From NCBI RefSeq assembly GCF_004363095.1, contig NZ_SNYO01000004.1, positions 186,001-250,000 of the forward strand: 64,000 nucleotides of DNA, in the 5' to 3' direction. Shown one piece after another: positions 1 through 64,000 of this stretch. Source of the stretch: Actinomycetospora succinea (GTDB lineage Bacteria > Actinomycetota > Actinomycetes > Mycobacteriales > Pseudonocardiaceae). The notes beneath the pieces were generated by a model. That model saw only the letters and a list, made by a program, of their open reading frames with translations. It was not told the origin of the DNA and ran no database searches. Made by a program: the position numbers and the translations under genes. How positions within the stretch are numbered: position 1 is the first letter of the stretch; each line of letters starts with the position of its first letter.

Positions 1-362
1 GACAGGAACCCGAACGGGACGCCGAGGTCGACGAGCGCGTCCGCCACGCGGGCCATCAGCGCCCGCCCGACGCCCCGGCCCTGCCGGGCGGGGTCGACCG
101 CGACGAGCCCGACGTCGCCGACCAGCACCTCGCCGCCGTCGGGGAGCGCCCGCAGGAACCGGCGGACGATCCCGGCGTGGGCCACCGGGGCACCGGCGTC
201 GTGGGCCACGATCCGCCGCTCGGGACGCGCGCCGGCCCAGCTCCGCCCGTCGGCGAACCGGTCGGGCCGGTCGTACGCCCGCGCCAGGAGGCGGGCCAGC
301 GGACCGTGCGCCGCGTCGTCGAGGTCGGTCTCCCACGACACCGACCAGGTCAGGTCCGTCAC
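1..362 (-). CDS. NodA-like N-acyltransferase (GNAT fold), 3' end cut by window edge
   Basis: The visible 120 residues begin at a GTG and run off the window edge, so the C-terminus is missing. The family moves an acyl group onto a free amine; rhizobial NodA puts a fatty acyl chain on the deacetylated end of a chitin oligosaccharide. Seen here: an N-terminal WSVSWETDLDDA stretch, GRSWAGARPE at residues 39-48, VRRFL at 66-70, the cofactor-loop-like RQGRGVGRAL at 93-102 and LGVPFGFL at 113-120. These match, in order and spacing, the conserved blocks of NodA as I remember them (SRSWAGARPE, LRRF, LGVPFGFG). It diverges from mshB across about 60 bp. A generic GNAT acetyltransferase is the alternative, but the WAGARPE block favours NodA. 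The natural acceptor is unknown. Confidence 0.75.
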   Translation of the reverse strand, partial: MTDLTWSVSWETDLDDAAHGPLARLLARAYDRPDRFADGRSWAGARPERRIVAHDAGAPVAHAGIVRRFLRALPDGGEVLVGDVGLVAVDPARQGRGVGRALMARVADALVDLGVPFGFL

Positions 363-411
363 GGGAGTGAGTCTCGCCCCACCCCGCCCGGTCGCGTGCC
401 CCCGGACGGCC

Positions 412-417
412 TACCGT
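412..417 (+). promoter_or_regulatory. -10 box (TACCGT) of mshB, leaderless arrangement
   Basis: TACCGT fits the TANNNT -10 consensus and lies 7 nt before the GTG at 425, so the transcript should begin at or next to that start codon. It overlaps the alternative GTG at 416, which argues against 416 as the start. Confidence 0.5.
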
Positions 418-424
418 GCCCCGG

Positions 425-1285
425 GTGAGCCCCGGACCGCTGCTGCTCGTCCACGCCCACCCGGACGACGAGACGATCACCTGCGGCGGCGTGATGGCCC
501 TGGCCACCGGCGCGGGCATCCCGGTCACCCTCGTGACCTGCAACCGTGGTGAGGCGGGCGAGGTGATCCCGCCCGGCCTGCGGCACCTGTCCGGCGATGC
601 GCTCGGCGAGTACCGCGAGGGCGAGCTCGCCCGGGCCTGCGCGGCCCTCGGCGTCACCGACCACCGCTGGCTCGGCGAGGTCGGGGCGTGGCGGGACTCG
701 GGGATGGTCCGGGTCGGCGAGGGCATCCTCGCGGCGGCCCCGGAGTCGGTCGACGACGACGCCCTCGCCACCCCGCGCGGCTTCGAGGCGCAGGTCAAGG
801 CCCTGGTCGAGGTGATGCGCGAGGTGGAGCCGCGCGTGGTGGTGACCTACGACGAGCGCGGCGGCTACGGCCACCCCGACCACGTGCGCGCGCACGACAT
901 CACGCTCGCGGCGGTCGACATCGTCGACCCCGACGCCACGGTGATCACCGTCGTCGCCACCGCCGCCGCGCACGACGAGGTCGACGCCGGCCTCGCCGTC
1001 CTGCGCCGGCGGTCGTGGCTGCCGGTCCCGGTCCCGCCCGTCGAGGACCTGCCGACGGTGCCCGACGCGACGATCACCACCCGGGTCCCGCTCGGCGCCG
1101 CCCGCGTCGCCAAGCTGGCCGCGCTGCGCGCCCACGCCACCCAGATCACCGTCCACGACGACGGCAGCGAGCCCCCGGCCTACGCGCTGTCCAACGACCT
1201 CGCCCAGCCCGTCCTGCCCGCCGAGTGCTTCGTGCACCTCCGCGGCCCCGCGAGCGCCCCCGACGACCTGTTCCCGCCGTCGTGA
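425..1285 (+). CDS. mshB: Mycothiol biosynthesis deacetylase MshB (PIG-L/LmbE family)
   Basis: MshB removes the acetyl group from GlcNAc-inositol to give GlcN-inositol, the substrate that MshC links to cysteine in mycothiol synthesis. The 286-residue protein has HAHPDDE at residues 10-16 (zinc ligands and catalytic Asp) and GHPDH at 149-153 (third zinc ligand), plus the MshB-like WRDSGM block and C-terminal AAHATQ and ALSNDLAQPVLP. Length agrees with the roughly 300-residue mycobacterial enzyme. The GTG at 425 is preferred over 416 because it gives the family's usual N-terminus and a -10 box lies just upstream. It overlaps the next gene by GTGA. A general PIG-L deacetylase is possible, but the C-terminal blocks favour MshB. 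Confidence 0.88.
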   Translation: MSPGPLLLVHAHPDDETITCGGVMALATGAGIPVTLVTCNRGEAGEVIPPGLRHLSGDALGEYREGELARACAALGVTDHRWLGEVGAWRDSGMVRVGEGILAAAPESVDDDALATPRGFEAQVKALVEVMREVEPRVVVTYDERGGYGHPDHVRAHDITLAAVDIVDPDATVITVVATAAAHDEVDAGLAVLRRRSWLPVPVPPVEDLPTVPDATITTRVPLGAARVAKLAALRAHATQITVHDDGSEPPAYALSNDLAQPVLPAECFVHLRGPASAPDDLFPPS

Positions 1286-1752
1286 GCGAGGGCGTCCCCG
1301 ACTGCGTGGCAGGCAGCGAGGGTGACCCTCGCTCGACGGAGGAGCCCACCCCGACGCCGCGCCGCACCCTGCTCCCCCTCGCCGTGGTCGCCCTGCTCGC
1401 GCTCGACGCGGTGCTGCTCGCGTGGACCGAGATGGCGTGGCTGACCCTGCGCACCGCCGCCGACGGGGTCCCGCTGCCCCTCGCGGCGGCCGTCGCGCTG
1501 GTCACCGTCCCGGTGCTCGTGCTCGCCGCCGACACCGCCTGGCCCGCGAGCCACGCCCCGTTCGTGCCGCTCGCGGCGTGGACGCTGACGATCCTCGGCG
1601 CGGGGCTGTGGAGCCCCGCCGGCGCCGGGGTCCTGCCGCCGGACTGGCGGGCGGTCCTCCTGCTCGCGGCCGGGGTGCTGCCCGGCGCGCTGGCGCTGTC
1701 GTGGACCTCGGCGAAGCGGCGGGTGCTCACCCGGGCCCCGTCCGACGGTTGA
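1282..1752 (+). CDS. Small four-helix membrane protein downstream of mshB
   Basis: A 156-residue protein that starts at the GTG overlapping the mshB stop codon. After a polar N-terminus of about 28 residues come four hydrophobic segments (roughly residues 30-48, 58-82, 94-112 and 118-138) and a basic tail ending RAPSDG. No catalytic motif is visible and the function is unknown. M. tuberculosis also has a small membrane protein (Rv1171, from memory) directly after mshB, so position is the main clue. The first 20 codons contain a perfect 19-nt palindrome (1315-1333) of a type also found between genes here, so the N-terminus may be repeat-derived. Confidence 0.65.
   Translation: MSEGVPDCVAGSEGDPRSTEEPTPTPRRTLLPLAVVALLALDAVLLAWTEMAWLTLRTAADGVPLPLAAAVALVTVPVLVLAADTAWPASHAPFVPLAAWTLTILGAGLWSPAGAGVLPPDWRAVLLLAAGVLPGALALSWTSAKRRVLTRAPSDG
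1315..1333. repeat. Perfect palindrome, GAGCGAAGG-type family
   Basis: Nine-base arms AGCGAGGGT and ACCCTCGCT flank a single G. The unit closely resembles the paired palindromes at 13992-14041, but here it lies inside the 5' end of a coding region. Confidence 0.6.
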
Positions 1753-1781
1753 GCAGCGCGCCGGTCGGGAAACGAGCCGCC

Positions 1782-2603
1782 ATGCCCGCCATCCCCGACG
1801 AGCACGTCGTCCGCGTCCTGCGACCCTTCGTGGCCGCCACCGGCCCGGTGCTGCGCGGACTGCGTGACGCCGACCCGTTCCGTCTCGGCCGCCTCGCCGA
1901 GCGCCGCGCGATCGAGCTGCACGAGAACGGGGGCAAGGCCCTCCCGGCCCCGACGACGAAGCGCGGCAAGGTCGGTCGGGCCGTGCGCACCGGGCGTGCG
2001 CGCGCCCTCGACCGGCTCGCCACCTCGAAGCTCCCCGGCACGCCGCGCTGGCAGGCGATGAGCCCCGAGGAGCGCGACCAGTGGTGGGTGTCACGCGTCG
2101 GCCGCTTCACCTCGGTCGTCGCGTCGATCCCCGGCATCGGCGGTGCCCTGGCGCGCCGGCTGCCGGTCTCGGACATCCTCGGGCTGGGCGCCCAGGGCCT
2201 CGTGGTGTGCGCGATCGCGAGCGAGCACGGGATGGACGGCCGCGACGAGCAGGTCCGCCTGCTCGCGTCGGTGCTCTTCGGGCGCGAGGTCGACCCGCGC
2301 CGCCACGGCGACGCGCACGGCCCCGAGGTGGAGCGCGAGGCCGGCGAGCTGGCCGGCGAGGTCGGCGAGGGGCACACTGACGGCCGCCTCGCGGCGCTGG
2401 CCCGGGCCGTGTGGCGCATGGGCAAGACGCTCTGGGGCCTGCAGGGCGAGCTCGATCGGCGCCCGCAGGGCCGCCGGGCCTGGCGCCTGCTGGCGAACCT
2501 GCCGGTCGTCGGGGCGGTCGGCAGCTACCGCAACGAGCGCTCGGCGCTGAAGCGCGCCGCCCGCGCGGCCGCGAAGTGGGTCGCCCGGAACGGCGCGGTG
2601 TGA
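1782..2603 (+). CDS. EcsC-like conserved hypothetical protein
   Basis: A 273-residue protein starting at ATG 1782, 29 bp after the previous stop. A basic N-terminal half is followed by SIPGIGGALARRLPVSD, a stretch LVVCAIASEHGM and, near the end, LANLPVVGAVGSYRNERSA and a basic Ala-rich helix. The order of IPG-glycine-rich segment, GAQ(L)-hydrophobic helix, SEHG(M)D and LPVVGAVG resembles EcsC-family proteins as I know them. EcsC proteins have no settled biochemical role. No signal peptide or clear transmembrane span is seen. It shares its direction with mshB and fdxC, which probably reflects position rather than function. Confidence 0.6.
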   Translation: MPAIPDEHVVRVLRPFVAATGPVLRGLRDADPFRLGRLAERRAIELHENGGKALPAPTTKRGKVGRAVRTGRARALDRLATSKLPGTPRWQAMSPEERDQWWVSRVGRFTSVVASIPGIGGALARRLPVSDILGLGAQGLVVCAIASEHGMDGRDEQVRLLASVLFGREVDPRRHGDAHGPEVEREAGELAGEVGEGHTDGRLAALARAVWRMGKTLWGLQGELDRRPQGRRAWRLLANLPVVGAVGSYRNERSALKRAARAAAKWVARNGAV

Positions 2604-2760
2604 CGGCCGCCATCGTCATCCGGGGCAATCAGGTCGCCCCCGCGCAAGCGTGACGGGGCGACGACCGGAATACTCGCCGCAGGCGTGCCCCGAGGCCGCG
2701 TGACACCACCACGCGAGGGTCCGGGCCGTCGGACGACGTGAGTGAGGAGCAGGAGCAGAC

Positions 2761-3081
2761 GTGACGTACGTGATCGCCGAACCGTGTGTCGACGTGCTCG
2801 ACAAGGCGTGCATCGAAGAATGCCCTGTCGACTGCATCTACGAAGGGGGCCGGATGATGTACATCCACCCCGACGAGTGCGTCGACTGCGGGGCGTGCGA
2901 GCCGGTCTGCCCGGTCGAGGCCATCTACTACGAGGACGACGTGCCGGACCAGTGGTCCGTGTACACGCAGGCGAACGTCGACTTCTTCGACGAGCTGGGT
3001 TCGCCCGGCGGCGCCTCGAAGGTCGGCAAGGTCGAGCGTGACGCCGGCCCCGTCCCGGACCTGCCGCCGCAGGGGGAGTGA
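2761..3081 (+). CDS. fdxC: 7Fe/8Fe-type ferredoxin FdxC
   Basis: A 106-residue bacterial-type ferredoxin and electron carrier. Cysteines fall in two groups: the first around residues 8, 16 and 20 (C-x7-C-x3-CP, the form used for a 3Fe-4S cluster), the second as C-x2-C-x2-C-x3-CP around residues 40-50 for a 4Fe-4S cluster. The acidic C-terminal extension ending PPQGE is typical of actinobacterial FdxC/FdxA. The GTG start has a purine-rich GAGGAGCAGGAG stretch upstream. The stop overlaps the dapC start (GTGA), an arrangement also known in Corynebacterium and Mycobacterium. The redox partner cannot be told from the sequence. Confidence 0.9.
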
Positions 3082-4208
3082 CCACCACGGGTCGGGTCGG
3101 GGTGCACTTCCCCGCCCTGCCGGACTTCCCGTGGGACAGCCTCGCCGGGGCCGCCGCGGTCGCCCGCGGCCACCCCGACGGGGTGGTCGACCTGTCGGTC
3201 GGCACGCCCGTGGACCCGGTCCCCGCGGCGGTCGGCGAGGCGCTGCGCGCCGCGTGGGACTCCCCGGGCTACCCGCAGACGTGGGGCACCCCCGCGCTGC
3301 GGGAGGCCGCGGTGGACGCGCTGGCACGCCGCCACGGGGCCGGGCGCTCGTCGGACGAGGGCCTGGACCCGGACGCCGTGCTGCCCACCATCGGCTCGAA
3401 GGAGCTGGTGGCGTGGCTGCCGACGCTGCTCGGGCTGGGCCGCGACGACGTCGTGGCCTTCCCCGACCTCGCGTACCCGACCTACGAGGTGGGGGCGCAG
3501 CTCGCGGGCGCGACGCCCGCGCGGGTGCGTGACGACGAGCCGCTGCCCGCCGGCACCCGCCTGGCCTGGCTGAACTCGCCGTCGAACCCGACCGGCCGCG
3601 TCCTGGACGCCGCCGCGCTCGCCGCGCGGGTCGCCGAGGCCCGCGAGCTGGGCGCGGTCGTCGCCGCCGACGAGTGCTACCTCGCCCTGCCCGGACCGGG
3701 GGTGCTGACGACCTCGGTGCTCGACCCCGTGGTGCACGGCGGCAGCGTCGAGGGCCTGCTCGCGGTGCACTCGCTGTCGAAGACCTCGAACCTCGCGGGC
3801 TACCGCGCCGGCCTCGTCGCCGGCGACCCGGTGCTGGTCGCCGGGCTGCTCCAGGTCCGCAAGCACGCCGGGATGATCGTCCCGCGCCCCGTGCAGGAGG
3901 CCATGACCGTCGCCCTGCGCGACGACGTCCACGTCGCCGAGACCCGCGCGCGCTACGACGACCGCCGCCGCGTCCTGCGGCCCGCGCTCGAGGCCGCCGG
4001 CCTGCGCGTCGAGCACTCCGAGGCGGGCCTCTACCTCTGGGCCACGGCCGACGAGCCGTGCCGCACCACGGTCGACCGCCTCGCCGCGCGCGGCATCCTC
4101 GTCGCCCCCGGCGAGTTCTACGGCCCCGCCGGCGGCGCCCACGTCCGCGTCGCCCTCACCGCCTCCGACGAGCGCATCGCCGCGGCGGCGGAGCGCCTGG
4201 CGGAGTGA
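3078..4208 (+). CDS. dapC: N-succinyldiaminopimelate aminotransferase DapC (PLP, class I)
   Basis: Predicted to transaminate N-succinyl-2-amino-6-ketopimelate with glutamate in the succinylase branch of lysine/diaminopimelate synthesis. The 376-residue fold type I aminotransferase has LSVGTPVDP near the N-terminus, LNSPSNPTG around residue 160, AADECYLAL around 200, the PLP lysine in [14 protein letters not shown] around 236 and a C-terminal HVRVALT. The neighbourhood (fdxC upstream, dapD and dapE about 7-10 kb downstream) supports DapC over other aminotransferases. The GTG start overlaps the fdxC stop, and the gene overlaps the following MFS gene by GTGA, so the three are probably cotranscribed. 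Confidence 0.85.
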
Positions 4209-5401
4209 CCACCACCGGCACCCGGGTGCGCCCGGCCGTCGTGCTCCTGGCGGTCCTGGCCCTCGCCGTGAACCTGCGGGCCGCGCTCTCGGCCTACCCG
4301 CCGCTGCTCGAGACGATCCGCGCCGACCTCGGCCTCTCGGCGGCGTTCGCCGGGCTCGTACAGGCCGCCACCATCCTCATGATGGGCGCGGGCTCGTTCG
4401 CCGCACCGGCGCTCGCGCGCCGCACCGGGCGCGAGCGGGCCGCGGCGCTGGGCGTCGCGGCGATCGCGCTGGGCTCCCTCACCCACGGGCTGCCCACTGC
4501 CGTGGCGCTGGTGGTCGGGAGCCTCGCCATCGGCCTGGGCATCGGGGTGGTCGGCGTGGCGATCACCGGCGTCATCCGCGACCACCTGCCCGAGCGGGCC
4601 GGCACGGCCACCGGGCTCTACACCGTGGCGATGATGGGCGGGGCGACCGTCGCGTCGCTGACGGCGCTGCTGCTCCAGGACGCGCTCGGCGGGTGGTGGT
4701 GGGCCCTCGCGGCGTGGACGCTGCCCGCCGTCCTCGCCCTCGTCGTCTGGTGGCCCGCGACGCGGCAGCTGCACGACCTCCCGGGCGCGGCCCCCGTGCG
4801 CCTGCCGTGGCGCAACCGCTTCGCCCGGCTCGCCGTGCTGTTCCAGGCGATGTCGTCGGTGCAGTTCTACGGCTGGCTGACCTGGCTCGCCCCGTTCTAC
4901 GAGGCGCAGGGCTTCTCGACGGAGCGGGCGGCCGTGGCGCTGTCGGTGTGGAACGTCGTGCAGATCCCCGCCGCGCTGCTGATCCCCCTGGCCGCCGAGC
5001 GGCGCCGCGCCTGGGCGCCCTGGGCGGCGTTCTGCGTGCTCTGCGCGACCGCCGGCGTCGCCGGCGTCCTCGTCGCGCCCGTGCTGCCGGTGGTCGGTCC
5101 GTGGCCGTGGATCGTCCTGGCGTCGGTCGCCGTGGGCGCCGGGTTCCCCCTGGGGCTCGCCGTGGTCGCCTGGCGGACCCCGGACGGGGCGACGGCGGCG
5201 TCGGTGTCGGCGCTGACCCTCGGGTCGGCCTACTTCCTCGCCGCGCTGGCGCCGCCGGTGATGGGCGTGCTCATCGACCTCGCGGGCTTCCGCGCGGCGC
5301 TCGTCGTGATCCTCGTGGCGGCGCTCGTGCAGGGCGTCGCGGTCGTGCGACTGGGGCCACGCCGGGTGACCTACGACCCCGAGACCGACCCCGTCCCCTA
5401 G
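4205..5401 (+). CDS. MFS transporter, CynX/NimT type
   Basis: A 398-residue integral membrane protein with about 12 hydrophobic segments, starting at the GTG that overlaps the dapC stop. The N-terminus NLRAALSAYPPLLETIRADLGLS matches the opening helix of the CynX/NimT cyanate/nitroimidazole-type subfamily (N-R-A-x5-PLL). The central loop between helices 6 and 7 (around residues 180-200) is short and basic. The substrate cannot be read from sequence. Coupling to dapC is positional and need not mean a role in lysine metabolism. Confidence 0.8.
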   Translation: MTTTGTRVRPAVVLLAVLALAVNLRAALSAYPPLLETIRADLGLSAAFAGLVQAATILMMGAGSFAAPALARRTGRERAAALGVAAIALGSLTHGLPTAVALVVGSLAIGLGIGVVGVAITGVIRDHLPERAGTATGLYTVAMMGGATVASLTALLLQDALGGWWWALAAWTLPAVLALVVWWPATRQLHDLPGAAPVRLPWRNRFARLAVLFQAMSSVQFYGWLTWLAPFYEAQGFSTERAAVALSVWNVVQIPAALLIPLAAERRRAWAPWAAFCVLCATAGVAGVLVAPVLPVVGPWPWIVLASVAVGAGFPLGLAVVAWRTPDGATAASVSALTLGSAYFLAALAPPVMGVLIDLAGFRAALVVILVAALVQGVAVVRLGPRRVTYDPETDPVP

Positions 5402-5573
5402 GACCGGACCCGGTCCGACCGCGGTCGACGAACTCGCGTGGCTGCTCACCGCCGTCGGGTTCGCCGCGGCTGCACGCGTGTGGGCCGATCGGACGGTCGG
5501 CACCCACGTCGCGTGACACGGCTCACCGCGGCGAGCACCGTGGTCCCCGGACGGACGAGCGAAGGGGACCGTG
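5402..5573. other. Intergenic gap, MFS gene to acyl-CoA ligase
   Basis: About 170 bp. The stretch 5435-5518 looks codon-biased in one frame and ends in TGA, but no ATG, GTG or TTG opens that frame, so no gene is called. GAAGGGG at 5561-5567 serves as the ribosome binding site of the next gene. Confidence 0.4.
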
Positions 5574-7196
5574 ATGGCCACGATCGGTGTGGACGAGGCG
5601 TCGTACCGCAGCGGTGACACCTCGGCGCCGCTGTCCGAGCAGACGATCGGGGACGCGCTGCGGGAGGCGGCGGCCGCGGCTCCCGACCGTCGCGCCGTCG
5701 TCGAGGGCGCGCCCGGCCCCGGGCCGCTGCGGACGCTGACCTACGGCGAGCTGCTGGGGCGCGCCGAAGCCGTCGCCCGCGCCCTGCTGGGCCGGTTCCG
5801 GCCGGGCGAGCACGTGGCCGTGTGGTCGGGCAACTCGCTGGAGTGGATCGAGCTCGAGTACGGGGCGGCGCTCGCCGGGCTGGTGCTCGTCACCGCCAAC
5901 CCGGCCTACCAGGCCGGCGAGATCGCCTACGTGCTGCGCCAGTCGCGCAGCGCTGGCCTGTTCCACGTCGCGAGCCACCGCGGCAACCCGATGGCCGACA
6001 TCGTCGCCGAGGTCCGCGACGACCTGCCCGACCTGCGCGAGGTCGTCGACCTGGCCGACTTCGACGCGTTCGTGGCTGGCGGCGACCCGGAGCAGGAGCT
6101 GCCCTCGGTGCGCCCCGACGACCGGGTCCAGATCCAGTACACGTCGGGCACCACCGGGTTCCCCAAGGGCGTGCTGCTGCGCCACCACGCGATGCTCGAG
6201 AACGCCCGCCTGACCCTGCAGCGGATGAGCGTCGGCCCGGGCGACGTGTGCGTGTGGCCGATGCCGCTGTTCCACACCGCGGGCTGCGGGATGGGGGTGC
6301 TCGGCACGCTCACGACGGGCGCGACGATCGTCTACCTCACGGTGTTCGACCCGGCGCTGCAGCTGGCGCTGATCGAGTCGCAGCGTGCCACGATCTCCGG
6401 CGGCGTCCCGACGATGCTCATCGCCCTGCTCGCCCACCCCGACCTCGCGACCCGCGACACCTCCTCGCTGCGCTGCCTGTTCGCCGGCGGGTCGCCGGTG
6501 CCGCCGGAGGTGGGCCGCGAGGTCGAGGCGCGGATCGGCGGCCGGATGTCGATCGTCTTCGGCACCACCGAGACCGCCCCGATCGTCACCGCCACCGCGC
6601 CCGACGACTCTGACGACGTCCGCCTCGGCACGCTCGGGTCGCCGCTCCCGCACACCGAGGTCAAGATCGCCGACCCGGTCGGCGGCGAGGCCGTGCCCGT
6701 CGGCACCGTCGGCGAGCTCTGCGTGCGCGGCTACCTCGTCATGGAGGGCTACTACGCCCGCCCCGAGGCGACCGCCGCCGTGCTCGACGCGGCCGGCTGG
6801 TACCACACCGGCGACCTCGCCTCGATGGACCGGGCGGGCACGCTGCGCGTCGAGGGCCGGATCAAGGACATGATCATCCGGGGCGGCGAGAACATCTACC
6901 CCCGCGAGATCGAGGAGCTGCTCCAGGGCCACCCCGCCGTCGCCGAGGTCGCGGTCGTCGGGTGCCCCGACCCGCACTGGGGCGAGACGGTCGCCGCGTT
7001 CGTGCGCCCCGCGGCCGACGCCGTCCCGACCGGCGAGGAGCTGCACGCCTGGTGCCGGGCGCACCTCGCCGCGTTCAAGACGCCCGCGAGCTGGCACCTC
7101 GTCGACGTCATGCCCGTGACCGCGTCCGGGAAGATCCGCAAGAACGTGCTGCGCGACCGGCTGGTCACGAGGGAGACGGACGCAGCCGACGCGTGA
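5574..7196 (+). CDS. Fatty-acyl-CoA/AMP-forming ligase (FadD family)
   Basis: ANL-superfamily enzyme predicted to activate a carboxylic acid through an acyl-adenylate to a CoA thioester. The 540-residue protein carries the P-loop YTSGTTGFPKG around residue 188, FGTTETAP around 325, YHTGDLASMD around 405, the hinge GRIKDMIIRGGENIYPREIE around 425 and the C-terminal lysine in ASGKIRKN. ATG 5574 is chosen over GTG 5571 because it sits 6 nt after GAAGGGG. Chain-length preference cannot be inferred. The 3' end overlaps the convergent antiporter gene by 32 bp. A FadD36-like protein occupies a comparable place in M. tuberculosis (from memory). Confidence 0.85.
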   Translation: MATIGVDEASYRSGDTSAPLSEQTIGDALREAAAAAPDRRAVVEGAPGPGPLRTLTYGELLGRAEAVARALLGRFRPGEHVAVWSGNSLEWIELEYGAALAGLVLVTANPAYQAGEIAYVLRQSRSAGLFHVASHRGNPMADIVAEVRDDLPDLREVVDLADFDAFVAGGDPEQELPSVRPDDRVQIQYTSGTTGFPKGVLLRHHAMLENARLTLQRMSVGPGDVCVWPMPLFHTAGCGMGVLGTLTTGATIVYLTVFDPALQLALIESQRATISGGVPTMLIALLAHPDLATRDTSSLRCLFAGGSPVPPEVGREVEARIGGRMSIVFGTTETAPIVTATAPDDSDDVRLGTLGSPLPHTEVKIADPVGGEAVPVGTVGELCVRGYLVMEGYYARPEATAAVLDAAGWYHTGDLASMDRAGTLRVEGRIKDMIIRGGENIYPREIEELLQGHPAVAEVAVVGCPDPHWGETVAAFVRPAADAVPTGEELHAWCRAHLAAFKTPASWHLVDVMPVTASGKIRKNVLRDRLVTRETDAADA

Positions 7197-8343
7197 CCGC
7201 CGCGTGCACCGGTTCGACGACGCGCGCGGCGACCGGGCCCAGGACGGCCATGAGCAGCACGTACGTCGTCGCCAGCGGAGCGAGGCCGGGGTCGACGGAC
7301 CCGGTGGTCAGCGCGAGCCCCGCGATGACGATCGAGAACTCCCCGCGCGCGACGAGCACCGCGCCCGCGCGCCACCGTCCCAGGCGCCCGACCCCGATCT
7401 GGCGCGCCGCGAACCAGCCGGCGGCGACCTTCGTGGCCGTCGACACGATCGCCAGTGCGATCGCCGCCGGCAGCACGGCGGGGATCTGCGCGGGGTCGGT
7501 GTTGAGCCCGAACACCACGAAGAACACGGCGGCGAACAGGTCGCGCAGCGGGGCGAGCACGCGCGTGGCGCTCTCGGCGGTGTCCTCGGAGATCGCGATC
7601 CCGAGCAGGAACGCGCCGACGCCCGCGGAGACCTGCAGCTGCGAGGCGATGCCGGCGACCAGCAGCGCGATGCCGAACACCCGCAGCAGGAACACCTCGG
7701 AGGTCGGCGACTCGACGACCGCCGACACCACCCGGCCGAACCGCAGCGCCACCACGAGCACGACGACGAGCAGCGCCAGCGCGATCGCGACCGTGCGCAG
7801 GCCGGCGACGAAGCCGAGCGCGGCGAGGGCGGCCGTGGTGATCGGCAGGTAGAGGGCCATCGCGAGGTCCTCCATGACGAGGACCGAGAGCACGGCGGGC
7901 GTCTCGCGGTTGCCGAGGCGCCCCAGCTCCTCGAGCAGCTTCGCGACGATCCCGGACGACGACACCCACGTCACGCCGGCCATCGCGAGCGCGCCGAGCG
8001 GGCCCCACCCGAGGATCAGCGCGGTGACCGCGCCCGGCGCGGCGTTGAGCACCATGTCGACGACCCCGGCGAGCCACGACCGGCGCAGGCCGCCGACCAG
8101 GTCGGACGCCGAGTACTCGAGCCCGAGGAGCAGGAGCAGCAGCACCACCCCGACCTCGCTCGCGAGGCCCGTGAACGGCTCGATGCCCTCGAGCGGCAGC
8201 AGCCCGCCCGAGCCGAACGCCAGCCCGCCGAGCAGGTAGAGCGGGACCGGCGAGATGCCCAGGCGCCCGGCGAGCCGCCCGAGCACGCCGAGACCGAAGA
8301 ACAGCGCGCCCAGCTCGATCAGCGAGAGGGCGGTGGTGTGCAG
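7165..8343 (-). CDS. Cation/proton antiporter, CPA2 family (KhtU-like)
   Basis: Integral membrane antiporter, probably K+/H+, with about 12 hydrophobic segments and the CPA2 hallmark PVPLYLLGGLAFG followed by LLPLEGIEPF and LLLLLLGLEYS. The only standard start in frame is GTG 8286, but that would delete half of the first transmembrane helix. The 19 codons upstream (HTTALSLIELGALFFGLG) match the usual N-terminus of this subfamily and open with CTG 8343, 1 nt after the preceding TGA. I therefore extend the gene to 8343. It pairs with the TrkA-C protein upstream, like B. subtilis KhtT/KhtU. With the GTG start it would be 373 residues. Confidence 0.8.
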   Translation of the reverse strand: MHTTALSLIELGALFFGLGVLGRLAGRLGISPVPLYLLGGLAFGSGGLLPLEGIEPFTGLASEVGVVLLLLLLGLEYSASDLVGGLRRSWLAGVVDMVLNAAPGAVTALILGWGPLGALAMAGVTWVSSSGIVAKLLEELGRLGNRETPAVLSVLVMEDLAMALYLPITTAALAALGFVAGLRTVAIALALLVVVLVVALRFGRVVSAVVESPTSEVFLLRVFGIALLVAGIASQLQVSAGVGAFLLGIAISEDTAESATRVLAPLRDLFAAVFFVVFGLNTDPAQIPAVLPAAIALAIVSTATKVAAGWFAARQIGVGRLGRWRAGAVLVARGEFSIVIAGLALTTGSVDPGLAPLATTYVLLMAVLGPVAARVVEPVHAAVTRRLRPSPS

Positions 8344-8344
8344 G

Positions 8345-8827
8345 TCAGCCGTCCTCGAGGATCGACGCGGCCTGCCCCAGCCCCTCGCCGGTGCCGACCA
8401 CGACGACGAGGTCGCCGGCGCGGAACACGAACTCCGGGCCCGGCGAGGGCGACACGACGTGGTCGCGCACGACGGCGACGATCGAGGTGCTGGTGCGCGT
8501 GCGCATCGCGGTGTCGCCCAGCGTGCGCCCGTCGTAGGGCGACCCGGCGCCGACCGGGAACTGCGCGGTGCTGATGCCCTCGACCTCGCGCTGCTGGTCC
8601 TGCAGCTGCGCGACGAGGTTCGGCGCGCCCAGCAGCGTGCCCAGGGCCTGGCCCTCCGCGTCGGACAGGGCCACCGACGCGCTGCAGGCGTCCGGGTCCT
8701 CCCGCGCGGAGACGAGCAGCTCGCGGTGACCGTCGCGGTGGGTCAGGACCCCGATCCGCCGTCCGGACGCGGTGTCGAACTCCTGCTTCGTGCCGATGCC
8801 GGGCAGACGAGTGATCTCGACGTCCAC
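8345..8827 (-). CDS. TrkA-C domain regulatory subunit of antiporter (KhtT-like)
   Basis: A 160-residue soluble protein. The N-terminal half (MDVEITRLPGIGTKQEF) matches the KhtT/AmhM regulatory subunit family. The C-terminal half has a TrkA-C/RCK-C ligand-binding domain, with PYDGRTLGD, IVAVVRDHVVSPSPGPEF and GDLVVVVGTGEGL. Such subunits gate the partner antiporter in response to pH or nucleotides such as c-di-AMP. The antiporter gene follows 1-2 nt after the stop, so expression must be coupled. A TAGGGT -10 box at 8834-8839 (reverse strand) lies 6 nt from the GTG start, indicating a leaderless transcript. Confidence 0.82.
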   Translation of the reverse strand: MDVEITRLPGIGTKQEFDTASGRRIGVLTHRDGHRELLVSAREDPDACSASVALSDAEGQALGTLLGAPNLVAQLQDQQREVEGISTAQFPVGAGSPYDGRTLGDTAMRTRTSTSIVAVVRDHVVSPSPGPEFVFRAGDLVVVVGTGEGLGQAASILEDG

Positions 8828-9086
8828 ACGCCCACCCTACGAGTCAGGGTCGCGGGGCGCCGTGCGCAGGGGTGGTCCCGGCGATCTCCGTGAGGGCCCG
8901 GCCGAGGACGTCGGAGGGGCGGGTGACCCCGAGCGTGAACTCGCTCGCGAGGACGTCGTGCGGTCGGCCCGACCCGCCCCGAAGGAGAGGCCCGAGCGGA
9001 TCGTTACCGTTCCGTGACCTGCTGTGGGGCTTTGTCCTGGGGTTTCTCGGGCGGCGTTGTCGGGGGTCGGTCCTAGCGTTCTTCCC
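8828..9086. other. Divergent intergenic region, khtT-like to DUF222 gene
   Basis: About 260 bp holding two leaderless-type promoters: TAGGGT (8834-8839, minus) for the KhtT-like gene and TAGCGT (9074-9079, plus) for the HNH gene. On the minus strand 8844-8985 has strong codon bias and ends in TGA but has no recognisable start or family, so it may be the tail of a decayed gene. Confidence 0.4.
9074..9079 (+). promoter_or_regulatory. -10 box (TAGCGT) of DUF222 HNH gene
   Basis: TAGCGT lies 7 nt before GTG 9087. This supports 9087 as a leaderless start over the in-frame GTG at 9024, which would lie upstream of the promoter. Confidence 0.5.
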
Positions 9087-11192
9087 GTGAGCGTGGAGCA
9101 GGATCAGCGGCCCGGGCTGGTGGCCCGGTTGGCTGGTCGTGCTCCCGACGCCGATCTTCATGCGCTGTTGGACACGGTCGATCCGAGCACCTTGGACGGC
9201 CCGGAGCTGGCGGCGTTCGTGCGGGCCCGGTTCGCGGTGCACAACCGCGCCGAGGCCCAGCTGCTGGCCGGGCTGCGGGAGCTGGGGATGGCCACCGAGG
9301 ACGCCGAGGGGCGCCCGCGGCGGTTGCCGAGCTCGGACGAGTTCTCCGGCGACGAGGTCGCCGCCGTGCTGGGGTGTGCGCGCACCACCGCGTCGCGGCG
9401 CCTGGAGCTGGCCGAGGACCTGTTCTGCCGGTTGCCGGTGCTGGGTGAGGCGTTGTGGTCGGGCACGCTCGACGAGCCGAAGGTCCGCGCGATCAGCGAG
9501 GGCGTGGCCGACCTGTCCGAGGACCACGCCCGGCTCGCGGTGGCCGAGGTGCTGCCCGAGGCGGCCGGCATGCCGGTGATGGCGCTGCGGGAGCGGCTCA
9601 GCGAGGTCGTGGTGGCGATCGACCCGGACTGGGCGGAGCGGCGACGGAAGCGGGCGGAGGCGCGGGGGCGGGTGGGGTTGGTGTGCAACCCGTCAGGGAC
9701 GGAGACGTTGTCGCTGGCCGATGCGCCCGCGGCGGACGGGATCGCGTCGATGGCGCGGGTGGAGGCCCTGGCCGCGCAGGTGCGCGGGCAGGGAGTGCTG
9801 ATCCCGATCAACCAGCTGCGCCTGCAGGTCGGCACTCGTCTGCTCGACGGCTCCACCGCCGGGATGACCGACGACGACCTCGTGGCCCTGCTCGCCGCCG
9901 AGTACCACGCCCTCCAGCGCCCCGACGACCCCGACGACCCCGACGACCCCGACGACGGCGGGCCCGATCACGGACCTGACGACCGGCCGGACAACGGGCC
10001 GGACGGTGGCGGGCCGGACGACGGCGGGCCGGTTGATGGACCGCACGAGAGTGGCCCCGAGGACGACAGCGCTGACGACGAGGCTGACGACGAGGCTGAC
10101 GGCGAGGCTGACGGCGAGGCGGACGACGAGGCCGGCCACGAGACCGGGAGCGGTCGTCACGACCTCGAGCTGTCGGTGCCGGCGCCGGGCTCACCCGACG
10201 CCCAGGGCGCCGTGGACCTCCCTGGCCTGCCCGGCGTGCCCGGCCTGTCCGGCGAGCCGGAGCAGGAGCCGGAGCGGCGGGACGGGCGGTTGCGGCACGG
10301 CACCGTCGAGGTCCGGCTCCGCCTGTCCACCGCGCTCGGGCTCGACGAGCATCCCGCCAGCGTGCCCGGCTACGGCGCGGTCACTGCCGCCGTGGCGCGC
10401 GACCTCGTCCACGCCCGTCACCACGGCGAATGGCGCGTCGTGCTCGTCGACGGCGACGGGCACCTCCACCACGTCCTGCTCGCCCGCAGCCGACCAGCCG
10501 GCCCCCGCACGCGGGGGCGAGCACCGGGCGCGACCCGGACCGGCGCGATCGTCGAACTCCAGGTTCCGACGACGCTGCTCGCCGCCCTGAACCCGTACGA
10601 CCACCCTCCCTGGGCGCCGCTGCTCGCCGAGCTCCGGCAGCGCGTTGCCGCGCTGCAGCGCGACGGCGCGCTGGGGACGCCTCCGGACGCGGGCAGCGGG
10701 CCCGATCAGTGGCGACGCCGCCGGCCCGGCGCCGAAGCCGACCGCTGGACCCGCGCCCGCGACCGGCACTGCGTCGTGCCGTGGTGCCGTCGCGCCGCCC
10801 ACCGCGCCGAGATCGACCACACCCGCGACCACGGGCGCGGCGGCCCCACCGTGACCTGGAACCTCGGCGCCTGGTGCACCCACGATCACCGCGTCAAGCA
10901 CCTCGCCGGCTGGCACGTGCGCCAGCCGATCCCGGGCTGGTTCGTCATCCGGACCCGCGCCGGGCTCATCTACACGACCGGGCCCCCGCGCATCCTGCGG
11001 TCGCTCCCCGCCCCGAGCCCTGCGGATCGACCGCGACCGCTGCCCGACGACGGCTGGCCCGACCACGCCACCGACAGCGAGCACCTGGACGACTGGCGAC
11101 GGCGCTTCACCGCCACCGTCGGTGGGAGGACGACCCGACCCGCGTCGACGCCGCCGGTCGACCACGCCCTCGGTGACCCACCCCCGTTCTGA
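9087..11192 (+). CDS. DUF222 / 13E12-repeat HNH endonuclease domain protein
   Basis: A 701-residue member of the large actinobacterial DUF222-HNH family. The N-terminal DUF222 region (residues 1-270) contains AEAQLLAGLRELG, ALGCARTTASRRLEL-type helices and a KVRAISEGVADLSEDHARL block. Residues 275-400 are an acidic Asp/Pro/Gly-rich insert made of short tandem repeats (nine-base GACCCCGAC units at 9929-9957, GACGACGAGGCT-like units at 10075-10130). The C-terminal HNH domain has RDRHCVVPWCRRAAHRAEID, H-T-R-D-H-G-RGGPT, NL and CTHDHRVKH. This gives paired cysteines plus the H-N-H triad expected of a nuclease. The family is multi-copy and its role is unsettled. The insert is unusually long. Confidence 0.82.
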   Translation: MSVEQDQRPGLVARLAGRAPDADLHALLDTVDPSTLDGPELAAFVRARFAVHNRAEAQLLAGLRELGMATEDAEGRPRRLPSSDEFSGDEVAAVLGCARTTASRRLELAEDLFCRLPVLGEALWSGTLDEPKVRAISEGVADLSEDHARLAVAEVLPEAAGMPVMALRERLSEVVVAIDPDWAERRRKRAEARGRVGLVCNPSGTETLSLADAPAADGIASMARVEALAAQVRGQGVLIPINQLRLQVGTRLLDGSTAGMTDDDLVALLAAEYHALQRPDDPDDPDDPDDGGPDHGPDDRPDNGPDGGGPDDGGPVDGPHESGPEDDSADDEADDEADGEADGEADDEAGHETGSGRHDLELSVPAPGSPDAQGAVDLPGLPGVPGLSGEPEQEPERRDGRLRHGTVEVRLRLSTALGLDEHPASVPGYGAVTAAVARDLVHARHHGEWRVVLVDGDGHLHHVLLARSRPAGPRTRGRAPGATRTGAIVELQVPTTLLAALNPYDHPPWAPLLAELRQRVAALQRDGALGTPPDAGSGPDQWRRRRPGAEADRWTRARDRHCVVPWCRRAAHRAEIDHTRDHGRGGPTVTWNLGAWCTHDHRVKHLAGWHVRQPIPGWFVIRTRAGLIYTTGPPRILRSLPAPSPADRPRPLPDDGWPDHATDSEHLDDWRRRFTATVGGRTTRPASTPPVDHALGDPPPF

Positions 11193-11197
11193 GGGGA

Positions 11198-12184
11198 TCA
11201 GTCGTTCGCGTGCAGCGCCGCGTTGAGCTCGACCTTCGCGCCCTCGGTGCGCGGCAGGGCGTGCACGGTGCCGCTGACGGAGTCGCGGCGCAGCAGGAGC
11301 CCGGAGCGCCCGGAGAGCTCGGCGGCCTTGACGACGCTCCCGTCGTCCAGCGTCACGCGGGTGCCCGCGGTGACGTAGAGGCCGGCCTCGACGACGCAGT
11401 CGTCGCCGAGGGAGATCCCGATGCCGGCGTTGGCCCCGAGCAGGCAGCGCTCGCCGATCGAGATGACCTCCTTGCCGCCGCCGGAGAGCGTCCCCATGAT
11501 CGACGCGCCGCCGCCGACGTCGGAGCCGTCGCCGACCACGACGCCGCCGGAGATACGCCCCTCGACCATCGAGGTGCCGAGCGTGCCGGCGTTGAAGTTG
11601 ACGAAGCCCTCGTGCATCACGGTGGTGCCGCTGGCCAGGTGCGCGCCGAGGCGCACGCGGTCGGCGTCGCCGATCCGCACGCCCGTGGGGATCACGTAGT
11701 CGACCATGCGCGGGAACTTGTCGACCGAGTACACGGTGACCGGACCGCGGGCCCGCAGCCGGGCGCGGACGCGCTCGAACTCCGGCACCGGGCAGGGGCC
11801 GTGGTTGGTCCACACGACGTTGGCGAGGTGGCCGAAGATGCCGGTGAGGTCGACGCCGTGGGGCCGGACCAGGCGGTGCGAGATGAGGTGCAGCCGCAGG
11901 TAGGCGTCGTAGGCCGACGCGGGCGGGCCGGTGAGGTCGGCGACGGTGCGCACGGCGACGACCTCGACGCCGCGGGCCTCGTCGGTGCCGAGCGCCTCGA
12001 CCAGGGAGGGCTCGAGCTCGCCGGCCGGCACGACGACGGTGCCCGGCTCCTCGGCCATGCCGTCCGCCGCGTCCGAGAGCTCGGGCAGCGGATACCAGGT
12101 GTCGAGGACGGTGCCGTCGAGGGCCACGGTGGCGAGGCCGACGCCGACGGCGCGGGAGGAACGCGGGGCAGCGGGAGTGCTCAT
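11198..12184 (-). CDS. dapD: Tetrahydrodipicolinate N-succinyltransferase DapD
   Basis: Transfers succinyl from succinyl-CoA to tetrahydrodipicolinate, the step before DapC in diaminopimelate/lysine synthesis. The 328-residue protein has an N-terminal alpha/beta domain ending in [20 protein letters not shown] and a central left-handed beta-helix of hexapeptide repeats ([57 protein letters not shown]). The C-terminus [11 protein letters not shown] matches actinobacterial DapD, which is about 320 residues. It is on the opposite strand from dapE, as in M. tuberculosis (Rv1201c/Rv1202, from memory). The start is ATG 12184. Confidence 0.93.
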
Positions 12185-12223
12185 CGTGCGCCAGGCTATC
12201 GGCCGCCCACTCCTGGAGGTCAG

Positions 12224-12850
12224 GTGACCGAGCGCGCCGCGTCGCGGGTCGCGACCGCGTCGACGCTGCTCGCGGCGGCGTCCGGCGTCGTCGACCTGTG
12301 GGCCGTGACGAGCCTCGGCGGGCCGTTCGCCGGCGTCGTGACCGGCAACCTCGTCACCGTCGGCGGCGCGGCCGGCCGCGGGGACGCGACCGCGGTGTGG
12401 CCGCCGCTGGTGGCCGTGCTCGGGTTCGCGGCCGGGGTGGCGGTCTGGTCGTTCGCCTGGCGGCGCCGATCCGAGGCCGTCGGTGCCCCGCTGGTCGTCG
12501 AGCTGGTCGTCCTGGGGGTGCTGGCGGGGGCCTGGGCCGTGCCGGGGGTGCCGACGCTGGTGCTGCTGGCGGTGGCCGCCGCCGCGATGGGTGGGCAGAG
12601 CAGCACCGCGCTGCGGCTGGGGGAGTCCACGACCTACCTGACGGGCACGCTGACCGGGGCGATGGCGGCGCTCGTCGCCGGCGGCCCGCGGGGGCGGATC
12701 GTCGCGCTCAAGCAGCTGGCGGCGGTGCTGGTCGGCGCGGCGGTGGCGGCGCTGGTGCTCGGGGTGCTCCCGTGGGCGGTGCCCGTGCTCGCCGTGGTGC
12801 TCGTGGCGGGCGCGCTCGTCGTGCTCGGACGCCGTCCCGCCGCTCGATGA
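12224..12850 (+). CDS. YoaK/DUF1275 family membrane protein
   Basis: A 208-residue protein with about six hydrophobic segments. The N-terminal [23 protein letters not shown] block corresponds to the DUF1275 signature (D-x-aromatic-F-x4-TGN), and later helices contain [23 protein letters not shown], a second family-like repeat of the TGxLT motif. The function of YoaK proteins is not established; a transport role is often suggested. GTG 12224 is preceded by GGAGG at 12215-12219. It sits between dapD (divergent, 40 bp) and dapE, and no functional link to lysine synthesis is evident. Confidence 0.75.
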
Positions 12851-12899
12851 GACGAGCCCTCACTCCAGCAGACCGACCACCCGGTTAGCCTCGGGCGGC

Positions 12900-13979
12900 G
12901 TGAGCGCTCCTCCCGTCACCCTCGACCTGCTGGCCGACCCCGTGTCGCTGACCGCGGCACTGGTCGACGTGCCGAGCGTGTCCGGGAACGAGGAGGCGCT
13001 CGCCGACGCCGTGCAGGCCGCGCTGGCGAGCCAGGCGCCGCACCTGGAGCTGCTGCGCTCGGGGCAGGCCGTCCTCGCCCGCACCCGCCTGGGACGCCCG
13101 CGCCGGGTGCTGCTCGCCGGGCACCTGGACACGGTGCCGATCGCCGACAACGTCCCCTCGCGCCGCGACGGCGGCACCCTCTACGGCTGCGGGACGAGCG
13201 ACATGAAGTCCGGGGTGGCGGTGATGACCCACCTCGCCGCCGCGGTCACCGAGCCCGCCCACGACGTCACGCTCGTGCTCTACGACTGCGAGGAGATCGA
13301 GTCGGCGCGCAACGGCCTCGGGCGCCTCGAGCGTGAGCACCGCGACTGGCTCGACGCCGACCTCGCGCTGCTCGGCGAGCCGACGTCCGGGCAGGTCGAG
13401 GCGGGGTGCCAGGGGACGCTCCGCGTGGTGGTGGGCACGGGGGGCCGGCGGGCGCACTCGGCGCGCTCGTGGCTCGGCGAGAACGCGATCCACGCCGCGG
13501 CGCCGGTGCTGGCGCGGCTGGCGGCGTACGAGGCGCGCGAGGTCGACATCGACGGCTGCCGCTACCGCGAGGGCCTGCAGGCCGTGAGGATCGCGGGCGG
13601 CGTGGCCGGCAACGTCGTGCCCGACGCCTGCGAGGTGACCGTCAACTTCCGCTTCGCGCCCGACCGCACCCTCGACGACGCCCGCGCGCACGTTGCCGAC
13701 GTCTTCGCGGGCTTCGCGCTCACCGAGACCGACGCGGCCCCGGGCGCGCTGCCGGGGCTGGCGGCGCCGGCGGCGGCCGGCTTCGTCGCGGCGACCGGCA
13801 CCGTGCCCGTCGCCAAGTACGGGTGGACCGACGTCGCCCGCTTCGCCGCGCTCGGCATCCCGGCCCTGAACTTCGGCCCCGGCGACCCGAACCTCGCCCA
13901 CACCCGCGAGGAGTCGGTGCCGGTCGGCGCGATCTCCGAGGCGTGCGACGTCCTGCGCACCTACCTCACGCGCGCCTGA
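12900..13979 (+). CDS. dapE: Succinyl-diaminopimelate desuccinylase DapE
   Basis: M20 metallopeptidase-family enzyme that hydrolyses N-succinyl-LL-diaminopimelate to LL-diaminopimelate. The 359-residue protein shows LAGHLDTVP (first metal His with Asp) around residue 80, [10 protein letters not shown] (bridging Asp) around 103, the catalytic/metal YDCEEIES around 128 and a C-terminal [15 protein letters not shown] with the last metal His. A dimerisation domain ([20 protein letters not shown]) lies between. GTG 12900 is preceded at 8 nt by TAGCCT, so the transcript is probably leaderless. Length and the dapD neighbour support DapE over a generic M20 peptidase. Confidence 0.92.
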
Positions 13980-13991
13980 GCCCGTCCCGTT

Positions 13992-14041
13992 CCGAGCGAA
14001 GGGCACCTTCGCTCGGATAGATCGAGCGAAGGTGCCCTTCG
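13992..14041. terminator. Paired palindromes between convergent dapE and wrbA, probable bidirectional terminator
   Basis: Unit 1 (13992-14016) has perfect 10-nt arms CCGAGCGAAG and CTTCGCTCGG around GGCAC. Unit 2 (14023-14041) is the inverted copy, CGAGCGAAGGTGCCCTTCG. The two can also pair with each other to make one longer hairpin. There is no T-run. Confidence 0.6.
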
Positions 14042-14059
14042 GTCAGGACCGGGCGAGCC

Positions 14060-14689
14060 TCAGATCGCGGCGACCTCGGCACGGCCGGCGACGAGCTGGC
14101 GCGTCACCGTCGCGATGCGCTGGCCGGCGTACTGCGTGGCCTGGCGCGTCTCCTCGGAGATCGGGATGGAGCCCTGGCCGTCGACGTGCGACGGGCCGTA
14201 GGGGTTGCCGACCTGGAACTGGATCGGGTCGGTGTAGCCCGGGGTCACGGTCACGCCGCCGAAGTGGTGGAACGTGTTGTAGAGCGCGAGCAGCGTCGAC
14301 TCCTGCCCGCCGTGGGCGGTCGAGGTCGAGGTGAACCCCGAGTAGACCTTGTCGGCGAGCTGGCCCTGCGCCCACTGCGGGCCGAGGGTGTCGATGAACT
14401 GCTTGAGCTGCGCGGCCACGTTGCCGTAGCGGGTGGGCGTGCCGAACACGACGGCGTCGGCCCACAGCACGTCGTCCGCGGTGGCCTCGGGGACGTCCGC
14501 GGTGGCCTCGGCGTGGGCGGCCCACGCCTCGTTCGACGCGATGGCCTCCGGCGGCGCCAGCTCGTGCACCTTGCGCAGGCGCACCTCGGCGCCCGCACCC
14601 TCCAGGCCCTTCGCGTACTCCAAGGCCAGCGAGTGGATGGTGCCGGTCGAGCTGTAGTAGATGATCGCGACCTTGGGCGTGACCGCCAC
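14060..14689 (-). CDS. wrbA: NAD(P)H:quinone oxidoreductase type IV (WrbA flavoprotein)
   Basis: Flavodoxin-fold FMN enzyme that reduces quinones by two electrons and protects against redox cycling. The 209-residue protein opens with IIYYSSTGTIHSLALEYAKG, the FMN-phosphate loop, and continues with the WrbA-specific FGTPTRYGNVAAQLKQFIDT, SGFTSTSTAHGGQESTLLALYNTFHHFG and PYGPSHVDGQG. GTG 14689 has AGGAGG about 7 nt upstream. It converges with dapE over the paired palindromes and diverges from the LOG-family gene. Confidence 0.92.
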   Translation of the reverse strand: MAVTPKVAIIYYSSTGTIHSLALEYAKGLEGAGAEVRLRKVHELAPPEAIASNEAWAAHAEATADVPEATADDVLWADAVVFGTPTRYGNVAAQLKQFIDTLGPQWAQGQLADKVYSGFTSTSTAHGGQESTLLALYNTFHHFGGVTVTPGYTDPIQFQVGNPYGPSHVDGQGSIPISEETRQATQYAGQRIATVTRQLVAGRAEVAAI

Positions 14690-14818
14690 GGTGGTGCCTC
14701 CTGAGGAGAAGTTCGTCTTTCAACCAGGGCGTGCCACGCCCCGCGACGTCGCAAACCGTGAACCGCTGTGAACCCCGTGGTCCGGCCCCGTTCGGGTCGG
14801 GCTCCTACGCTCGACGGC

Positions 14819-15598
14819 ATGCTCCACGACGACCCGGCGGGCCAGGACGCGACGGCGCCCCGCCCGACGACCATCGACCGCCGTCGCCCGGAGCACCGCG
14901 ACCCGGCCCGGCTGAGCTCGACCACCGACCAGCGCCTGCTCGACTCGCGCGGCCCGATCGACTGGGTGCACTCCGACGCGTGGCGCCTGCAGCGCATCCA
15001 GGCGGAGTTCGTCGAGGGCTTCAGCGTCCTCGCCGAGATCCCGCGCGCGGTCACCGTGTTCGGGTCGGCCCGCACGCCCCGCGAGCACCCCGACTACGCC
15101 CTCGGCATGGAGCTGGGCGGGGCGCTGGTCCGTGCCGGCTACGCCGTCATCACCGGCGGCGGCCCGGGCGCGATGGAGGCCGCCAACCGCGGCGCATCCG
15201 AGGCCGGCGGGCTCTCGGTGGGCCTGGGCATCGAGCTGCCGTTCGAGCAGGGGCTCAACCCCTGGGTCGACCTCGGCGTCGGGTTCCGCTACTTCTTCGC
15301 CCGCAAGACGATGTTCGTCAAGTACGCCCAGGCGTTCGTATGCCTGCCCGGCGGCTTCGGGACGCTCGACGAGCTGTTCGAGGCGCTGGTGCTCGTGCAG
15401 ACCGGCAAGGTCACCCGATTCCCCGTGGTCCTGCTCGGCACCGCCTACTGGAGCGGTCTGCTCGAGTGGCTGAAGGGGCCCGCCGTCGAGGCCGGGACGA
15501 TCAGCCCGCGCGACGTCGACCTCATCCACCTCACCGACGACATCGACGAGGTCGTGAAGATCGTCGAGGAGGGCTTCCGCGAGGTCGTCGGTTCATGA
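14819..15598 (+). CDS. LOG/TIGR00730 family Rossmann protein, long form
   Basis: A 259-residue member of the family that includes cytokinin-activating LOG phosphoribohydrolases and bacterial YgdH/PpnN-like nucleotide hydrolases. Seen are AVTVFGSART, the nucleotide loop VITGGGPGAMEAANRGA around residue 110, and LPGGFGTLDELFEALVLVQTG (PGGxGTxxE catalytic motif) around 185. An N-terminal extension of about 70 residues precedes the Rossmann core. ATG 14819 lies 7 nt after TACGCT (14806-14811), a leaderless arrangement. It overlaps the next LOG paralogue by ATGA. The likely reaction is hydrolysis of nucleoside monophosphates, but the substrate is uncertain. Confidence 0.87.
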   Translation: MLHDDPAGQDATAPRPTTIDRRRPEHRDPARLSSTTDQRLLDSRGPIDWVHSDAWRLQRIQAEFVEGFSVLAEIPRAVTVFGSARTPREHPDYALGMELGGALVRAGYAVITGGGPGAMEAANRGASEAGGLSVGLGIELPFEQGLNPWVDLGVGFRYFFARKTMFVKYAQAFVCLPGGFGTLDELFEALVLVQTGKVTRFPVVLLGTAYWSGLLEWLKGPAVEAGTISPRDVDLIHLTDDIDEVVKIVEEGFREVVGS

Positions 15599-16176
15599 GG
15601 CCGCTCGCGGTCTGCGTGTTCTGTGCGTCGGGGCCCGTCCCCGAGCCCGCGATCGCGCTGGCCGGCGAGGTCGGCGCGGCGATCGCGGCGCGCGGCTGGA
15701 GCCTCGTCTCCGGCGGCGGGCGCGTGTCGATGATGGGCGCCGTCGCCCGGGCCGCGCGCGAGGGCGGGGCACGGACGGTCGGCGTCATCCCCGAGGCGCT
15801 GGTGGAGCGTGAGGTCGCCGACGACCAGGCCGACGAGCTCGTCGTCGTCGCCGACATGCGCACCCGCAAGGGCGAGATGGACGCGCGCAGCGACGCGATG
15901 CTCGCCCTGCCCGGCGGGCTCGGCACGCTCGAGGAGCTGTTCGAGGCCTGGACGTCGGGGTACCTGCGCATGCACGACAAGCCCGTCGTCGTGCTCGATC
16001 CCGACGGGTTCTACGACCCGCTGTTCACCTGGCTGGAGAGCCTCGTCGGGACCGGGTTCGTGTCCGCCCGCGGGATGGCGGGCGTCGTGCGCGCCACCAC
16101 GGTCGACGGGGCCCTGGACGCCCTAGCGTCGCCGGAGGTAGCGCACCAGCAGCGTGCCGTCGTCGACCAGCAGTGA
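15595..16176 (+). CDS. LOG/TIGR00730 family protein, short form
   Basis: A 193-residue paralogue of the preceding protein, translationally coupled through an ATGA overlap. It has VCVFCASGPVPEP, SGGGRVSMMGAVARAA (phosphate loop), the DMRTRKGEMDARSDA block of true LOG proteins, and LPGGLGTLEELFEAWT (PGGxGTxxE). The R-x7-M...PGGxGT arrangement fits a cytokinin-type riboside 5'-monophosphate phosphoribohydrolase. M. tuberculosis Rv1205, in the same neighbourhood, is such an enzyme (from memory). Its 3' end overlaps the convergent RibD-like gene by 54 bp. Confidence 0.88.
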   Translation: MRPLAVCVFCASGPVPEPAIALAGEVGAAIAARGWSLVSGGGRVSMMGAVARAAREGGARTVGVIPEALVEREVADDQADELVVVADMRTRKGEMDARSDAMLALPGGLGTLEELFEAWTSGYLRMHDKPVVVLDPDGFYDPLFTWLESLVGTGFVSARGMAGVVRATTVDGALDALASPEVAHQQRAVVDQQ

Positions 16177-16884
16177 CCCGACGTCGAACGCGGCGGGCGG
16201 GCTGAGCGCCTCGTCGGTGCGCGCCATCCGTGCGGCCTGCCCGGCGACGGCGAACGGCGCGTAGCTCAGCCGGATCTCGTCGACGAGGTCGCGCGCGAGC
16301 AGCGTCCCGACGATCCCGGGCCCGCCCTCGCAGTCGATCCGGCGCAGCCCCCGCGCGGCGAGCTGCGCGACCGCGTCGGCGAGGTCGACGTCCTCGTCAC
16401 CGGCGACGAGCAACTCGGCGCCCGCGTCCTCCCACGCCTGCCGCTTCGCCGCGCCGGCCGCCGACGTGACCACGATCGACGGGACCGCGACGTCGACGAG
16501 GCTCGTGGCGTCGGGCGGCAGCGACCCGGACGTGACCAGCGCCAGCGGGGCCACCGGCGCGAGGCCGTGGCGGGCGCGGCGCGCGGCGGTCGCGGTGTCC
16601 GGGCGCAGGCCGGGGTAGTCCTCGGCGACCGCGGTCCCGGCGCCGAGCAGCACGACGTCGGCGAGGTCGTGGGCCAGCGCGAACACCCGCCGGTCGGCCG
16701 GCGTCGAGAGCCCCCTCGACCGGCCCTCGACCTCGATGCCGCCGTCGAGGGAGCTGACAAAGTTCACCGCGAGCCAGGAGTCCCGGACCGAAGAACCAGC
16801 GGGGTAGGTGTAGAGCTCCTCGAGCCCGGCGTCGTCGAGCACTGGGTCGACTCCGGGGGCCGGCAGCGGCCAGACCCGGTGCAT
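16123..16884 (-). CDS. RibD C-terminal / pyrimidine reductase family protein
   Basis: A 253-residue single-domain protein of the dihydrofolate-reductase-like RibD-C superfamily, NADPH-dependent reductases of riboflavin or folate-type substrates. Seen are WLAVNFVSSLDGGIEVEGRS (family N-terminal strand and SLDG), DVVLLGAGTAVAEDYPGL, and LRRIDCEGGPGIVGTLLARDLVDEIRLS, the ExGP substrate/NADPH loop. There is no N-terminal deaminase domain, so it is not full-length RibD. ATG 16884 overlaps the stop of the FolP2-like gene (TGATG), linking the two. A role in folate or riboflavin metabolism is plausible but unproven. Confidence 0.8.
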   Translation of the reverse strand: MHRVWPLPAPGVDPVLDDAGLEELYTYPAGSSVRDSWLAVNFVSSLDGGIEVEGRSRGLSTPADRRVFALAHDLADVVLLGAGTAVAEDYPGLRPDTATAARRARHGLAPVAPLALVTSGSLPPDATSLVDVAVPSIVVTSAAGAAKRQAWEDAGAELLVAGDEDVDLADAVAQLAARGLRRIDCEGGPGIVGTLLARDLVDEIRLSYAPFAVAGQAARMARTDEALSPPAAFDVGSLLVDDGTLLVRYLRRR

Positions 16885-17774
16885 CACGTCCAGCGTTCCG
16901 CGCGCGACGGGGGCCGGTCGCCGAGCACGCTCGCGACCATCTCCAGGGTCTGGCGGGTCTCCTCGACCTGGTGGGCGCGCACCATCGTCACCCCGGCCGC
17001 CGCGGCCAGCGCCGTCGCGGCGAGCGTGCCCGTCAGGCGCCCGTGCAGCGGCACGTCGAGGGTCTCGCCGACGACGCCCTTGTTGGACATCGCGAGCAGC
17101 ACCGGCGTCCCCGTCGCCACGAGGCGCGGCAGGCCGCGGAGCACCTCGAGGCTCTGCCGGGTGTTCTTGCCGAAGTCGATGGTGGGGTCGAGCAGGAGGC
17201 CCTCGCGCGGCACGCCGGCGGCCACGGCGCGCTCGGCCAGCGCGGTGGTGACCGCGACCACGTCGCCGACGACGTCGTCGTAGACCGGCCGAACCGGGTC
17301 GGTGCGCGGGGTGAGCCCGCCGGTGTGCGCGCAGACGTAGCCCGCCCCGTAGCGCGCGGTGACCGGCAGGATGTCCGGGTCCCAGCCCGCCCAGCTGTCG
17401 TTGACGAGGTCGGCGCCCGCGGCGAGGCAGGCCTGGGCGACCTCGGCGCGGTAGGTGTCGACGCTGATCGCGAGGTCGGGGTGCTGCTCGCGGGTCCAGG
17501 TCAGGGTGGGCAGGAGCCGGTCGAGCTCCTCGGCGACCGACACCTCGGGACCCGGGCTCGCGGGTACTCCGCCGAGGTCGACCACGTCGGCGCCGGCCGC
17601 GACCGCGTCGTCGATCGCCTTGCGGGCGTCCTCGGGCGCCCACGTGCTGCCCTGGTCGTAGAACGAGTCGGGCGTGCGGTTGACGATCGCCATGATGAGG
17701 GCGCGGTCACGGCGGAGGTGCCGACCGCGGAGCACGATGTGCGTGAGGGCGTCCTCGGCCGCGGCGCTCGCCAT
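16884..17774 (-). CDS. folP2: Dihydropteroate synthase-like protein (FolP2 type)
   Basis: A TIM-barrel protein of the DHPS family, 296 residues. It keeps IMAIVNRTPDSFYD at the start, ISVDTYRAEVAQACLAAGADLVND, LLDPTIDFGKNTRQSL and TMVRAHQVEETRQ. The usual GGESTRPG loop, which binds pterin/pABA, is replaced by GGVPASPGPEV around residues 68-78. The same change occurs in mycobacterial FolP2 (Rv1207, from memory), which has no detectable DHPS activity. The protein is therefore probably not the housekeeping DHPS. ATG 17774 is chosen because residues further upstream are not conserved in style. It diverges from gpgS, the same neighbour as in M. tuberculosis, and is coupled to the RibD-like gene. 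Confidence 0.8.
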   Translation of the reverse strand: MASAAAEDALTHIVLRGRHLRRDRALIMAIVNRTPDSFYDQGSTWAPEDARKAIDDAVAAGADVVDLGGVPASPGPEVSVAEELDRLLPTLTWTREQHPDLAISVDTYRAEVAQACLAAGADLVNDSWAGWDPDILPVTARYGAGYVCAHTGGLTPRTDPVRPVYDDVVGDVVAVTTALAERAVAAGVPREGLLLDPTIDFGKNTRQSLEVLRGLPRLVATGTPVLLAMSNKGVVGETLDVPLHGRLTGTLAATALAAAAGVTMVRAHQVEETRQTLEMVASVLGDRPPSRAERWT

Positions 17775-17826
17775 GCCGTCTTGATACACGATCTCCAGGG
17801 TCCCGAGACGAGGAGCAGAACGCAGC

Positions 17827-18774
17827 GTGAGGGCAGGCACCGAGGACTGGTTCGCCCGCCGGACGTGGGCCCGGCCGCCCTGGACCGCCGCCGGTCTGAC
17901 CGTCGCGAAGGCCGGTCGCACGGTGTCGGTGGTGCTGCCGGCGCTCGACGAGGAGGCCACCGTCGGGGGCGTGGTGGCCGCCGTGCGTCCGCTGCTCGGG
18001 ACGCTGGTCGACGAGCTCCTCGTCGTCGACTCGGGGTCCACCGACGCCACCGTCGCCCGGGCGCGGGAGGCCGGGGCGCGGGTGGTGGCGCGCGACGCGG
18101 TGCTGCCCGGGGTGCCGGTGCGCCCGGGCAAGGGCGAGGTGCTCTGGCGCTCGCTGGCCGCGACGTCGGGCGACCTCGTCGTCTTCCTCGACTCCGACCT
18201 CGTCGACCTCGGCCCCGACTTCGTCGTCAACCTGCTCGGACCGCTGCTCACCGTCGACGGCGTCGCGCTGGTCAAGGGCTTCTACCACCGGCCGTTGAGG
18301 CTTCCGTCTTCCGGGATGGCGGACGCCGACGCGGCGCTGACCGGCGGCGGGCGCGTCACCGAGCTCACCGCACGCCCGGCGCTCGCCGCCCTGCGCCCCG
18401 AGCTCGCCGGGGTCGTGCAGCCGCTCGGCGGCGAGTACGCCGCGACCCGCGAGCTGCTCGAGTCGCTGCCGTTCGCCGCGGGCTACGGCGTCGAGATCGG
18501 GCTGCTGCTCGACACCCACCGCGAGCGCGGGCTCGACGCCATCGCCCAGGTCGACCTCGGCGTCCGCAAGCACCGCCACCGCACCCTGCGCGCGCTGGGC
18601 GCCACGGCCGCGGAGGTGCTCGACGCCGTCGTGCGCCGCTGCGTGCCCGGGCACCCCGGCGCGGACCCGCTCACGCAGTTCGTGCCCGTCGACGGCGACT
18701 GGCTTCCCGACGAGCAGATCGTCGCCACCACCGACCGCCCGCCGCTCGCGACACTGCGCGCCACCGGGAGCTGA
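17827..18774 (+). CDS. gpgS: Glucosyl-3-phosphoglycerate synthase GpgS
   Basis: GT-A fold, family 81-type retaining glycosyltransferase that makes glucosyl-3-phosphoglycerate from a nucleotide-glucose and 3-phosphoglycerate, the first step of methylglucose lipopolysaccharide synthesis. The 315-residue protein has SVVLPALDEEATVG around residue 38, VDSGSTDAT around 75, the acceptor/metal block RPGKGEVLWRSL around 102, FLDSDLVD around 123 (DxD), VKGFYHRP around 152 and GYGVEIGLLLDT around 222. All are typical of GpgS. Start is GTG 17827 with a purine-rich GAGGAGCAGAA stretch upstream; 52 bp separates it from the divergent folP2. Confidence 0.92.
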   Translation: MRAGTEDWFARRTWARPPWTAAGLTVAKAGRTVSVVLPALDEEATVGGVVAAVRPLLGTLVDELLVVDSGSTDATVARAREAGARVVARDAVLPGVPVRPGKGEVLWRSLAATSGDLVVFLDSDLVDLGPDFVVNLLGPLLTVDGVALVKGFYHRPLRLPSSGMADADAALTGGGRVTELTARPALAALRPELAGVVQPLGGEYAATRELLESLPFAAGYGVEIGLLLDTHRERGLDAIAQVDLGVRKHRHRTLRALGATAAEVLDAVVRRCVPGHPGADPLTQFVPVDGDWLPDEQIVATTDRPPLATLRATGS

Positions 18775-18848
18775 CAGGGACCTGTCGATGGGTCGAGCTC
18801 CGCTCCGCTTCGTCTCCCTGTCGGGGTCTCCACCTACCATCGGGGCCC

Positions 18849-19283
18849 ATGGGGAGCGCGCTGGTGTACGTGATCGTGGTCGGCCTCGTGGCCGCCGCGG
18901 TCTACCTGCTGGCGGCGTTCGTCTTCGGCCGCGGCGAGGAGCTGGCCCCGATGCCGCCCGGCGCCACGCCGACGCGGCTGCCCGCGCGCGACCTCACCGG
19001 CGGCGACGTGCGCGACCTGCGCTTCCAGCAGACCCTGCGCGGCTACAAGTGCAGCGAGGTCGACTGGGCGCTCGAGCGTCTGGCCGCCGAGGTCGACGCG
19101 CTGCGGGCGCGCGTCGACGCGATGGAGGGCGGGGAGCCCGCCCGCCCGGCCGTCGAGCCCGCCGCGGTCCTGCGGACCAACGGCACCGGGCTCGCCGACC
19201 CGACGCCCACCGACCCGACGCCCCCGGCGGGTTCGGCCGAGCGCACGTACGGACACTCAGCGTCGGCGGAACCCCTCCGCTGA
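18849..19283 (+). CDS. DivIVA-domain small membrane protein (Rv1209-like)
   Basis: A 144-residue protein with one N-terminal transmembrane helix (residues 4-27), a short linker, and a DivIVA/Wag31-like segment, DVRDLRFQQTLRGYKCSEVDWALERLAAEVDALRARV when read in parts, around residues 56-95. The FxxxLRGYxxxEVD core resembles the lipid-binding N-terminus of DivIVA. A Pro/Thr-rich tail follows. ATG 18849 lies 8 nt after TACCAT (18835-18840), a leaderless start. The position after gpgS matches Rv1209 (from memory). A role in cell-pole or membrane organisation is only inferred. Confidence 0.75.
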   Translation: MGSALVYVIVVGLVAAAVYLLAAFVFGRGEELAPMPPGATPTRLPARDLTGGDVRDLRFQQTLRGYKCSEVDWALERLAAEVDALRARVDAMEGGEPARPAVEPAAVLRTNGTGLADPTPTDPTPPAGSAERTYGHSASAEPLR

Positions 19284-19299
19284 CGAGCAGAGGAGAGGC

Positions 19300-19761
19300 A
19301 TGGCGCGACGAGAGATCACGCTGTCCGTGGACGTCGACGCGCCCGTCGAGACGGTCTGGCGGCAGGTCACCGACTGGGAGGCCCAGGGCGAGTGGATGCT
19401 CGGCACGTCGGTGCGGGTCACGCGCGGGGACGGCGTCAGCGTCGGCTCCGAGCTGGCCGCGACCACGGGTGTGGGGCCGCTGGGCGTCACCGACACCATG
19501 GAGATCGTCGGTTGGGACCCGCCGCACCGCGCGACCGTGCGCCACACCGGGGCCGTCGTGCGCGGCAGCGGCGTGTTCAGCGTGCTGGAGCGCCGGGGTG
19601 ACGACGGGCGCGAGGCCTCGACGTTCGTGTGGAGCGAGCAGCTCGACCTGCCGCTCGGCCCCCTCGGCGCGCTGGGCTGGCCGCTGGTGAAGCCGGCGTT
19701 CGCGTGGGGCGTGCAGCGCTCGCTCGACACGTTCGCCCGGCGGTGCGAGAGCGCCCGATGA
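19300..19761 (+). CDS. SRPBCC (START/polyketide cyclase-like) family protein
   Basis: A 153-residue helix-grip fold protein. It opens with REITLSVDVDAPVETVWRQVTDWEAQGEWM, the classic first strand, helix and W/E-x-W motif of SRPBCC proteins. It continues with TDTMEIVGWDPPHRATVRHTG and ends in a long C-terminal helix (VKPAFAWGVQRSLDTFARR). Such proteins bind hydrophobic ligands, and no substrate can be named. ATG 19300 follows AGAGGAGAGG at 19287-19296. It overlaps tag by ATGA and follows the DivIVA-like gene by 16 bp, so the three may form one transcript. Confidence 0.8.
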   Translation: MARREITLSVDVDAPVETVWRQVTDWEAQGEWMLGTSVRVTRGDGVSVGSELAATTGVGPLGVTDTMEIVGWDPPHRATVRHTGAVVRGSGVFSVLERRGDDGREASTFVWSEQLDLPLGPLGALGWPLVKPAFAWGVQRSLDTFARRCESAR

Positions 19762-20387
19762 CCTCCCCGGTGAGTGCGGCCGTGGTCGGTCCCGACGGGG
19801 TCGGCCGTTGCCCCTGGGGCGCCGGGGACGGGCTGCTCGCGGACTACCACGACACCGAGTGGGGCCGTGAGCTGCGCGGACGCGACGCGCTGTACGAGCG
19901 GATCAGCCTCGAGGCATTCCAGTCGGGGCTCTCGTGGCTGGTCGTGCTGCGCAAGCGCCCGGCGTTCCGGGCCGCGTTCGCCGACTTCGACCCGGAGGCG
20001 GTGGCCCGCTTCGGCGACGACGACGTCGAGCGCCTGCTCGCCGACGCCGGGATCGTCCGCAACCGCGCCAAGATCGAGGCGACGATCGCCAACGCCCGTG
20101 CCGTGCTCGGGCTCGCCGAGCGCGGCGAGGACCTCGACACGCTGCTCTGGTCGTTCGCCCCGCCCGCGCGGGAGGCGCCGCCGGTGGGCTTCGAGGACGT
20201 CCCCGCCACCACGCCGGAGTCGACCGCGATGGCCAAGGCCCTACGCGCCCGCGGCTTCCGGTTCGTGGGGCCGACGACGTGCTACGCGATGATGCAGGCC
20301 ACCGGGATGGTCGACGACCACGTCGCCGGTTGCTTCCGCGCCGTGACGCCGTCGGGTGCCCCTGCGGCCGGTCGGGCGGGCGCCTGA
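19758..20387 (+). CDS. tag: DNA-3-methyladenine glycosylase I (Tag)
   Basis: Base-excision repair glycosylase that releases 3-methyladenine. The 209-residue protein has CPWGAGDGLLADYHDTEWG near the N-terminus (zinc Cys and the YHDxEWG block), LYERISLEAFQSGLSWLVVLRKRPAFR (QAGLSW-type catalytic Glu helix), NRAKIEATIANA, and GFRFVGPTTCYAMMQATGMVDDH with the remaining zinc ligands near the C-terminus. All core Tag blocks are present. ATG 19758 overlaps the preceding stop (ATGA). A tag gene occupies this place in M. tuberculosis (Rv1210, from memory). Confidence 0.93.
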   Translation: MTSPVSAAVVGPDGVGRCPWGAGDGLLADYHDTEWGRELRGRDALYERISLEAFQSGLSWLVVLRKRPAFRAAFADFDPEAVARFGDDDVERLLADAGIVRNRAKIEATIANARAVLGLAERGEDLDTLLWSFAPPAREAPPVGFEDVPATTPESTAMAKALRARGFRFVGPTTCYAMMQATGMVDDHVAGCFRAVTPSGAPAAGRAGA

Positions 20388-20538
20388 CCGGGGCGGACAC
20401 GCCCGGGTGATCGCTCCGGTGTCGTGCCTGTCGGGTCCATAGGGAAGAATCGTCGCTTGTCACACGGCGCTCGCTCCCCGGCCGCCCTCTCGGGCGACAC
20501 GGGGGACGAAGACGACCAGCTCGTGGAGGGAGCACGCT
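20388..20538. other. Intergenic region upstream of DUF3117 gene
   Basis: About 150 bp, less GC-rich than its surroundings near 20430-20462. GGAGGG at 20526-20531 serves as the ribosome binding site of the DUF3117 gene. TAGGGA at 20441-20446 is a weak -10 candidate. No terminator hairpin for tag was recognised. Confidence 0.35.
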
Positions 20539-20706
20539 ATGGCGGCCATGAAGCCCCGGACCGGTGACGGTCCCCTCGAGGTCACCAAGGAGGGGCGCGG
20601 CATCGTGATGCGCGTGCCTCTCGAGGGTGGGGGGCGCCTCGTCGTCGAGATGACGGCGGACGAGGCGGGCGACCTGCGAGAGGCTCTGCAGGGCGTGGTC
20701 GGCTGA
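20539..20706 (+). CDS. DUF3117 small protein (Rv1211-like)
   Basis: A 55-residue protein, MAAMKPRTGDGPLEVTKEGR to start, then GIVMRVPLEGGGRLVVEMT and ADEAGDLREALQ. It matches the actinobacterial DUF3117 family, almost invariant in sequence and of unknown function. ATG 20539 has GGAGGG 7 nt upstream. The following aminopeptidase frame starts at the CTG that overlaps this stop, so translation is probably coupled. M. tuberculosis has the equivalent gene right after tag (Rv1211, from memory). Confidence 0.88.
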   Translation: MAAMKPRTGDGPLEVTKEGRGIVMRVPLEGGGRLVVEMTADEAGDLREALQGVVG

Positions 20707-22310
20707 GCACCCCGACCTCCGCGGGGCGGGACGGCGCCGGCCCCGCGGTCGCTGCGCAGGACGTCGCTGCGCAGTACGCGGCACCGGCGCTGCCCACCCC
20801 GCTCGCCGTCCTCACCACCGACGTCCCTCCCGGTGACGGCGCCGAGAGTGCCGCCACCGTGCGCTGGCGGCGGCGTGACGAGCGCGCCGACGACGGCGAG
20901 ACCGCGGACGACACCTCCGACGACACCTCCGACGACGCCGGTGACGGTGCCGTCGAGGGGGCCGTCGAGGGTGCCCCGCCGGGCTGGCGGCCCTCGGCGG
21001 GCTCGGTCGCCGCGCTGCCCGGTGCTGGTCCCTCGGCCCCGGCGAGCTGGCTGGTCGGCGTGGGGGAGGGCCGCGCGCGGGACTGGCGCTCCGCCGGCGC
21101 CGCCGCGGTCCGCGCCGTCCGCGACGCCCCGGCGAGCGCCCTGGGCACCGGCGACGAGCGCGTCGCCGTCCTGCGCCCCGACCGTCCCGAGGACGCGCCG
21201 ACCTCGGCCGACGACTGGGCCGCGCTGGCGCTCGGCGTCGTCCTCGGCTCCCACCGGTTCGCCGTGAAGTCCGACGGCACCCCGCTGCGCCTGCGGGTGC
21301 ACGTCGGCGTCCCCGGCGAGCACCGCGGCGCGGTCGAGCGAGCCGTCGAGCTCGCCACGGCCACGGCCCGCGCCCGCGACCTGGCCGACACGCCCTCGGG
21401 CGCCAAGTCGCCGGCCTGGTTCGCGGACACCGCGTCCGCGCTGGTCGCCGACGCCGAGGGCCTCCGGGTCACCGTCCGCGACGAGCACTGGCTCGCCGCG
21501 GAGGGCTTCGGCGGCGTCCTCGCCGTCGGCGGCGGCTCGTCGCGCCCGCCCCGGTTCCTCGAGCTGGCGTGGACCCCGGAGGGCGCAACCGACCACGTCG
21601 TCCTCGTCGGCAAGGGCATCACCTTCGACACCGGCGGCATCTCGATCAAGCCGAACGCCGGCATGGCGGACATGCGCACCGACTGCGCGGGCGGCGCCGC
21701 CGTCGTCGCCGCGCTCCGGGCGGTCGCGCGGCTGGGCGTGCCGGTGCGGGTCACCGGGCTGGTCCCGCTCGCCGAGAACCACGTCTCCGGGTCGGCGTAC
21801 CGCCCGGGTGACATCGTGCGCCACCGCGGCGGCACCACCACCGAGGTCACCAACACCGACGCCGAGGGCCGCATGGTGCTCGCCGACGCGATCGCCTACG
21901 CCCTCGAGGAACTGGCGCCCGACGTGGTCGTCGACGTCGCCACGCTCACCGGGGCGATGAAGGTCGCCCTCGGCGTGCGCACCGGCGGGGTCTTCGCCAG
22001 CGACCCGGCCCTGCGCGCGGCGATCGTCGCGGCCGGCGAGGGCACCGGCGAGGCGTGGTGGCCGATGCCGCTGACCGCCGACCTCGACCCCGACGTCGAC
22101 TCCCGCATCGCCGACGTCCGCCAGGCCCCCGGCGGGCCGGGCGCCATCGCGGCGGCCCTGTTCCTGCGCCGCTTCACCGACGGGCGGCCGTGGGCGCACC
22201 TCGACATCGCCGGGCCCGCGCGCTGCGACAGCCCGCACGAGGAGGTCGCCAAGGGCGCGACGGGCTTCGCCGCCCGGACGCTCGTGGAGTTCTGCGCGTC
22301 ACGCGCCTGA
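20703..22310 (+). CDS. pepA: Leucyl aminopeptidase (M17 family)
   Basis: M17 dinuclear-zinc aminopeptidase. C-terminal catalytic domain motifs: VLVGKGITFDTGGISIKPNAGMADMRTD split across residues 300-330 (metal Lys/Asp), NTDAEGRMVLADA around 385 (metal Asp/Glu and catalytic Arg) and HLDIAGPA near the end. The N-terminal domain is divergent, with an Asp/Thr repeat (DDTSDDTSDDAGD). The only standard start is GTG 20859, but the 52 codons before it have strong GC3 bias and read PALPTPLAVLTTDVPPGDG, typical M17 N-terminal sequence. That frame opens at CTG 20703, overlapping the DUF3117 stop. I use 20703 (535 residues); from GTG it would be 483. Confidence 0.85.
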   Translation: MSTPTSAGRDGAGPAVAAQDVAAQYAAPALPTPLAVLTTDVPPGDGAESAATVRWRRRDERADDGETADDTSDDTSDDAGDGAVEGAVEGAPPGWRPSAGSVAALPGAGPSAPASWLVGVGEGRARDWRSAGAAAVRAVRDAPASALGTGDERVAVLRPDRPEDAPTSADDWAALALGVVLGSHRFAVKSDGTPLRLRVHVGVPGEHRGAVERAVELATATARARDLADTPSGAKSPAWFADTASALVADAEGLRVTVRDEHWLAAEGFGGVLAVGGGSSRPPRFLELAWTPEGATDHVVLVGKGITFDTGGISIKPNAGMADMRTDCAGGAAVVAALRAVARLGVPVRVTGLVPLAENHVSGSAYRPGDIVRHRGGTTTEVTNTDAEGRMVLADAIAYALEELAPDVVVDVATLTGAMKVALGVRTGGVFASDPALRAAIVAAGEGTGEAWWPMPLTADLDPDVDSRIADVRQAPGGPGAIAAALFLRRFTDGRPWAHLDIAGPARCDSPHEEVAKGATGFAARTLVEFCASRA

Positions 22311-23081
22311 CGGCTCGCGCAGGGCCGCGCAGAGCAGGCCGTCGGCGATCGGCAGCACCAGCGGCACGAGGCGCTCGTCCTCCCGGACGACCCGCACGGT
22401 CTCGCGCAGCGCGCCCGCGACGGCCTCGCGGCGCACCGGGTCGGCGAGCCGACCCGCCCAGAGCACGTCGTCGACGACCACCACGCCGCCCGGGCGCAGC
22501 AGGCGCAGCGACGCCTCGAGGTCGCGGGGCATCTCGGTGGTCACGCCGTCGACGACGACGAGGTCGTAGCCGGCGTCCGAGAGCTTCGGCAGCACCTGCC
22601 GCGACGTCCCCTTGATCATCCGGACGCGCCCGGGCGGGAACCCCGCCTCGGCGCACGCCGCGCGCGCCCGGCCCTGGCGCTCGCCGTCGGGGTCGATGCT
22701 GGTCAGCAGCCCGTCGGCGGGCATCCCGCGCAGGAGCGCGACGGTGCCGATCCCCAGGCCCGTGCCGATCTCGACGACGGCGCGCGCCCGCGTCGAGGCG
22801 GCGAGGAAGGTCAGCGCGGCCGCGGTCGCCGGGGAGACGGCGACGACGCCCGCCTCCGCCGAGCGCGCGCGCAGCCCGGCGAGCAGCTCGTCCTCGACGA
22901 GGAACGCCTCCGCCCGCTCGGCGACGCGGGTCCGGGCACGGGCGGCGACCTCGGCCTCGTCGGGACCGGGGGCGTCGGTGGCGACCGGGGCGCTCGCCTC
23001 CGGCCTGCGGACGGCACGCAGGGGCCGGGACGGGCCGCGCGCGCTCCCACCGCCGCGCCCGCCCGGGCGTCCCGTCGCCAT
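22299..23081 (-). CDS. SAM-dependent O-methyltransferase (family 3, Rv1220c-like)
   Basis: A 260-residue class I methyltransferase. The first 45 residues are basic and Gly/Pro-rich. The core has the family lead-in AEAFLVEDELLAGLRARSAE, the SAM loop VVEIGTGLGIGTVALLRG around residue 100, the acidic TSIDPDGERQ, KGTSRQVLPKL, and DLVVVDGVTTE (catalytic Asp/metal). It resembles COMT-type methyltransferases, but the substrate is unknown. ATG 23081 lies 6 nt from TAGCCT on the same strand, so it is probably leaderless. It is divergent from sigE exactly as Rv1220c is from sigE in M. tuberculosis (from memory). Confidence 0.85.
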   Translation of the reverse strand: MATGRPGGRGGGSARGPSRPLRAVRRPEASAPVATDAPGPDEAEVAARARTRVAERAEAFLVEDELLAGLRARSAEAGVVAVSPATAAALTFLAASTRARAVVEIGTGLGIGTVALLRGMPADGLLTSIDPDGERQGRARAACAEAGFPPGRVRMIKGTSRQVLPKLSDAGYDLVVVDGVTTEMPRDLEASLRLLRPGGVVVVDDVLWAGRLADPVRREAVAGALRETVRVVREDERLVPLVLPIADGLLCAALREPSGA

Positions 23082-23217
23082 GGGAGCAGGCTAGATCGCG
23101 TCGCGGCCGGGACCGGCGTGCCGCGCCGACACGCCGCCGACACGGTCGGGGTGAGGGCGGGATCACGTCCACCTGCGGAAACTCAGGGCCCTCTCAGCTC
23201 GACCTCACCCCTGTGAC
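23082..23217. promoter_or_regulatory. Divergent promoter region, O-methyltransferase and sigE
   Basis: 136 bp carrying the leaderless TAGCCT box (23088-23093, minus) and the sigE upstream region. GGAAAC at 23178-23183 could be an ECF-type -35, but no matching -10 is convincing, so autoregulation by SigE is only a possibility. Confidence 0.35.
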
Positions 23218-23952
23218 ATGACGGCCCGCCAGAGTGGTGCCCACGTCGCCGGCACCCCGACCGGCCGCCGTCAGCCGAGCCGAGGAGCACGCACCCCGAT
23301 GCCCGACCGACCCGCCCCCGCCGCCGCCGTCTCCCCCTCGGGCGCGCCGTCCTCGGGCGGGACGGCTCTCCTCGAGCGTCCCGAGCACGCCCCCGCGGCC
23401 ATGGACGACGTCTTCGACGAGACCGGGACGTGGGTGCCGCCGACCTGGGACGACGTCGTGCGCCAGCACGCCGACCGGGTCTACCGCCTCGCCTACCGCC
23501 TCACCGGCGACGCCCACGACGCCGAGGACCTCACGCAGGAGACCTTCATCCGCGTGTTCCGGTCGCTCTCCGGCTACAAGCCCGGCACGTTCGAGGGCTG
23601 GCTGCACCGGATCACCACCAACCTCTTCCTCGACATGGTCCGCCGCCGCGCCCGGCTGCGGATGGAGGGCCTCCCCGAGGACACCGACCGCCTGCCCGGC
23701 GGCGGCCCCGACCCCGAGCAGGTCTGGTCCGAGGCCCACCTCGACCCCGACCTGCAGGCCGCCCTCGACGCGCTCGCGCCCGAGTTCCGCGCCGCCGTCG
23801 TGCTCTGCGACGTGGAAGGTCTCTCGTACGAGGAGATCGCGGCGACCCTCGGTGTCAAACTGGGGACCGTGCGAAGCCGCATCCACCGCGGGCGTCAGGC
23901 CCTGCGCGCAGCGCTCGAGTCCCGCGACCCCTCCTCACGGAGCTCGGCATGA
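23218..23952 (+). CDS. sigE: ECF RNA polymerase sigma factor SigE
   Basis: Envelope-stress sigma factor, 244 residues. A variable N-terminal extension of about 80 residues precedes region 2 ([60 protein letters not shown]) and region 4 ([51 protein letters not shown]). Region 2 is nearly identical to M. tuberculosis SigE as I remember it. ATG 23218 is used; ATG 23299 would still keep both regions. It overlaps rseA by ATGA, placing the antisigma factor in the same transcript. Confidence 0.93.
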
Positions 23953-24572
23953 TCTCCGGACGCTCCGGGGGCTCGGGCTGGTCGCGGCGGTTCACCGAGG
24001 CCGGCCATCTCGCGCTCGACGCTGTCGTGGCGTTCGTCGACGACGAGCTGCCGCCCGGTCCGGCCCACCGCGCGGCCGCGCACGTCGACCGCTGCCTGTC
24101 CTGCGCCGCCGAGGTCGCCGCCCAGCGGCAGGCCCGGCGCCGGGTCCGCGCGGCCGGCGGTCCCGCCGTCCCCAGCTCGCTCATCAGCGCCCTGTGCTCC
24201 ATCCCCGACGCGGCGCCCGTCCCGCAGGCCCCCGCGGGCCTCGCGGTCGGTCCCGACGGCGAGATCGTCGTCGCCGCCGACCCGGACCACGACGAGCCCG
24301 GCCACCGCGCCCGCCGCTGGCCCCGCCGCCGCGCCCTCGGGGTGCCGGTGGCCCTCAGCTCCGGGGTGGTCGTCGGCGCGGCCGCCCTCGCCGCGTTCGC
24401 CGGGCCGGCCATCGTGTCCGGCACCGCGCCGTCCTCGGCGGCCACGCGCGCCCCCGCTCTGCAGACCGTGGCGCCGAGCGTCACGCCCACCGCCGCGGCC
24501 GCCGACCTCGCGGTCCGCGACCGCACCGCCGCCTCGCGATCCGGCGCGCTGCCGGGCCCCGGCGCTCCCTGA
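23949..24572 (+). CDS. rseA: Anti-sigma factor RseA (zf-HC2/ZAS domain)
   Basis: A 207-residue membrane-associated antisigma factor for SigE. The N-terminal ZAS domain has the zinc motif H-x3-C-x2-C ([12 protein letters not shown], residues 45-56). A Pro/Asp-rich linker is followed by a possible transmembrane helix ([20 protein letters not shown], about residues 135-155) and an Ala/Thr-rich extracytoplasmic tail. Translation is coupled to sigE. In mycobacteria the homologue releases SigE on redox or envelope stress; that regulation is inferred here from family and position, not shown. Confidence 0.88.
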
Positions 24573-24651
24573 GTGCCCGTCCGCTGACCGGCCCTTCACC
24601 GCTGCGGTCGCACGCTGTGACGGTGTCGACGCGTGGCGCGCCCCGAGGCTC

Positions 24652-24657
24652 TACGGT
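24652..24657 (+). promoter_or_regulatory. -10 box (TACGGT) ahead of htrA leader ORF
   Basis: TACGGT lies 9 nt before the ATG of the leader ORF at 24667. It suggests an htrA promoter separate from sigE-rseA, with a leaderless leader peptide. Confidence 0.4.
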
Positions 24658-24666
24658 GGTGGGGCG

Positions 24667-24723
24667 ATGAGCACCACCCTTCTGCGGCCTGCCCGCCCGC
24701 GCACCCGCCGGGACACGCGATGA
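24667..24723 (+). CDS. 18-residue leader ORF coupled to htrA
   Basis: [18 protein letters not shown], opened by ATG 24667 just after a TACGGT box and closed by a TGA that overlaps the htrA ATG (ATGA). htrA has no obvious ribosome binding site of its own, so ribosomes ending this peptide could reinitiate on htrA. The peptide is basic and unlike known attenuator peptides. It could be a chance ORF, but the exact coupling and promoter spacing make that less likely. Confidence 0.45.
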   Translation: MSTTLLRPARPRTRRDTR

Positions 24724-26366
24724 CCGGACCCACCGACCCGCAGGGGTCCACGCCCGACGCCGCCGACACCGCTACCCCGGGCGAGCACGCCGACGGCGCG
24801 ACCAACGGCCACGGTCCGGCGCAGACCAACGGGCAGACCAACGGGCAGACCAACGGGCAGTCCAACGGGCACGGCGCGAACGGGCACGGCGCCGCGAACG
24901 GGCACACGAACGGCCACACGAACGGGCACGGCAACGGCCACCACGCCGACGAGCGCGAGCTCGCCGCCGTCTTCGGCCGCCCCGCGGGCGTCGAGGGCGG
25001 CTTCGGCGAGCGCGACACCGGTCGAGCGCGCCCGCCCGGCCGGGGCGAGGCCCCCGCGCCGGCGCTGGTCGCCGCGTTCGGCCGCCCCGAGGGCCCGGAC
25101 GCGACCTCGCTGCAGCGCCCCGAGCGCCCCGCGGACGACGACCGGGGCCCCGACGACTTCTGGGAGAACGACACCGCCACCAGCGACCCCTGGCGCGACC
25201 CCGACGCGGGCGCCGAGCTGGGCGGTCCGGCGCTGCGGGAGTCGCGCTCCGGTGAGGCCGCGCGCCCGGTGGGCCCGCGACTCTCGGCCCGCGAGCTCGT
25301 CCTCGGGCGCCGTGTCCAGCCCACCGCGCTCGCCCTGCTGGCCGTGATGGCGCTGCTGCTCGGCGCGGTCGGCGGCGTGGTCGGCTGGGCCGTCGCGGGC
25401 GGTGCCGACAGCCTCGTCGACCCGGGCGCGACGCTCACCCCGGTCGAGGCGGGGCGCGAGCGCCCGCCGGGCTCGGTCGCCGACGTCGCCGGGCGCGTCG
25501 CCCCGGCGGTCGTCTCGCTCGAGCTGCAGGCCGGCAGCAGCGGGGGCACCGGCTCGGGCGTCGTGCTCACCCCGGACGGCTACATCGTCACCAACAACCA
25601 CGTCGTCGAGCTGGCGGCCAACGACCCGCGCGCGAGCCTCGAGGCCGTCTTCGCCTCCGGGATGCGGGCGCCCGCCCGGGTCGTCGGGCGCGACCCGAAC
25701 ACCGACGTCGCGGTCGTCAAGGTCGACGTCGCGAACCCGGTGGTCGCCCAGCTCGGGCGCTCGGCGGACCTGCGCGTCGGCGACGGCGTGATCGCGATCG
25801 GCTCGCCGCTCGGCCTGGCCGGCACGGTCACCGAGGGCATCGTCAGCTCCGTCGACCGCCCGGTGCGCCTCGACGCCGAGTCGGCCGAGGCCAACCCCGT
25901 CATCGACGCCATCCAGACCGACGCGGCGATCAACCCCGGCAACTCCGGCGGCGCGCTCGTCGACACGTCCGGGGCCGTCGTCGGGATCAACACCGCGATC
26001 CGCACCCTTGGCGGCGGCGAGGGCGGCTCGATCGGGCTGGGCTTCGCCATCCCGATCGACGACGTCCGCACCATCGCCCAGTCGATCATCCGGACCGGCG
26101 GCTACGCCCACAGCGACCTCGGGGTGAACGCCAAGTCGGTCACCGACGGCACCGCGGACGGCGCGCAGATCCTCAACGTCCGCCAGGGCGGGCCCGCCTC
26201 GCGCGCGGGCGTGCAGGAGGGCGACGTGGTCCTGCGCGTCGACGACCGCCCGATCGCGTCGGCCGACGAGCTCGTCGTGGCCGTGCGCGAGCACCTGCCC
26301 GGCCAGACCGTCAGCCTCGGCGTCGTGCGCGAGGGCCGTCCGCTGACGCTGCAGGTCACGCTCTAG
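24720..26366 (+). CDS. htrA: HtrA-like membrane serine protease with PDZ domain
   Basis: Envelope quality-control protease, 548 residues. Residues 1-200 are cytoplasmic and low in complexity, including an Asn-Gly repeat (TNGQ, NGHG units) at residues 28-80. A transmembrane helix follows at about 205-225 ([20 protein letters not shown]). The trypsin-like domain has His294 (TNNHVVEL), Asp329 ([10 protein letters not shown]) and Ser409 ([11 protein letters not shown]), the complete triad. One PDZ domain closes the protein (about 450-545, [20 protein letters not shown]). It follows sigE-rseA and precedes tatB, the conserved sigE stress locus. ATG 24720 overlaps the leader ORF stop. Confidence 0.93.
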
Positions 26367-26374
26367 GGGGCAGG

Positions 26375-26818
26375 GTGTTCGACAACGTCGGCTGGCCCGA
26401 GCTGCTGGTGCTCGCCCTCGTCGGGCTGTTCGTGCTGGGCCCGGAGCGCCTGCCCGCCGCCGCGTCCTGGGTCGCGAGCACCGTGCGCACGATCCGCGAC
26501 TACGCCACCGGCGCGCGCGACCAGCTGCGCCAGGAGCTCGGCCCCGAGTTCGACGAGCTGCGCAAGCCCCTCGAGGACCTGCGCTCGGTCCGCGACCTCG
26601 ACCCGCGCCGCGCCGTGCGCCAGAACCTGTTCAGCGAGCCGCCCGCCGACGGCACGTGGAGCGGCTCGGCGACGCCCGGCACCGCGGCCCCCGCCACGCC
26701 CGCCACACCGCCGGCCACGCCGCCGACCAACGGGACGTCCCCGACCCCACCGCCGCGGACCCCCAGCCGGCCCCTGGGCGCCGGGGAGATCGCCCCCGTG
26801 GACCCGGACGCCACCTGA
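26375..26818 (+). CDS. tatB: Sec-independent translocase subunit TatB
   Basis: Component of the twin-arginine translocase, where TatB with TatC receives folded Tat substrates. The 147-residue protein begins [20 protein letters not shown], the TatA/B transmembrane helix with the conserved Glu, followed by LGPERLP at the hinge and an amphipathic helix ([20 protein letters not shown]). The Pro/Thr-rich tail is typical of actinobacterial TatB. Length and the D-x-GW-x-E start favour TatB over TatA. GTG 26375 lies 9 nt after htrA; tatB follows htrA in mycobacteria as well. Confidence 0.9.
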
Positions 26819-26834
26819 CCCGTCAGGTCACTCC

Positions 26835-28373
26835 TCAGTTGACCTGGCGCCCGCGGCCCTCCCAGTACTGCTCGCGCAGCTTGAACTTCTGCAGCTTCCC
26901 GGTGGCCGTCCGCGCGAGCTCCTCGCGGAACTCGATCGACGTCGGCGCCTTGTAGCGCGCGAGGTGGGCCTTGCAGTGCTCGATGAGCTCGGCCTCGCCG
27001 ACCTGCTGCCCCGGGACGAGCACCACCAGCGCCTTGATCGTCTCGCCCCACTTCTCGTCGGGCACGCCGATGACCGCGACCTCGGCGACCGCGGGGTGGT
27101 TGAACAGCGTGTCCTCGACCTCGATGGAGGACACGTTCTCCCCACCGCTGATGATCACGTCCTTGCGGCGGTCGCTGATCGTCACGTACCCGTCCTCGTC
27201 GACGCTGCCGCCGTCACCGGTGTGGAACCAGCCGTCCTGCAGCACCTTCTCGGTCTCGTCGGGGCGCTCCCAGTAGCTCTTGAGGACGACGTTGGACCGG
27301 GCGAGGACCTCGCCGTCGTCGGAGATCCGCACCTTCACGCCCAGGGCGGGGGCGCCGGCGCGCCCGAGCCGGGACGCCCGCTCCTCGGTGGGCTGGTCGT
27401 CCCACTCGGCGCGCGTGCGGTTGAACGTCAGCAGCGGCGAGGTCTCGGTGAGGCCGTAGATCTGGATGAACTCCCAGCCCAGCACCTCCTCGACCTGCGC
27501 GATCGTCCGCGTGGGCGGGGGTGCGCCCGCCCCGACGATGCGGACCCGTCCGCGGCCGGGGATCTCGCCCTCCCAGTCGGCGGCGGCGGTGAGCACGGCG
27601 CTGATCACCGCCGGGGCGGCGCACAGCACGGTGACGTCGTGGGCCGCGACCCGGCGCAGGATCTCCGCGCCGTCGACCTTGCGCAGGACCACGTGCTTCG
27701 CGCCGAGCCCGGTCACGGCGAACGGCATGCCCCAGCCGTTGGCGTGGAACATCGGCAGCGTGTGCAGGTAGACGTCGCGGTCGCTCACACCGAGGTGCAT
27801 CCCGAAGGTCGTCGCGTTGACCCACAGGTTGCGGTGGGTCAGCTCCACGCCCTTCGGGCGGGCGGTCGTGCCGCTCGTGTAGTTGATCGTCGCGGTGGCG
27901 TCCTCGTCCGGCTCCCACGGCACGGGCGCGACGCCGAAGCGGTAGATCTCCTCGTCGCCCTGCTCGCCGAGCACCACCGTGCGCGCGCACGGGACGCCCT
28001 TGAGCGCCTCCTCGAGCTCCGGGTCGACGAGCAGCAGGCTCGCCCCGGACTGCTCGACGATGTAGGTGACCTCGTCGACCGAGAGCCGGAAGTTCACTGG
28101 CACCAGCACGCGCCCGTGGCCCGCCACCCCGAAGAACGCCACGAGCAGGCGCGCGCTGTTGTGCGAGACGATCGCGACGCGCTCACCGAACCCGACGCCC
28201 ATGGCGTCCAGGGCCGCCGCCTGCGCGCGGGCGAGCTCGGCGACCCGTGCGTAGGTGAGGTCGGTCAGCGGCGCGGCCGGCTGGTCGGGCTCGTCGACGA
28301 TCCCGGTCCGGTCGCCGTACACGATCTCGGCGCGGTCGAGGAAGTCCTGGATCTCGAACGGGACCTGCATCAT
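26835..28373 (-). CDS. Acyl-CoA synthetase (FadD/AMP-dependent ligase)
   Basis: ANL-superfamily ligase, about 512 residues, forming an acyl-adenylate and then a CoA thioester. Motifs: INYTSGTTARPKGVELTHRN (P-loop) around residue 165, LPMFHANGWGMPF, QIYGLTETSPLLTFNR around 305, DGWFHTGDGGSVDEDGYV around 390, SDRRKDVIISGGENVSSIEV hinge around 410 and ARTATGKLQKFKL with the catalytic Lys. The YTSGTTARPKG and HANGW forms are typical of medium-chain/aryl ligases of the 3-methylmercaptopropionyl or DmdB type, so a short or medium substrate is plausible. The start is TTG-ATG-ATG; ATG 28373 follows GGGAG. Its 3' end meets tatB with 16 bp between. Confidence 0.85.
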   Translation of the reverse strand: MMQVPFEIQDFLDRAEIVYGDRTGIVDEPDQPAAPLTDLTYARVAELARAQAAALDAMGVGFGERVAIVSHNSARLLVAFFGVAGHGRVLVPVNFRLSVDEVTYIVEQSGASLLLVDPELEEALKGVPCARTVVLGEQGDEEIYRFGVAPVPWEPDEDATATINYTSGTTARPKGVELTHRNLWVNATTFGMHLGVSDRDVYLHTLPMFHANGWGMPFAVTGLGAKHVVLRKVDGAEILRRVAAHDVTVLCAAPAVISAVLTAAADWEGEIPGRGRVRIVGAGAPPPTRTIAQVEEVLGWEFIQIYGLTETSPLLTFNRTRAEWDDQPTEERASRLGRAGAPALGVKVRISDDGEVLARSNVVLKSYWERPDETEKVLQDGWFHTGDGGSVDEDGYVTISDRRKDVIISGGENVSSIEVEDTLFNHPAVAEVAVIGVPDEKWGETIKALVVLVPGQQVGEAELIEHCKAHLARYKAPTSIEFREELARTATGKLQKFKLREQYWEGRGRQVN

Positions 28374-28499
28374 CAACTCCCGGAGGACGGTCGGTGTCCC
28401 GCACGGTCTACACGTCGACGAGGACGTTCGGCGAGAGGTCGCTCACGACCGGCCTCCGCAGCTCGAAGACCGTCCGGGCTGACTGTTACTTTCGGTCAC

Positions 28500-29285
28500 G
28501 TGCTTGCGCATCAGCGTGAGCCGGTCCGACAGCGCGTCCTCGGGGCGGCCCACCGGCTCGACAGCGACCCGCGCCTGCTCGCGGCGCTCGAGTGGGCGCG
28601 CTCGCGGCTGCCCGGCGACGCCGCGTACGGCGACCCGCTCTCGACCGGCGACGACGCCGTCGGCCGCGTCGCCGCCCAGCTCGCGCCCCTTGCGGCGACC
28701 CGCCCGAGCGTGCTGCGCGAGGTCGGGCTCACCGCGCTGCAGCTGTGGCAGGCCCACGCCGGGCTCGAGGAGCGCCCCAGCGACGAGCAGGTCGTCGTGC
28801 TCTTCACCGACCTCGCCGGCTTCTCCGACTGGACGCTCGAGGTGGGCGACGACGTCGCGGTGTGCGCGCTGCGCCGCGTCGGCGCAGCGGTGGAGCCGCT
28901 CGTGCGCCGCCGCGGCCGCGTCGTGAAGCGCCTCGGCGACGGGCTGATGGCCGTGCACCCGAGCGCCGAGGACGCCGTCGAGGTGGCGCTGGCCGCCCGC
29001 GACGCCGTCGCCGCGCTCGACGTCGACGGGCACCGCCTGTCCCTGCGGGCGGGCGTGCACGTCGGCACCCCGCAGCCGCTCGGCGGCGACTACTACGGGC
29101 GCGACGTCAACATCGCCGCCCGGATCACCGACGCGGCCGGTCCCGGTGAGGTCTGCGTCTCGAGCCCGACCCGCGCGCTGCTCGACGGCGGGGAGTTCGC
29201 GACGTTCCCGCTGAGCAGGCGCCGCGGCAAGGGCGTGCCGCCCGACATCACCCCGTGGCGGGTCGGTCGCCGGCCTCCGGGCTGA
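28500..29285 (+). CDS. Class III adenylate cyclase domain protein
   Basis: A 261-residue protein: about 95 N-terminal residues with no clear domain, then one cyclase homology domain. It has the metal Asp104 (VVLFTDLAGFSDWT), a purine-specifying Lys in VVKRLGDGLMAV with the second metal Asp147, and the transition-state pair Asn204/Arg208 (DVNIAARI). The Lys-x-x-Gly-Asp form predicts ATP rather than GTP as substrate. All catalytic residues are present, so it should be active as a homodimer. There are no membrane segments. GTG 28500 lies 7 nt after TACTTT (28487-28492), a leaderless start. It diverges from the acyl-CoA synthetase and overlaps the marR-like 3' end by 38 bp. Confidence 0.85.
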   Translation: MLAHQREPVRQRVLGAAHRLDSDPRLLAALEWARSRLPGDAAYGDPLSTGDDAVGRVAAQLAPLAATRPSVLREVGLTALQLWQAHAGLEERPSDEQVVVLFTDLAGFSDWTLEVGDDVAVCALRRVGAAVEPLVRRRGRVVKRLGDGLMAVHPSAEDAVEVALAARDAVAALDVDGHRLSLRAGVHVGTPQPLGGDYYGRDVNIAARITDAAGPGEVCVSSPTRALLDGGEFATFPLSRRRGKGVPPDITPWRVGRRPPG

Positions 29286-29772
29286 GCCTGTTCAGCGGGT
29301 TGGCGCGCAGGCCGCCCGACGGGTCGAGGCGGCCCAGGATCGCCGCGGTGACGCAGGCCAGGGATTCGACGCCCGTGTCGTCGAGCACGTCGAAGATCAG
29401 CCGGCGGACCTCGGCGGCGTGGCCCGGGGCGGTCTGCCGAACCTTCTCCAGGCCCGCGTCGGTGAGGCGGGCGACGGTGACGCGGCCGCTCTCGGGCGAG
29501 GGCTCGCGCGTCACCCAGCCCTGCTGCTCGAGGCGCGCCACGACGTGCGAGAGGCGGGAGAGCGAGGAGTTGACGGTGGCCGCGAGCGCGCTCATCGGCA
29601 GCGTGCGCCCGGGCGTCTCGGAGAGCATGGCCAGCGTCAGGTAGGAGAACTGGGTCAGCCCGGCGTCGCGCTGCAGTTGCGCGTCGAGCGCCGCGGGGAG
29701 GAGCGTCATCACCGCCGCGGTGCGCCGCCACGCGCGCTGCTCGTCGTCGTCCAGCCAGGGCTCCTCGTGCAT
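29248..29772 (-). CDS. MarR-family transcriptional regulator
   Basis: A 174-residue winged-helix repressor. Seen are the helix pair LTQFSYLTLAMLSETPGRTL, the recognition helix region MSALAATVNSSLSRLSHVVARLEQQGWV and the wing TREPSPESGRVTVARLTDAG. ATG 29772 is chosen over GTG 29781 because TAATGT lies exactly 7 nt upstream of it (29780-29785, minus strand), again a leaderless arrangement. Two AGTTGA-N4-TCAACT-type operators lie in the short region shared with the divergent dioxygenase gene, so it very probably represses both itself and that gene. The inducer is unknown; phenols or quinones are typical for regulators paired with this dioxygenase. Confidence 0.88.
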   Translation of the reverse strand: MHEEPWLDDDEQRAWRRTAAVMTLLPAALDAQLQRDAGLTQFSYLTLAMLSETPGRTLPMSALAATVNSSLSRLSHVVARLEQQGWVTREPSPESGRVTVARLTDAGLEKVRQTAPGHAAEVRRLIFDVLDDTGVESLACVTAAILGRLDPSGGLRANPLNRLSPEAGDRPATG

Positions 29773-29784
29773 GGGTCCCACATT

Positions 29785-29800
29785 ACTTGATGCTTCAACT
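29785..29800. promoter_or_regulatory. MarR operator site 1
   Basis: ACTTGATGCTTCAACT, one mismatch from the perfect palindrome AGTTGA-N4-TCAACT. It contains the -35 (TTGATG, 29787-29792) of the dioxygenase promoter and touches the -10 of the marR-like gene. Confidence 0.7.
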
Positions 29801-29809
29801 CTTCGCAGG

Positions 29810-29815
29810 TAGTGT
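29810..29815 (+). promoter_or_regulatory. -10 box of dioxygenase promoter
   Basis: TAGTGT, 17 nt after TTGATG at 29787-29792, a good sigma-70-type promoter. Operator 1 covers the -35 and operator 2 covers the likely start point. Confidence 0.55.
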
Positions 29816-29819
29816 CCGG

Positions 29820-29835
29820 AGTTGAAGCATCAACT
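29820..29835. promoter_or_regulatory. MarR operator site 2
   Basis: AGTTGAAGCATCAACT, a perfect six-base-arm palindrome around AGCA, inverted relative to site 1. It sits 4 nt after the dioxygenase -10, over the predicted transcription start. Centre-to-centre distance from site 1 is 35 bp. Confidence 0.75.
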
Positions 29836-29855
29836 TGTCACTCCAGGGAGACACC

Positions 29856-30728
29856 ATGGACCCGTTCGCCACCGCCCACCCGGGAGCGGCGTTCGACGCC
29901 TACGAGCCGGCCGCGCGCGAGCGCGCCGCCCTGCGCACGCCCTGGACACCGGAGGACGGCCCGCTGCCCGCGCTCTACGTCAGCCACGGGGCGCCGCCGC
30001 TGTTCGACGACGCGGAGTGGATGACGCGCCTGGGGGAGTGGGCCGACCGGCTGCCGACCCCGGAGGCGATCCTCATCGTCTCGGCGCACTGGGAGTCCGC
30101 GCCGCTGACGCTCTCGAGCGCGGAGGCCGGCACCCCGCTGGTGTACGACTTCGGCGGCTTCGCCGAGCGCTTCTACCGGATGACCTACGCGACCCCCGAC
30201 GCCACGGCGCTCGCGGCCCGGATCGCGGCGACGCTGCCCGACGGCCAGCCGGTGCACACCTCCCGCCGCGGTCTCGACCACGGCGCCTGGGTGCCGCTGA
30301 AGGTCATGTACCCGCTCGGCGACGTGCCCGTCCTGCAGATGAGCCTGCCGACCGAGGACCCGGACCGCCTGCTCGCCATCGGCACCCGCCTGCGGGAGCT
30401 GCGCAGCGAGGGCGTGCTCGTCATCGGCTCGGGCTTCATGACCCACGGCCTGCCGTTCCTGTCGCGCGAGATGCTCGCCGGCCAGGAGACCCCGGGCTGG
30501 ACGGGCGACTTCGACGCCTGGGCCGCCGAGGCCCTCGACCGCAGCGACCTCGAGACCCTGCACCGCTTCCGCGACGCCCCGGGCATGCCGTACGCCCACC
30601 CGACGGCCGAGCACTTCGTGCCGCTGTTCGTCACCCTCGGCGCGGCCACCGACCCCGAGGGCCCGGTGACCACGACGATCGACGGCACCATGTGGGGCCT
30701 CTCCCGGCGCTCACTGCAGGTCGCTTGA
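29856..30728 (+). CDS. DODA-type extradiol ring-cleavage dioxygenase (YgiD-like)
   Basis: Class III extradiol dioxygenase-fold enzyme, 290 residues, related to plant 4,5-DOPA dioxygenase and E. coli YgiD. Metal ligand candidates: LYVSHGAPPLFDD around residue 42, LIVSAHWES around 78, RRGLDHGAWVPLKVMYP around 143 and AEHFVPLFV around 253. ATG 29856 follows AGGGAG by about 5 nt. It diverges from the MarR gene and is controlled by the two operators, suggesting induction by an aromatic compound. The physiological catechol is not evident. Confidence 0.88.
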   Translation: MDPFATAHPGAAFDAYEPAARERAALRTPWTPEDGPLPALYVSHGAPPLFDDAEWMTRLGEWADRLPTPEAILIVSAHWESAPLTLSSAEAGTPLVYDFGGFAERFYRMTYATPDATALAARIAATLPDGQPVHTSRRGLDHGAWVPLKVMYPLGDVPVLQMSLPTEDPDRLLAIGTRLRELRSEGVLVIGSGFMTHGLPFLSREMLAGQETPGWTGDFDAWAAEALDRSDLETLHRFRDAPGMPYAHPTAEHFVPLFVTLGAATDPEGPVTTTIDGTMWGLSRRSLQVA

Positions 30729-30744
30729 CAGTCGGGCCTGTGAC

Positions 30745-30796
30745 GAACGAACGGCGCTCTCGCTGCTTCCGAAGCAGCGAAAGCGCCGTTCGTTTC
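30745..30796. terminator. Long palindrome, AACGAACG-type repeat, probable terminator
   Basis: Arms at 30745-30769 (GAACGAACGGCGCTCTCGCT...) and 30771-30796 pair with one mismatch and a one-base offset. It follows the dioxygenase stop by 17 bp. The same sequence type recurs at 32097-32168 and 56471-56521. Confidence 0.7.
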
Positions 30797-31043
30797 TCGG
30801 GGTCCTTGGCGAGCGACGGTACGGGCTCGCCCGGGTGGCGCAGGCGGGATGAAAACGCTGGCGCACGGCACGAGCGCCGGGGCATCCTGCCCAGGATCGG
30901 GGCGAATGTCCCCGGGAACGACTTCGAGGAGTGAACGCCATGGCCGCCCTCTGCGGGCGCCAGGTGAGGCGCCGTCACGCCATCTCTCGGTGACGCCGGC
31001 TGTGTGACTGCGCGGCGTCCTGCTCGAAGGGTCGTACCCCGCA
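30797..31043. other. Leader region before rsgA
   Basis: About 250 bp. It holds a 17-codon ORF with a good ribosome binding site (30940-30993) and no other recognised element. Promoter boxes for rsgA were not identified with confidence. Confidence 0.35.
30940..30993 (+). CDS. 17-residue upstream ORF before rsgA
   Basis: MAALCGRQVRRRHAISR. ATG 30940 has GAGGAG 8 nt upstream, better than many real genes here. It ends 50 nt before the rsgA GTG. The basic RRRH core recalls short actinobacterial leader peptides, but the usual order of motifs is not met. It may be a chance ORF. Confidence 0.3.
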   Translation: MAALCGRQVRRRHAISR

Positions 31044-32078
31044 GTGTTCACTTCTTCTCCGCACGACTCCGTCCTCGCCTCCTACGGCTGGGACGGCTCC
31101 TGGGAGCAGCTCGCTTCCACCTCCGACGCCTCCGGTGTGCCCGGCCGCGTCGCCCGTGTCGACCGCGGCCGCGTCGACGTCCTGACCGCCGACGGCCGCG
31201 TCCACGCGTCGTCGCGCGGGCACTGCGCCGTCGGCGACTGGGTGCTGGTGGCGGACGGCGCCGTCGCCGCCGTCCTGCCCCGCCGCACCACCCTCGCCCG
31301 CGCCGCGACCTCGGGACGTTCCGAGGCCCAGGTGCTGGCGGCCAACGTCGACACCGTCCTCGTCACCGTGCCCGCCGAGTCGGCGGCGCGCACCGGGCGC
31401 GTCGAGCGCCTCGTCGCCCTGGCGTGGGAGAGCGGGGCGACGCCGGTGCTGGTCGTCACCAAGATCGACCGCACCGACGACCTCGCCGGCGTGCTGTCCG
31501 AGCTCGCGCTCTCCGCACCCGGTGTGGAGGTCGTGGGCGTCAGCGCCGTGACGGGCGAGGGCGTCGAGGACGTGGCCGCGGCGGCCCGGGGCACCACGGT
31601 GCTCGTCGGGCCGTCCGGTGCCGGCAAGTCGACGCTCGCCAACGCCCTGCTCGGCGCCGACGTGCTGGCGGTCGGGGCGGTCCGCGCCGTCGACGGCAAG
31701 GGCCGGCACACCACCGTGCACCGGGAGCTCCTGCCGCTCCCTGGTGGCGGTGTCCTCGTGGACACGCCGGGCCTGCGCGCCGTGGGCATCCGCGACGCCG
31801 CCGAGGGCATCGAGCGCGCCTTCGCCGACGTCGTCGACCTCGCCGACGGCTGCCGGTTCTCCGACTGCGCCCACGAGCACGAGCCCGGGTGCGCGGTGCG
31901 GGCGGCGGTGCACGACGACGAGCTCCCGGAACGCCGCTTCGAGGCCTACCGCAAGCTCCGGCGCGAGGACGAGTGGGCGGCGGCGCGCACCGACGCCCGC
32001 CTGGCCTCGGAACGGCGCGCACGGTGGAAGCAGGTCACGAAGGACCAGCGCGCCCGCTACCGGGCTCGCGGGCGCTGA
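31044..32078 (+). CDS. rsgA: Ribosome small-subunit-dependent GTPase RsgA
   Basis: Circularly permuted GTPase that checks late 30S maturation. The 344-residue protein has an N-terminal OB-fold (GRVARVDRGRVDVLTADGRV), then the permuted G motifs: LVVTKIDRTDD (G4) around residue 140, VSAVTGEGVEDV (G5), GPSGAGKSTLANALLG (G1) around 190, DTPGLRAVGI (G3) around 240. The C-terminal zinc domain has CRFSDCAHEHEPGCAV around 270-285. All motifs are intact. The start is GTG 31044. Downstream lies a degenerate AACGAACG-type palindrome. Confidence 0.93.
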   Translation: MFTSSPHDSVLASYGWDGSWEQLASTSDASGVPGRVARVDRGRVDVLTADGRVHASSRGHCAVGDWVLVADGAVAAVLPRRTTLARAATSGRSEAQVLAANVDTVLVTVPAESAARTGRVERLVALAWESGATPVLVVTKIDRTDDLAGVLSELALSAPGVEVVGVSAVTGEGVEDVAAAARGTTVLVGPSGAGKSTLANALLGADVLAVGAVRAVDGKGRHTTVHRELLPLPGGGVLVDTPGLRAVGIRDAAEGIERAFADVVDLADGCRFSDCAHEHEPGCAVRAAVHDDELPERRFEAYRKLRREDEWAAARTDARLASERRARWKQVTKDQRARYRARGR

Positions 32079-32096
32079 CCGCCCTGCCCTCTGGAC

Positions 32097-32168
32097 GAAC
32101 GAACGGCGCTTTCGCTGCTACGGAAGCACCGAGAGCCCTATCGGCGTGCTCAGCTGGACGTTCGTTTC
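32097..32168. repeat. Degenerate AACGAACG-type palindrome
   Basis: The left arm GAACGAACGGCGCTTTCGCT is intact. The right arm is interrupted by about 20 nt and resumes as GTTCGTTTCG. It lies between the convergent rsgA and mrp genes and probably still ends transcription. Confidence 0.5.
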
Positions 32169-32196
32169 GCGAAGGCGCGCGCGGACGGGCGAGCGA

Positions 32197-33333
32197 CTAC
32201 CGCCCGGCGGGCGAGATGTTCAGCGACATCCCCGCGAGGCCGCGGGACCGCACGGAGAGCTTCTCGGCGACGGCGCGCAGGGCGGCGCCGGCGGCGGAGG
32301 CCGGCTCGCTGAGCACCAGCGGCACGCCGGCGTCGCCGCCCTCGCGCAGGCGGGTGTCGATCGGGATCTGGCCCAGGAGCGGGACGTTGCCGCCGACGGA
32401 CTTGGCCAGCGAGTCGGCGACGACCTGCCCGCCGCCGGAGCCGAAGAGGTCGAGCTTCGAGCCGTCGGGCATGTCCATCCACGACATGTTCTCGATGACC
32501 CCGGCCAGGCGCTGGCGGGTCTGCAGCGAGATCGCGCCCGCGCGCTCGGCGACCTCCGAGGCCGCCTGCTGCGGCGTGGTGACCACGAGCAGCTCGGCGT
32601 TCGGGATGAGCTGCGCGACGGAGATGGCGATGTCGCCGGTGCCCGGGGGCAGGTCGAGCAGCAGGATGTCGAGGTCGCCCCAGAACACGTCGGCGAGGAA
32701 CTGCTGCAGCGCGCGGTGCAGCATCGGGCCGCGCCAGACCACGGGCGTGTTGCCCGGGGTGAACATGCCGATCGAGATCAGCTTCACGCCGTGGGCCTGC
32801 GGCGGCATGATCATGTCGTCGACCTTGGTCGGCTTCTCCTCGGTGCCGAGCATGCGCGGCACCGAGTGGCCGTAGATGTCGGCGTCGACCACACCGACCG
32901 AGAGGCCCTTGTCGGCCATCGCGGCGGCGAGGTTGACCGTCACCGACGACTTGCCGACGCCGCCCTTGCCCGAGGCGACCGCGTAGACGCGGGTCATCGA
33001 GCCGGGCTGGGCGAACGGGATGACGGGCTCGTCGGAGTCGCCGCGGACCGTCTTGCGCAGCTCGCGGCGCTGCTCGTCGTTCATGACGTCGAGCTCGACC
33101 GACACGGCCGTGACGCCGGAGACCGCGGACACCGCGGTGGTCACCCGCTGGGTGATGGTGTCCTTCATCGGGCAGCCGGCGACGGTCAGGTAGACGGCCA
33201 CCTCCACCTTGCCGTGGTCGAGGACGTTGATGTCCTTGACCATCCCCAGCTCGGTGATGGGCTTGTGGATCTCGGGATCCTCGACGCCGGCCAGGGCGGA
33301 CCGGATCGCGTCGACGGATGGTGCTGCGGCCAT
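32197..33333 (-). CDS. mrp: Mrp/ApbC Fe-S cluster carrier ATPase
   Basis: P-loop NTPase of the Mrp/NBP35 family that delivers Fe-S clusters. The 378-residue protein has an N-terminal MIP18-like domain (ALAGVEDPEIHKPITELGMV, VAGCPMKDTI), then VYAVASGKGGVGKSSVTVNL (deviant Walker A) around residue 120, GVVDADIYGHSVPRML and LLLDLPPGTGDIAIS. The C-terminal CxxC of some family members is absent; the cluster-binding Cys pair seen in many Mrp proteins is not evident. ATG 33333 has AAGGG upstream; an upstream extension is possible but not codon-biased. It corresponds to Rv1229c by neighbourhood (from memory). Confidence 0.9.
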   Translation of the reverse strand: MAAAPSVDAIRSALAGVEDPEIHKPITELGMVKDINVLDHGKVEVAVYLTVAGCPMKDTITQRVTTAVSAVSGVTAVSVELDVMNDEQRRELRKTVRGDSDEPVIPFAQPGSMTRVYAVASGKGGVGKSSVTVNLAAAMADKGLSVGVVDADIYGHSVPRMLGTEEKPTKVDDMIMPPQAHGVKLISIGMFTPGNTPVVWRGPMLHRALQQFLADVFWGDLDILLLDLPPGTGDIAISVAQLIPNAELLVVTTPQQAASEVAERAGAISLQTRQRLAGVIENMSWMDMPDGSKLDLFGSGGGQVVADSLAKSVGGNVPLLGQIPIDTRLREGGDAGVPLVLSEPASAAGAALRAVAEKLSVRSRGLAGMSLNISPAGR

Positions 33334-33537
33334 CGGACCCTTCTCGGACTCGGCGTAGGGCGGTCCCGGGGGCGGAGCCCCGCACGGGTACCGGCGGACG
33401 AGCACTCGGGGGCCCGTCAACTGGTCCCCATGCTACGTGCCGCCTCCCGCGCACCGCCGGGCACGCGGAGCGTCGCCCGTCACCCCGCGGTCACACGCCT
33501 TTCACGCGGCGTGCACGGACGCGGTGCCGGCAGGCGG
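33334..33537. other. Intergenic region between mrp and DUF1003 gene
   Basis: About 200 bp. On the minus strand TAGCAT at 33431-33436 is a candidate -10 for mrp, with a GC-rich hairpin (33361-33387) in the leader. Nothing else was recognised. Confidence 0.35.
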
Positions 33538-34167
33538 TCAGTGCCCGTTGCGGTGCAGGTCGCCGTCCGACGGAGCGGTGTGCCCCGCCTGGTCCAGCGC
33601 GCGGGCCAGCGCCTGCTCGAGGTTACGGGCCACCGCCCGGTCGACGGCCCGCGCGACGGCCTTCTCCAGCGCCTTGTCGGTCCGCCCGTCGGCGTCGCGG
33701 GTGCCGTCGCGCACGCCGCGGACCTGCTCGAGCTCGCCGCGCAGGTAGTCGCGGGTGACGACCTCGCCGAGCTGCAGGCGCATCGACGCCAGCTCGCGGG
33801 CGAGGTACTCGGTCTCCGCGGAGAGGCGCGAGGCGCGCGTGCGGTCCTCCTCGAGGGACACGCGGTCACGGTCGTCCTGGCGGTTCTGCGCGAGCAGGAT
33901 CAGCGGCGCGGCGTAGGCGGCCTGGGTGGAGAACGCCAGGTTGAGCAGGATGAAGGGGTACGGATCCCACTGCAGGCTGATCGCGAAGACGTTCAGCGCG
34001 ATCCACGTCGCCACGATCACCGACTGCCACAGCAGGAACGTGCCGGTGCCGAGGAAGCGCGCGAGGCTCTCGGCGACGCGCGCGAACCACTCCGTGTCGA
34101 CGGTGAGACGGATGCGGCGGGTCCCGGCGGGCTGGTCGAGACGCCGCCGGGCGCTGGCCTCAGGCAC
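33538..34167 (-). CDS. DUF1003 membrane protein
   Basis: A 209-residue protein with the DUF1003 core: WFARVAESLARFLGTGTFLL, then two transmembrane helices (FLLWQSVIVATWIALNVFAI and PYPFILLNLAFSTQAAYAAP) joined by LQWDPYPF. It continues with LAQNRQDDRDRVSLEEDR and an Ala/Arg-rich helical tail that may form a coiled coil. The function of DUF1003 proteins is unknown; they often sit near Mg2+ transport genes, as here. It overlaps the MgtE-N/CBS gene by 8 bp, indicating cotranscription. Rv1231c occupies the same place (from memory). Confidence 0.85.
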   Translation of the reverse strand: MPEASARRRLDQPAGTRRIRLTVDTEWFARVAESLARFLGTGTFLLWQSVIVATWIALNVFAISLQWDPYPFILLNLAFSTQAAYAAPLILLAQNRQDDRDRVSLEEDRTRASRLSAETEYLARELASMRLQLGEVVTRDYLRGELEQVRGVRDGTRDADGRTDKALEKAVARAVDRAVARNLEQALARALDQAGHTAPSDGDLHRNGH

Positions 34168-35458
34168 GGCTCGCTCCGGGGACGGGCGCCGGCGGGGTGG
34201 CCGGCGGTGCGGGTTCGGGGTCGGGGTGCGAGCGCCAGTCCTCGGGGAGCAGGTGGTCGAGGACGTCGTCGACCGTCACCGCCCCCACCAGGTGCCCGGC
34301 CTCGTCGATGACCGGCCCGCAGACGAGGTTGTAGGTCGCGAAGTAGCGGGTGACCTCGGCGAGCGTCGCGTCCGGCCCGATCCGGGTGAGCTCGGAGTCG
34401 AGGACGCCCGCGACCAGGTCGGACGGCGCCTCGCGCAGCAGCCGCTGGGAGTGCACGCAGCCCAGGTAGCGCCCGGTCGGCGTGGCCGTGGGCGGGCGGC
34501 AGACGAACACCATCGACGCCAGCGCCGGGGTGATGTCGGGGTTGCGGACGTGCGCGAGCGCCTCGGCGATCGTCGCGCCGGGCTGGAGCACGATCGGCTC
34601 GGGCGTCATGAGCCCGCCCGCGGTGTTCGACGAGTACGACAGCAGGCGCCGGACCGGCTCCGACTCCTCGGGCTCCATCAGCCCGAGCAGCTCCTCGGAC
34701 TCGGCGCCGGGGAGGTCGGCGAGCAGGTCGGCGGCGTCGTCGGGGTCCATCTCCTCGAGGACGTCGGCGGCGCGCTCGGTCGAGAGGTGGCGCAGGAGAT
34801 CCTGCTGCTCGGAGGACGGGAGCTCCTCGAGCACGTCGGCCAGGCGGTCGTCGCCCAGGCCGTCGGCGACGTCGTGGCGCCGGCGCTGGGGCAGGTCCAT
34901 CAGCGCGTGCGCGATGTCGGCGGGGCGCATGTCCTCGAACGTCGAGAGCAGCTGCTCGGTGCCCTGCCCGGTCTCGTCGAGCGAGAGCCCGGAGATGGCC
35001 GCCCACGGCAGCACCTGGATCGGACCTCGCCGGCCGAGCCGCCCGACGAGCTCGCGGACCGCCACCCGCGTCACCAGCCAGTCGCGGCTGCGCTGGTGCT
35101 CCATGAGCACGTCGGCCACCTGCGCGTCGGCGTCGTGGTCGACGACCCGCACGCGGGCGTCGAGCATCTCGCCGACGACGAGCACCTCGTTGGGACGCTG
35201 GGCGAACGCGCGCAGGTTGACCTGGCCGGTGGCGAGCGTCACCGCGGCGGCGTCGACCGCCGTCACGCGCAGCATCGGCACGAAGATGCGCCGGCGCGAA
35301 CCCACCATGACGACGAGACCGAGCACGCGGGGCGGCCGCGGGCCGACCGACACCGCGCACACGGCGTCGCGCACGCGCCCGATCCGCTCCCCGTCCGGTC
35401 CGAGGACCGGGAGCCCGACCATGCGGGCCACGAACACCCTGGCCATGGCGGTAGTCAC
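34160..35458 (-). CDS. MgtE-N and CBS domain cytosolic protein (Rv1232c-like)
   Basis: A 432-residue soluble protein. It has a PRC-barrel-like N-terminus (VGLPVLGPDGERIGRVRDAV), an MgtE N-terminal superhelical domain (ADIAHALMDLPQRRRHDVAD, LLRHLSTERAADVLEEMDPD, DAADLLADLPGAESEELLGL) and two CBS domains (GGLMTPEPIVLQPGATIAEA and TLAEVTRYFATYNLVCGPVI). The transmembrane domain of true MgtE channels is missing, so it is probably a Mg2+/nucleotide sensor or channel regulator, not a transporter. GTG 35458 lies 6 nt from TAGCCT (35465-35470, minus), a leaderless start. Confidence 0.85.
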   Translation of the reverse strand: MTTAMARVFVARMVGLPVLGPDGERIGRVRDAVCAVSVGPRPPRVLGLVVMVGSRRRIFVPMLRVTAVDAAAVTLATGQVNLRAFAQRPNEVLVVGEMLDARVRVVDHDADAQVADVLMEHQRSRDWLVTRVAVRELVGRLGRRGPIQVLPWAAISGLSLDETGQGTEQLLSTFEDMRPADIAHALMDLPQRRRHDVADGLGDDRLADVLEELPSSEQQDLLRHLSTERAADVLEEMDPDDAADLLADLPGAESEELLGLMEPEESEPVRRLLSYSSNTAGGLMTPEPIVLQPGATIAEALAHVRNPDITPALASMVFVCRPPTATPTGRYLGCVHSQRLLREAPSDLVAGVLDSELTRIGPDATLAEVTRYFATYNLVCGPVIDEAGHLVGAVTVDDVLDHLLPEDWRSHPDPEPAPPATPPAPVPGASRA

Positions 35459-35593
35459 GCCAGAAGGCTAACCGCCATCGGGTGTCGAGCTGGATCGAGT
35501 CACCTCTGAGAGGGTCGCCACCTCGGCCGATGCGTCGCGGGAGCGCGTGTCAGCATCGGCCGCCGGTCACGTGCATATGGAGGTCAGCTACTC

Positions 35594-36553
35594 GTGAGTG
35601 TCGAGAACCGCCCCCGCCGGTCGTGTCTGGCGGTGCCCGGGTCGAGCCAGAAGTTCATCGACAAGGCCCGGACCCTGCCCGCCGACCAGATCTTCCTGGA
35701 CCTCGAGGACGCCTGCGCACCGCTGGTCAAGCCCGAGGCCCGCAAGACGATCGTGGCGGCGCTCAACGAGGGCGGCTGGGAGGGCAAGACGCGCGTCGTG
35801 CGCGTCAACGACTGGACCACCGAGTGGACCTACCGCGACGTCACCGAGGTCGTGGAGGGCGCCGGGGCCAACCTCGACGCGATCATGCTGCCGAAGGTGC
35901 AGACGCCCGAGCAGGTCCACGCGCTGGACTTCCTGCTCACCCAGATCGAGAAGACGATGGGCCTGGAGGTCGGGCGCATCGGCGTCGAGGCCCAGATCGA
36001 GAACGCGCGCGGCCTGAACAACGTCGTCGCGATCGCCGAGTCGTCGCCGCGCCTGGAGACCATCGTCTTCGGCCCCGCCGACTTCATGGCCTCGATCAAC
36101 ATGAAGTCGCTGGTCGTCGGCGAGCAGCCCCCCGGCTACACCGAGGGCGACGCCTACCACTACATCCTCATGCAGATCCTCATGGCCGCGCGGGCCAACG
36201 ACCTGCAGGCCATCGACGGCCCCTACCTGCAGATCCGCGACGTCGACGGCTTCCGCCGCGTGGCGAACCGGGCGGCGGCGCTGGGCTACGACGGCAAGTG
36301 GGTGCTGCACCCCGGCCAGATCGACGCCGCGAACGAGACGTTCTCGCCGTCGCAGGAGGACTACGACCACGCCGAGAACATCCTCGACGCCTACGAGTGG
36401 TTCACCTCGGAGGCCGGCGGCGCCAAGGGCTCCGCGATGCTCGGCGACGAGATGATCGACGAGGCCTCGCGCAAGATGGCGCTGGTCATCGCGGGCAAGG
36501 GCCGCGCGGCGGGCATGACCCGCGGCGAGCGCTGGACGCCGCCGGAGAGCTGA
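35594..36553 (+). CDS. HpcH/HpaI-family CoA lyase (malyl-CoA/methylmalyl-CoA lyase-like)
   Basis: CitE/Mcl-superfamily lyase, 319 residues. Seen are RSCLAVPGSSQKFIDKA, FLDLEDACAPLVKPEAR (metal Glu/Asp), VRVNDWTTEWTYRD, IMLPKVQTPEQV, VEAQIENARGL (catalytic/metal Glu), FGPADFMASI and WVLHPGQIDAANETFSPS. Length and the C-terminal lid fit Mcl-type lyases of about 318 residues rather than the shorter CitE proteins near 270. With the acyl-CoA dehydrogenase next door and the MaoC hydratase 5 kb on, it fits the ethylmalonyl-CoA pathway step that splits beta-methylmalyl-CoA. GGAGG lies 10 nt before the GTG. Confidence 0.78.
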   Translation: MSVENRPRRSCLAVPGSSQKFIDKARTLPADQIFLDLEDACAPLVKPEARKTIVAALNEGGWEGKTRVVRVNDWTTEWTYRDVTEVVEGAGANLDAIMLPKVQTPEQVHALDFLLTQIEKTMGLEVGRIGVEAQIENARGLNNVVAIAESSPRLETIVFGPADFMASINMKSLVVGEQPPGYTEGDAYHYILMQILMAARANDLQAIDGPYLQIRDVDGFRRVANRAAALGYDGKWVLHPGQIDAANETFSPSQEDYDHAENILDAYEWFTSEAGGAKGSAMLGDEMIDEASRKMALVIAGKGRAAGMTRGERWTPPES

Positions 36554-36596
36554 CCAATACTCGTCGGTAACTTCTAGGACAGCAGGAGCACCACGC

Positions 36597-37790
36597 ATGG
36601 CACGCCTCGCCCAGACCGCCGGACTGACCGATGTGCAGCAGGAGATCCTGTCCACGGTCCGCGACTTCGTGGACAAGGAGATCATCCCGCACGCACAGCA
36701 GCTCGAGCACGACGACGTCTACCCGCAGGACATCGTCGACGGGATGAAGGAGATGGGCCTGTTCGGGCTCATGATCCCGGAGGAGTTCGACGGTCTGGGC
36801 GAGTCGCTGCTGACCTACGCGCTGGTGGTCGAGCAGATCGCCCGCGGGTGGATGAGCGTCTCGGGCGTCATCAACACCCACTTCATCGTCGCCTACATGC
36901 TGCGCCAGCACGGCACGCCGGAGCAGAAGGCGCACTACCTGCCGAAGATGGCGACCGGTGAGATCACCGGGTCGTTCTCGATGTCCGAGCCCGACCTCGG
37001 CTCCGACGTCGCCGCCATCAAGACCAGCGCGAAGGTCGACGGCGACGACTACGTCGTCAACGGCGCCAAGATGTGGCTGACCAACGGCGGGTCGTCGAAC
37101 CTGTCGGCCGTGCTGGTCAAGACCGACGAGGGCGCCGAGAAGCCGTACCAGAACCTGACGACGATCCTCGTCGACAAGGAGCGCGGCTTCGGCAAGGTCG
37201 CCGAGGGCCTCTCGATCCCCGGCAAGATCGACAAGATGGGCTACAAGGGCGTCGACACCACCGAGATGGTGTTCGACGGCTTCCGCATCCCGCAGTCGCA
37301 GGTGCTCGGCGCGGCCCCCGGCAAGGGCTTCGCGCAGATGATGGACGGCGTCGAGGTCGGCCGCGTCAACGTCGCCGCCCGCGCCTGCGGCATCGCGATC
37401 CGGGCATTCGAGCTGGGCATCGAGTACGCCCAGCAGCGCTCCACGTTCGGCAAGCCGATCGCGCAGCACCAGGCGATCTCGTTCAAGCTCGCCGAGATGG
37501 CCACCAAGGTCGAGGCCGCGCACCACATGATGGTCAACGCCGCCCGCCTCAAGGACCGCGGCGAGCGCAACGACGTCGAGGCCGGGATGGCCAAGATGAT
37601 CGCCTCCGAGTACTGCAAGGAGGTCACCGAGGAGTCGTTCCGCATCCACGGCGGCTACGGCTACTCGAAGGAGTACGAGATCGAGCGCCTCATGCGCGAG
37701 GCCCCGTTCCTGCTCATCGGCGAGGGCACCTCGGAGATCCAGAAGACGATCATCAGCCGTGGTCTCCTCAAGGACTACAAGCTGCGCTGA
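36597..37790 (+). CDS. Acyl-CoA dehydrogenase, methylsuccinyl-CoA dehydrogenase-like
   Basis: FAD-dependent acyl-CoA dehydrogenase, 397 residues. Motifs: VQQEILSTVRDFVDKEIIPH, GLFGLMIPEEFDGLGES, GSFSMSEPDLGSDVAAIKT (FAD/substrate), VNGAKMWLTNGG, DKMGYKGVDTTEMVFDGFRI, GRVNVAARACGIAIRAFELG, and the C-terminal RIHGGYGYSKEYEIERLMRE and IGEGTSEIQK. A close match from memory is S. coelicolor SCO6469 of the ethylmalonyl-CoA gene cluster. It follows the CoA-lyase gene by 43 bp, with AGCAGGAGC as ribosome binding site. Another branched-chain acyl-CoA substrate remains possible. Confidence 0.8.
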   Translation: MARLAQTAGLTDVQQEILSTVRDFVDKEIIPHAQQLEHDDVYPQDIVDGMKEMGLFGLMIPEEFDGLGESLLTYALVVEQIARGWMSVSGVINTHFIVAYMLRQHGTPEQKAHYLPKMATGEITGSFSMSEPDLGSDVAAIKTSAKVDGDDYVVNGAKMWLTNGGSSNLSAVLVKTDEGAEKPYQNLTTILVDKERGFGKVAEGLSIPGKIDKMGYKGVDTTEMVFDGFRIPQSQVLGAAPGKGFAQMMDGVEVGRVNVAARACGIAIRAFELGIEYAQQRSTFGKPIAQHQAISFKLAEMATKVEAAHHMMVNAARLKDRGERNDVEAGMAKMIASEYCKEVTEESFRIHGGYGYSKEYEIERLMREAPFLLIGEGTSEIQKTIISRGLLKDYKLR

Positions 37791-37895
37791 TCAGCGGTAC
37801 TGTCCTCCGTCACACTGGCTCCCCGCCCGGGCACTACCGGGCGGGGTTCGCCGTTGTACGGGACGAGATCGTCGAGAGGACAGCGAGGGATCGTC

Positions 37896-38417
37896 GTGAC
37901 TGCGCCGTTCACCGGGCGCCCCGGTACCCAGCCCGGGCTGCCGAACCTCCCCGAGCCGCCGTCCGGCTGGCCGGTGGGCTCCTACGCCAAGTACGAGGAG
38001 GCCCAGCGCGCCGTCGACCACCTCGCCGACAACGAGTTCCCCGTCGCCGACGTCACCATCGTCGGCGTCGACCTCATGCTCGTCGAGCGGGTCATCGGCC
38101 GCCTGACCTGGGGCCGCGTCATCGCCACCGGCGCCGCGTCCGGTGCCTGGCTGGGCCTGTTCGTGGGTCTCGTGCTCTCGCTGCTCTCGCCCGCGGGCGG
38201 GATCGGCGGCCTCGGCGCGATCCTCACGGGCCTCGTCATCGGCATCGTGTTCGGCATCGTCTCCGGCGCGATCACCTACGGCGCCTCCCGCGGCCGGCGC
38301 GACTTCACCTCGCAGAGCCAGATCGTGGCCGGGCGCTACGACGTGCTGTGCCAGCCCCGCAACGCCGAGAAGGCACGCGACATGCTCGGCAAGCTGGCGA
38401 TGGGCACCGACGGCTGA
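37896..38417 (+). CDS. General-stress-type membrane protein (Rv1234-like)
   Basis: A 173-residue protein. The N-terminal domain (WPVGSYAKYEEAQRAVDHLA, DNEFPVADVTIVGVDLMLVE) resembles the general stress protein 17M fold. Two or three hydrophobic, Gly-rich helices follow (GAASGAWLGLFVGLVLSLLS and GAILTGLVIGIVFGIVSGAI), then a C-terminal YDVLCQPRNAEKARDML strand-helix. GTG 37896 follows GCGAGGGA. Function unknown. M. tuberculosis has such a protein, Rv1234, after the MgtE-N gene (from memory). Confidence 0.75.
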   Translation: MTAPFTGRPGTQPGLPNLPEPPSGWPVGSYAKYEEAQRAVDHLADNEFPVADVTIVGVDLMLVERVIGRLTWGRVIATGAASGAWLGLFVGLVLSLLSPAGGIGGLGAILTGLVIGIVFGIVSGAITYGASRGRRDFTSQSQIVAGRYDVLCQPRNAEKARDMLGKLAMGTDG

Positions 38418-38426
38418 GTCCCGGTA

Positions 38427-38447
38427 CCAGCGATGCGGCATCGCTGG
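38427..38447. terminator. Hairpin between convergent stress-protein and MFS genes
   Basis: Perfect 10-nt arms CCAGCGATGC and GCATCGCTGG around one G, 9 bp after the stress-protein stop. There is no T-run. Nothing else was found in the gap to 38597. Confidence 0.55.
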
Positions 38448-38597
38448 CACTCAAGGCCAGGATCGCCACATCCTCGCCGGCGCGACACGCCGGGGGAGAC
38501 GTGAACTGGCAGGCCCCCGGACCTTGATCGCGATCCCGGTGACGAACCCCCGCGGATCTGCGTGGTTTCGTCACCCGGACGCCGATCATGACGACGG

Positions 38598-40094
38598 TCA
38601 GGCCCCGCCGACGCCCGTCGCGCGGACCACGGACAGCGGCGTGGCGATGTCCTCGAGCGACTTGCCCTCCGCCGCCACGCCCAGGACCGCGGCGACGATG
38701 CCACCGATGATCATGATGACGGCGCCGAGGATGTAGGCCCAGAACAGGCCCGACGTGCTCGGGTTGTCCTCGCTGCCGATCATGAACGCGTAGAGCAGCG
38801 GGGCCACGGAGCCGAAGATCTGGGCGATCGCGAAGAACACCGCGATGGCCTTCGCCCGGACCTCCATCGGGAAGATCTCGCTGACCGTCAGGTACGCCGC
38901 GCTGGCGCCCGCGGAGGCGAAGAAGAAGATGATGCACCAGGCGATCGTCTGGGTCAGCGCGTTGAGCACGCCGGCCTGGAAGAGGAACGCCGTGATGATC
39001 AGCAGGACGCCGGCCAGCAGGTACGTGCCGGCGATCATCTGCCGGCGCCCGACGGTGTCGAACAGCCGCCCCAGCAGGAGTGGGCCGAGGAAGTTCCCGA
39101 TCGCGAACGGGATGTAGTAGATCGACGTGTCCGCGTCCGGCCCCAGGTAGAAGTGGGTCAGCACGATCGCGTACGAGAAGAAGATCGCGTTGTAGAGGAA
39201 CGACTGCGTGATCATCAGGACCGCGCCGAGCGTGGAGCGGCCCGGGTAGGTCCGGAACAGGATCCGCAGCAGCGTGAGGTAGCCCGCCGAGGGCGTCGGG
39301 CGGATCTCGATGGCCTTCTGCTCGTCGACGGGGTCGACGTGCTTGCCGGTGGTCGTCTCGACCTCGTGCTCGATGAAGCGGATCGACTCCTCGGCCTCCG
39401 CGCCGCGCCCGTGCATGATCTGCCAGCGCGGGCTCTCGGGCACCGAGCGGCGCAGGAAGATGATCACGATCGCCAGCACCGGGCCGATGAGGAAGGCCAG
39501 CCGCCAGTCCCACGCGGGGGAGATGGCGCCGGAGAGCAGCGGGATCTGGATGACGGCCGCGATCGCCGCGCCCGCCCAGTAGGTGCCGTTGACGATGATG
39601 TCGGTGCGGCCGCGGTACGGCGCGGGGATCAGCTCGTCGATCGCGGAGTTGATCGCCGCGTACTCGCCGCCGATGCCGGCGCCCGCGATGAACCTCGTCA
39701 GGTAGAGGAACGTGATCGACGCGGCGCCCGTGCCGAGGGTGAACGCGGTCAGCGCGCTGCCGCCGAAGTAGATCGCCAGCGTGATGAAGAAGAGCTTGCG
39801 GCGCCCGAGGCGGTCGGAGATCTGGCCGAACACCAGGGCGCCGACCACCTGGCCGATGAGGTACACGGTGGCGAGCAGGCCGACCGCCGTGGTCGAGATG
39901 CCGAGCCGGTCGGCGCCCGAGAGCTTCTCGCCGACGTTGCTCGCGATGGTGATCTCGAGGCCGTCGAGGATCCAGCAGGACCCGAGGGCCAGCACCATTC
40001 TCGTATGGAAGGGAGACCACGGGAGTCTGTCGATGCGGGCCGGGATGAGGCTCCGGACCGATTCCTGGGCAGGCGATGGGTATTGCGTCGTCAT
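38598..40094 (-). CDS. MFS transporter, sugar/aromatic-acid porter type
   Basis: A 498-residue 12-helix transporter with an N-terminal cytosolic stretch. Signatures: SCWILDGLEITIASNVGEKL in helix 1, GQISDRLGRRKLFFITLAIY (MFS motif A, D-R-x-G-R-R) after helix 2, FLYLTRFIAGAGIGGEYAAI in helix 4, RRSVPESPRWQIMHGR before the central loop, and GRLFDTVGRRQMI as the second motif A. The PESPRW motif marks the sugar-porter/metabolite:H+ group. The substrate cannot be named. ATG 40094 has GGGAGGT upstream. It converges with the stress-protein gene. Confidence 0.85.
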   Translation of the reverse strand: MTTQYPSPAQESVRSLIPARIDRLPWSPFHTRMVLALGSCWILDGLEITIASNVGEKLSGADRLGISTTAVGLLATVYLIGQVVGALVFGQISDRLGRRKLFFITLAIYFGGSALTAFTLGTGAASITFLYLTRFIAGAGIGGEYAAINSAIDELIPAPYRGRTDIIVNGTYWAGAAIAAVIQIPLLSGAISPAWDWRLAFLIGPVLAIVIIFLRRSVPESPRWQIMHGRGAEAEESIRFIEHEVETTTGKHVDPVDEQKAIEIRPTPSAGYLTLLRILFRTYPGRSTLGAVLMITQSFLYNAIFFSYAIVLTHFYLGPDADTSIYYIPFAIGNFLGPLLLGRLFDTVGRRQMIAGTYLLAGVLLIITAFLFQAGVLNALTQTIAWCIIFFFASAGASAAYLTVSEIFPMEVRAKAIAVFFAIAQIFGSVAPLLYAFMIGSEDNPSTSGLFWAYILGAVIMIIGGIVAAVLGVAAEGKSLEDIATPLSVVRATGVGGA

Positions 40095-40302
40095 GGCACC
40101 TCCCGTGTCACCGAGTGTTCACAACGAGAACGACTCTAGTCACACGCTCAGCGCTCTGGCCTGCCGAAATACCTCTGAGTGCTCGATTGACTACAACACG
40201 AATTCACCGAGTGTGACGACGAATTCCGGTAGTTTCGGGATGCAACGACCGCGAACGGGACAAATGCCACCGACGATTCCGACGGTTCTGTCCGGTTCCC
40301 GA
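40095..40302. promoter_or_regulatory. Low-GC promoter region of MFS gene with direct repeats
   Basis: About 210 bp, clearly less GC-rich than the rest of the window. The 11-mer TCACCGAGTGT occurs twice in the same orientation (40108-40118 and 40204-40214), and GAATTC occurs at 40199-40205 and 40221-40227. The repeats are candidate regulator sites for the MFS gene on the minus strand. The corA stop is at 40303. Confidence 0.45.
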
Positions 40303-41397
40303 TTACAGCCAGCGGTTGCGGCGGAAGGTCCGCCACAGCACCGTGCAGATCAGCAGGATCGCCAGGATCACGGCGGGGTAGCCGAACTCCCAGTGCAGCT
40401 CGGGCATGAAGTCGAAGTTCATGCCGTAGATGCCGGCGAGCATGGTCGGCACGGCGAGCAGCGCGGCGTAGGCGGTGATCTTGCGCATGTCGTTGTTCTG
40501 GCGCAGCGTGATCTTGGCCAGGACCGCGTCGACCAGCGTCGTCAGCAGCTCGTCGAACGAGGCGACGCGCTCGGCCACGGTCGCGAGGTGGTCGTCGACG
40601 TCGCGGAAGTAGCTGCGGACCTCGGACGGCACGAGCGGCGAGTAGCCCTCGGTCAGGCGGCGCATCGGCGTCACGAGCGGGGTCACCGCCCGCCGCAGCT
40701 CGAGGACCTCGCGCTTCATCATATAGATCTGCTCGGCGCCGACCTCGGTGTACGGGGCGAAGACCTCGGTCTCCATCGTGTCGATGTCGCCCTCCACGCC
40801 CTGGGAGACGTCGAGGTAGGCGTCGACGATGTGGTCGGCCACCGCGTGCAGGACGACCGCCGGGCCCTGCGCGAGGTGCTCGGGGTCGGCCTCGAGGTTG
40901 TGGCGGACGCGGCGCAGGCCGGAGTGCTGGCCGTGGCGGACCGTGACGACGAAGTCCTTGCCGAGGAAGACCATGAGCTCGCCGGACTCGACGATCTCGT
41001 TCGCGGTGGTCGGCGACGCGTGCGCGACGTAGCGCATGGTCTTGAACACCGAGAACAGCATGTCGTCGTAGCGCTCGATCTTCGGGCGCTGGTGGGCGTG
41101 CACCGCGTCCTCGACGGCCAGCGGGTGCAGCCCGAACACCTCGGCGATGTCCTGGATCTGCTCGGCGTCCGGCTCGTGCAGCCCGATCCAGACGAAGCCC
41201 TCCTCGCGGCGGCGGACCTCGTCGATCGCGTCGCGGTGGGTCCAGCGGCCCTCGAGGCGCTTGCCGTCGATGTAGACCGCGCAGTCGACGACGAACGCCG
41301 CGAGCGGCACGTGGGGGACCCGCGGATCCTGCGTGCGCGGGCGGCCCGGGCGGATCACGCGGGCTCCGGCGTTGCGCAGCGTGGGCAGGGAAGGCAT
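40303..41397 (-). CDS. corA: Magnesium/cobalt transporter CorA
   Basis: Pentameric Mg2+ channel, 364 residues. A large cytosolic domain (FVWIGLHEPDAEQIQDIAEV, FGLHPLAVEDAVHAHQRPKI) leads through long helices to two C-terminal transmembrane segments. TM1 ends in the invariant YGMNFD (GMN selectivity motif) and TM2 is YPAVILAILLICTVLW, with a basic tail RRNRWL. All family features are present. ATG 41397 is preceded by a leader of about 200 nt with a small ORF (see 41481-41561). Rv1239c is the neighbourhood equivalent (from memory). Confidence 0.93.
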   Translation of the reverse strand: MPSLPTLRNAGARVIRPGRPRTQDPRVPHVPLAAFVVDCAVYIDGKRLEGRWTHRDAIDEVRRREEGFVWIGLHEPDAEQIQDIAEVFGLHPLAVEDAVHAHQRPKIERYDDMLFSVFKTMRYVAHASPTTANEIVESGELMVFLGKDFVVTVRHGQHSGLRRVRHNLEADPEHLAQGPAVVLHAVADHIVDAYLDVSQGVEGDIDTMETEVFAPYTEVGAEQIYMMKREVLELRRAVTPLVTPMRRLTEGYSPLVPSEVRSYFRDVDDHLATVAERVASFDELLTTLVDAVLAKITLRQNNDMRKITAYAALLAVPTMLAGIYGMNFDFMPELHWEFGYPAVILAILLICTVLWRTFRRNRWL

Positions 41398-41700
41398 GAC
41401 GACCTCCGGGGACCGGACGGTGTGACGGGGGCTCGAGGCGGTTCAGCCACCGCGTCCCTCCCGGAGTACCCAGCGGGCGCTCAGCGCCCGGTCGTCACCG
41501 GGAAGGGGACGCGGCCCGTACTCGGGGGCAGGGCGTCGGCCCTGGTGTAGGAGTCGTCCACGTCTCACCTCCCTGGTCTCGCGCGACACGACCTCGGACG
41601 ATCCGCCATCCTAACGGCCGCCGTCGGCGCTGTCGGTCCCCGGCGTCACACGTCCCGGGCTCGGCGCCGACAAGACCACAGACGTTCAGGAGGCGGATCC
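41398..41700. promoter_or_regulatory. corA leader region and promoter
   Basis: On the minus strand TAGGAT (41608-41613) lies 17 nt from CCGACA (41631-41636), a plausible promoter. The resulting leader to corA is about 200 nt and contains the 26-codon ORF and two GC-rich hairpins, one (GGGCGC-TGA-GCGCCC) closing on the ORF stop at 41478-41486. The plus strand end carries GGAGG at 41688-41692 for the MaoC gene. Confidence 0.5.
41481..41561 (-). CDS. 26-residue leader peptide upstream of corA
   Basis: GTG 41561 has a strong AGGGAGG ribosome binding site 6 nt upstream (41568-41574). The peptide starts MDDSYTRADALPPSTG and continues with two further prolines. Its TGA sits in the loop of a perfect hairpin. 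Acidic or proline-rich leader peptides upstream of Mg2+ transporter genes sense low Mg2+ in enterobacteria (MgtL, CorL). The same logic could apply here but is inference. Confidence 0.5.
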   Translation of the reverse strand: MDDSYTRADALPPSTGRVPFPVTTGR

Positions 41701-42216
41701 GTGCAGTTCGGTCGGTACTTCGAGGAGTTCGAGGTCGGAGCGACGTACAAGCACTGGCCGGGCAAGACGGTCACCGAGTACGACGACCACCTCTTCTGCC
41801 TGATCACGATGAACCACCACCCGCTGCACCTCGACGCCCACTACGCCGAGGGCAGCCAGCAGGGGCGCAACGTCGTCGTCGGCAACTACGTGTACTCGCT
41901 GCTGCTCGGGATGTCGGTGCCCGACGTGTCGGGCAAGGCGATCGCGAACCTCGAGGTCGAGTCGCTGCGGCACGTCAAGCCGGTCTTCCACGGCGACACG
42001 ATCTACGGCGAGTCGACGGTGCTGGACAAGAAGGAGTCGTCGTCGAAGAACGACCGGGGCGTCGTCCAGGTCGAGACGATCGGCTACAACCAGGACGGCG
42101 TCGTCGTGTGCATCTACCGGCGCAAGGTGATGGTGCCCAAGCGTCCGGCGGCCGAGGGCACGGATGAGGCCTTCACCGCCGAGCAGCCCCGCCGTCCTGT
42201 GCCCCAGAAGGACTAG
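41701..42216 (+). CDS. MaoC-family hydratase (mesaconyl-CoA hydratase-like)
   Basis: A 171-residue hot-dog fold protein: YFEEFEVGATYKHWPGKTVT at the start, then DDHLFCLITMNHHPLHLDAHYA, the R-hydratase-like D-x4-H motif (HHPLHLDAHYA), and VSGKAIANLEVESLRHVKPV with HGDTIYGES. Family members hydrate enoyl-CoAs. With the CoA lyase and methylsuccinyl-CoA-dehydrogenase-like genes nearby, it fits mesaconyl-CoA hydratase of the ethylmalonyl-CoA pathway, where similar short MaoC proteins occur in Streptomyces. GTG 41701 has GGAGG 9 nt upstream. Its 3' end overlaps the convergent Nudix gene by 44 bp. Confidence 0.78.
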   Translation: MQFGRYFEEFEVGATYKHWPGKTVTEYDDHLFCLITMNHHPLHLDAHYAEGSQQGRNVVVGNYVYSLLLGMSVPDVSGKAIANLEVESLRHVKPVFHGDTIYGESTVLDKKESSSKNDRGVVQVETIGYNQDGVVVCIYRRKVMVPKRPAAEGTDEAFTAEQPRRPVPQKD

Positions 42217-42673
42217 GGAGACAGTCCCACCCGCGCAGCGCCACGGTGAGCCCGGAGACGAGCTCGCCGGCGGCGTCGAGCGCGGCGTAGGCGGCGCCGT
42301 CGACCCACCGGGCGTCGGCGGCGTCGTCACCGGCCCGGGGTGCGGCGGCGGGATCGAGCGGGCGGCAGCGGAAGTCGTGGATCGCGAACACCCGTCCGTC
42401 CGGCGCTGGCCGGCGCACGTGCCCGACCTCCTCGCCGACGGCGACCTCGAGGCCGGTCTCCTCGGCGACTTCACGGGCGGTCGCCGCGCGCACGGACTCG
42501 CCCGGCTCGACCTTCCCGCCCGGCAGCGACCAGCGTCCGGCCTCGGGGTCGTGGGCGCGGCGGATCAGCAGGAGTCGGCCATCCGGGTCGGTGACGATCC
42601 CCCCGACGCACGGGATGTCCCCGGACGTGTCCGGCGACGCGCCGCGACGCGCCCCAGGGTCACCCATCGTCAC
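42173..42673 (-). CDS. Nudix hydrolase
   Basis: A 166-residue Nudix protein, probably cleaning up nucleotide diphosphates. It shows IPCVGGIVTDPDGRLLLIRR, WSLPGGKVEPGESVRAATAR, and the Nudix box GKVEPGESVRAATAREVAEE continuing TGL, which satisfies GX5EX7REUXEEXGU. The substrate is unknown. GTG 42673 lies 8 nt after TAGTGT on the same strand (42682-42687), a leaderless start; ATG 42667 is an alternative. Confidence 0.87.
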   Translation of the reverse strand: MTMGDPGARRGASPDTSGDIPCVGGIVTDPDGRLLLIRRAHDPEAGRWSLPGGKVEPGESVRAATAREVAEETGLEVAVGEEVGHVRRPAPDGRVFAIHDFRCRPLDPAAAPRAGDDAADARWVDGAAYAALDAAGELVSGLTVALRGWDCLPSPSGAQDGGAARR

Positions 42674-42775
42674 ACGAGATCACACTAGTATCACCCGGGT
42701 CGCCCGCTGCCCGTCTCGGCACGGACGACCCATACTGCTCACGACCACGGCGACGACCACCGCGAGGGACACCTG

Positions 42776-42934
42776 GTGAACGCGAAGAAGATCGGCATCA
42801 TCGCGGGCGTCGCGTTCGCGCTCTTCTTCGTCATCTCCCAACCCCAGGGTTCGGCCGATCTGGTGCTGAGCATCCTCACGATCCTGGGCGATGCGGCAGC
42901 ATCGGTGGTGCAATTCATCCGCGCGCTGTTCTAG
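42776..42934 (+). CDS. 52-residue hydrophobic microprotein
   Basis: Starts MNAKKIGIIAGVAFALFFVI, a signal-anchor-like helix, then a polar SQPQGSADLV and a second hydrophobic helix ending VVQFIRALF. GTG 42776 has GAGGGA 7 nt upstream. The stop lies 15 nt before the PH-domain gene, so the two are an operon. Codon bias is strong and similar short proteins occur before PH-domain genes in related genomes, as far as I recall. Function unknown. Confidence 0.7.
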   Translation: MNAKKIGIIAGVAFALFFVISQPQGSADLVLSILTILGDAAASVVQFIRALF

Positions 42935-42949
42935 GTCCGGAGGCCCGAC

Positions 42950-43501
42950 GTGCTGGCACCCCGCGAGGTCGACGAGTACGTCCTGCCCACCGAGCGGCGG
43001 GTGATCCGCTTCCGGCGCCACTGGGCGGTCATCGTCAGCGAGGTGCTGCAGGCCGTCATCCTGTTCGTCCTGCTCGCGCTCGGGGCGGCGTTCCTGCCGC
43101 AGAACGTCGTGCTGGACAACCTGTTCTGGTACGGCGCGCTGCTCGTGCTGCTCAAGACCAGCTACAAGGTCAGCGAGTGGTGGGTCGAGAAGGTCGTCGT
43201 CACCGACAAGCGCGTGATGCTGACCAAGGGGATCTTCACCCACCAGGTCGGCATGATGCCGCTGACCAAGGTCACCGACCTGACGTTCGAGCGCACGCTC
43301 AACGGCCGCATGCTCGGCTACGGGACGATGGTCATCGAGTCGGCCGGTCAGATCCAGGCGCTCAACCGCATCGACTTCCTCCCCGACCCCGAAGAGGTCT
43401 ACGAGGCCATCTCCGAGCTGGTGTTCGGCGACAAGCGCCAGACCCGCTCGTACACGCTGCCGGGCTCGGGCTTCGGCGGCGCGCGCGCCCGCCGGCGCTG
43501 A
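42950..43501 (+). CDS. Bacterial PH-domain membrane protein (bPH_2/DUF304)
   Basis: A 183-residue protein: EVDEYVLPTERRVIRFRRHW, two adjacent transmembrane helices (VIVSEVLQAVILFVLLALGA and NLFWYGALLVLLKTSYKVSE), then a PH-like domain (VVVTDKRVMLTKGIFTHQVG, MMPLTKVTDLTFERTLNGRM, LGYGTMVIESAGQIQALNRI). The VTDKRV...G and LTKVTDL strands are the family hallmark. The role is unknown; membrane stress or lipid sensing has been suggested for relatives. TCCGGAGG lies 8 nt before the GTG. Confidence 0.85.
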   Translation: MLAPREVDEYVLPTERRVIRFRRHWAVIVSEVLQAVILFVLLALGAAFLPQNVVLDNLFWYGALLVLLKTSYKVSEWWVEKVVVTDKRVMLTKGIFTHQVGMMPLTKVTDLTFERTLNGRMLGYGTMVIESAGQIQALNRIDFLPDPEEVYEAISELVFGDKRQTRSYTLPGSGFGGARARRR

Positions 43502-43511
43502 TACTCGCCGG

Positions 43512-44369
43512 GTGATCGACCTCCACACGCACTCGTCCGTCTCCGACGGCACCGAGAGCCCGACCGAGCTCGTGGCGACGGCCGCCGGCGCGGGCGTCAC
43601 CGTGCTCGCGCTGACCGACCACGACACGACGGCGGGCTGGGCGGAGGCGGCCGCGGCGCGGCCACCGGCGTTGACGCTGGTCCGCGGCGCCGAGTTCTCC
43701 ACCGAGAGCCCGGACGGCCGGGGCGGCACGGTCACCGCGCACCTCCTGGGCTACATCTTCGACCCGTCCGACCCCGCGATCGTCGCCGAGCAGGAGCGGG
43801 TGCGGGGCTCGCGGCGGGAGCGGGTGCGCGCGATGGGGGACCGCATGGCCGCGGGCGGGCTGCCGGTCGACGGCGAGGCGCTGCTGGCGCGGCTGCCCCG
43901 CGACTCGCCCGCCGGCCGTCCCCACATCGGACAGGCGCTCGTCGACGCGGGCGTCGTCGGGAGCGTCCCGGAGGCGTTCGAGGAGCTCCTGCGCAAGGAC
44001 GGCCCCTACTACGTCGAGAAGTACAACACTCCGATCGCGACGGCGATCGCGCTGATCCGGGACGCGGGCGGGGTGGCGGTGTTCGCGCACCCGTTCGCGC
44101 GTCGGCGGGGCCCGTGCGTCGACGCGTCGGTGATCCGCGACCTCGCCGGGAAGGGCCTCGACGGGGTCGAGATCGACCACCCGGACCACGCCCCCGAGGA
44201 CCGCGCGGCCCTGCGGGAGATCGCCGCGGGGACGGGGCTGCTGGTCACCGGCTCGAGCGATTACCACGGCACGAACAAGGCGACCGGGATCGCCGTGGAG
44301 ACGACCGCGGCGGGGGAGCTCGAGAAGATCGTGGGGCGCGCGACGGGCGCCGAGGTGCTCGCGGGCTGA
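43512..44369 (+). CDS. PHP-domain phosphoesterase
   Basis: A 285-residue PHP metal-dependent phosphoesterase. It has MIDLHTHSSVSDGTESPTEL (H-x-H motif 1), VLALTDHDTTAGWAEA (motif 2 DHD), RGAEFSTE, HPFARRRGP, GVEIDHPDHAPEDRAAL and VTGSSDYHG, the nine-ligand trinuclear site. It resembles 3',5'-nucleoside bisphosphatase/RNase AM-type PHP proteins such as E. coli YciV, so that activity is plausible. GTG 43512 follows the PH-domain gene by 10 bp. Confidence 0.88.
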   Translation: MIDLHTHSSVSDGTESPTELVATAAGAGVTVLALTDHDTTAGWAEAAAARPPALTLVRGAEFSTESPDGRGGTVTAHLLGYIFDPSDPAIVAEQERVRGSRRERVRAMGDRMAAGGLPVDGEALLARLPRDSPAGRPHIGQALVDAGVVGSVPEAFEELLRKDGPYYVEKYNTPIATAIALIRDAGGVAVFAHPFARRRGPCVDASVIRDLAGKGLDGVEIDHPDHAPEDRAALREIAAGTGLLVTGSSDYHGTNKATGIAVETTAAGELEKIVGRATGAEVLAG

Positions 44370-44398
44370 GCCCCCGCACCCGCCTAGGGTGGGGGGCG

Positions 44399-45265
44399 AT
44401 GAGCATGCAGCTGGGTCTGGACGGCATGCCCGCCCGCCTGGTCCGCGTGACGCCGTCGCGTCTCGCCACGTGGCAGGACTGCCGGCGGCGGTACCGCCTG
44501 ACCTACCTCGACCGCCCGGCGCCGCCGCGCGGCGGTCCGCGCGCCGCGAGCACGCTCGGGGCGGTGGTGCACAACGCGCTGCACGCGGTGTTCGGCGAGC
44601 CGTCCGCGCGGCGCACCGCGGCCCGCGCCGCCCTCGAGGTCGACCGCCACTGGTCCTCGGAGGGGTTCCGCGACGACGCCCAGGTCGCCACCTACCGCGA
44701 GCGCGCCCGGACCTGGGTCGCCGACTACGCCCTGCGCCACGCCGTCGACGGCGCACCGGAGCCGACGGGCGAGGTGGTGGGGCTCGAGCGCTGGCTGTCC
44801 GCGCCGGTGGGCGCCATGGTCGCCGAGGGCCGCGCCGACCGCCTCGACCAGCGCGACGGCTCCGCCGGACCCGAGGTCGTCGTCGTCGACTACAAGACCG
44901 GGCGCCACGTCCCCGACGCCGACGACGCCCGCCGCTCGCCCGCGCTGGCCCTCTACGTGCTCGCGGCCCGGCGCACCCTGCGGCGCCCGTGCCACCGCGT
45001 CGAGCTGCACCACCTGCCCAGCGCGACGATCGCCACCGCCGACCACGACGACGCGAGCCTCGCCGCCCACCGCGAGAGCGCGGAGGCCGCCGCCGTGGCG
45101 CTCGGCGCCGCCGCGGACGAGCTGGAGGCGGACCCGCGGCGCGCCGAGGACCTCTTCCCGCCCGCCCCCGGGCCCCGCTGCGGCGCCTGCGACGTCCGGC
45201 GGCACTGCCCCGAGGGCCGCGCCGCCGCCCCGGCCGACGCGGCGTGGGCGGGGCTCGCGCCGTGA
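44399..45265 (+). CDS. RecB-family PD-(D/E)XK exonuclease
   Basis: A 288-residue single-domain nuclease. RVTPSRLATWQDCRRRYRLT is the N-terminal Fe-S/RecB entry with its first Cys. LGAVVHNALHAVF holds the catalytic His, AEGRADRLDQRDG the Asp, and VVVDYKTGRHVPD the E/D-x-K core. RCGACDVRRHCPEGR gives the last three cysteines of a likely 4Fe-4S cluster (Cys-x2-Cys-x5-Cys), as in AddB/Cas4-type nucleases. It is stand-alone, without helicase domains. ATG 44399 lies 8 nt after TAGGGT (44385-44390), a leaderless start. A role in DNA repair is inferred. Confidence 0.87.
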   Translation: MSMQLGLDGMPARLVRVTPSRLATWQDCRRRYRLTYLDRPAPPRGGPRAASTLGAVVHNALHAVFGEPSARRTAARAALEVDRHWSSEGFRDDAQVATYRERARTWVADYALRHAVDGAPEPTGEVVGLERWLSAPVGAMVAEGRADRLDQRDGSAGPEVVVVDYKTGRHVPDADDARRSPALALYVLAARRTLRRPCHRVELHHLPSATIATADHDDASLAAHRESAEAAAVALGAAADELEADPRRAEDLFPPAPGPRCGACDVRRHCPEGRAAAPADAAWAGLAP

Positions 45266-45795
45266 GCTCGGCCGAGCGCGACCCGGGCCCGACGCCGCCC
45301 CACTCCTGGTCGCCCCACGCACCGACGCCGCCCCACGGCGACGAACAGCCCGGCGTGACCTCGACCGGCTCGTTCGTCCCGCCCGGGCGCTGGACCTCGC
45401 CGGCGGGCGTGCCCCGCGCCGCGACGCGCCGGGAGCGCTCGCGCGGCGCCGGGCGCCCGACCCCGCCCGGCGGGTTCGCGACGGGCTCGTTCCCCCGCCG
45501 ACCCGAGCGCCCGGAGCGCCTCGTCGGCACCCGGCGCCGGCTCGTGGCCCTGGCGCGGGTGCTCGCGGGCGGGCTCGTGGTGCTCGCGGTGGTCGTCGTC
45601 GTGGCGCCGTGGTTCCTCGGCGGGCCGGGTCCGGGCGCGGACACGGTGATCGGGCACCTGGTCGGGGCCGCCGCCGCGGTCGCCGCGACCGCCGTCGCCG
45701 CCCACCGCCGCACCTCGCCCGTCGTGGCCGTCGTCGCCGCGGCGTCGGTGCCGGTGATCCTCTTCCTGGTCCTCGCGATCGTGTGGTGGCGGTAG
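45262..45795 (+). CDS. Pro-rich small membrane protein
   Basis: A 177-residue protein coupled to the recB-like gene by GTGA. The first 95 residues are polar and rich in Pro, Arg and Ser. Three hydrophobic segments follow: LARVLAGGLVVLAVVVVVAP, IGHLVGAAAAVAATAVAA and PVVAVVAAASVPVILFLVLA, ending IVWWR. No family is recognised. The cytosolic disordered part and small membrane domain are common in actinobacteria. Cotranscription with the nuclease may be incidental. Confidence 0.6.
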   Translation: MSSAERDPGPTPPHSWSPHAPTPPHGDEQPGVTSTGSFVPPGRWTSPAGVPRAATRRERSRGAGRPTPPGGFATGSFPRRPERPERLVGTRRRLVALARVLAGGLVVLAVVVVVAPWFLGGPGPGADTVIGHLVGAAAAVAATAVAAHRRTSPVVAVVAAASVPVILFLVLAIVWWR

Positions 45796-45805
45796 CGGGG
45801 GTCGC

Positions 45806-46636
45806 TCAGGGCACGGCGACCGCGCGTTCGCGGGCCAGGGCGTCGCGGGCGATCGGGCCGTGGCGCCAGTGCTCGGGCAGGGCGAGGACGGCGGTGCGCA
45901 GGGCGCGCAGGGTCAGGGTGGCGCCGAGGTCGGTGGTCGGCACGGCCGGGACACCGTGCAGGCGGCGCGCCCAGCGGGGCTGGAGCGCGAAGCCGAGCGC
46001 GGCGACCGCGGTCCACGCCGGGCGGGCGGGGGTGGTCAGCGTGGTGCGCAGCGACATCGGCGGCACGAGCAGGCGCAGCACCGCAGCCCGGCTGACGGGG
46101 GAGGCGCGCAGGTCCCGCCGGACGTCGGCGACGTAGTCGGCGACCTCGGCGCTGCTCGCCGGGACGTCGCCCGCCCCGAGCAGCCGCGCGGCGACGACCT
46201 GCTCGGCGTAGAACGCGTCGGCCTCGGCGTCGCTGATCGACGCTCCGGCGCGGCGCACCGCCCCGAGGAACGAGCTGACCTCGGTGACGTGCACCCAGCG
46301 CAGCAGCTCCTCGTCGCCCGCGGCGTAGGGACGGCCGGTGACGGGGTCGGTGCCGCGCACGAACTCGTGGGCCCGGCGCACGCGCGCGGCGGCGGCGTCG
46401 ACGCGCTCGCGGTCGGCGTAGGTCACCGTCATGACGTACTCGGCGGTGCGCTGCAGGCGCGGCCAGAAGGCGGTGTCGAAGTCCGAGTGCTCCGAGACCC
46501 CCGCCATCGCGAGCGGGTGCAGGGCCTGCAGGAAGAGCGCGGACACCCCGCCGACGCCGGCCGCCGGGTCGGCGAGCACCCGCCAGGTCATGCTGCCCGG
46601 ACCGAAGTAGCCGTCGGCGGGGTCGGGCGGGAGCAT
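45806..46636 (-). CDS. MpaB-like oxygenase (DUF2236)
   Basis: A 276-residue protein of the MpaB/rubber-oxygenase-like family, heme or metal oxygenases. It contains MTWRVLADPAAGVGGVSALF, LQALHPLAMAGVSEHSDFDT (the conserved QxxHPxxxAGVxxHS core), LQRTAEYVMTVTYADRERVD and LLRWVHVTEVSSFLGAVRRA (WVHxT motif). These His residues are the family's likely cofactor ligands. The substrate is unknown. ATG 46636 overlaps the stop of the alpha/beta hydrolase (TGATG), so the two proteins are made together. Confidence 0.82.
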   Translation of the reverse strand: MLPPDPADGYFGPGSMTWRVLADPAAGVGGVSALFLQALHPLAMAGVSEHSDFDTAFWPRLQRTAEYVMTVTYADRERVDAAAARVRRAHEFVRGTDPVTGRPYAAGDEELLRWVHVTEVSSFLGAVRRAGASISDAEADAFYAEQVVAARLLGAGDVPASSAEVADYVADVRRDLRASPVSRAAVLRLLVPPMSLRTTLTTPARPAWTAVAALGFALQPRWARRLHGVPAVPTTDLGATLTLRALRTAVLALPEHWRHGPIARDALARERAVAVP

Positions 46637-47634
46637 CACCCGAGGATGTCGTCCCGCAGCCACGTCCGCCACGTCGGCACGAGGACGTCGAGCAGCGCCG
46701 CCGGGTTCTCGACGTTCGGGGCGTGCGCCGCGTGGGGGACGGCGGCGAACTCGGCCTCGAGCCGGTCGGCCATCGTGCGCTGCATGCTCACCGGCCACGC
46801 GTCGTCGTCGGTGCCGCACACGACGAGGCACGGCACGCGCCGCGACCGCACGGCGGCGACGAGCTCGGCGGTGCGGTCGTCCTCGGAGCGCAGCGCGTCG
46901 CCCATCCCGAGCAGGCCCGGGAGGGCGGAGCGCCGCAGCCGCTCGCGCAGCAGCTCGACGACGTGCGGGTGGGTCGACGACCAGTGCCCGCCGGCGTCGC
47001 GCAGCGCGATGACGGCGTCGACGCCGCGGCGGCGCAGCACGGGTTCGAGCACGTCGAGGTCGGTGCGCCGCCGGCCCATCGGCAGCTCGCCGGGCCCCGA
47101 GTCCATCAGCGTCAGCCCGCGCACCGGCGCCCCGACCAGGACGGCGGCGCGGGCGACGAGGCCGCCGTACGAGTGCCCGAGCAGCAGCACCCGCCGCCCC
47201 GCCTCGGACTCCTCGGCGACCACCCCGGCGATCACCGGACCGAGCGACGCCGGCCGGTACTCGTGCTCGGTGGCCGGGCCGGGCGACTCGTACTGGCCGG
47301 GCAGGTCGAGCGCGAGCACCCCGATCCCGGCCGCCGCGATCGGGTCGATCAGCGGCGCGAAGTCCTCCTTCGACCCGGAGTAGCCGGGCAGCAGGAGCGC
47401 GACCGCCGGCGGCCCGCCGACCGAGGCCGACTCGTCGGGGTCGGCGCGCAGTGCCGCGAGCGGCCCGAGCGACGACGCGACGGTGACGGGTCGGGCACCG
47501 TGGGGGTGGCGCTGGGCCTCCCCGGGGCCCGCGGACACCGTGACGGGCGTGGCGTCGGGCGGCGCGGTCGTGGCGGGCCGGGCGGCGCCCGACGACCCGG
47601 TGCCGTGGTCGGCGGGAGTCTCGGGGCGGCCCAC
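46636..47634 (-). CDS. Alpha/beta-fold hydrolase
   Basis: A 332-residue serine hydrolase with an N-terminal polar extension of about 75 residues. The nucleophile elbow is VLLLGHSYGGLVARA, the acid lies in VVCGTDDDAWPVS and the His in VPHAAHAPNVENPAA. LLLPGYSGSKEDF is the oxyanion strand and loop. The triad is complete. It is translationally coupled to the MpaB-like oxygenase, which suggests that one processes the other's product, but the substrate is not identifiable. The start is GTG 47634. Confidence 0.83.
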   Translation of the reverse strand: MGRPETPADHGTGSSGAARPATTAPPDATPVTVSAGPGEAQRHPHGARPVTVASSLGPLAALRADPDESASVGGPPAVALLLPGYSGSKEDFAPLIDPIAAAGIGVLALDLPGQYESPGPATEHEYRPASLGPVIAGVVAEESEAGRRVLLLGHSYGGLVARAAVLVGAPVRGLTLMDSGPGELPMGRRRTDLDVLEPVLRRRGVDAVIALRDAGGHWSSTHPHVVELLRERLRRSALPGLLGMGDALRSEDDRTAELVAAVRSRRVPCLVVCGTDDDAWPVSMQRTMADRLEAEFAAVPHAAHAPNVENPAALLDVLVPTWRTWLRDDILG

Positions 47635-47679
47635 CTCGGTGAGTCTGCCCCATCGGCGCCGGTCCGGGGGTGTGCGCGG

Positions 47680-49017
47680 TCAGCCCGGCGGCCGCAGCGC
47701 CACGACCGTCGAGCCGCGCAGCTCCACGAGCGTGGTGCCCGTCGCGGCGAGGGCGACCGGGGTGCCGGGCGCGAGGTCGCGCCGCACCGGGATGGTCGCG
47801 CCGCGCGGGGTGCCGGTGGCCGCGTCCAGCACCGCGAGCCCGTTCGGGACGGGCACGAACGCGACGGTGGCGGGCGCGCTCCCGGGCCACGCGGCGCCGG
47901 CCCCGAGCGTCCCGGGCAGCGTCCAGCGCGGCCGCAGGTCGCCGGCGTCGAGCCCGACGGTCGCCGTGCCCGTCCACCACAGCAGCACCGGTCCGACGGG
48001 GCGGACCGTGGCCGCGAGGTCGGGCGGGTCGGTGGTGGGGCCGGCCGCGGGGCCGAGGGGGAACACGGTCTCGGGGACGAGCGTCTCCGCGTCGGCCGAG
48101 GTGCCGACGACGTGCAGGGTCCCGTCCGGCGCCGCCCAGGCCGCCCGCTGGTCGGTCAGCGCGACGAGCCGGGCGCCGCGCACGCCGAGCAGCGTGCTGG
48201 AGCGCTCCTCGGGCTTCTCCGAGCTCTGCGGGTCGGCGTCGAGGACCGTGAGGCGGTCGGAGTCGTCGCCGGGGCAGCGCTGGATCATCCCGATGTTCCC
48301 GCCGCCGACGGCGATCGAGCCGTTGGTGCACGCGGCCCGCGGCTGCGCGTCGGGCGGCTGCACGGGCGTGGGGATGCGGCCGGCCTCGGTGGTGAGCACG
48401 AGGTCGGAGCGCCAGGCCTCGACGTGGTCGGCGCCGGTGCCGGTGACGTGGTCGCGGTCGGCGAGCAGCCGCGTGCCCTCGCGCAGGTCGGCGTTGCGCG
48501 ACGGGCCGCGCGCGCCGGTGTCGGGCTCGAGGGCGGCCACGTCGGAGCACCAGGTGCCCAGCGCGCCGTCCGTGCGGTACACCGCGAGGACGTCGCCGAA
48601 GCCGGACCCGACGGTGCACGGCGCCTCGGGGCGGGCGTAGCGCCACGCCTCGCGGCCGGTCACCGGGTCGTGGCCGACGACCCCGTCCGGGCCGCCGGTG
48701 ACGACGGCCGGGCCCACGGCCAGCGGCGCCGGCGTGGCCGGGCTCTCCGCCCGCCACGCCTCGGCGAGCGCCGTCGGCACCGGGCCGTCGGGCATCGGCT
48801 GCAACGGCGGGCCGTCGGACTGCAGCTCGGTGTCCTGCGCGTCCCCGGAGGCGAGGACGAGCAGGGTGCCCACCACCGCGGCGACCGCGAGCATCGCGAT
48901 CGCCACGAGGTCGCCGCGGGTGCGGCGCTCGGGACGCGGCAGGCGGCGGCGTGACGGCCCGTCGTCCCCCGGGTCCGTGGACCCGGGAGACGGGCGGGCC
49001 GACGTCGGCGAGCTCAC
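47680..49017 (-). CDS. PQQ-like beta-propeller membrane-anchored protein (Rv3212-like)
   Basis: A 445-residue protein with a short cytosolic N-terminus, one transmembrane helix (LVAIAMLAVAAVVGTLLVLA, about residues 42-62) and a large extracytoplasmic part. That part is built from WD/PQQ-like blades such as GVVGHDPVTGREAWRYARPE and VGLDAGDLRPRWTLPGTLG. The blade pattern (A-x-D-x2-TG-x2-RW) supports a propeller. There is no catalytic motif. GTG 49017 lies 10 nt after the helicase stop; M. tuberculosis rhlE is likewise followed by an Ala/Val-rich protein, Rv3212 (from memory). Confidence 0.75.
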   Translation of the reverse strand: MSSPTSARPSPGSTDPGDDGPSRRRLPRPERRTRGDLVAIAMLAVAAVVGTLLVLASGDAQDTELQSDGPPLQPMPDGPVPTALAEAWRAESPATPAPLAVGPAVVTGGPDGVVGHDPVTGREAWRYARPEAPCTVGSGFGDVLAVYRTDGALGTWCSDVAALEPDTGARGPSRNADLREGTRLLADRDHVTGTGADHVEAWRSDLVLTTEAGRIPTPVQPPDAQPRAACTNGSIAVGGGNIGMIQRCPGDDSDRLTVLDADPQSSEKPEERSSTLLGVRGARLVALTDQRAAWAAPDGTLHVVGTSADAETLVPETVFPLGPAAGPTTDPPDLAATVRPVGPVLLWWTGTATVGLDAGDLRPRWTLPGTLGAGAAWPGSAPATVAFVPVPNGLAVLDAATGTPRGATIPVRRDLAPGTPVALAATGTTLVELRGSTVVALRPPG

Positions 49018-49027
49018 CGGCGGGGTG

Positions 49028-50770
49028 CTACTCGGTCGTCGATGCCGCGGGCGACGCCTCGACGGGCGTGTCCTTCGGGGCCTCGGCGCCGTCGGACCCG
49101 CGCGACGCGCCGGACCCGCGCCCGCCGCGGCGGCGACGACGGCGACGGCCGCCGTTCTCGCCGGCCTCGCCGTTCCCGGTCGACTCCTCGTGGCGCTCGG
49201 CGCCGGCGTCGGTGCTCTCGGCGGTGTCGGCCGAGTCGGTCGCGGCGTCGGTCGCGGTGTCCCCGGCGGCACCGTCCTCCGACCCGGAGACGACCTCGCC
49301 GTTGCGGCGCCGGGTGCGCGAGCGCGAGCGGCGCTTGCGGCCGCCGCCCTCGCCGCCCTCGTCGTCGGTGGCCTCGGAGGCGGACTCCGTGGCGGCCTCA
49401 CCGTCGCCGCGGCCGCCCCGCGAGCGCCCGCGCGACCGGTCCCGGCCGCCGCTCTCGCGCTTCGGGCCGTCCTCGGCCTCCTCCTCGGCCGGCCGCCGGC
49501 GCCGCGCGACGCGGCCGGTGGCGCCCTCGGGGATGCCGAGGTCGGCGAAGAGGTGCGGCGAGCTGGAGTAGGTCTCCGGCGGCTCCGGGGCGCCGAGGCC
49601 CAGGTCGTCGGAGATCATCTTCCACTTGGGGAGATCGTCCCAGTCGACCAGCGTGACCGCGATGCCGGTGAGCCCCGCGCGGCCGGTGCGGCCGATGCGG
49701 TGGATGTAGGTCTTGGCGTCGTCCGGGCACTGGTAGTTGATGACGTGCGTGACGCCGGTGACGTCGATGCCGCGGGCGGCGACGTCGGTGCAGACCAGCA
49801 CGTCGATGCGGCCGTCCCGGAAGGCCTTGAGCGCGTGCTCGCGGGCGCCCTGGCCGAGGTCGCCGTGGACGGCGCCGACGGCGAAGCCGCGCTCGGCGAG
49901 CTCCTCGGAGACCTTGCTCGCGGTGCGCTTGGTGCGCGTGAACACCATGGTCGGGCCGCGGTCGGTGGCCTGCAGGGTGCGGGCGAGCAGCTCGACCTTG
50001 TCCAGCGCGTGGGCGCGGTAGACGAACTGCGCGGTCTTCTCGCCGATCGCGCTGGCGTCGACCTGCTCGGCGCGGATGTGCGTCGGCTGCGTGAGGAACG
50101 TGCGGGCCAGCGTGATGATCGGCCCCGGCATGGTGGCCGAGAACAGCATCGTCTGGCGGCGCTCGGGCAGCATGCCGAGGATGCGCTCGACGTCGGGCAG
50201 GAAGCCCAGGTCGAGCATCTCGTCGGCCTCGTCGAGCACCAGCCCGCCGACCTTGGCGAGCACGAGGTGGCCCTGCTGGGCCAGGTCGAGCAGCCGGCCG
50301 GGCGTGCCGACGACGAAGTCGACGCCGCGCTGCAGCGCCGCGATCTGGCCCTCGTAGGGGCGTCCGCCGTAGATCGAGACGACGCGCGTGCCGAGGTTGG
50401 CCGAGGCGCCCTCGATGTCCTTCGCGACCTGGACGCAGAGCTCGCGGGTCGGGACCACGACGAGCGCCTTCGGCGTGCCGTCGCCCGGCGCGCCGAGGCG
50501 CTGCAGCAGCGGAACGCCGAAGCCCAGGGTCTTGCCGGTGCCCGTGCGGGCCTGGCCGATGACGTCCTCGCCGGCGAGCGCCAGCGGCAGGGTCAGCTCC
50601 TGGATCGCGAACGTGCGCTCGATCCCGGCCGTGGCCAGCGCGCTGACGATCGCGGGGTCGACGCCGAGCTCGGCGAAGGTGGGGGAGTCCTCGGTGACGG
50701 GGGCACCGGCCTTGAGCGGCTCGGCGACCGGTTCCTCGTCGGTGGGGTTGTCGGGAGTGATGGTGGTCAG
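49028..50770 (-). CDS. rhlE: DEAD-box RNA helicase (RhlE type) with disordered tail
   Basis: ATP-dependent RNA helicase, about 580 residues. Core motifs: the Q motif with FAIQELTLPLALAG, GQARTGTGKTLGF (I), VVPTRELCVQ (Ia), VVGTPGRLLDL (Ib), LVLDEADEMLDLG (II, DEAD), LFSATMP (III), VFTRTKRTA (IV), VCTDVAARGIDV (V) and HRIGRTGRAG (VI). From about residue 425 the tail is Arg/Gly/Glu-rich and disordered (GGRRRRRRRGGRG), likely RNA-binding. No ATG/GTG/TTG starts the conserved frame nearby. CTG 50770 has GAGAGG 7 nt upstream and gives the normal N-terminus (TTITPDNPTDEEP). The alternative GTG 50950 adds 60 residues with poor codon bias. Confidence 0.9.
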   Translation of the reverse strand: MTTITPDNPTDEEPVAEPLKAGAPVTEDSPTFAELGVDPAIVSALATAGIERTFAIQELTLPLALAGEDVIGQARTGTGKTLGFGVPLLQRLGAPGDGTPKALVVVPTRELCVQVAKDIEGASANLGTRVVSIYGGRPYEGQIAALQRGVDFVVGTPGRLLDLAQQGHLVLAKVGGLVLDEADEMLDLGFLPDVERILGMLPERRQTMLFSATMPGPIITLARTFLTQPTHIRAEQVDASAIGEKTAQFVYRAHALDKVELLARTLQATDRGPTMVFTRTKRTASKVSEELAERGFAVGAVHGDLGQGAREHALKAFRDGRIDVLVCTDVAARGIDVTGVTHVINYQCPDDAKTYIHRIGRTGRAGLTGIAVTLVDWDDLPKWKMISDDLGLGAPEPPETYSSSPHLFADLGIPEGATGRVARRRRPAEEEAEDGPKRESGGRDRSRGRSRGGRGDGEAATESASEATDDEGGEGGGRKRRSRSRTRRRNGEVVSGSEDGAAGDTATDAATDSADTAESTDAGAERHEESTGNGEAGENGGRRRRRRRGGRGSGASRGSDGAEAPKDTPVEASPAASTTE

Positions 50771-51070
50771 GGGTCTGCCTCTCTCGCGTCTCGCGCGCGA
50801 GGCTTGACAGCTGCTCGACCACGTCCGGGGTCGGCGACGATGCACGGTTGGAGCCGGAGCCCGCTCCTTCGTCGGAGCGCTGCCCACCGTCACCGGACGC
50901 GGGAGAGCCGGCAGAGGCGCCCGCACGCTCGGGTGCGTCTCGCGGCGCACGACGGCGACCAGGCCGGTCGGCGACGGTGCATGCCACCGCGGGACACCGT
51001 GATGATACCGGGCGACCCTTCACCGCCGCGTCACCGCCGGGTGCCTGGGGTGCCCCTAGGGTGAGCGCCC
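50771..51070. ncRNA. Long 5' leader of rhlE, candidate structured regulatory RNA
   Basis: On the minus strand a TATCAT box (51004-51009) would give a leader of about 230 nt. It carries a 17-nt sequence twice, 15 of 17 identical (plus-strand coordinates 50829-50845 and 50966-50982, GGTCGGCGACGRTGCAY), and a self-complementary TCGCGCGCGA just before the ribosome binding site. Cold-shock helicase genes often have such autoregulatory leaders. The plus-strand end holds the TAGGGT box of the next gene. Confidence 0.4.
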
Positions 51071-51751
51071 GTGACCGAGCACGACAGCGGCCGCCCCGCC
51101 CCCACCGCGCCGACGGCCGCGCAGGACCCGCCCGTCGACCTGCTCGGAGCGGTCGCCTACGGCGCGCTGACCGCCTTCACCAGGCTCGCCGCGGACGCCG
51201 CGCTCGCCCCCGACCTCACCGGCCGCGCCGAGATGGCCGCGCTCGCCGCGGTCGAGATGGCGCACGTCGAGCGCATCCGCGAGCACCTCGACTCCCGTGG
51301 TGTGGACCTCGTCACGTCGATGGCGCCGTTCGCCCCCGTGCTCGACTCCTTCGCGGCCCGCACGGCGTCCCGCGACTGGGGCGAGGCGCTCGTCGGCGCC
51401 TACGTCGGGCGCACGCTCGCCGTCGACCTGGTGGCGGCCACCGGCGCCGCCGACGCCCCGGGCGGCGAGCTCCTGCGCGGCCCCGACGCGGGCCGGGAGG
51501 CCGGCGGCGAGAGCGGGTTCGACGCGTTCGCCGAGCGGGCGGTCCGCGAGGTCGCGGTCGACGACCAGACCCGCGGGCGGCTCGCGATGTGGGGCCGGCG
51601 GCTGCTGGGCGAGACCCTGGCCGCGGCCGCCGAGGTGCTCGACGAGCACCCGCAGGCCGCCGCGGCGCTGCTCGGCGGGACGGGGCGCGCGGTGGTGTTC
51701 AAGGCGCTGAAGTCCCGCCACACCAAGCGGCTCGCGGCGCTCGGGCTGTGA
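51071..51751 (+). CDS. Ferritin-like fold protein (Rv3210c/MiaE-like)
   Basis: A 226-residue all-helical protein. VDLLGAVAYGALTAFTRLAA, RAEMAALAAVEMAHVERIRE (E-x-MAHVE, a metal-ligand-like helix) and WGEALVGAYVGRTLAVDLVA followed later by VREVAVDD and LLGETLAAAAEVLDEHPQAA resemble the ferritin-like_2 family. The carboxylates could bind a di-iron site, but ligands are incomplete in my reading. GTG 51071 lies 8 nt after TAGGGT (51057-51062), a leaderless start. It is divergent from rhlE, as Rv3210c is from Rv3211 (from memory). Confidence 0.78.
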   Translation: MTEHDSGRPAPTAPTAAQDPPVDLLGAVAYGALTAFTRLAADAALAPDLTGRAEMAALAAVEMAHVERIREHLDSRGVDLVTSMAPFAPVLDSFAARTASRDWGEALVGAYVGRTLAVDLVAATGAADAPGGELLRGPDAGREAGGESGFDAFAERAVREVAVDDQTRGRLAMWGRRLLGETLAAAAEVLDEHPQAAAALLGGTGRAVVFKALKSRHTKRLAALGL

Positions 51752-51821
51752 CGGCGACCCTCGGCCGCCCGGTGGACTAACCTCGCGCGGGCACAGAGCA
51801 CCGGTCCGAGCGGAGGAACGC

Positions 51822-52052
51822 GTGGAGGTCAAGATCGGCGTGGCGGAGAGCCCACGCGAGCTGGTGGTCGCGAGCGACCAGACGCCCGACGAGGTGCAGG
51901 GGCTCGTCGACACGGCGCTGGCCTCGAGCGGCGGCACCCTCGTGCTCTCCGACGACAAGGGCCGCCGGTACGTCGTCCCCGCCGCCCGCATCGCCTACGT
52001 GGAGATCGCGCCCTCCGAGGGCCGCCGCGTGGGGTTCGGGGTCGGGAGCTAG
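51822..52052 (+). CDS. DUF3107 small protein (Rv3208A-like)
   Basis: A 76-residue protein, MEVKIGVAESPRELVVASDQ then DEVQGLVDTALASSGGTLVL and the C-terminal YVEIAPSEGRRVGFG. It matches the actinobacterial DUF3107 family (TB9.4 antigen in M. tuberculosis, from memory), of unknown function. GTG 51822 has GGAGG about 6 nt upstream. The convergent TetR gene ends 47 bp downstream, the same neighbour pair as in mycobacteria. Confidence 0.9.
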   Translation: MEVKIGVAESPRELVVASDQTPDEVQGLVDTALASSGGTLVLSDDKGRRYVVPAARIAYVEIAPSEGRRVGFGVGS

Positions 52053-52099
52053 GGACACGGTCGGGCGCCGGGGCTGCTGGAACGACAGGGCCCCGGCGC

Positions 52100-52681
52100 T
52101 CACTCCTGGCGGGGAAAGCCGCCGATGCCGCGCCAGGCCAGCTGGGACATCAGGGTGATCGCGTCCTCGCGCGGCGGCGTGAGGCCCGCGTCGAGCCAGT
52201 AGCGCGCGGCGGTCGTCGACAGGCCGACGAGACCCACCGCGAGCAGGCGCGCCCGCTCGGGCTCGAGACCCGCGTCGGTGGTGACGGCCTCGGTGACGGC
52301 GTCGATGCAGTCCGACGTGGCGCGGTCGACGAGCCCGGCGATCTCCGGCGTCGCGCGCGTGTCGGTCTCGAACACCAGGCGCATCGCGCCGTCGCGGGAC
52401 GACACGACGTCGAAGTAGGCCTGGATGGTGGCCTGGACGCGCGCCTTGTTGTCGGTGGTCGAGCGGATGGCCGCGCGCACCGTGCGGACCATGTCGTCCG
52501 CCGCGCCCTGCACGAGCGCCCGGTAGAGGTCGAGCTTGCCGGGGAAGTGCTGGTAGAGCACCGGCTTGCTGACGCCCGCCCGCTCGGCGATCTCGTCCAT
52601 GGCCGCGGCGTGGTACCCGCGGGACCCGAACACCTCGCGGGCGGCCTCGAGCAGCTGCGCCCGGCGCGCGGACCGGGTCAT
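52100..52681 (-). CDS. TetR-family transcriptional regulator
   Basis: A 193-residue regulator. The HTH region is RRAQLLEAAREVFGSRGYHA, AAMDEIAERAGVSKPVLYQH and FPGKLDLYRALV, a textbook TetR DNA-binding domain at the N-terminus. The ligand domain contains FDVVSSRDGAMRLVFETDTR and a C-terminal LTLMSQLAWRGIGG-like helix. ATG 52681 is used; TTG 52738 would add 19 residues and cannot be excluded. It is the Rv3208 equivalent by neighbourhood (from memory). Targets and ligand are unknown. Confidence 0.88.
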   Translation of the reverse strand: MTRSARRAQLLEAAREVFGSRGYHAAAMDEIAERAGVSKPVLYQHFPGKLDLYRALVQGAADDMVRTVRAAIRSTTDNKARVQATIQAYFDVVSSRDGAMRLVFETDTRATPEIAGLVDRATSDCIDAVTEAVTTDAGLEPERARLLAVGLVGLSTTAARYWLDAGLTPPREDAITLMSQLAWRGIGGFPRQE

Positions 52682-52949
52682 GCGCGGCCGGCCCGCGGCG
52701 ACGCCCGGGCTGTCCGGAAGGCGCGCCTGCCCGCTCAATGCCCCCGCCCCCAAGTCCGCATCACGTGGCGGCACCGGTCTCGGCCGCCTCGAACGCACGA
52801 CCCTACCCATCGGGTGACATCCGTGCGGGTCGGCCACGCCGGATCTCTCCCGCCGCGGGGCCCGCGTCCGCCGCCACGGGTCCGGTGACGCCCGTCGTTC
52901 ACCGGGGGGACACCGTGACGTCGTCCGCAGGACACCGCATCATGGACCG
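52682..52949. other. Divergent region, TetR gene to hydrolase gene
   Basis: About 270 bp with no recognised gene. No symmetrical TetR operator was found by eye. The minus-strand frame reaching 52837 lacks codon bias upstream of 52738. Confidence 0.3.
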
Positions 52950-54110
52950 GTGATCGTCCGCCGCCCCGTGCCGTCCACCGGAGTGTTCCGGCCCGTCCGC
53001 CCCGACGACACCCGCACGTCGCCCGAGCCCCCGCTCGCGGACGTCACGGCGCTGGGCCCGACGGGTGACGCGAGTGCCCCGACGCCGTACTGGCCGGGGC
53101 GCGAGGTGGCGGTCGGTGACACCACCCTCCACGTCCGCGAGACCCCCGGGCCCGCCGGTGAGACGGCGGTCTACGTCCACGGTCTCGGCGGCTCGTCGAA
53201 CAACTGGACCGAGCTCGCGGGCGCCCTGTCGGCGCGCTGCCGCGGGCTCGCCGTCGACCTGCCCGGCTTCGGGCGCACGCCGCCGCCGGCGTCCGGCGAC
53301 TACCGGCCCGCGGCCCACGCCGCGACGCTCACCGCCTACCTCGAGGACCTGCGGCGCCGGGGCAGCGGGCCCGTGCACCTGCTCGGCAACTCGCTCGGCG
53401 GGGCGGTGTCGCTGCTGGCGGCCGCGCAGCGCCCCGACCTCGTGCGCACGCTCACCCTCGTCAGTCCGGCGATGCCCGACTTCCGCCCGCTGCCCTCGCG
53501 TCTCGGCGGGCGGCGCGCGGCGCTGGCCCTGCTGCCGCTGCTGGGCGCCGGTGCCCGTGCCGAGCAGGACGCCCGCACGCCCCGCGAGCGCCTCGCCCGC
53601 ACGATGGCGCTCTGCCACGCCGACCCGAGGCGCGTCGGCGACCGCGCCTTCGCCATGGCCGCGGAGGAGGCCGAGGAGCGCGCCGGGCTCGCCTGGGCCC
53701 CCGAGGCCCTGCACCACTCGTTCCTGGGGCTCCTGGGGACCTGGCTCACGCCCCGGTCCGGCTCGCCCCGGTCGCTCTGGACGGCCGCCGCGCGGGTCAC
53801 CGTCCCGACGCTGGTCGTGTGGGGCGAGCTCGACCGCCTCGTCGGCGTGTACCGCGCCGCCCAGACCGCGGCCGCGCTGCCCGCCGGACGTCTGCTGCGG
53901 CTGCCCGACGTGGGCCACGTCGCCCAGATCGAGCGCCCGCAGACCGTCGCCCGCGCGGTGCTGGGCCTCCTCGACGCGGCCGCCGACGGGTCGTGGCCCG
54001 CGGCCGAGCCCGCGGTCCGGACGATCACCGCGGACCGCGCCCGCGCCTGGACACACCGCCTGCCGCTGGGCGTGGTCCGGCCCGGGGCGTATGGCACAGT
54101 GCCCGTGTGA
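52950..54110 (+). CDS. Alpha/beta-fold hydrolase upstream of DUF3152 gene
   Basis: A 386-residue serine hydrolase. VYVHGLGGSSNNWTELAGAL is the oxyanion loop, GLAVDLPGFGRTPPPA the next strand, HLLGNSLGGAVSLLAA holds the nucleophile Ser, VWGELDRLVGVY the acid and PDVGHVAQIERPQTVA the His. The triad is complete. N-terminal (about 45 residues) and C-terminal (about 50 residues) extensions are polar. It overlaps the DUF3152 gene by GTGA. The substrate is unknown. The start is GTG 52950. Confidence 0.85.
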   Translation: MIVRRPVPSTGVFRPVRPDDTRTSPEPPLADVTALGPTGDASAPTPYWPGREVAVGDTTLHVRETPGPAGETAVYVHGLGGSSNNWTELAGALSARCRGLAVDLPGFGRTPPPASGDYRPAAHAATLTAYLEDLRRRGSGPVHLLGNSLGGAVSLLAAAQRPDLVRTLTLVSPAMPDFRPLPSRLGGRRAALALLPLLGAGARAEQDARTPRERLARTMALCHADPRRVGDRAFAMAAEEAEERAGLAWAPEALHHSFLGLLGTWLTPRSGSPRSLWTAAARVTVPTLVVWGELDRLVGVYRAAQTAAALPAGRLLRLPDVGHVAQIERPQTVARAVLGLLDAAADGSWPAAEPAVRTITADRARAWTHRLPLGVVRPGAYGTVPV

Positions 54111-55186
54111 CCCGGCCGGCCAGGCGCCCCGCCGACGGGGAGGAGGCACCGGCCGACTCCTCCTCCGACGCGTCGCCGGCGGGCGGCGAGGGTCGGGCGA
54201 AACGTCCCGGACGTCCCGATTCGACGACGGCGCTCCGGGACCGGCCCCGGTCCTCCTCCCGCAGCGGCCCGACGCGGGCGCGCAGCGCGCCCGGGCCCGG
54301 GTGGGGCCGGTCGCGGCCCCCGGGCGGGCGCGGTCCCGGCTCGTCGGTGCTGCGGTCGTGGCGCACGTGGGTGATCCCGGCGCTCGTCGTGCTCACCGTG
54401 CTCGCCGTCGTCGAGGCGGTCTCGCCCGACGGTGACGCGGGCTCGGCCTCGCCCCTGCTCGCGCCCCCGTCCGCGAGCCCCTCGCCGGTCGTCACCGAGG
54501 CCCCGCGCGGCGCCGGGCAGAACGTCGACATCCCGTCGGCGGAGCTGCCCGCGGGCGGCGCCTTCCCGGTGACCGGCAGCGGCTCCTGGCACGTCGTCCC
54601 GGGCACGACGCCGCAGGCCGGGACGGGGCGCGTCTACACGTACACCGTCGAGGTCGAGGACGGGATCGTCGTCCCCGAGGGCGAGCAGGCCTACGCCACC
54701 GCCGTCGACGCGACCCTGACCGACCCGCGCAGCTGGATCGGGTCGGGGCAGATCGCGGTCCGGCGCATCGACGCCGGCGTCCCCGACTTCCGCGTCAGCC
54801 TCTCGGCCCAGCTGACCATCCGCGGGCAGTGCGGCTACTCGCTGCGCTACGAGGCCTCGTGCTGGAAGTCCGACATCGGGCGTGTGCTCATCAACGGGTC
54901 GCGCTGGGTGCGCGGCGCCGCGGCGTTCGAGGGCCAGCTCGGCCTGTACCGCCAGTACGCCATCAACCACGAGGTCGGGCACGTCTTCGACAACCCGCAC
55001 GTGCCGTGCCCCGAGACCGGCGGCCTCGCGCCGATCATGATGCAGCAGAGCTTCGGGACGGCGAACGACTACCTCGCGCAGCTCACCGAGGAGAACCCGC
55101 AGGGCACCCAGATCCCGCGCGACGGCAAGGTCTGCCGGCCGAACGCGTGGCCCTATCCACAGGGTGCCGTGACGCCCGCCGGCTGA
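54107..55186 (+). CDS. DUF3152 membrane-anchored putative zinc metalloprotease (Rv3207c-like)
   Basis: A 359-residue protein. Residues 1-85 are disordered and Arg/Ser/Pro-rich; a transmembrane helix (TWVIPALVVLTVLAVVEAVS, about 87-107) is followed by a Ser/Pro linker and the extracytoplasmic DUF3152 domain. That domain contains YAINHEVGHVFDNPH with HEVGH at residues 288-292, a zincin HExxH motif, with a further His at 296, and conserved cysteines (CGYSLRYEASC, VPCPE, KVCRPNAW) that may form disulfides. No substrate is known to me. It is coupled to the upstream hydrolase and precedes moeZ, the mycobacterial order. Confidence 0.85.
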   Translation: MTRPARRPADGEEAPADSSSDASPAGGEGRAKRPGRPDSTTALRDRPRSSSRSGPTRARSAPGPGWGRSRPPGGRGPGSSVLRSWRTWVIPALVVLTVLAVVEAVSPDGDAGSASPLLAPPSASPSPVVTEAPRGAGQNVDIPSAELPAGGAFPVTGSGSWHVVPGTTPQAGTGRVYTYTVEVEDGIVVPEGEQAYATAVDATLTDPRSWIGSGQIAVRRIDAGVPDFRVSLSAQLTIRGQCGYSLRYEASCWKSDIGRVLINGSRWVRGAAAFEGQLGLYRQYAINHEVGHVFDNPHVPCPETGGLAPIMMQQSFGTANDYLAQLTEENPQGTQIPRDGKVCRPNAWPYPQGAVTPAG

Positions 55187-55280
55187 CGCGCGCGTCACCG
55201 GCAGGGAACATGGTGGGTGCCGCGGCGGTTGCACGTCGTGAGGACCCGACGAACGAAGTGATAGGGAGTTGAGTGCCGTC

Positions 55281-56456
55281 ATGGCATCCCTGCCGCCCCT
55301 GGTGGAGCCGGCCGCGGAGCTGACCAAGGACGAGGTCGCCCGCTACAGCCGCCACCTGATCATCCCCGACGTCGGTGTCGACGGGCAGAAGCGCCTGAAG
55401 AACGCCAAGGTGCTCGTCGTCGGCGCGGGCGGACTCGGCAGCCCGGCGCTGCTGTACCTGGCCGCCGCCGGCGTGGGCACCCTCGGGGTCGTCGACTTCG
55501 ACGTCGTCGACGAGTCGAACCTGCAGCGCCAGGTCATCCACGGCCAGTCGGACGTCGGGAAGTCGAAGGCGCAGTCGGCCAAGGAGTCGGTCGCCGAGAT
55601 CAACCCGTTCGTCACGGTGAACCTGCACGAGACGCCGCTGGACTCGTCGAACGCGCTGGACATCTTCCGCGACTACGACCTGATCCTCGACGGCACCGAC
55701 AACTTCGCCACGCGCTACCTCGTCAACGACGCGGCCGTGCTGCTGGGCAAGCCGTACGTCTGGGGTTCGATCTTCCGGTTCGAGGGCCAGGTGTCGGTGT
55801 TCTGGGAGGACGCCCCGAACGGGCAGGGCCTGAACTACCGGCACCTCTACCCCGAGCCCCCGCCGCCGGGCATGGTCCCGTCGTGCGCCGAGGGCGGCGT
55901 GCTGGGCGTGCTGTGCGCGTCGATCGGTTCGATCATGGTCACCGAGGCCATCAAGCTCATCTGCGGCATCGGCGACACGCTGCTGGGCCGCCTCAAGGTC
56001 TACGACGCCCTCGACATGGAGTACCGCGAGGTCAAGATCCGGCGCGACCCGAACGCCGCCGAGATCACCGAGCTGATCGACTACGAGGCCTTCTGCGGCA
56101 CCGTGTCCGACGAGGCCCACTCCGCCGCGGCCGGTCACACCATCACGGCGGTGGAGCTCAAGGAGAAGATCGACGCGGGCGACAAGTTCGAGCTCATCGA
56201 CGTCCGCGAGCCGCACGAGTGGGAGATCGTCCGGATCCCCGGCGCCAAGCTGATCCCCAAGGACAAGATCCTCTCGGGCGAGGCGTTCGCCGAGATCCCG
56301 CAGGACCGCCAGACGATCCTGTACTGCAAGTCGGGCGTGCGCTCGGCCGAGGCGCTCTCGGCGCTGCACAACGCCGGGTTCTCGAACGCGGTCCACGTCG
56401 GTGGCGGTGTCACCGGCTGGGCGCAGCAGGTCGACACCACGCTGCCGACCTACTGA
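55281..56456 (+). CDS. moeZ: Adenylyltransferase/sulfurtransferase MoeZ
   Basis: Bifunctional ThiF/MoeB-type E1 plus rhodanese protein, 391 residues. It activates and thiolates ubiquitin-like sulfur carriers (MoaD, CysO, ThiS). The E1 domain has RYSRHLIIPDVGVDGQKRL, VLVVGAGGLGSPALLYLAAA (ATP loop), ESNLQRQVIHG, DGTDNFATRYLVND and PSCAEGGVLGVLCASIGSIM. The usual CxxC zinc pairs are missing, normal for MoeZ. The C-terminal rhodanese domain has ELIDVREPHEWEIVRIPGA and the catalytic ILYCKSGVRSAEAL. ATG 55281 is used; TTG 55269 is possible. The partner carrier is not in the window. Confidence 0.92.
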   Translation: MASLPPLVEPAAELTKDEVARYSRHLIIPDVGVDGQKRLKNAKVLVVGAGGLGSPALLYLAAAGVGTLGVVDFDVVDESNLQRQVIHGQSDVGKSKAQSAKESVAEINPFVTVNLHETPLDSSNALDIFRDYDLILDGTDNFATRYLVNDAAVLLGKPYVWGSIFRFEGQVSVFWEDAPNGQGLNYRHLYPEPPPPGMVPSCAEGGVLGVLCASIGSIMVTEAIKLICGIGDTLLGRLKVYDALDMEYREVKIRRDPNAAEITELIDYEAFCGTVSDEAHSAAAGHTITAVELKEKIDAGDKFELIDVREPHEWEIVRIPGAKLIPKDKILSGEAFAEIPQDRQTILYCKSGVRSAEALSALHNAGFSNAVHVGGGVTGWAQQVDTTLPTY

Positions 56457-56470
56457 GCGACCCCCGCACG

Positions 56471-56521
56471 GAACGAACGCGCCGTTCGCTGCGCTAGAAG
56501 CAGCGAACGGCGCGTTCGTTC
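56471..56521. terminator. Perfect 22-bp palindrome between convergent moeZ and dctA
   Basis: Arms at 56471-56492 and 56500-56521 are exactly complementary around GCTAGAA. It belongs to the AACGAACG family and very probably acts as a bidirectional terminator. Confidence 0.75.
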
Positions 56522-56537
56522 GTTCCGGGGCGGGTGC

Positions 56538-57974
56538 CTAGTGCGCGCCGGCCGTGGCCGGGGTGCGGTCGGCCGAGGTGTCGTCCTCCTCGTCGTCCCC
56601 GCGGTGGGTCTCCTGCTCGATCGCGTCGCGGACGAGCGACGGGTCGTCGAGCGCCGCGTGGAAGCGCTCGTCGTCGCGCTCGCCGCACCAGCCCGCGACG
56701 ACCATCGTCGCCACGGAGTTGCCGATGACGTTGGTCAGCGCGCGGCCCTCGCTCATGATGCGGTCGATGCCGGCGATGATCGCGATGCCGATGGCGATCG
56801 ACTCCGTCGTGTAGAACTCGCCGCCGAACGCCTGCAGCGAGGCGGCGAGGGTGACGAGCCCGGCGCCGGACACGCCCGCCGCGCCCTTCGACGTGAGCAG
56901 CATCAGCGCCACGAGGCCGAGCTGGACCCCCCAGGGCAGGTCCTGCCCGCCGGCCTGGGCGATGAACAGCGCCGCCATCGTCAGGTAGATGCAGGTGCCG
57001 TCGAGGTTGAACGAGTACCCGGTGGGCAGCACCATGCTGACCGTGGAGCGGGACGCGCCCGCCGACTCGAGCTTGGCCAGCAGCCGCGGCAGGACGGTCT
57101 CCGACGAGGACGTGCCCACGATGATGAGGATCTCGTCCTTGATCATCCGGATCAGCTTGAACACGTTGAACCCGGAGAGCGCGCAGACGGCGCCGAGCAC
57201 CACCACCACGAACAGCGCGCACGTGCCCCAGAACGTCAGCATCAGCGCCAGCAGGTTGCCGAGGCTCTCGCCGCCGAGGGCGCCGACCGTGTACGCGATG
57301 CCGCCGAACGCCGCGATCGGCGCGAGGAACATGATCAGGCGGATCATGCCGAAGATGACCTTGGCGAACAGGTCGATGCCGCCGACGACGCGCTTGCGCA
57401 GCGCCGGGGCCAGCATCGACGTCGCCGCGGCCACGAGGATCGCCAGCACGAGCACGCGCAGGATCTCGTTCTCGACGAACGGGCCGACGAAGCTGTCGGG
57501 CAGCAGGGTGTTCTCGATGAACTCGAGCGCGCCCCCGCCCTGGGAGCCGCTGGCGACGTCCGCCTGGGCCTCGGCGAGCGTCTCCGGGTCGGGCGGGATC
57601 GGCGGGAAGCCGGCACCCGGCTTGACGATGTTGACCACGATCAGCCCGAGGCCGAGCGCGACCAGCGTCATCAGCAGGAAGTACGCCAGCGCGCGGGCCG
57701 CGATGCCGCCGGCGGCCGCGAGGCTCCCGATCGAGGCGATCCCGACGATCACGGTGCAGAAGATGACCGGCGCCGTGATCATCTTGATGAGCTGGATGAA
57801 GATGTCGGGCAGGAACTTGAGCTCGGAGGCGAAGTCGGGGGCGGCGAGCCCGACCACGACGCCCGCGGCGATCCCGATCACCACCCAGAACCACAGCTGG
57901 GTCCACACCGCGCTCCGCTTCGGTGCGGCACCGCCGCCCCCGGGTGGGGGAGCGGTCGCTTCCTGGGTCGACAT
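56538..57974 (-). CDS. dctA: Dicarboxylate/amino acid:cation symporter DctA
   Basis: DAACS-family symporter for C4-dicarboxylates or glutamate, 478 residues with eight transmembrane helices and two re-entrant loops. Diagnostic blocks: FIQLIKMITAPVIFCTVIVG, VGTSSSETVLPRLLAKLESA (HP1 serine-rich tip), LPTGYSFNLDGTCIYLTMAA (NMDGT-type motif), LTSKGAAGVSGAGLVTLAAS (HP2) and IDRIMSEGRALTNVIGNSVA. The E-G-R and IDR motifs fit DctA more than glutamate carriers. The acidic C-terminus is DDEEDDTSADR-like. ATG 57974 has AAGGAG upstream. It is divergent from the response regulator, which with the CitA-type kinase probably controls it. Confidence 0.92.
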   Translation of the reverse strand: MSTQEATAPPPGGGGAAPKRSAVWTQLWFWVVIGIAAGVVVGLAAPDFASELKFLPDIFIQLIKMITAPVIFCTVIVGIASIGSLAAAGGIAARALAYFLLMTLVALGLGLIVVNIVKPGAGFPPIPPDPETLAEAQADVASGSQGGGALEFIENTLLPDSFVGPFVENEILRVLVLAILVAAATSMLAPALRKRVVGGIDLFAKVIFGMIRLIMFLAPIAAFGGIAYTVGALGGESLGNLLALMLTFWGTCALFVVVVLGAVCALSGFNVFKLIRMIKDEILIIVGTSSSETVLPRLLAKLESAGASRSTVSMVLPTGYSFNLDGTCIYLTMAALFIAQAGGQDLPWGVQLGLVALMLLTSKGAAGVSGAGLVTLAASLQAFGGEFYTTESIAIGIAIIAGIDRIMSEGRALTNVIGNSVATMVVAGWCGERDDERFHAALDDPSLVRDAIEQETHRGDDEEDDTSADRTPATAGAH

Positions 57975-58113
57975 CGATGTCTCCTTCCGGCCCGCGGTTC
58001 CCCGCCATGGGGTGGCGTGGGTCTCACCTGGGCGGTGAGGTTAAGCGCGCATCACCCTCCGTGCGAGATCGATGGCGGGGAGTTGGGGATGACTTGAGGA
58101 AAGGAGGGACGGC
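57975..58113. promoter_or_regulatory. Divergent promoter region, dctA and response regulator
   Basis: 139 bp. No clean direct or inverted repeat for the regulator was found by eye. GAAAGGAGGG at 58098-58107 is the ribosome binding site of the regulator gene. Confidence 0.35.
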
Positions 58114-58842
<729 letters not shown>

Positions 58843-60442
58843 ACACGGTCCCGCGGCCCTCGGCGCCCGGGACGACCTCGACGGTGCCCCCTCGCCGGTC
58901 GACCACGCGGCGCACGAGCGCCAGCCCGAGCCCCCGCTCGCCCGACCCGCGGGCCTTCGTCGACCAGCCGGGCTCGAACGCCGCGTCCGGGTCCGCGAGC
59001 CCGGGACCGTCGTCGGCGACCCGGATGACCTCGGCCCCCGCGACGGCGTGCACGTCGAGCTCCGCCACCCCGCCCCGACCCGCGTGCGCGCTCTCCAGGG
59101 CGGCGTCGAGGGCGTTGTCGACGAGGTTGCCGACGACCGTGACGCGGTCGGTCGAGGCCTGCTCGTCGCCGACCTCGGCCTCGGTGAGCGCCGTGCCCTC
59201 GCCGACGCGCAGCTCGAGGCCCCGGTCGCGGGCGTCCGCGGCCTTGTCGAGCACGAGCGCCGCGAGCGCGGGGTCGGCGAGCCGGTCGCGCAGCTCGTCG
59301 TCGCCGGTGGCGAGCAGATCGCGGGTCCAGCGCTGGGCGAGCTCGCGGGCATCGTCCTGGGCGCCGAGCTCGATGAGCGTCGACACCGCCTGCAGGTGGT
59401 TCGCGTGCTCGTGCGCGGCGAACCGCAGCGCGCGGGTGACCGAGCGGGCGTCGTCGAGCTCGCGGGTCATCGCCTCGAGCTCGGTGCGGTCGCGCAGGGT
59501 CAGGACGATGTCGGGGGCGGGTCCCTCCAGCTCCGTCCTGTTGAGCAGCAGCAGGCGCTCGCCGACGAGCATCGTCTCGTCGGTGACGGGGGAGCGGTCG
59601 GCGAGGCGCTCGCGCAGGGCGGGGTCGACGCCGAGCTCGTCGAGGGTCGGTCCGGCGGCGCGCGACGGCTCCAGGGCCGCGGGCAGGCCGAGCAGCCGTG
59701 CGGCCTCGGCGTTGAGCACGACGACCCGCCCCGAGTCGGCGTCGAGCACCAGCAGGCCCTCGCGCATCGCGGCCATGACGGCCTGGTGGTGGCGGTGCAG
59801 CGCGGTGATCTCGCGCGGCTCGAGGCCCAGGGTGTCACGCTTGACCCGGTTGGCGGCCACCATCGCGAGCCCCACCCCGAGCGCGATCGCCACGGCGGCC
59901 GCGAGCGCGAGGATGCCGAGCTCGCGGGCGATCCGGTCGGCGACCTGCACCCGCAGCTGCCCGGCGGCGACCATGCCGACGACGGTCCCGCCCGCGTCCC
60001 GGACCGGCACGATCGCGCGCACCGAGAGCCCGAGGGTGCCCGGGAACGTCTCGACCAGCGTCTCGCCGGCGGCCGCGGGCAGGAAGGTGCCCTGGTAGGT
60101 CTCGCCGATCCGCGCGGGCTCGGGGTGGCTCAGCCGCGTGCCGGCCGGGTCCATGACCGTCACGAACGAGACCGCGGTGCCGGCCCGCGTGGTCTCGGCC
60201 GCCGCCTGGACGCGCGGGACGTCGCGCGTGGCCACCGCGTCGGCGAGACCGGGCGACGACGCCAGCGTCACGGCCACCGCGACCATCTTGTCGGCGGCGT
60301 CGTGCTCGATCGTCTCGCGCGTGTTCCAGGCGCTCACCCCGCCCGCGATCACCGCGGCGAGGACCACCGTCGCGATCTCCAGCGCGAGCAGCCTGCGCAC
60401 GAGGGACGAGCCGCGGCGGGTCCCGGGCAGCGGAGAGCTCAC

Positions 60443-60890
60443 CCGCTGACCGTCGCGTCCGCGGTCGCGGGGCGCAAGCGAGCCCTCGATCCGGTCGCGG
60501 AGCGCGACGATCCCTGCTGATCACGCTCCGCCACCGTCGAGAGGGCGCGGAGAGCGCTCCTCGGCGGGCCGCGACCGCTCCCGGACGGCGTGTCGCGGGG
60601 CGGCTCCCGGAGCCTCCACCGCGGCGGACGCCCGGGCGGCGTGGGGCACCGGTGTGGTCATCGCCTCCCTGCTCAGGGTCCGTACGACGCAGGGGTGGCG
60701 GAGGAGCCGGGGACGAACCGGACACCGCGGGACGAGGCGGCACGGAAGGGCCTGCCCGAGGGCGGTGACGGGGGTCGCGAGGTACCCACGGCGCGTGACC
60801 AGAAGGGCGCCGGAGATATCGTCTGACACACGACGAGGTGACGGCCAGGACACGGTCGCACCGCCGTGGGTGGGGAGGGGGCAACGCACG
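60443..60890. other. Region between kinase gene and fusion glycosyltransferase gene
   Basis: About 450 bp. It contains one weak minus-strand small ORF (60521-60661) and, on the plus strand, TATCGT (60817-60822) as a -10 candidate. GGGGAGGGGG at 60873-60882 is a likely ribosome binding site for the fusion gene. Confidence 0.35.
60521..60661 (-). CDS. Possible 46-residue hypothetical protein
   Basis: ATG 60661 has AGGGAGG immediately upstream, but the spacing of 2 nt is poor. The peptide is Ala/Pro/Arg-rich (MTTPVPHAARASAAVEAPGA at the start) with moderate GC3 bias and no family. Listed only as a possibility. Confidence 0.2.
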   Translation of the reverse strand: MTTPVPHAARASAAVEAPGAAPRHAVRERSRPAEERSPRPLDGGGA

Positions 60891-63800
60891 GTGACGACTA
60901 CGGGCACGTCGGCGAGCACGCGGACGAGTCGGCCGCCCCGCCGCTGGGGCATCTGGACGATGACCGTCGTCCTCGCGGTCATGGTGCTGACGGTGCTCAC
61001 CGTGTCGGGCCTCGTGAACTCCGGCATCGGCAACGACGCGCACGCCCGCCCGCCCGAGGGGCACGACGGCGTGCCGGCGGCGATCAGCGCCGGCGGCCCG
61101 ATCATCGACGCGCGCACCGACCCCGTGCGCTCGGCGCGGCTCCCGGACCGCACGGTCGCCCTCACGTTCGACGACGGCCCCGACCCGACGTGGACCCCCG
61201 AGGTCCTCGAGGTCCTCGCGCGCCACCGCGTGCCGGGCACGTTCTTCGTCGTCGGCTCGATGGTCGCCCGGCACCCTGACATGGCGCAGCGCGTCGTCGC
61301 GGCGGGCTCCGAGATCGGCGTCCACACGTTCACCCACCCCGACCTCGCCGGCGTCTCGCAGTGGCGCCGCGACCGCGAGATCGCCGACACCGAGCTGGCG
61401 ATCGCCGGCGCGACCGGCATCTCGACCCACCTCGTGCGCCCGCCGTTCTCGTCCACCTCCGACGCCCTCGACGACCCGGGCTACGGCACCGTCGTGGCCG
61501 CGGGCCGCGCCGGCTACGTCACGGTGCTCACCGACGTCGACGGCGAGGACTGGCAGCGCCCCGGCGTCGACGCGATCGTGCGCAACGCGACCCCGCAGAA
61601 CGGCGCCGGCGCGACCGTCCTGCTGCACGACGCCGGCGGTGACCGCGCCCAGACCGTCGCCGCGCTCGACAAGCTGATCCCGCAGCTCCAGGCCCAGGGC
61701 TACCGGTTCACGACCGTCAGCGACGCCGCGGGCCTCGGCCCCCACGGCCAGCCCGCGCCCCCGCGCGACCGCATGGTCGGGCAGGCGCTGCTCGCGACCG
61801 TCGGTGTCGCCCAGGGCCTCGTGACCCTCATGCAGATCGCGCTGATCGGCGTCGGCGGGCTGGTCATCCTCCGCCTGATCGTCATGGTCGTCGTGGCCCG
61901 CCGCCACGCCCGGCGACGCCAGGACCCGGCGTTCTCGTGGGGCAGGCCGGTGACCGAGCCGGTGTCGGTGGTCGTGCCCGCCTACAACGAGGCCGAGAAC
62001 ATCGAGGCGACCGTGCGGTCGATCCTCGCCAACGACCACCCGCTCGAGGTCGTGGTCGTCGACGACGGCTCCACCGACGGCACCGCCGACCTGCTCGAGG
62101 ACCTCGCCCTGCCGCGGGTGCGCGTCGTCCGGCAGGCCAACGCGGGCAAGTCGGCGGCGCTCAACCGCGGCGTCGCGGCGGCGAAGAACGACCTCATCGT
62201 CATGATCGACGGTGACACGATCTTCCAGCCCGACACCGTCGCGCAGCTGGTCGCGCCGTTCGCCGACCCGGACACCGGCGCCGTCGCCGGCAACGTGAAG
62301 ATCGCCAACCGCGACCGGCTGATCCCGCGGATGCAGCACCTCGAGTACGTGGTCGGCTTCAACGTCGACCGGCGCGTGCAGGACTCGTGGGGCTCGATCT
62401 CGACGATCCCCGGCGCCGCGGGCGCGTTCCGCCGCGAGGCCGTGCAGGAGGTCGGCGGGCTGTCGTCGGACACCCTCGCCGAGGACACCGACCTCACCAT
62501 CGCGCTCGGCCGCGCGGGCTGGCGCGTCGTCTACAACGAGCGCGCGCTCGCGTGGACCGAGGCGCCGGTGAGCGCCGGGCAGCTCTGGCGCCAGCGGTTC
62601 CGGTGGAGCTACGGGACGATGCAGGCGCTCTGGAAGCACCGCCGCGCCCTGCGCGAGCGCGGCGCGTCCGGGCGCATGGGGCGCCTCGGCCTGGCCCACA
62701 TCGGCGTCTTCCACGTCGCCCTGCCGCTGGCCGCGCCCCTGGTCGACCTGCTGTTCGTCTACGGCCTGCTCTTCGGCGACCCCGCGGTGGCGCTGATGCT
62801 GTGGGGCTCGATGCTGCTGCTCCAGCTGATCGCGGGCGTGCTCGCGTTCCGGATGGACGGCGAGCCGCTCGCCCCGCTCTGGGCGCTGCCGGTGCAGCAG
62901 CTGATGTACCGCCAGCTCATGTACGTCGTGCTCGTGCAGGCGGTGATCAGCGCGCTGACCGGTGCCGGCGTGCGCTGGCAGAAGCTGCAGCGCGTCGGGG
63001 CCGTGGCCGAGCACCTCCAGGCCCCGAAGGCCGACGGCCGCTCCCGCCCGGCCGCCGACCGGCTGCCCGCACCCGCGGTGACGCGCGGCCCGGCGCCCGA
63101 CGACGCCCCGTCGTCCGAGATCCCGGTCGCTCCCGTGGCCGAGTCCGAGAAACCGAAGGGCGGCGGCCGCGAGCGCTGGCTCGACCTCCTGCGGGCGATC
63201 GCCCTGCTGCGCGTCGTCACCTACCACGCGTTCGGCGGCGGCTGGATGAGCATGGTGTTCCCGTCGATGGGCGTGATGTTCGCGCTCGGCGGGTCGCTCA
63301 TGGTCCAGTCGCTGCGCCGCGGCGAGGCCCTCGACGTGATCGGGCACCGCCTGCGCCGCCTGCTGCCGCCGCTGTGGTTCTTCGGGCTGCTGGCCGTGCC
63401 GGTGATGCTCTGGCACGGGTGGGCCGGGCAGGACGCCGACGGGACGGTCGCGTCGCCGCTGGTGTGGTCGGACCTCCTGTACTGGCTCTTCCCGCTGGTC
63501 GATCCGCCGGGCAGCGACTGGGGCGCCGACGCCGTCGTCGGCCTCTGGTACATCCGCGCCTACCTGTGGTTCGTGCTGCTCACCCCGGTGATGCTGTGGG
63601 CGTTCCGTCGCCGTCCGGCGGTGGCGCTGGCGGTGCCGCTGGTGGTCGTCGGTCTCGACGCCTTCCTCGGGTCGCCGCTGGGCGAGTGGGGCGCGATCGG
63701 CCCGGTCCTCGTCGACGGCGCGACGTTCGCGGCGTGCTGGATGCTCGGCTTCGCCCACCGCGACGGCACGCTGCGCCGCATCCCGGTGCTCGCGGCGTGG

Positions 63801-64000
63801 GGCGCGGCGGCGGTGCTCGTCGCGGGCGGCCTGTACTGGGCGTTCAGCCACCCCGCCGGCGACGACGGCGTCGACCTCAACGACATCCCGTTCGCCCAGG
63901 CGCTCGTGTCGTTCGGCGCGGTGCTGCTCGTGCTGCGCCTGAACCCGCAGGTCGCGTGGCTGGAACGGGTGCCGCTGCTCGGGCGCCTCGTGACCGTGGT
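60891..64000 (+). CDS. Trimodular polysaccharide deacetylase / family 2 glycosyltransferase / acyltransferase 3 fusion, 3' end cut by window edge
   Basis: At least 1036 residues with no stop before the edge. Residues 22-45: transmembrane helix. Residues 85-260: NodB-type CE4 deacetylase with TFDDGPDP at 92-99, metal His145 and His149 (GVHTFTHPDL), RPPF at 183-186 and LLHDAGG from 244. Residues about 285-325: membrane helices. Residues 355-620: processive GT2 (NodC/PgaC-like) with VVPAYNEAE at 361-369, DDGSTDGT from 391, DGD at 440-442, EDTD at 531-534 and QRFRW at 568-572. Several membrane helices and a Pro-rich linker follow. From 760: acyltransferase-3 domain (WLDLLRAIALLRVVTYHAFG, His779). 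It should synthesise, deacetylate and O-acylate a GlcNAc-type polymer. Streptomyces MatB-like deacetylase-GT proteins are the nearest relatives I recall. Confidence 0.85.
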   Translation, partial: MTTTGTSASTRTSRPPRRWGIWTMTVVLAVMVLTVLTVSGLVNSGIGNDAHARPPEGHDGVPAAISAGGPIIDARTDPVRSARLPDRTVALTFDDGPDPTWTPEVLEVLARHRVPGTFFVVGSMVARHPDMAQRVVAAGSEIGVHTFTHPDLAGVSQWRRDREIADTELAIAGATGISTHLVRPPFSSTSDALDDPGYGTVVAAGRAGYVTVLTDVDGEDWQRPGVDAIVRNATPQNGAGATVLLHDAGGDRAQTVAALDKLIPQLQAQGYRFTTVSDAAGLGPHGQPAPPRDRMVGQALLATVGVAQGLVTLMQIALIGVGGLVILRLIVMVVVARRHARRRQDPAFSWGRPVTEPVSVVVPAYNEAENIEATVRSILANDHPLEVVVVDDGSTDGTADLLEDLALPRVRVVRQANAGKSAALNRGVAAAKNDLIVMIDGDTIFQPDTVAQLVAPFADPDTGAVAGNVKIANRDRLIPRMQHLEYVVGFNVDRRVQDSWGSISTIPGAAGAFRREAVQEVGGLSSDTLAEDTDLTIALGRAGWRVVYNERALAWTEAPVSAGQLWRQRFRWSYGTMQALWKHRRALRERGASGRMGRLGLAHIGVFHVALPLAAPLVDLLFVYGLLFGDPAVALMLWGSMLLLQLIAGVLAFRMDGEPLAPLWALPVQQLMYRQLMYVVLVQAVISALTGAGVRWQKLQRVGAVAEHLQAPKADGRSRPAADRLPAPAVTRGPAPDDAPSSEIPVAPVAESEKPKGGGRERWLDLLRAIALLRVVTYHAFGGGWMSMVFPSMGVMFALGGSLMVQSLRRGEALDVIGHRLRRLLPPLWFFGLLAVPVMLWHGWAGQDADGTVASPLVWSDLLYWLFPLVDPPGSDWGADAVVGLWYIRAYLWFVLLTPVMLWAFRRRPAVALAVPLVVVGLDAFLGSPLGEWGAIGPVLVDGATFAACWMLGFAHRDGTLRRIPVLAAWGAAAVLVAGGLYWAFSHPAGDDGVDLNDIPFAQALVSFGAVLLVLRLNPQVAWLERVPLLGRLVTV

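Follow-up and report, generated by a model that had tools for sequence, protein, structure and literature searches.

A non-symbiotic relative of the nodulation acyltransferase NodA, carrying GNAT-type CoA motifs, is encoded beside mshB in Actinomycetospora

We analysed a stretch of 64,000 nucleotides from Actinomycetospora succinea (contig NZ_SNYO01000004.1, positions 186,001 to 250,000), hereafter the window, which belongs to a genome of 6.47 Mb (G000; 23 contigs, 96.9% complete). The left edge of the window cuts through a nodA-like gene on the minus strand (window 1..362), the first 120 of its 184 codons, beginning with GTG, encoding part of a PF02474 GNAT acyltransferase. The final 64 codons, with the stop, are found beyond the window edge (within G000:C4:185808-186000), and the full gene, whose recovery the preliminary description had called for, was obtained from the same genome at G000:C4:185808-186362(-), or L011:7808-8362; it encodes a protein of 184 amino acids (P0001). 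A spacer of 53 bases (363..415) separates its start codon from the divergent start codon (both as called) of mshB (416..1285, plus strand), the gene for the GlcNAc-inositol deacetylase of mycothiol biosynthesis. This neighbour had been named as mshB before, and both the name and the adjacency are confirmed: the protein scores 247.5 bits against TIGR03445 (cut-off 224.35). On its other side, the 3' end of the nodA-like gene meets the end of an opposite-running oppABCDF-like transporter operon (names given by reading the sequences). The genome encodes a second NodA-like paralogue of 195 amino acids on contig C3 (L012:6706-7293), which is 49% identical.

The 120-residue piece in the window scores 108.9 bits against PF02474 (E 3.4e-31), and the whole of P0001 reaches 122.8 bits (E 1.7e-35) over positions 2-193 of the 195 in the profile, at a gathering cut-off of 22. 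The best other Pfam profile, a general GNAT, gives 40.6 bits; the earlier view of the partial protein as NodA-like is thus borne out, and a better score to an unrelated GNAT subfamily was not seen. P0001 exceeds the cut-off of three general GNAT Pfam profiles. Such profiles are passed by all five actinobacterial NodA-like proteins scanned, and the two rhizobial NodA proteins scanned matched none of them at E<=0.1. With the NCBIfam models for symbiotic NodA, P0001 remains below the cut-offs (90.9 against 175 for TIGR04245, 88.3 against 295 for NF001974); two rhizobial NodA proteins obtain 332.8-339.4 and 338.1-349.6 bits with the same models. It is also far under the cut-offs of the NCBIfam AAC(2') models that it matched (25.6 against 400, 17.8 against 350), and no AAC family was passed. 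The window protein is a member of the NodA superfamily and a single-domain GNAT. It is a non-symbiotic relative of NodA and not symbiotic NodA itself, since the NCBIfam NodA cut-offs are missed, the protein falls outside the symbiotic clade and neither nodB nor nodC lies beside the gene. Equating it with the NodA of Nod factor synthesis, as was done initially, has to be given up: the symbiotic signature is missing and nodB and nodC are not alongside.

P0001 is 30-34% identical to five rhizobial NodA proteins, and an alignment of 17 actinobacterial with 5 rhizobial proteins has 14 invariant columns. Common to symbiotic NodA and the window protein are RSWAGARPE, an RR pair, VPF and a C-terminal WP, and the blocks previously matched with rhizobial NodA (RSWAGARPE, RRF and VPF) do align in order. 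Nine of the 14 (W42, R46, P47, E48, R50, R67, R68, W171 and P172) are also invariant in a larger set, in all 42 non-symbiotic actinobacterial rows as well as in all 14 symbiotic rows. Five more distant rows were counted separately from these 42; all five have FYxxxGW and Q or R at residue 94, and most of them miss the RPE block. The invariant tryptophan, arginine, proline and glutamate residues suggest an acceptor pocket that may be common to symbiotic and non-symbiotic enzymes.

Two motifs, in contrast, set the groups apart. In the window protein the CoA loop QGRGVG (94-99) fits the pattern Q/R-x-x-G-x-G/A and makes up a complete GNAT CoA motif, and FYRAAGW at 129-135 corresponds to FYxxxGW with its tyrosine at Y130. 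The motif tyrosine is present in 42 of the 42 non-symbiotic actinobacterial rows (35 of which have the strict FYxxxGW string) against none of the 14 symbiotic ones. Residue 94, the first of the CoA loop, is Q, H or R in every one of the 42 rows, whereas 12 of the 14 symbiotic rows have E here and 2 have Q, and the segment after it differs as well. NodA takes acyl-ACP as its donor. Read most simply, these alignments would make the non-symbiotic members ordinary GNATs that depend on CoA, the corresponding features having been lost in symbiotic NodA. Tyrosine is the usual general acid in GNATs according to a kinetic study (PMC8072286).

The A. lutea orthologue shows a GNAT fold, and its nearest solved structures, over the whole length, are aminoglycoside 2'-N-acetyltransferases of the AAC(2')-I type, which transfer acetyl to the amine on rings of the glucosamine type. 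A model of rhizobial NodA is likewise nearest to AAC(2')-I, at a pLDDT of 76.7 and with 6 of its 18 input rows actinobacterial, which may have pulled it towards the actinobacterial shape. Likeness to AAC(2')-Ia, -Ic and -Id comprises the fold over the full length, the GNAT CoA motif and the aligned motif tyrosine; identity in the structural alignments is just 17-20%, however, and the glutamate of the AAC(2') GYVEA motif is a glycine in the window protein.

A tree of 61 rows was built, with 37 taken from the best 80 of 210 relatives, 2 from the window genome and 22 from 36 others. The 43 relatives kept out of those best 80 were all rhizobial, and the 14 others left aside were 13 duplicates plus L176, which is shortened by a stop; weak, partial or repeated matches such as L017, L030, L032, L044, L048, L170, L172-L175 and L177 likewise stayed outside. 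Symbiotic NodA (12 rhizobial and 2 Frankia-like rows) forms a single clade (support 100/99) whose stem is long, at 0.9 changes per column. The two latter rows, of family f87, we infer to be Frankia-like since nodB adjoins nodA in both. When placed among rhizobial, Frankia-like and actinobacterial homologues, as had been suggested, the window protein comes to lie outside the symbiotic clade, in a clade of seven Actinomycetospora rows (100/100); the paralogue of the window genome belongs to a different clade, also of Actinomycetospora. Deep forks, which would show how the actinobacterial groups relate to one another and to the symbiotic clade, have weak support (L111 and L110 are long branches). 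The NodA of Streptomyces bottropensis, a sister of the Frankia protein according to PMC4447401, is not among the rows. L176 itself (G881:C119:13888-14457) is an extra nodA copy, interrupted by TGA, at about 6 kb from an intact copy in a Frankia-like genome.

PF02474 matches were found in none of 14 control genomes, in 6 of the 296 phylum genomes, in 11 of the 394 class genomes (9 above the cut-off), in 33 of the 297 family genomes sampled and in 14 of 18 Actinomycetospora genomes, the window genome being included in each of the last four counts. Given this rarity in control, class and phylum genomes, PF02474 is not a common GNAT match. The highest non-symbiotic score seen is 231 bits, for a protein of locus L055 (G373, L055:7591-9565). 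The preliminary description had NodA as best known from rhizobia and a few Frankia; this is too narrow, with 33 family genomes matching and relatives known across Actinobacteria since 2015 (PMC4447401).

The mshB gene is above its cut-off in 17 of 18 Actinomycetospora genomes, and in seven of these 17 (G000, G296, G298, G299, G302, G303 and G311) the nodA-like gene is beside it, always divergent. A tree of mshB from the 17 genomes splits into groups of 10 and 7, with all seven linked cases in the group of 10. The remaining three members of that group (G307, G308 and G310) have no nodA-like match at the oppF-mshB site, where the gap measures about 110-125 bases; this is too short for the nodA-like gene, and a decayed copy was discarded as an explanation (though a short remnant would escape). 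The term core locus used at the outset therefore fits mshB, but not the nodA-like gene, which occupies the site in one subclade only. Since the oppF-mshB-ferredoxin block is syntenic within the subclade whether the insert is present or absent, the pairing may go back to a single insertion that was then inherited. As to its state, dN/dS within the mshB-linked group is 0.27-0.63 (21 pairs), below 1, and the open frame is kept in seven genomes, which points to a maintained gene rather than a relic. There is no sign of a recent foreign gain, as GC (0.79) and GC3 (0.98) match those of orthologues, paralogues and neighbouring genes.

An adjacency of mshB and nodA across the family, the possibility raised earlier, was rejected. 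The pairing is confined to one Actinomycetospora subclade, and outside the genus mshB is near none of 21 NodA-like loci (flanks of up to 1.5 kb) and none of 38 loci from a wider set of 60, the genomes of which overlap with those of the 21. PF02474 matches occur in 19 family genomes that are not Actinomycetospora; 16 of them had flanked loci that were examined and 3 had weak matches without such loci. A true MshD, above its cut-off, is encoded elsewhere in the window genome. We consider the mshB link suggestive, not evidence for a common pathway; it gains some interest from the role in mycothiol synthesis once suggested on the basis of AAC(2')-Ic structures (PMC6363676) and from MshD-like neighbours in two Pseudonocardia genomes.

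These neighbours are found in Pseudonocardia humida (L097:3030-4552) and P. lacus (L101:3018-4540), where an upstream double-GNAT gene overlaps the NodA-like gene by 4 bases. The best NCBIfam match of the P. humida protein is MshD, below the cut-off (82.9 against 163.1), and the P. lacus protein is likened to it by clustering alone. Neighbourhood genes were predicted with a simple codon-usage caller, and NodA-like genes missed by it were placed by their search coordinates. Loci of the paralogue type in the genus include L012 (window genome), L070, L081, L068 and L072; a GntR/UTRA-cluster regulator (UTRA domain checked with Pfam in G305) is directly upstream on the same strand in four of eight such loci (G300, G303, G305 and G309), and not in G000, G297, G304 and G306. 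Elsewhere, the NodA-like gene neighbours a phosphopantetheinyl transferase in Actinoalloteichus and, in Pseudonocardia sp. 73-21, a gene for biotin synthase, and distant NodA-like genes adjoin a ThiG-like gene in Pseudonocardia sp. TRM90224 (L111:3989-5340) and in G373 (L055:7591-9565, by eye). The gene immediately upstream in Streptomyces sp. CBMA291 (L103:2713-3945) encodes a methyltransferase domain resembling NodS (PF05401, 28.7 bits at a cut-off of 24; 28% identity with R. tropici NodS), with no nodB or nodC match near the pair. In S. zinciresistens (L109) this place is taken by a shorter frame from the same sequence cluster, which has no Pfam match.

The 14-kb locus around the window gene contains no NodB or NodC match, and in the window genome nothing exceeds the cut-offs of these families (189.6 against 240; 97 against 550). 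A search with R. tropici NodB and NodC over 72 loci, 10 of which are mshB loci without a NodA-like gene, found NodB only in the two f87 loci and NodC in none. Symbiotic NodA differs in this respect: R. tropici and both Frankia-like loci have nodB next to nodA. At the far end of the window (about 60654-64000, plus strand) a single frame that passes the window end encodes a fusion of a polysaccharide deacetylase (NodB-like), a GT2 synthase (NodC-like), each below its Nod cut-off, and an acyltransferase-3 domain. Matches to it that span all of the 975-aa query occur in 16 of 18 Actinomycetospora genomes, including G301 and G312, which have no NodA-like match. Because the fusion is so widespread in the genus, its co-occurrence with NodA-like genes was set aside as uninformative about a common pathway.

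We propose that the window protein, a non-symbiotic member of the NodA superfamily, is a 2-N-acyltransferase that depends on CoA and acts on a small molecule of the glucosamine type, a reading to which we would give about an even chance. The donor would be acyl-CoA, carrying acetyl or some other short acyl group, rather than acyl-ACP. The acceptor would be the amine at position 2 of this molecule, which the cell would make or take up, and the motif tyrosine would protonate the leaving thiolate. GlcN-inositol, the product of MshB, would be one acceptor candidate among several. It might be argued that the likeness to NodA reflects mere common descent and that the acceptor is a non-sugar amine (a peptide, polyamine or amino acid); this seems rather unlikely, as the nine residues invariant in all non-symbiotic and symbiotic rows suggest a common acceptor pocket. 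Detoxification in this environmental actinobacterium, that is AAC(2')-I-like acetylation of aminoglycosides or other foreign amino sugars, would be in line with the nearest solved structures, and a patchy distribution and varied contexts fit an accessory gene. Nevertheless we judge it unlikely in view of the low structural identity, the scores far under the AAC(2') cut-offs and the replacement of the GYVEA glutamate by glycine.

N-acylation of GlcN-inositol as the actual role, which would undo or cap the mycothiol step or else yield an acylated pseudodisaccharide, is quite unlikely. The family generally makes mycothiol, yet 264 of its 297 sampled genomes are without a PF02474 match; beyond the genus, none of the NodA-like loci examined has mshB close by; the adjacency may stem from a single inherited insertion in a block that is syntenic either way; and the true MshD sits elsewhere. 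These points weigh against the divergent mshB neighbour in seven Actinomycetospora genomes, the AAC(2')-I fold with its former mycothiol suggestion (PMC6363676) and the overlapping double GNAT in P. humida and P. lacus (in the former MshD-like, below the cut-off). We find it very doubtful that the enzyme acts as NodA does, using acyl-ACP to N-acylate a de-N-acetylated chitin-type oligosaccharide supplied by unlinked deacetylase/glycosyltransferase fusions, and giving lipo-chitooligosaccharide-like molecules. Although the 14 residues invariant between actinobacterial and rhizobial proteins and the window's own fusion at about 60.7-64 kb would be consistent with such a role, NodB and NodC above cut-offs are absent from a 96.9% complete genome, the fusion also occurs where NodA-like matches do not, the CoA-type GNAT motifs missing from symbiotic NodA are kept, and the protein is placed outside the symbiotic clade. 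Little probability can be given, too, to the more far-reaching idea that the enzyme was recruited beside mshB in one subclade to acylate the free 2-amino group of GlcN-inositol, as a switch or side branch of mycothiol synthesis, and is a living example of the CoA-dependent amino-sugar acyltransferases ancestral to symbiotic NodA, which gave up the CoA motif and the catalytic tyrosine.

NodA-like acyltransferases across non-Frankia Actinobacteria, outside nodulating bacteria, were described by Persson et al. (2015), who inferred that nodA arose in Actinobacteria and, tentatively, suggested a role in the cell wall (PMC4447401). Their proteins are of the same superfamily, and from the same phylum, as the window protein. 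The main text of that paper names no Pseudonocardia- or Saccharo- genus (the species list is in its supplement) and does not contain the terms mycothiol, mshB, aminoglycoside, GNAT, acetyltransferase or tyrosine. At the level of titles, no paper was found that ties NodA to mycothiol, aminoglycoside acetyltransferases or GNATs. New here are the mshB-linked subgroup, the contrast in motifs and the kinship of the fold with AAC(2')-I; that NodA has such cousins was already known.

The NodA step makes Nod factors amphiphilic, and an actinobacterial source has been proposed for the enzyme (PMC4447401). If the non-symbiotic members are CoA-dependent glucosamine 2-N-acyltransferases akin to AAC(2')-I, the ancestral reaction would be open to direct test, and what changed on the way to symbiotic NodA could be traced to two sequence motifs. 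And if GlcN-inositol should be the acceptor, mycothiol synthesis would gain a previously unknown branch.
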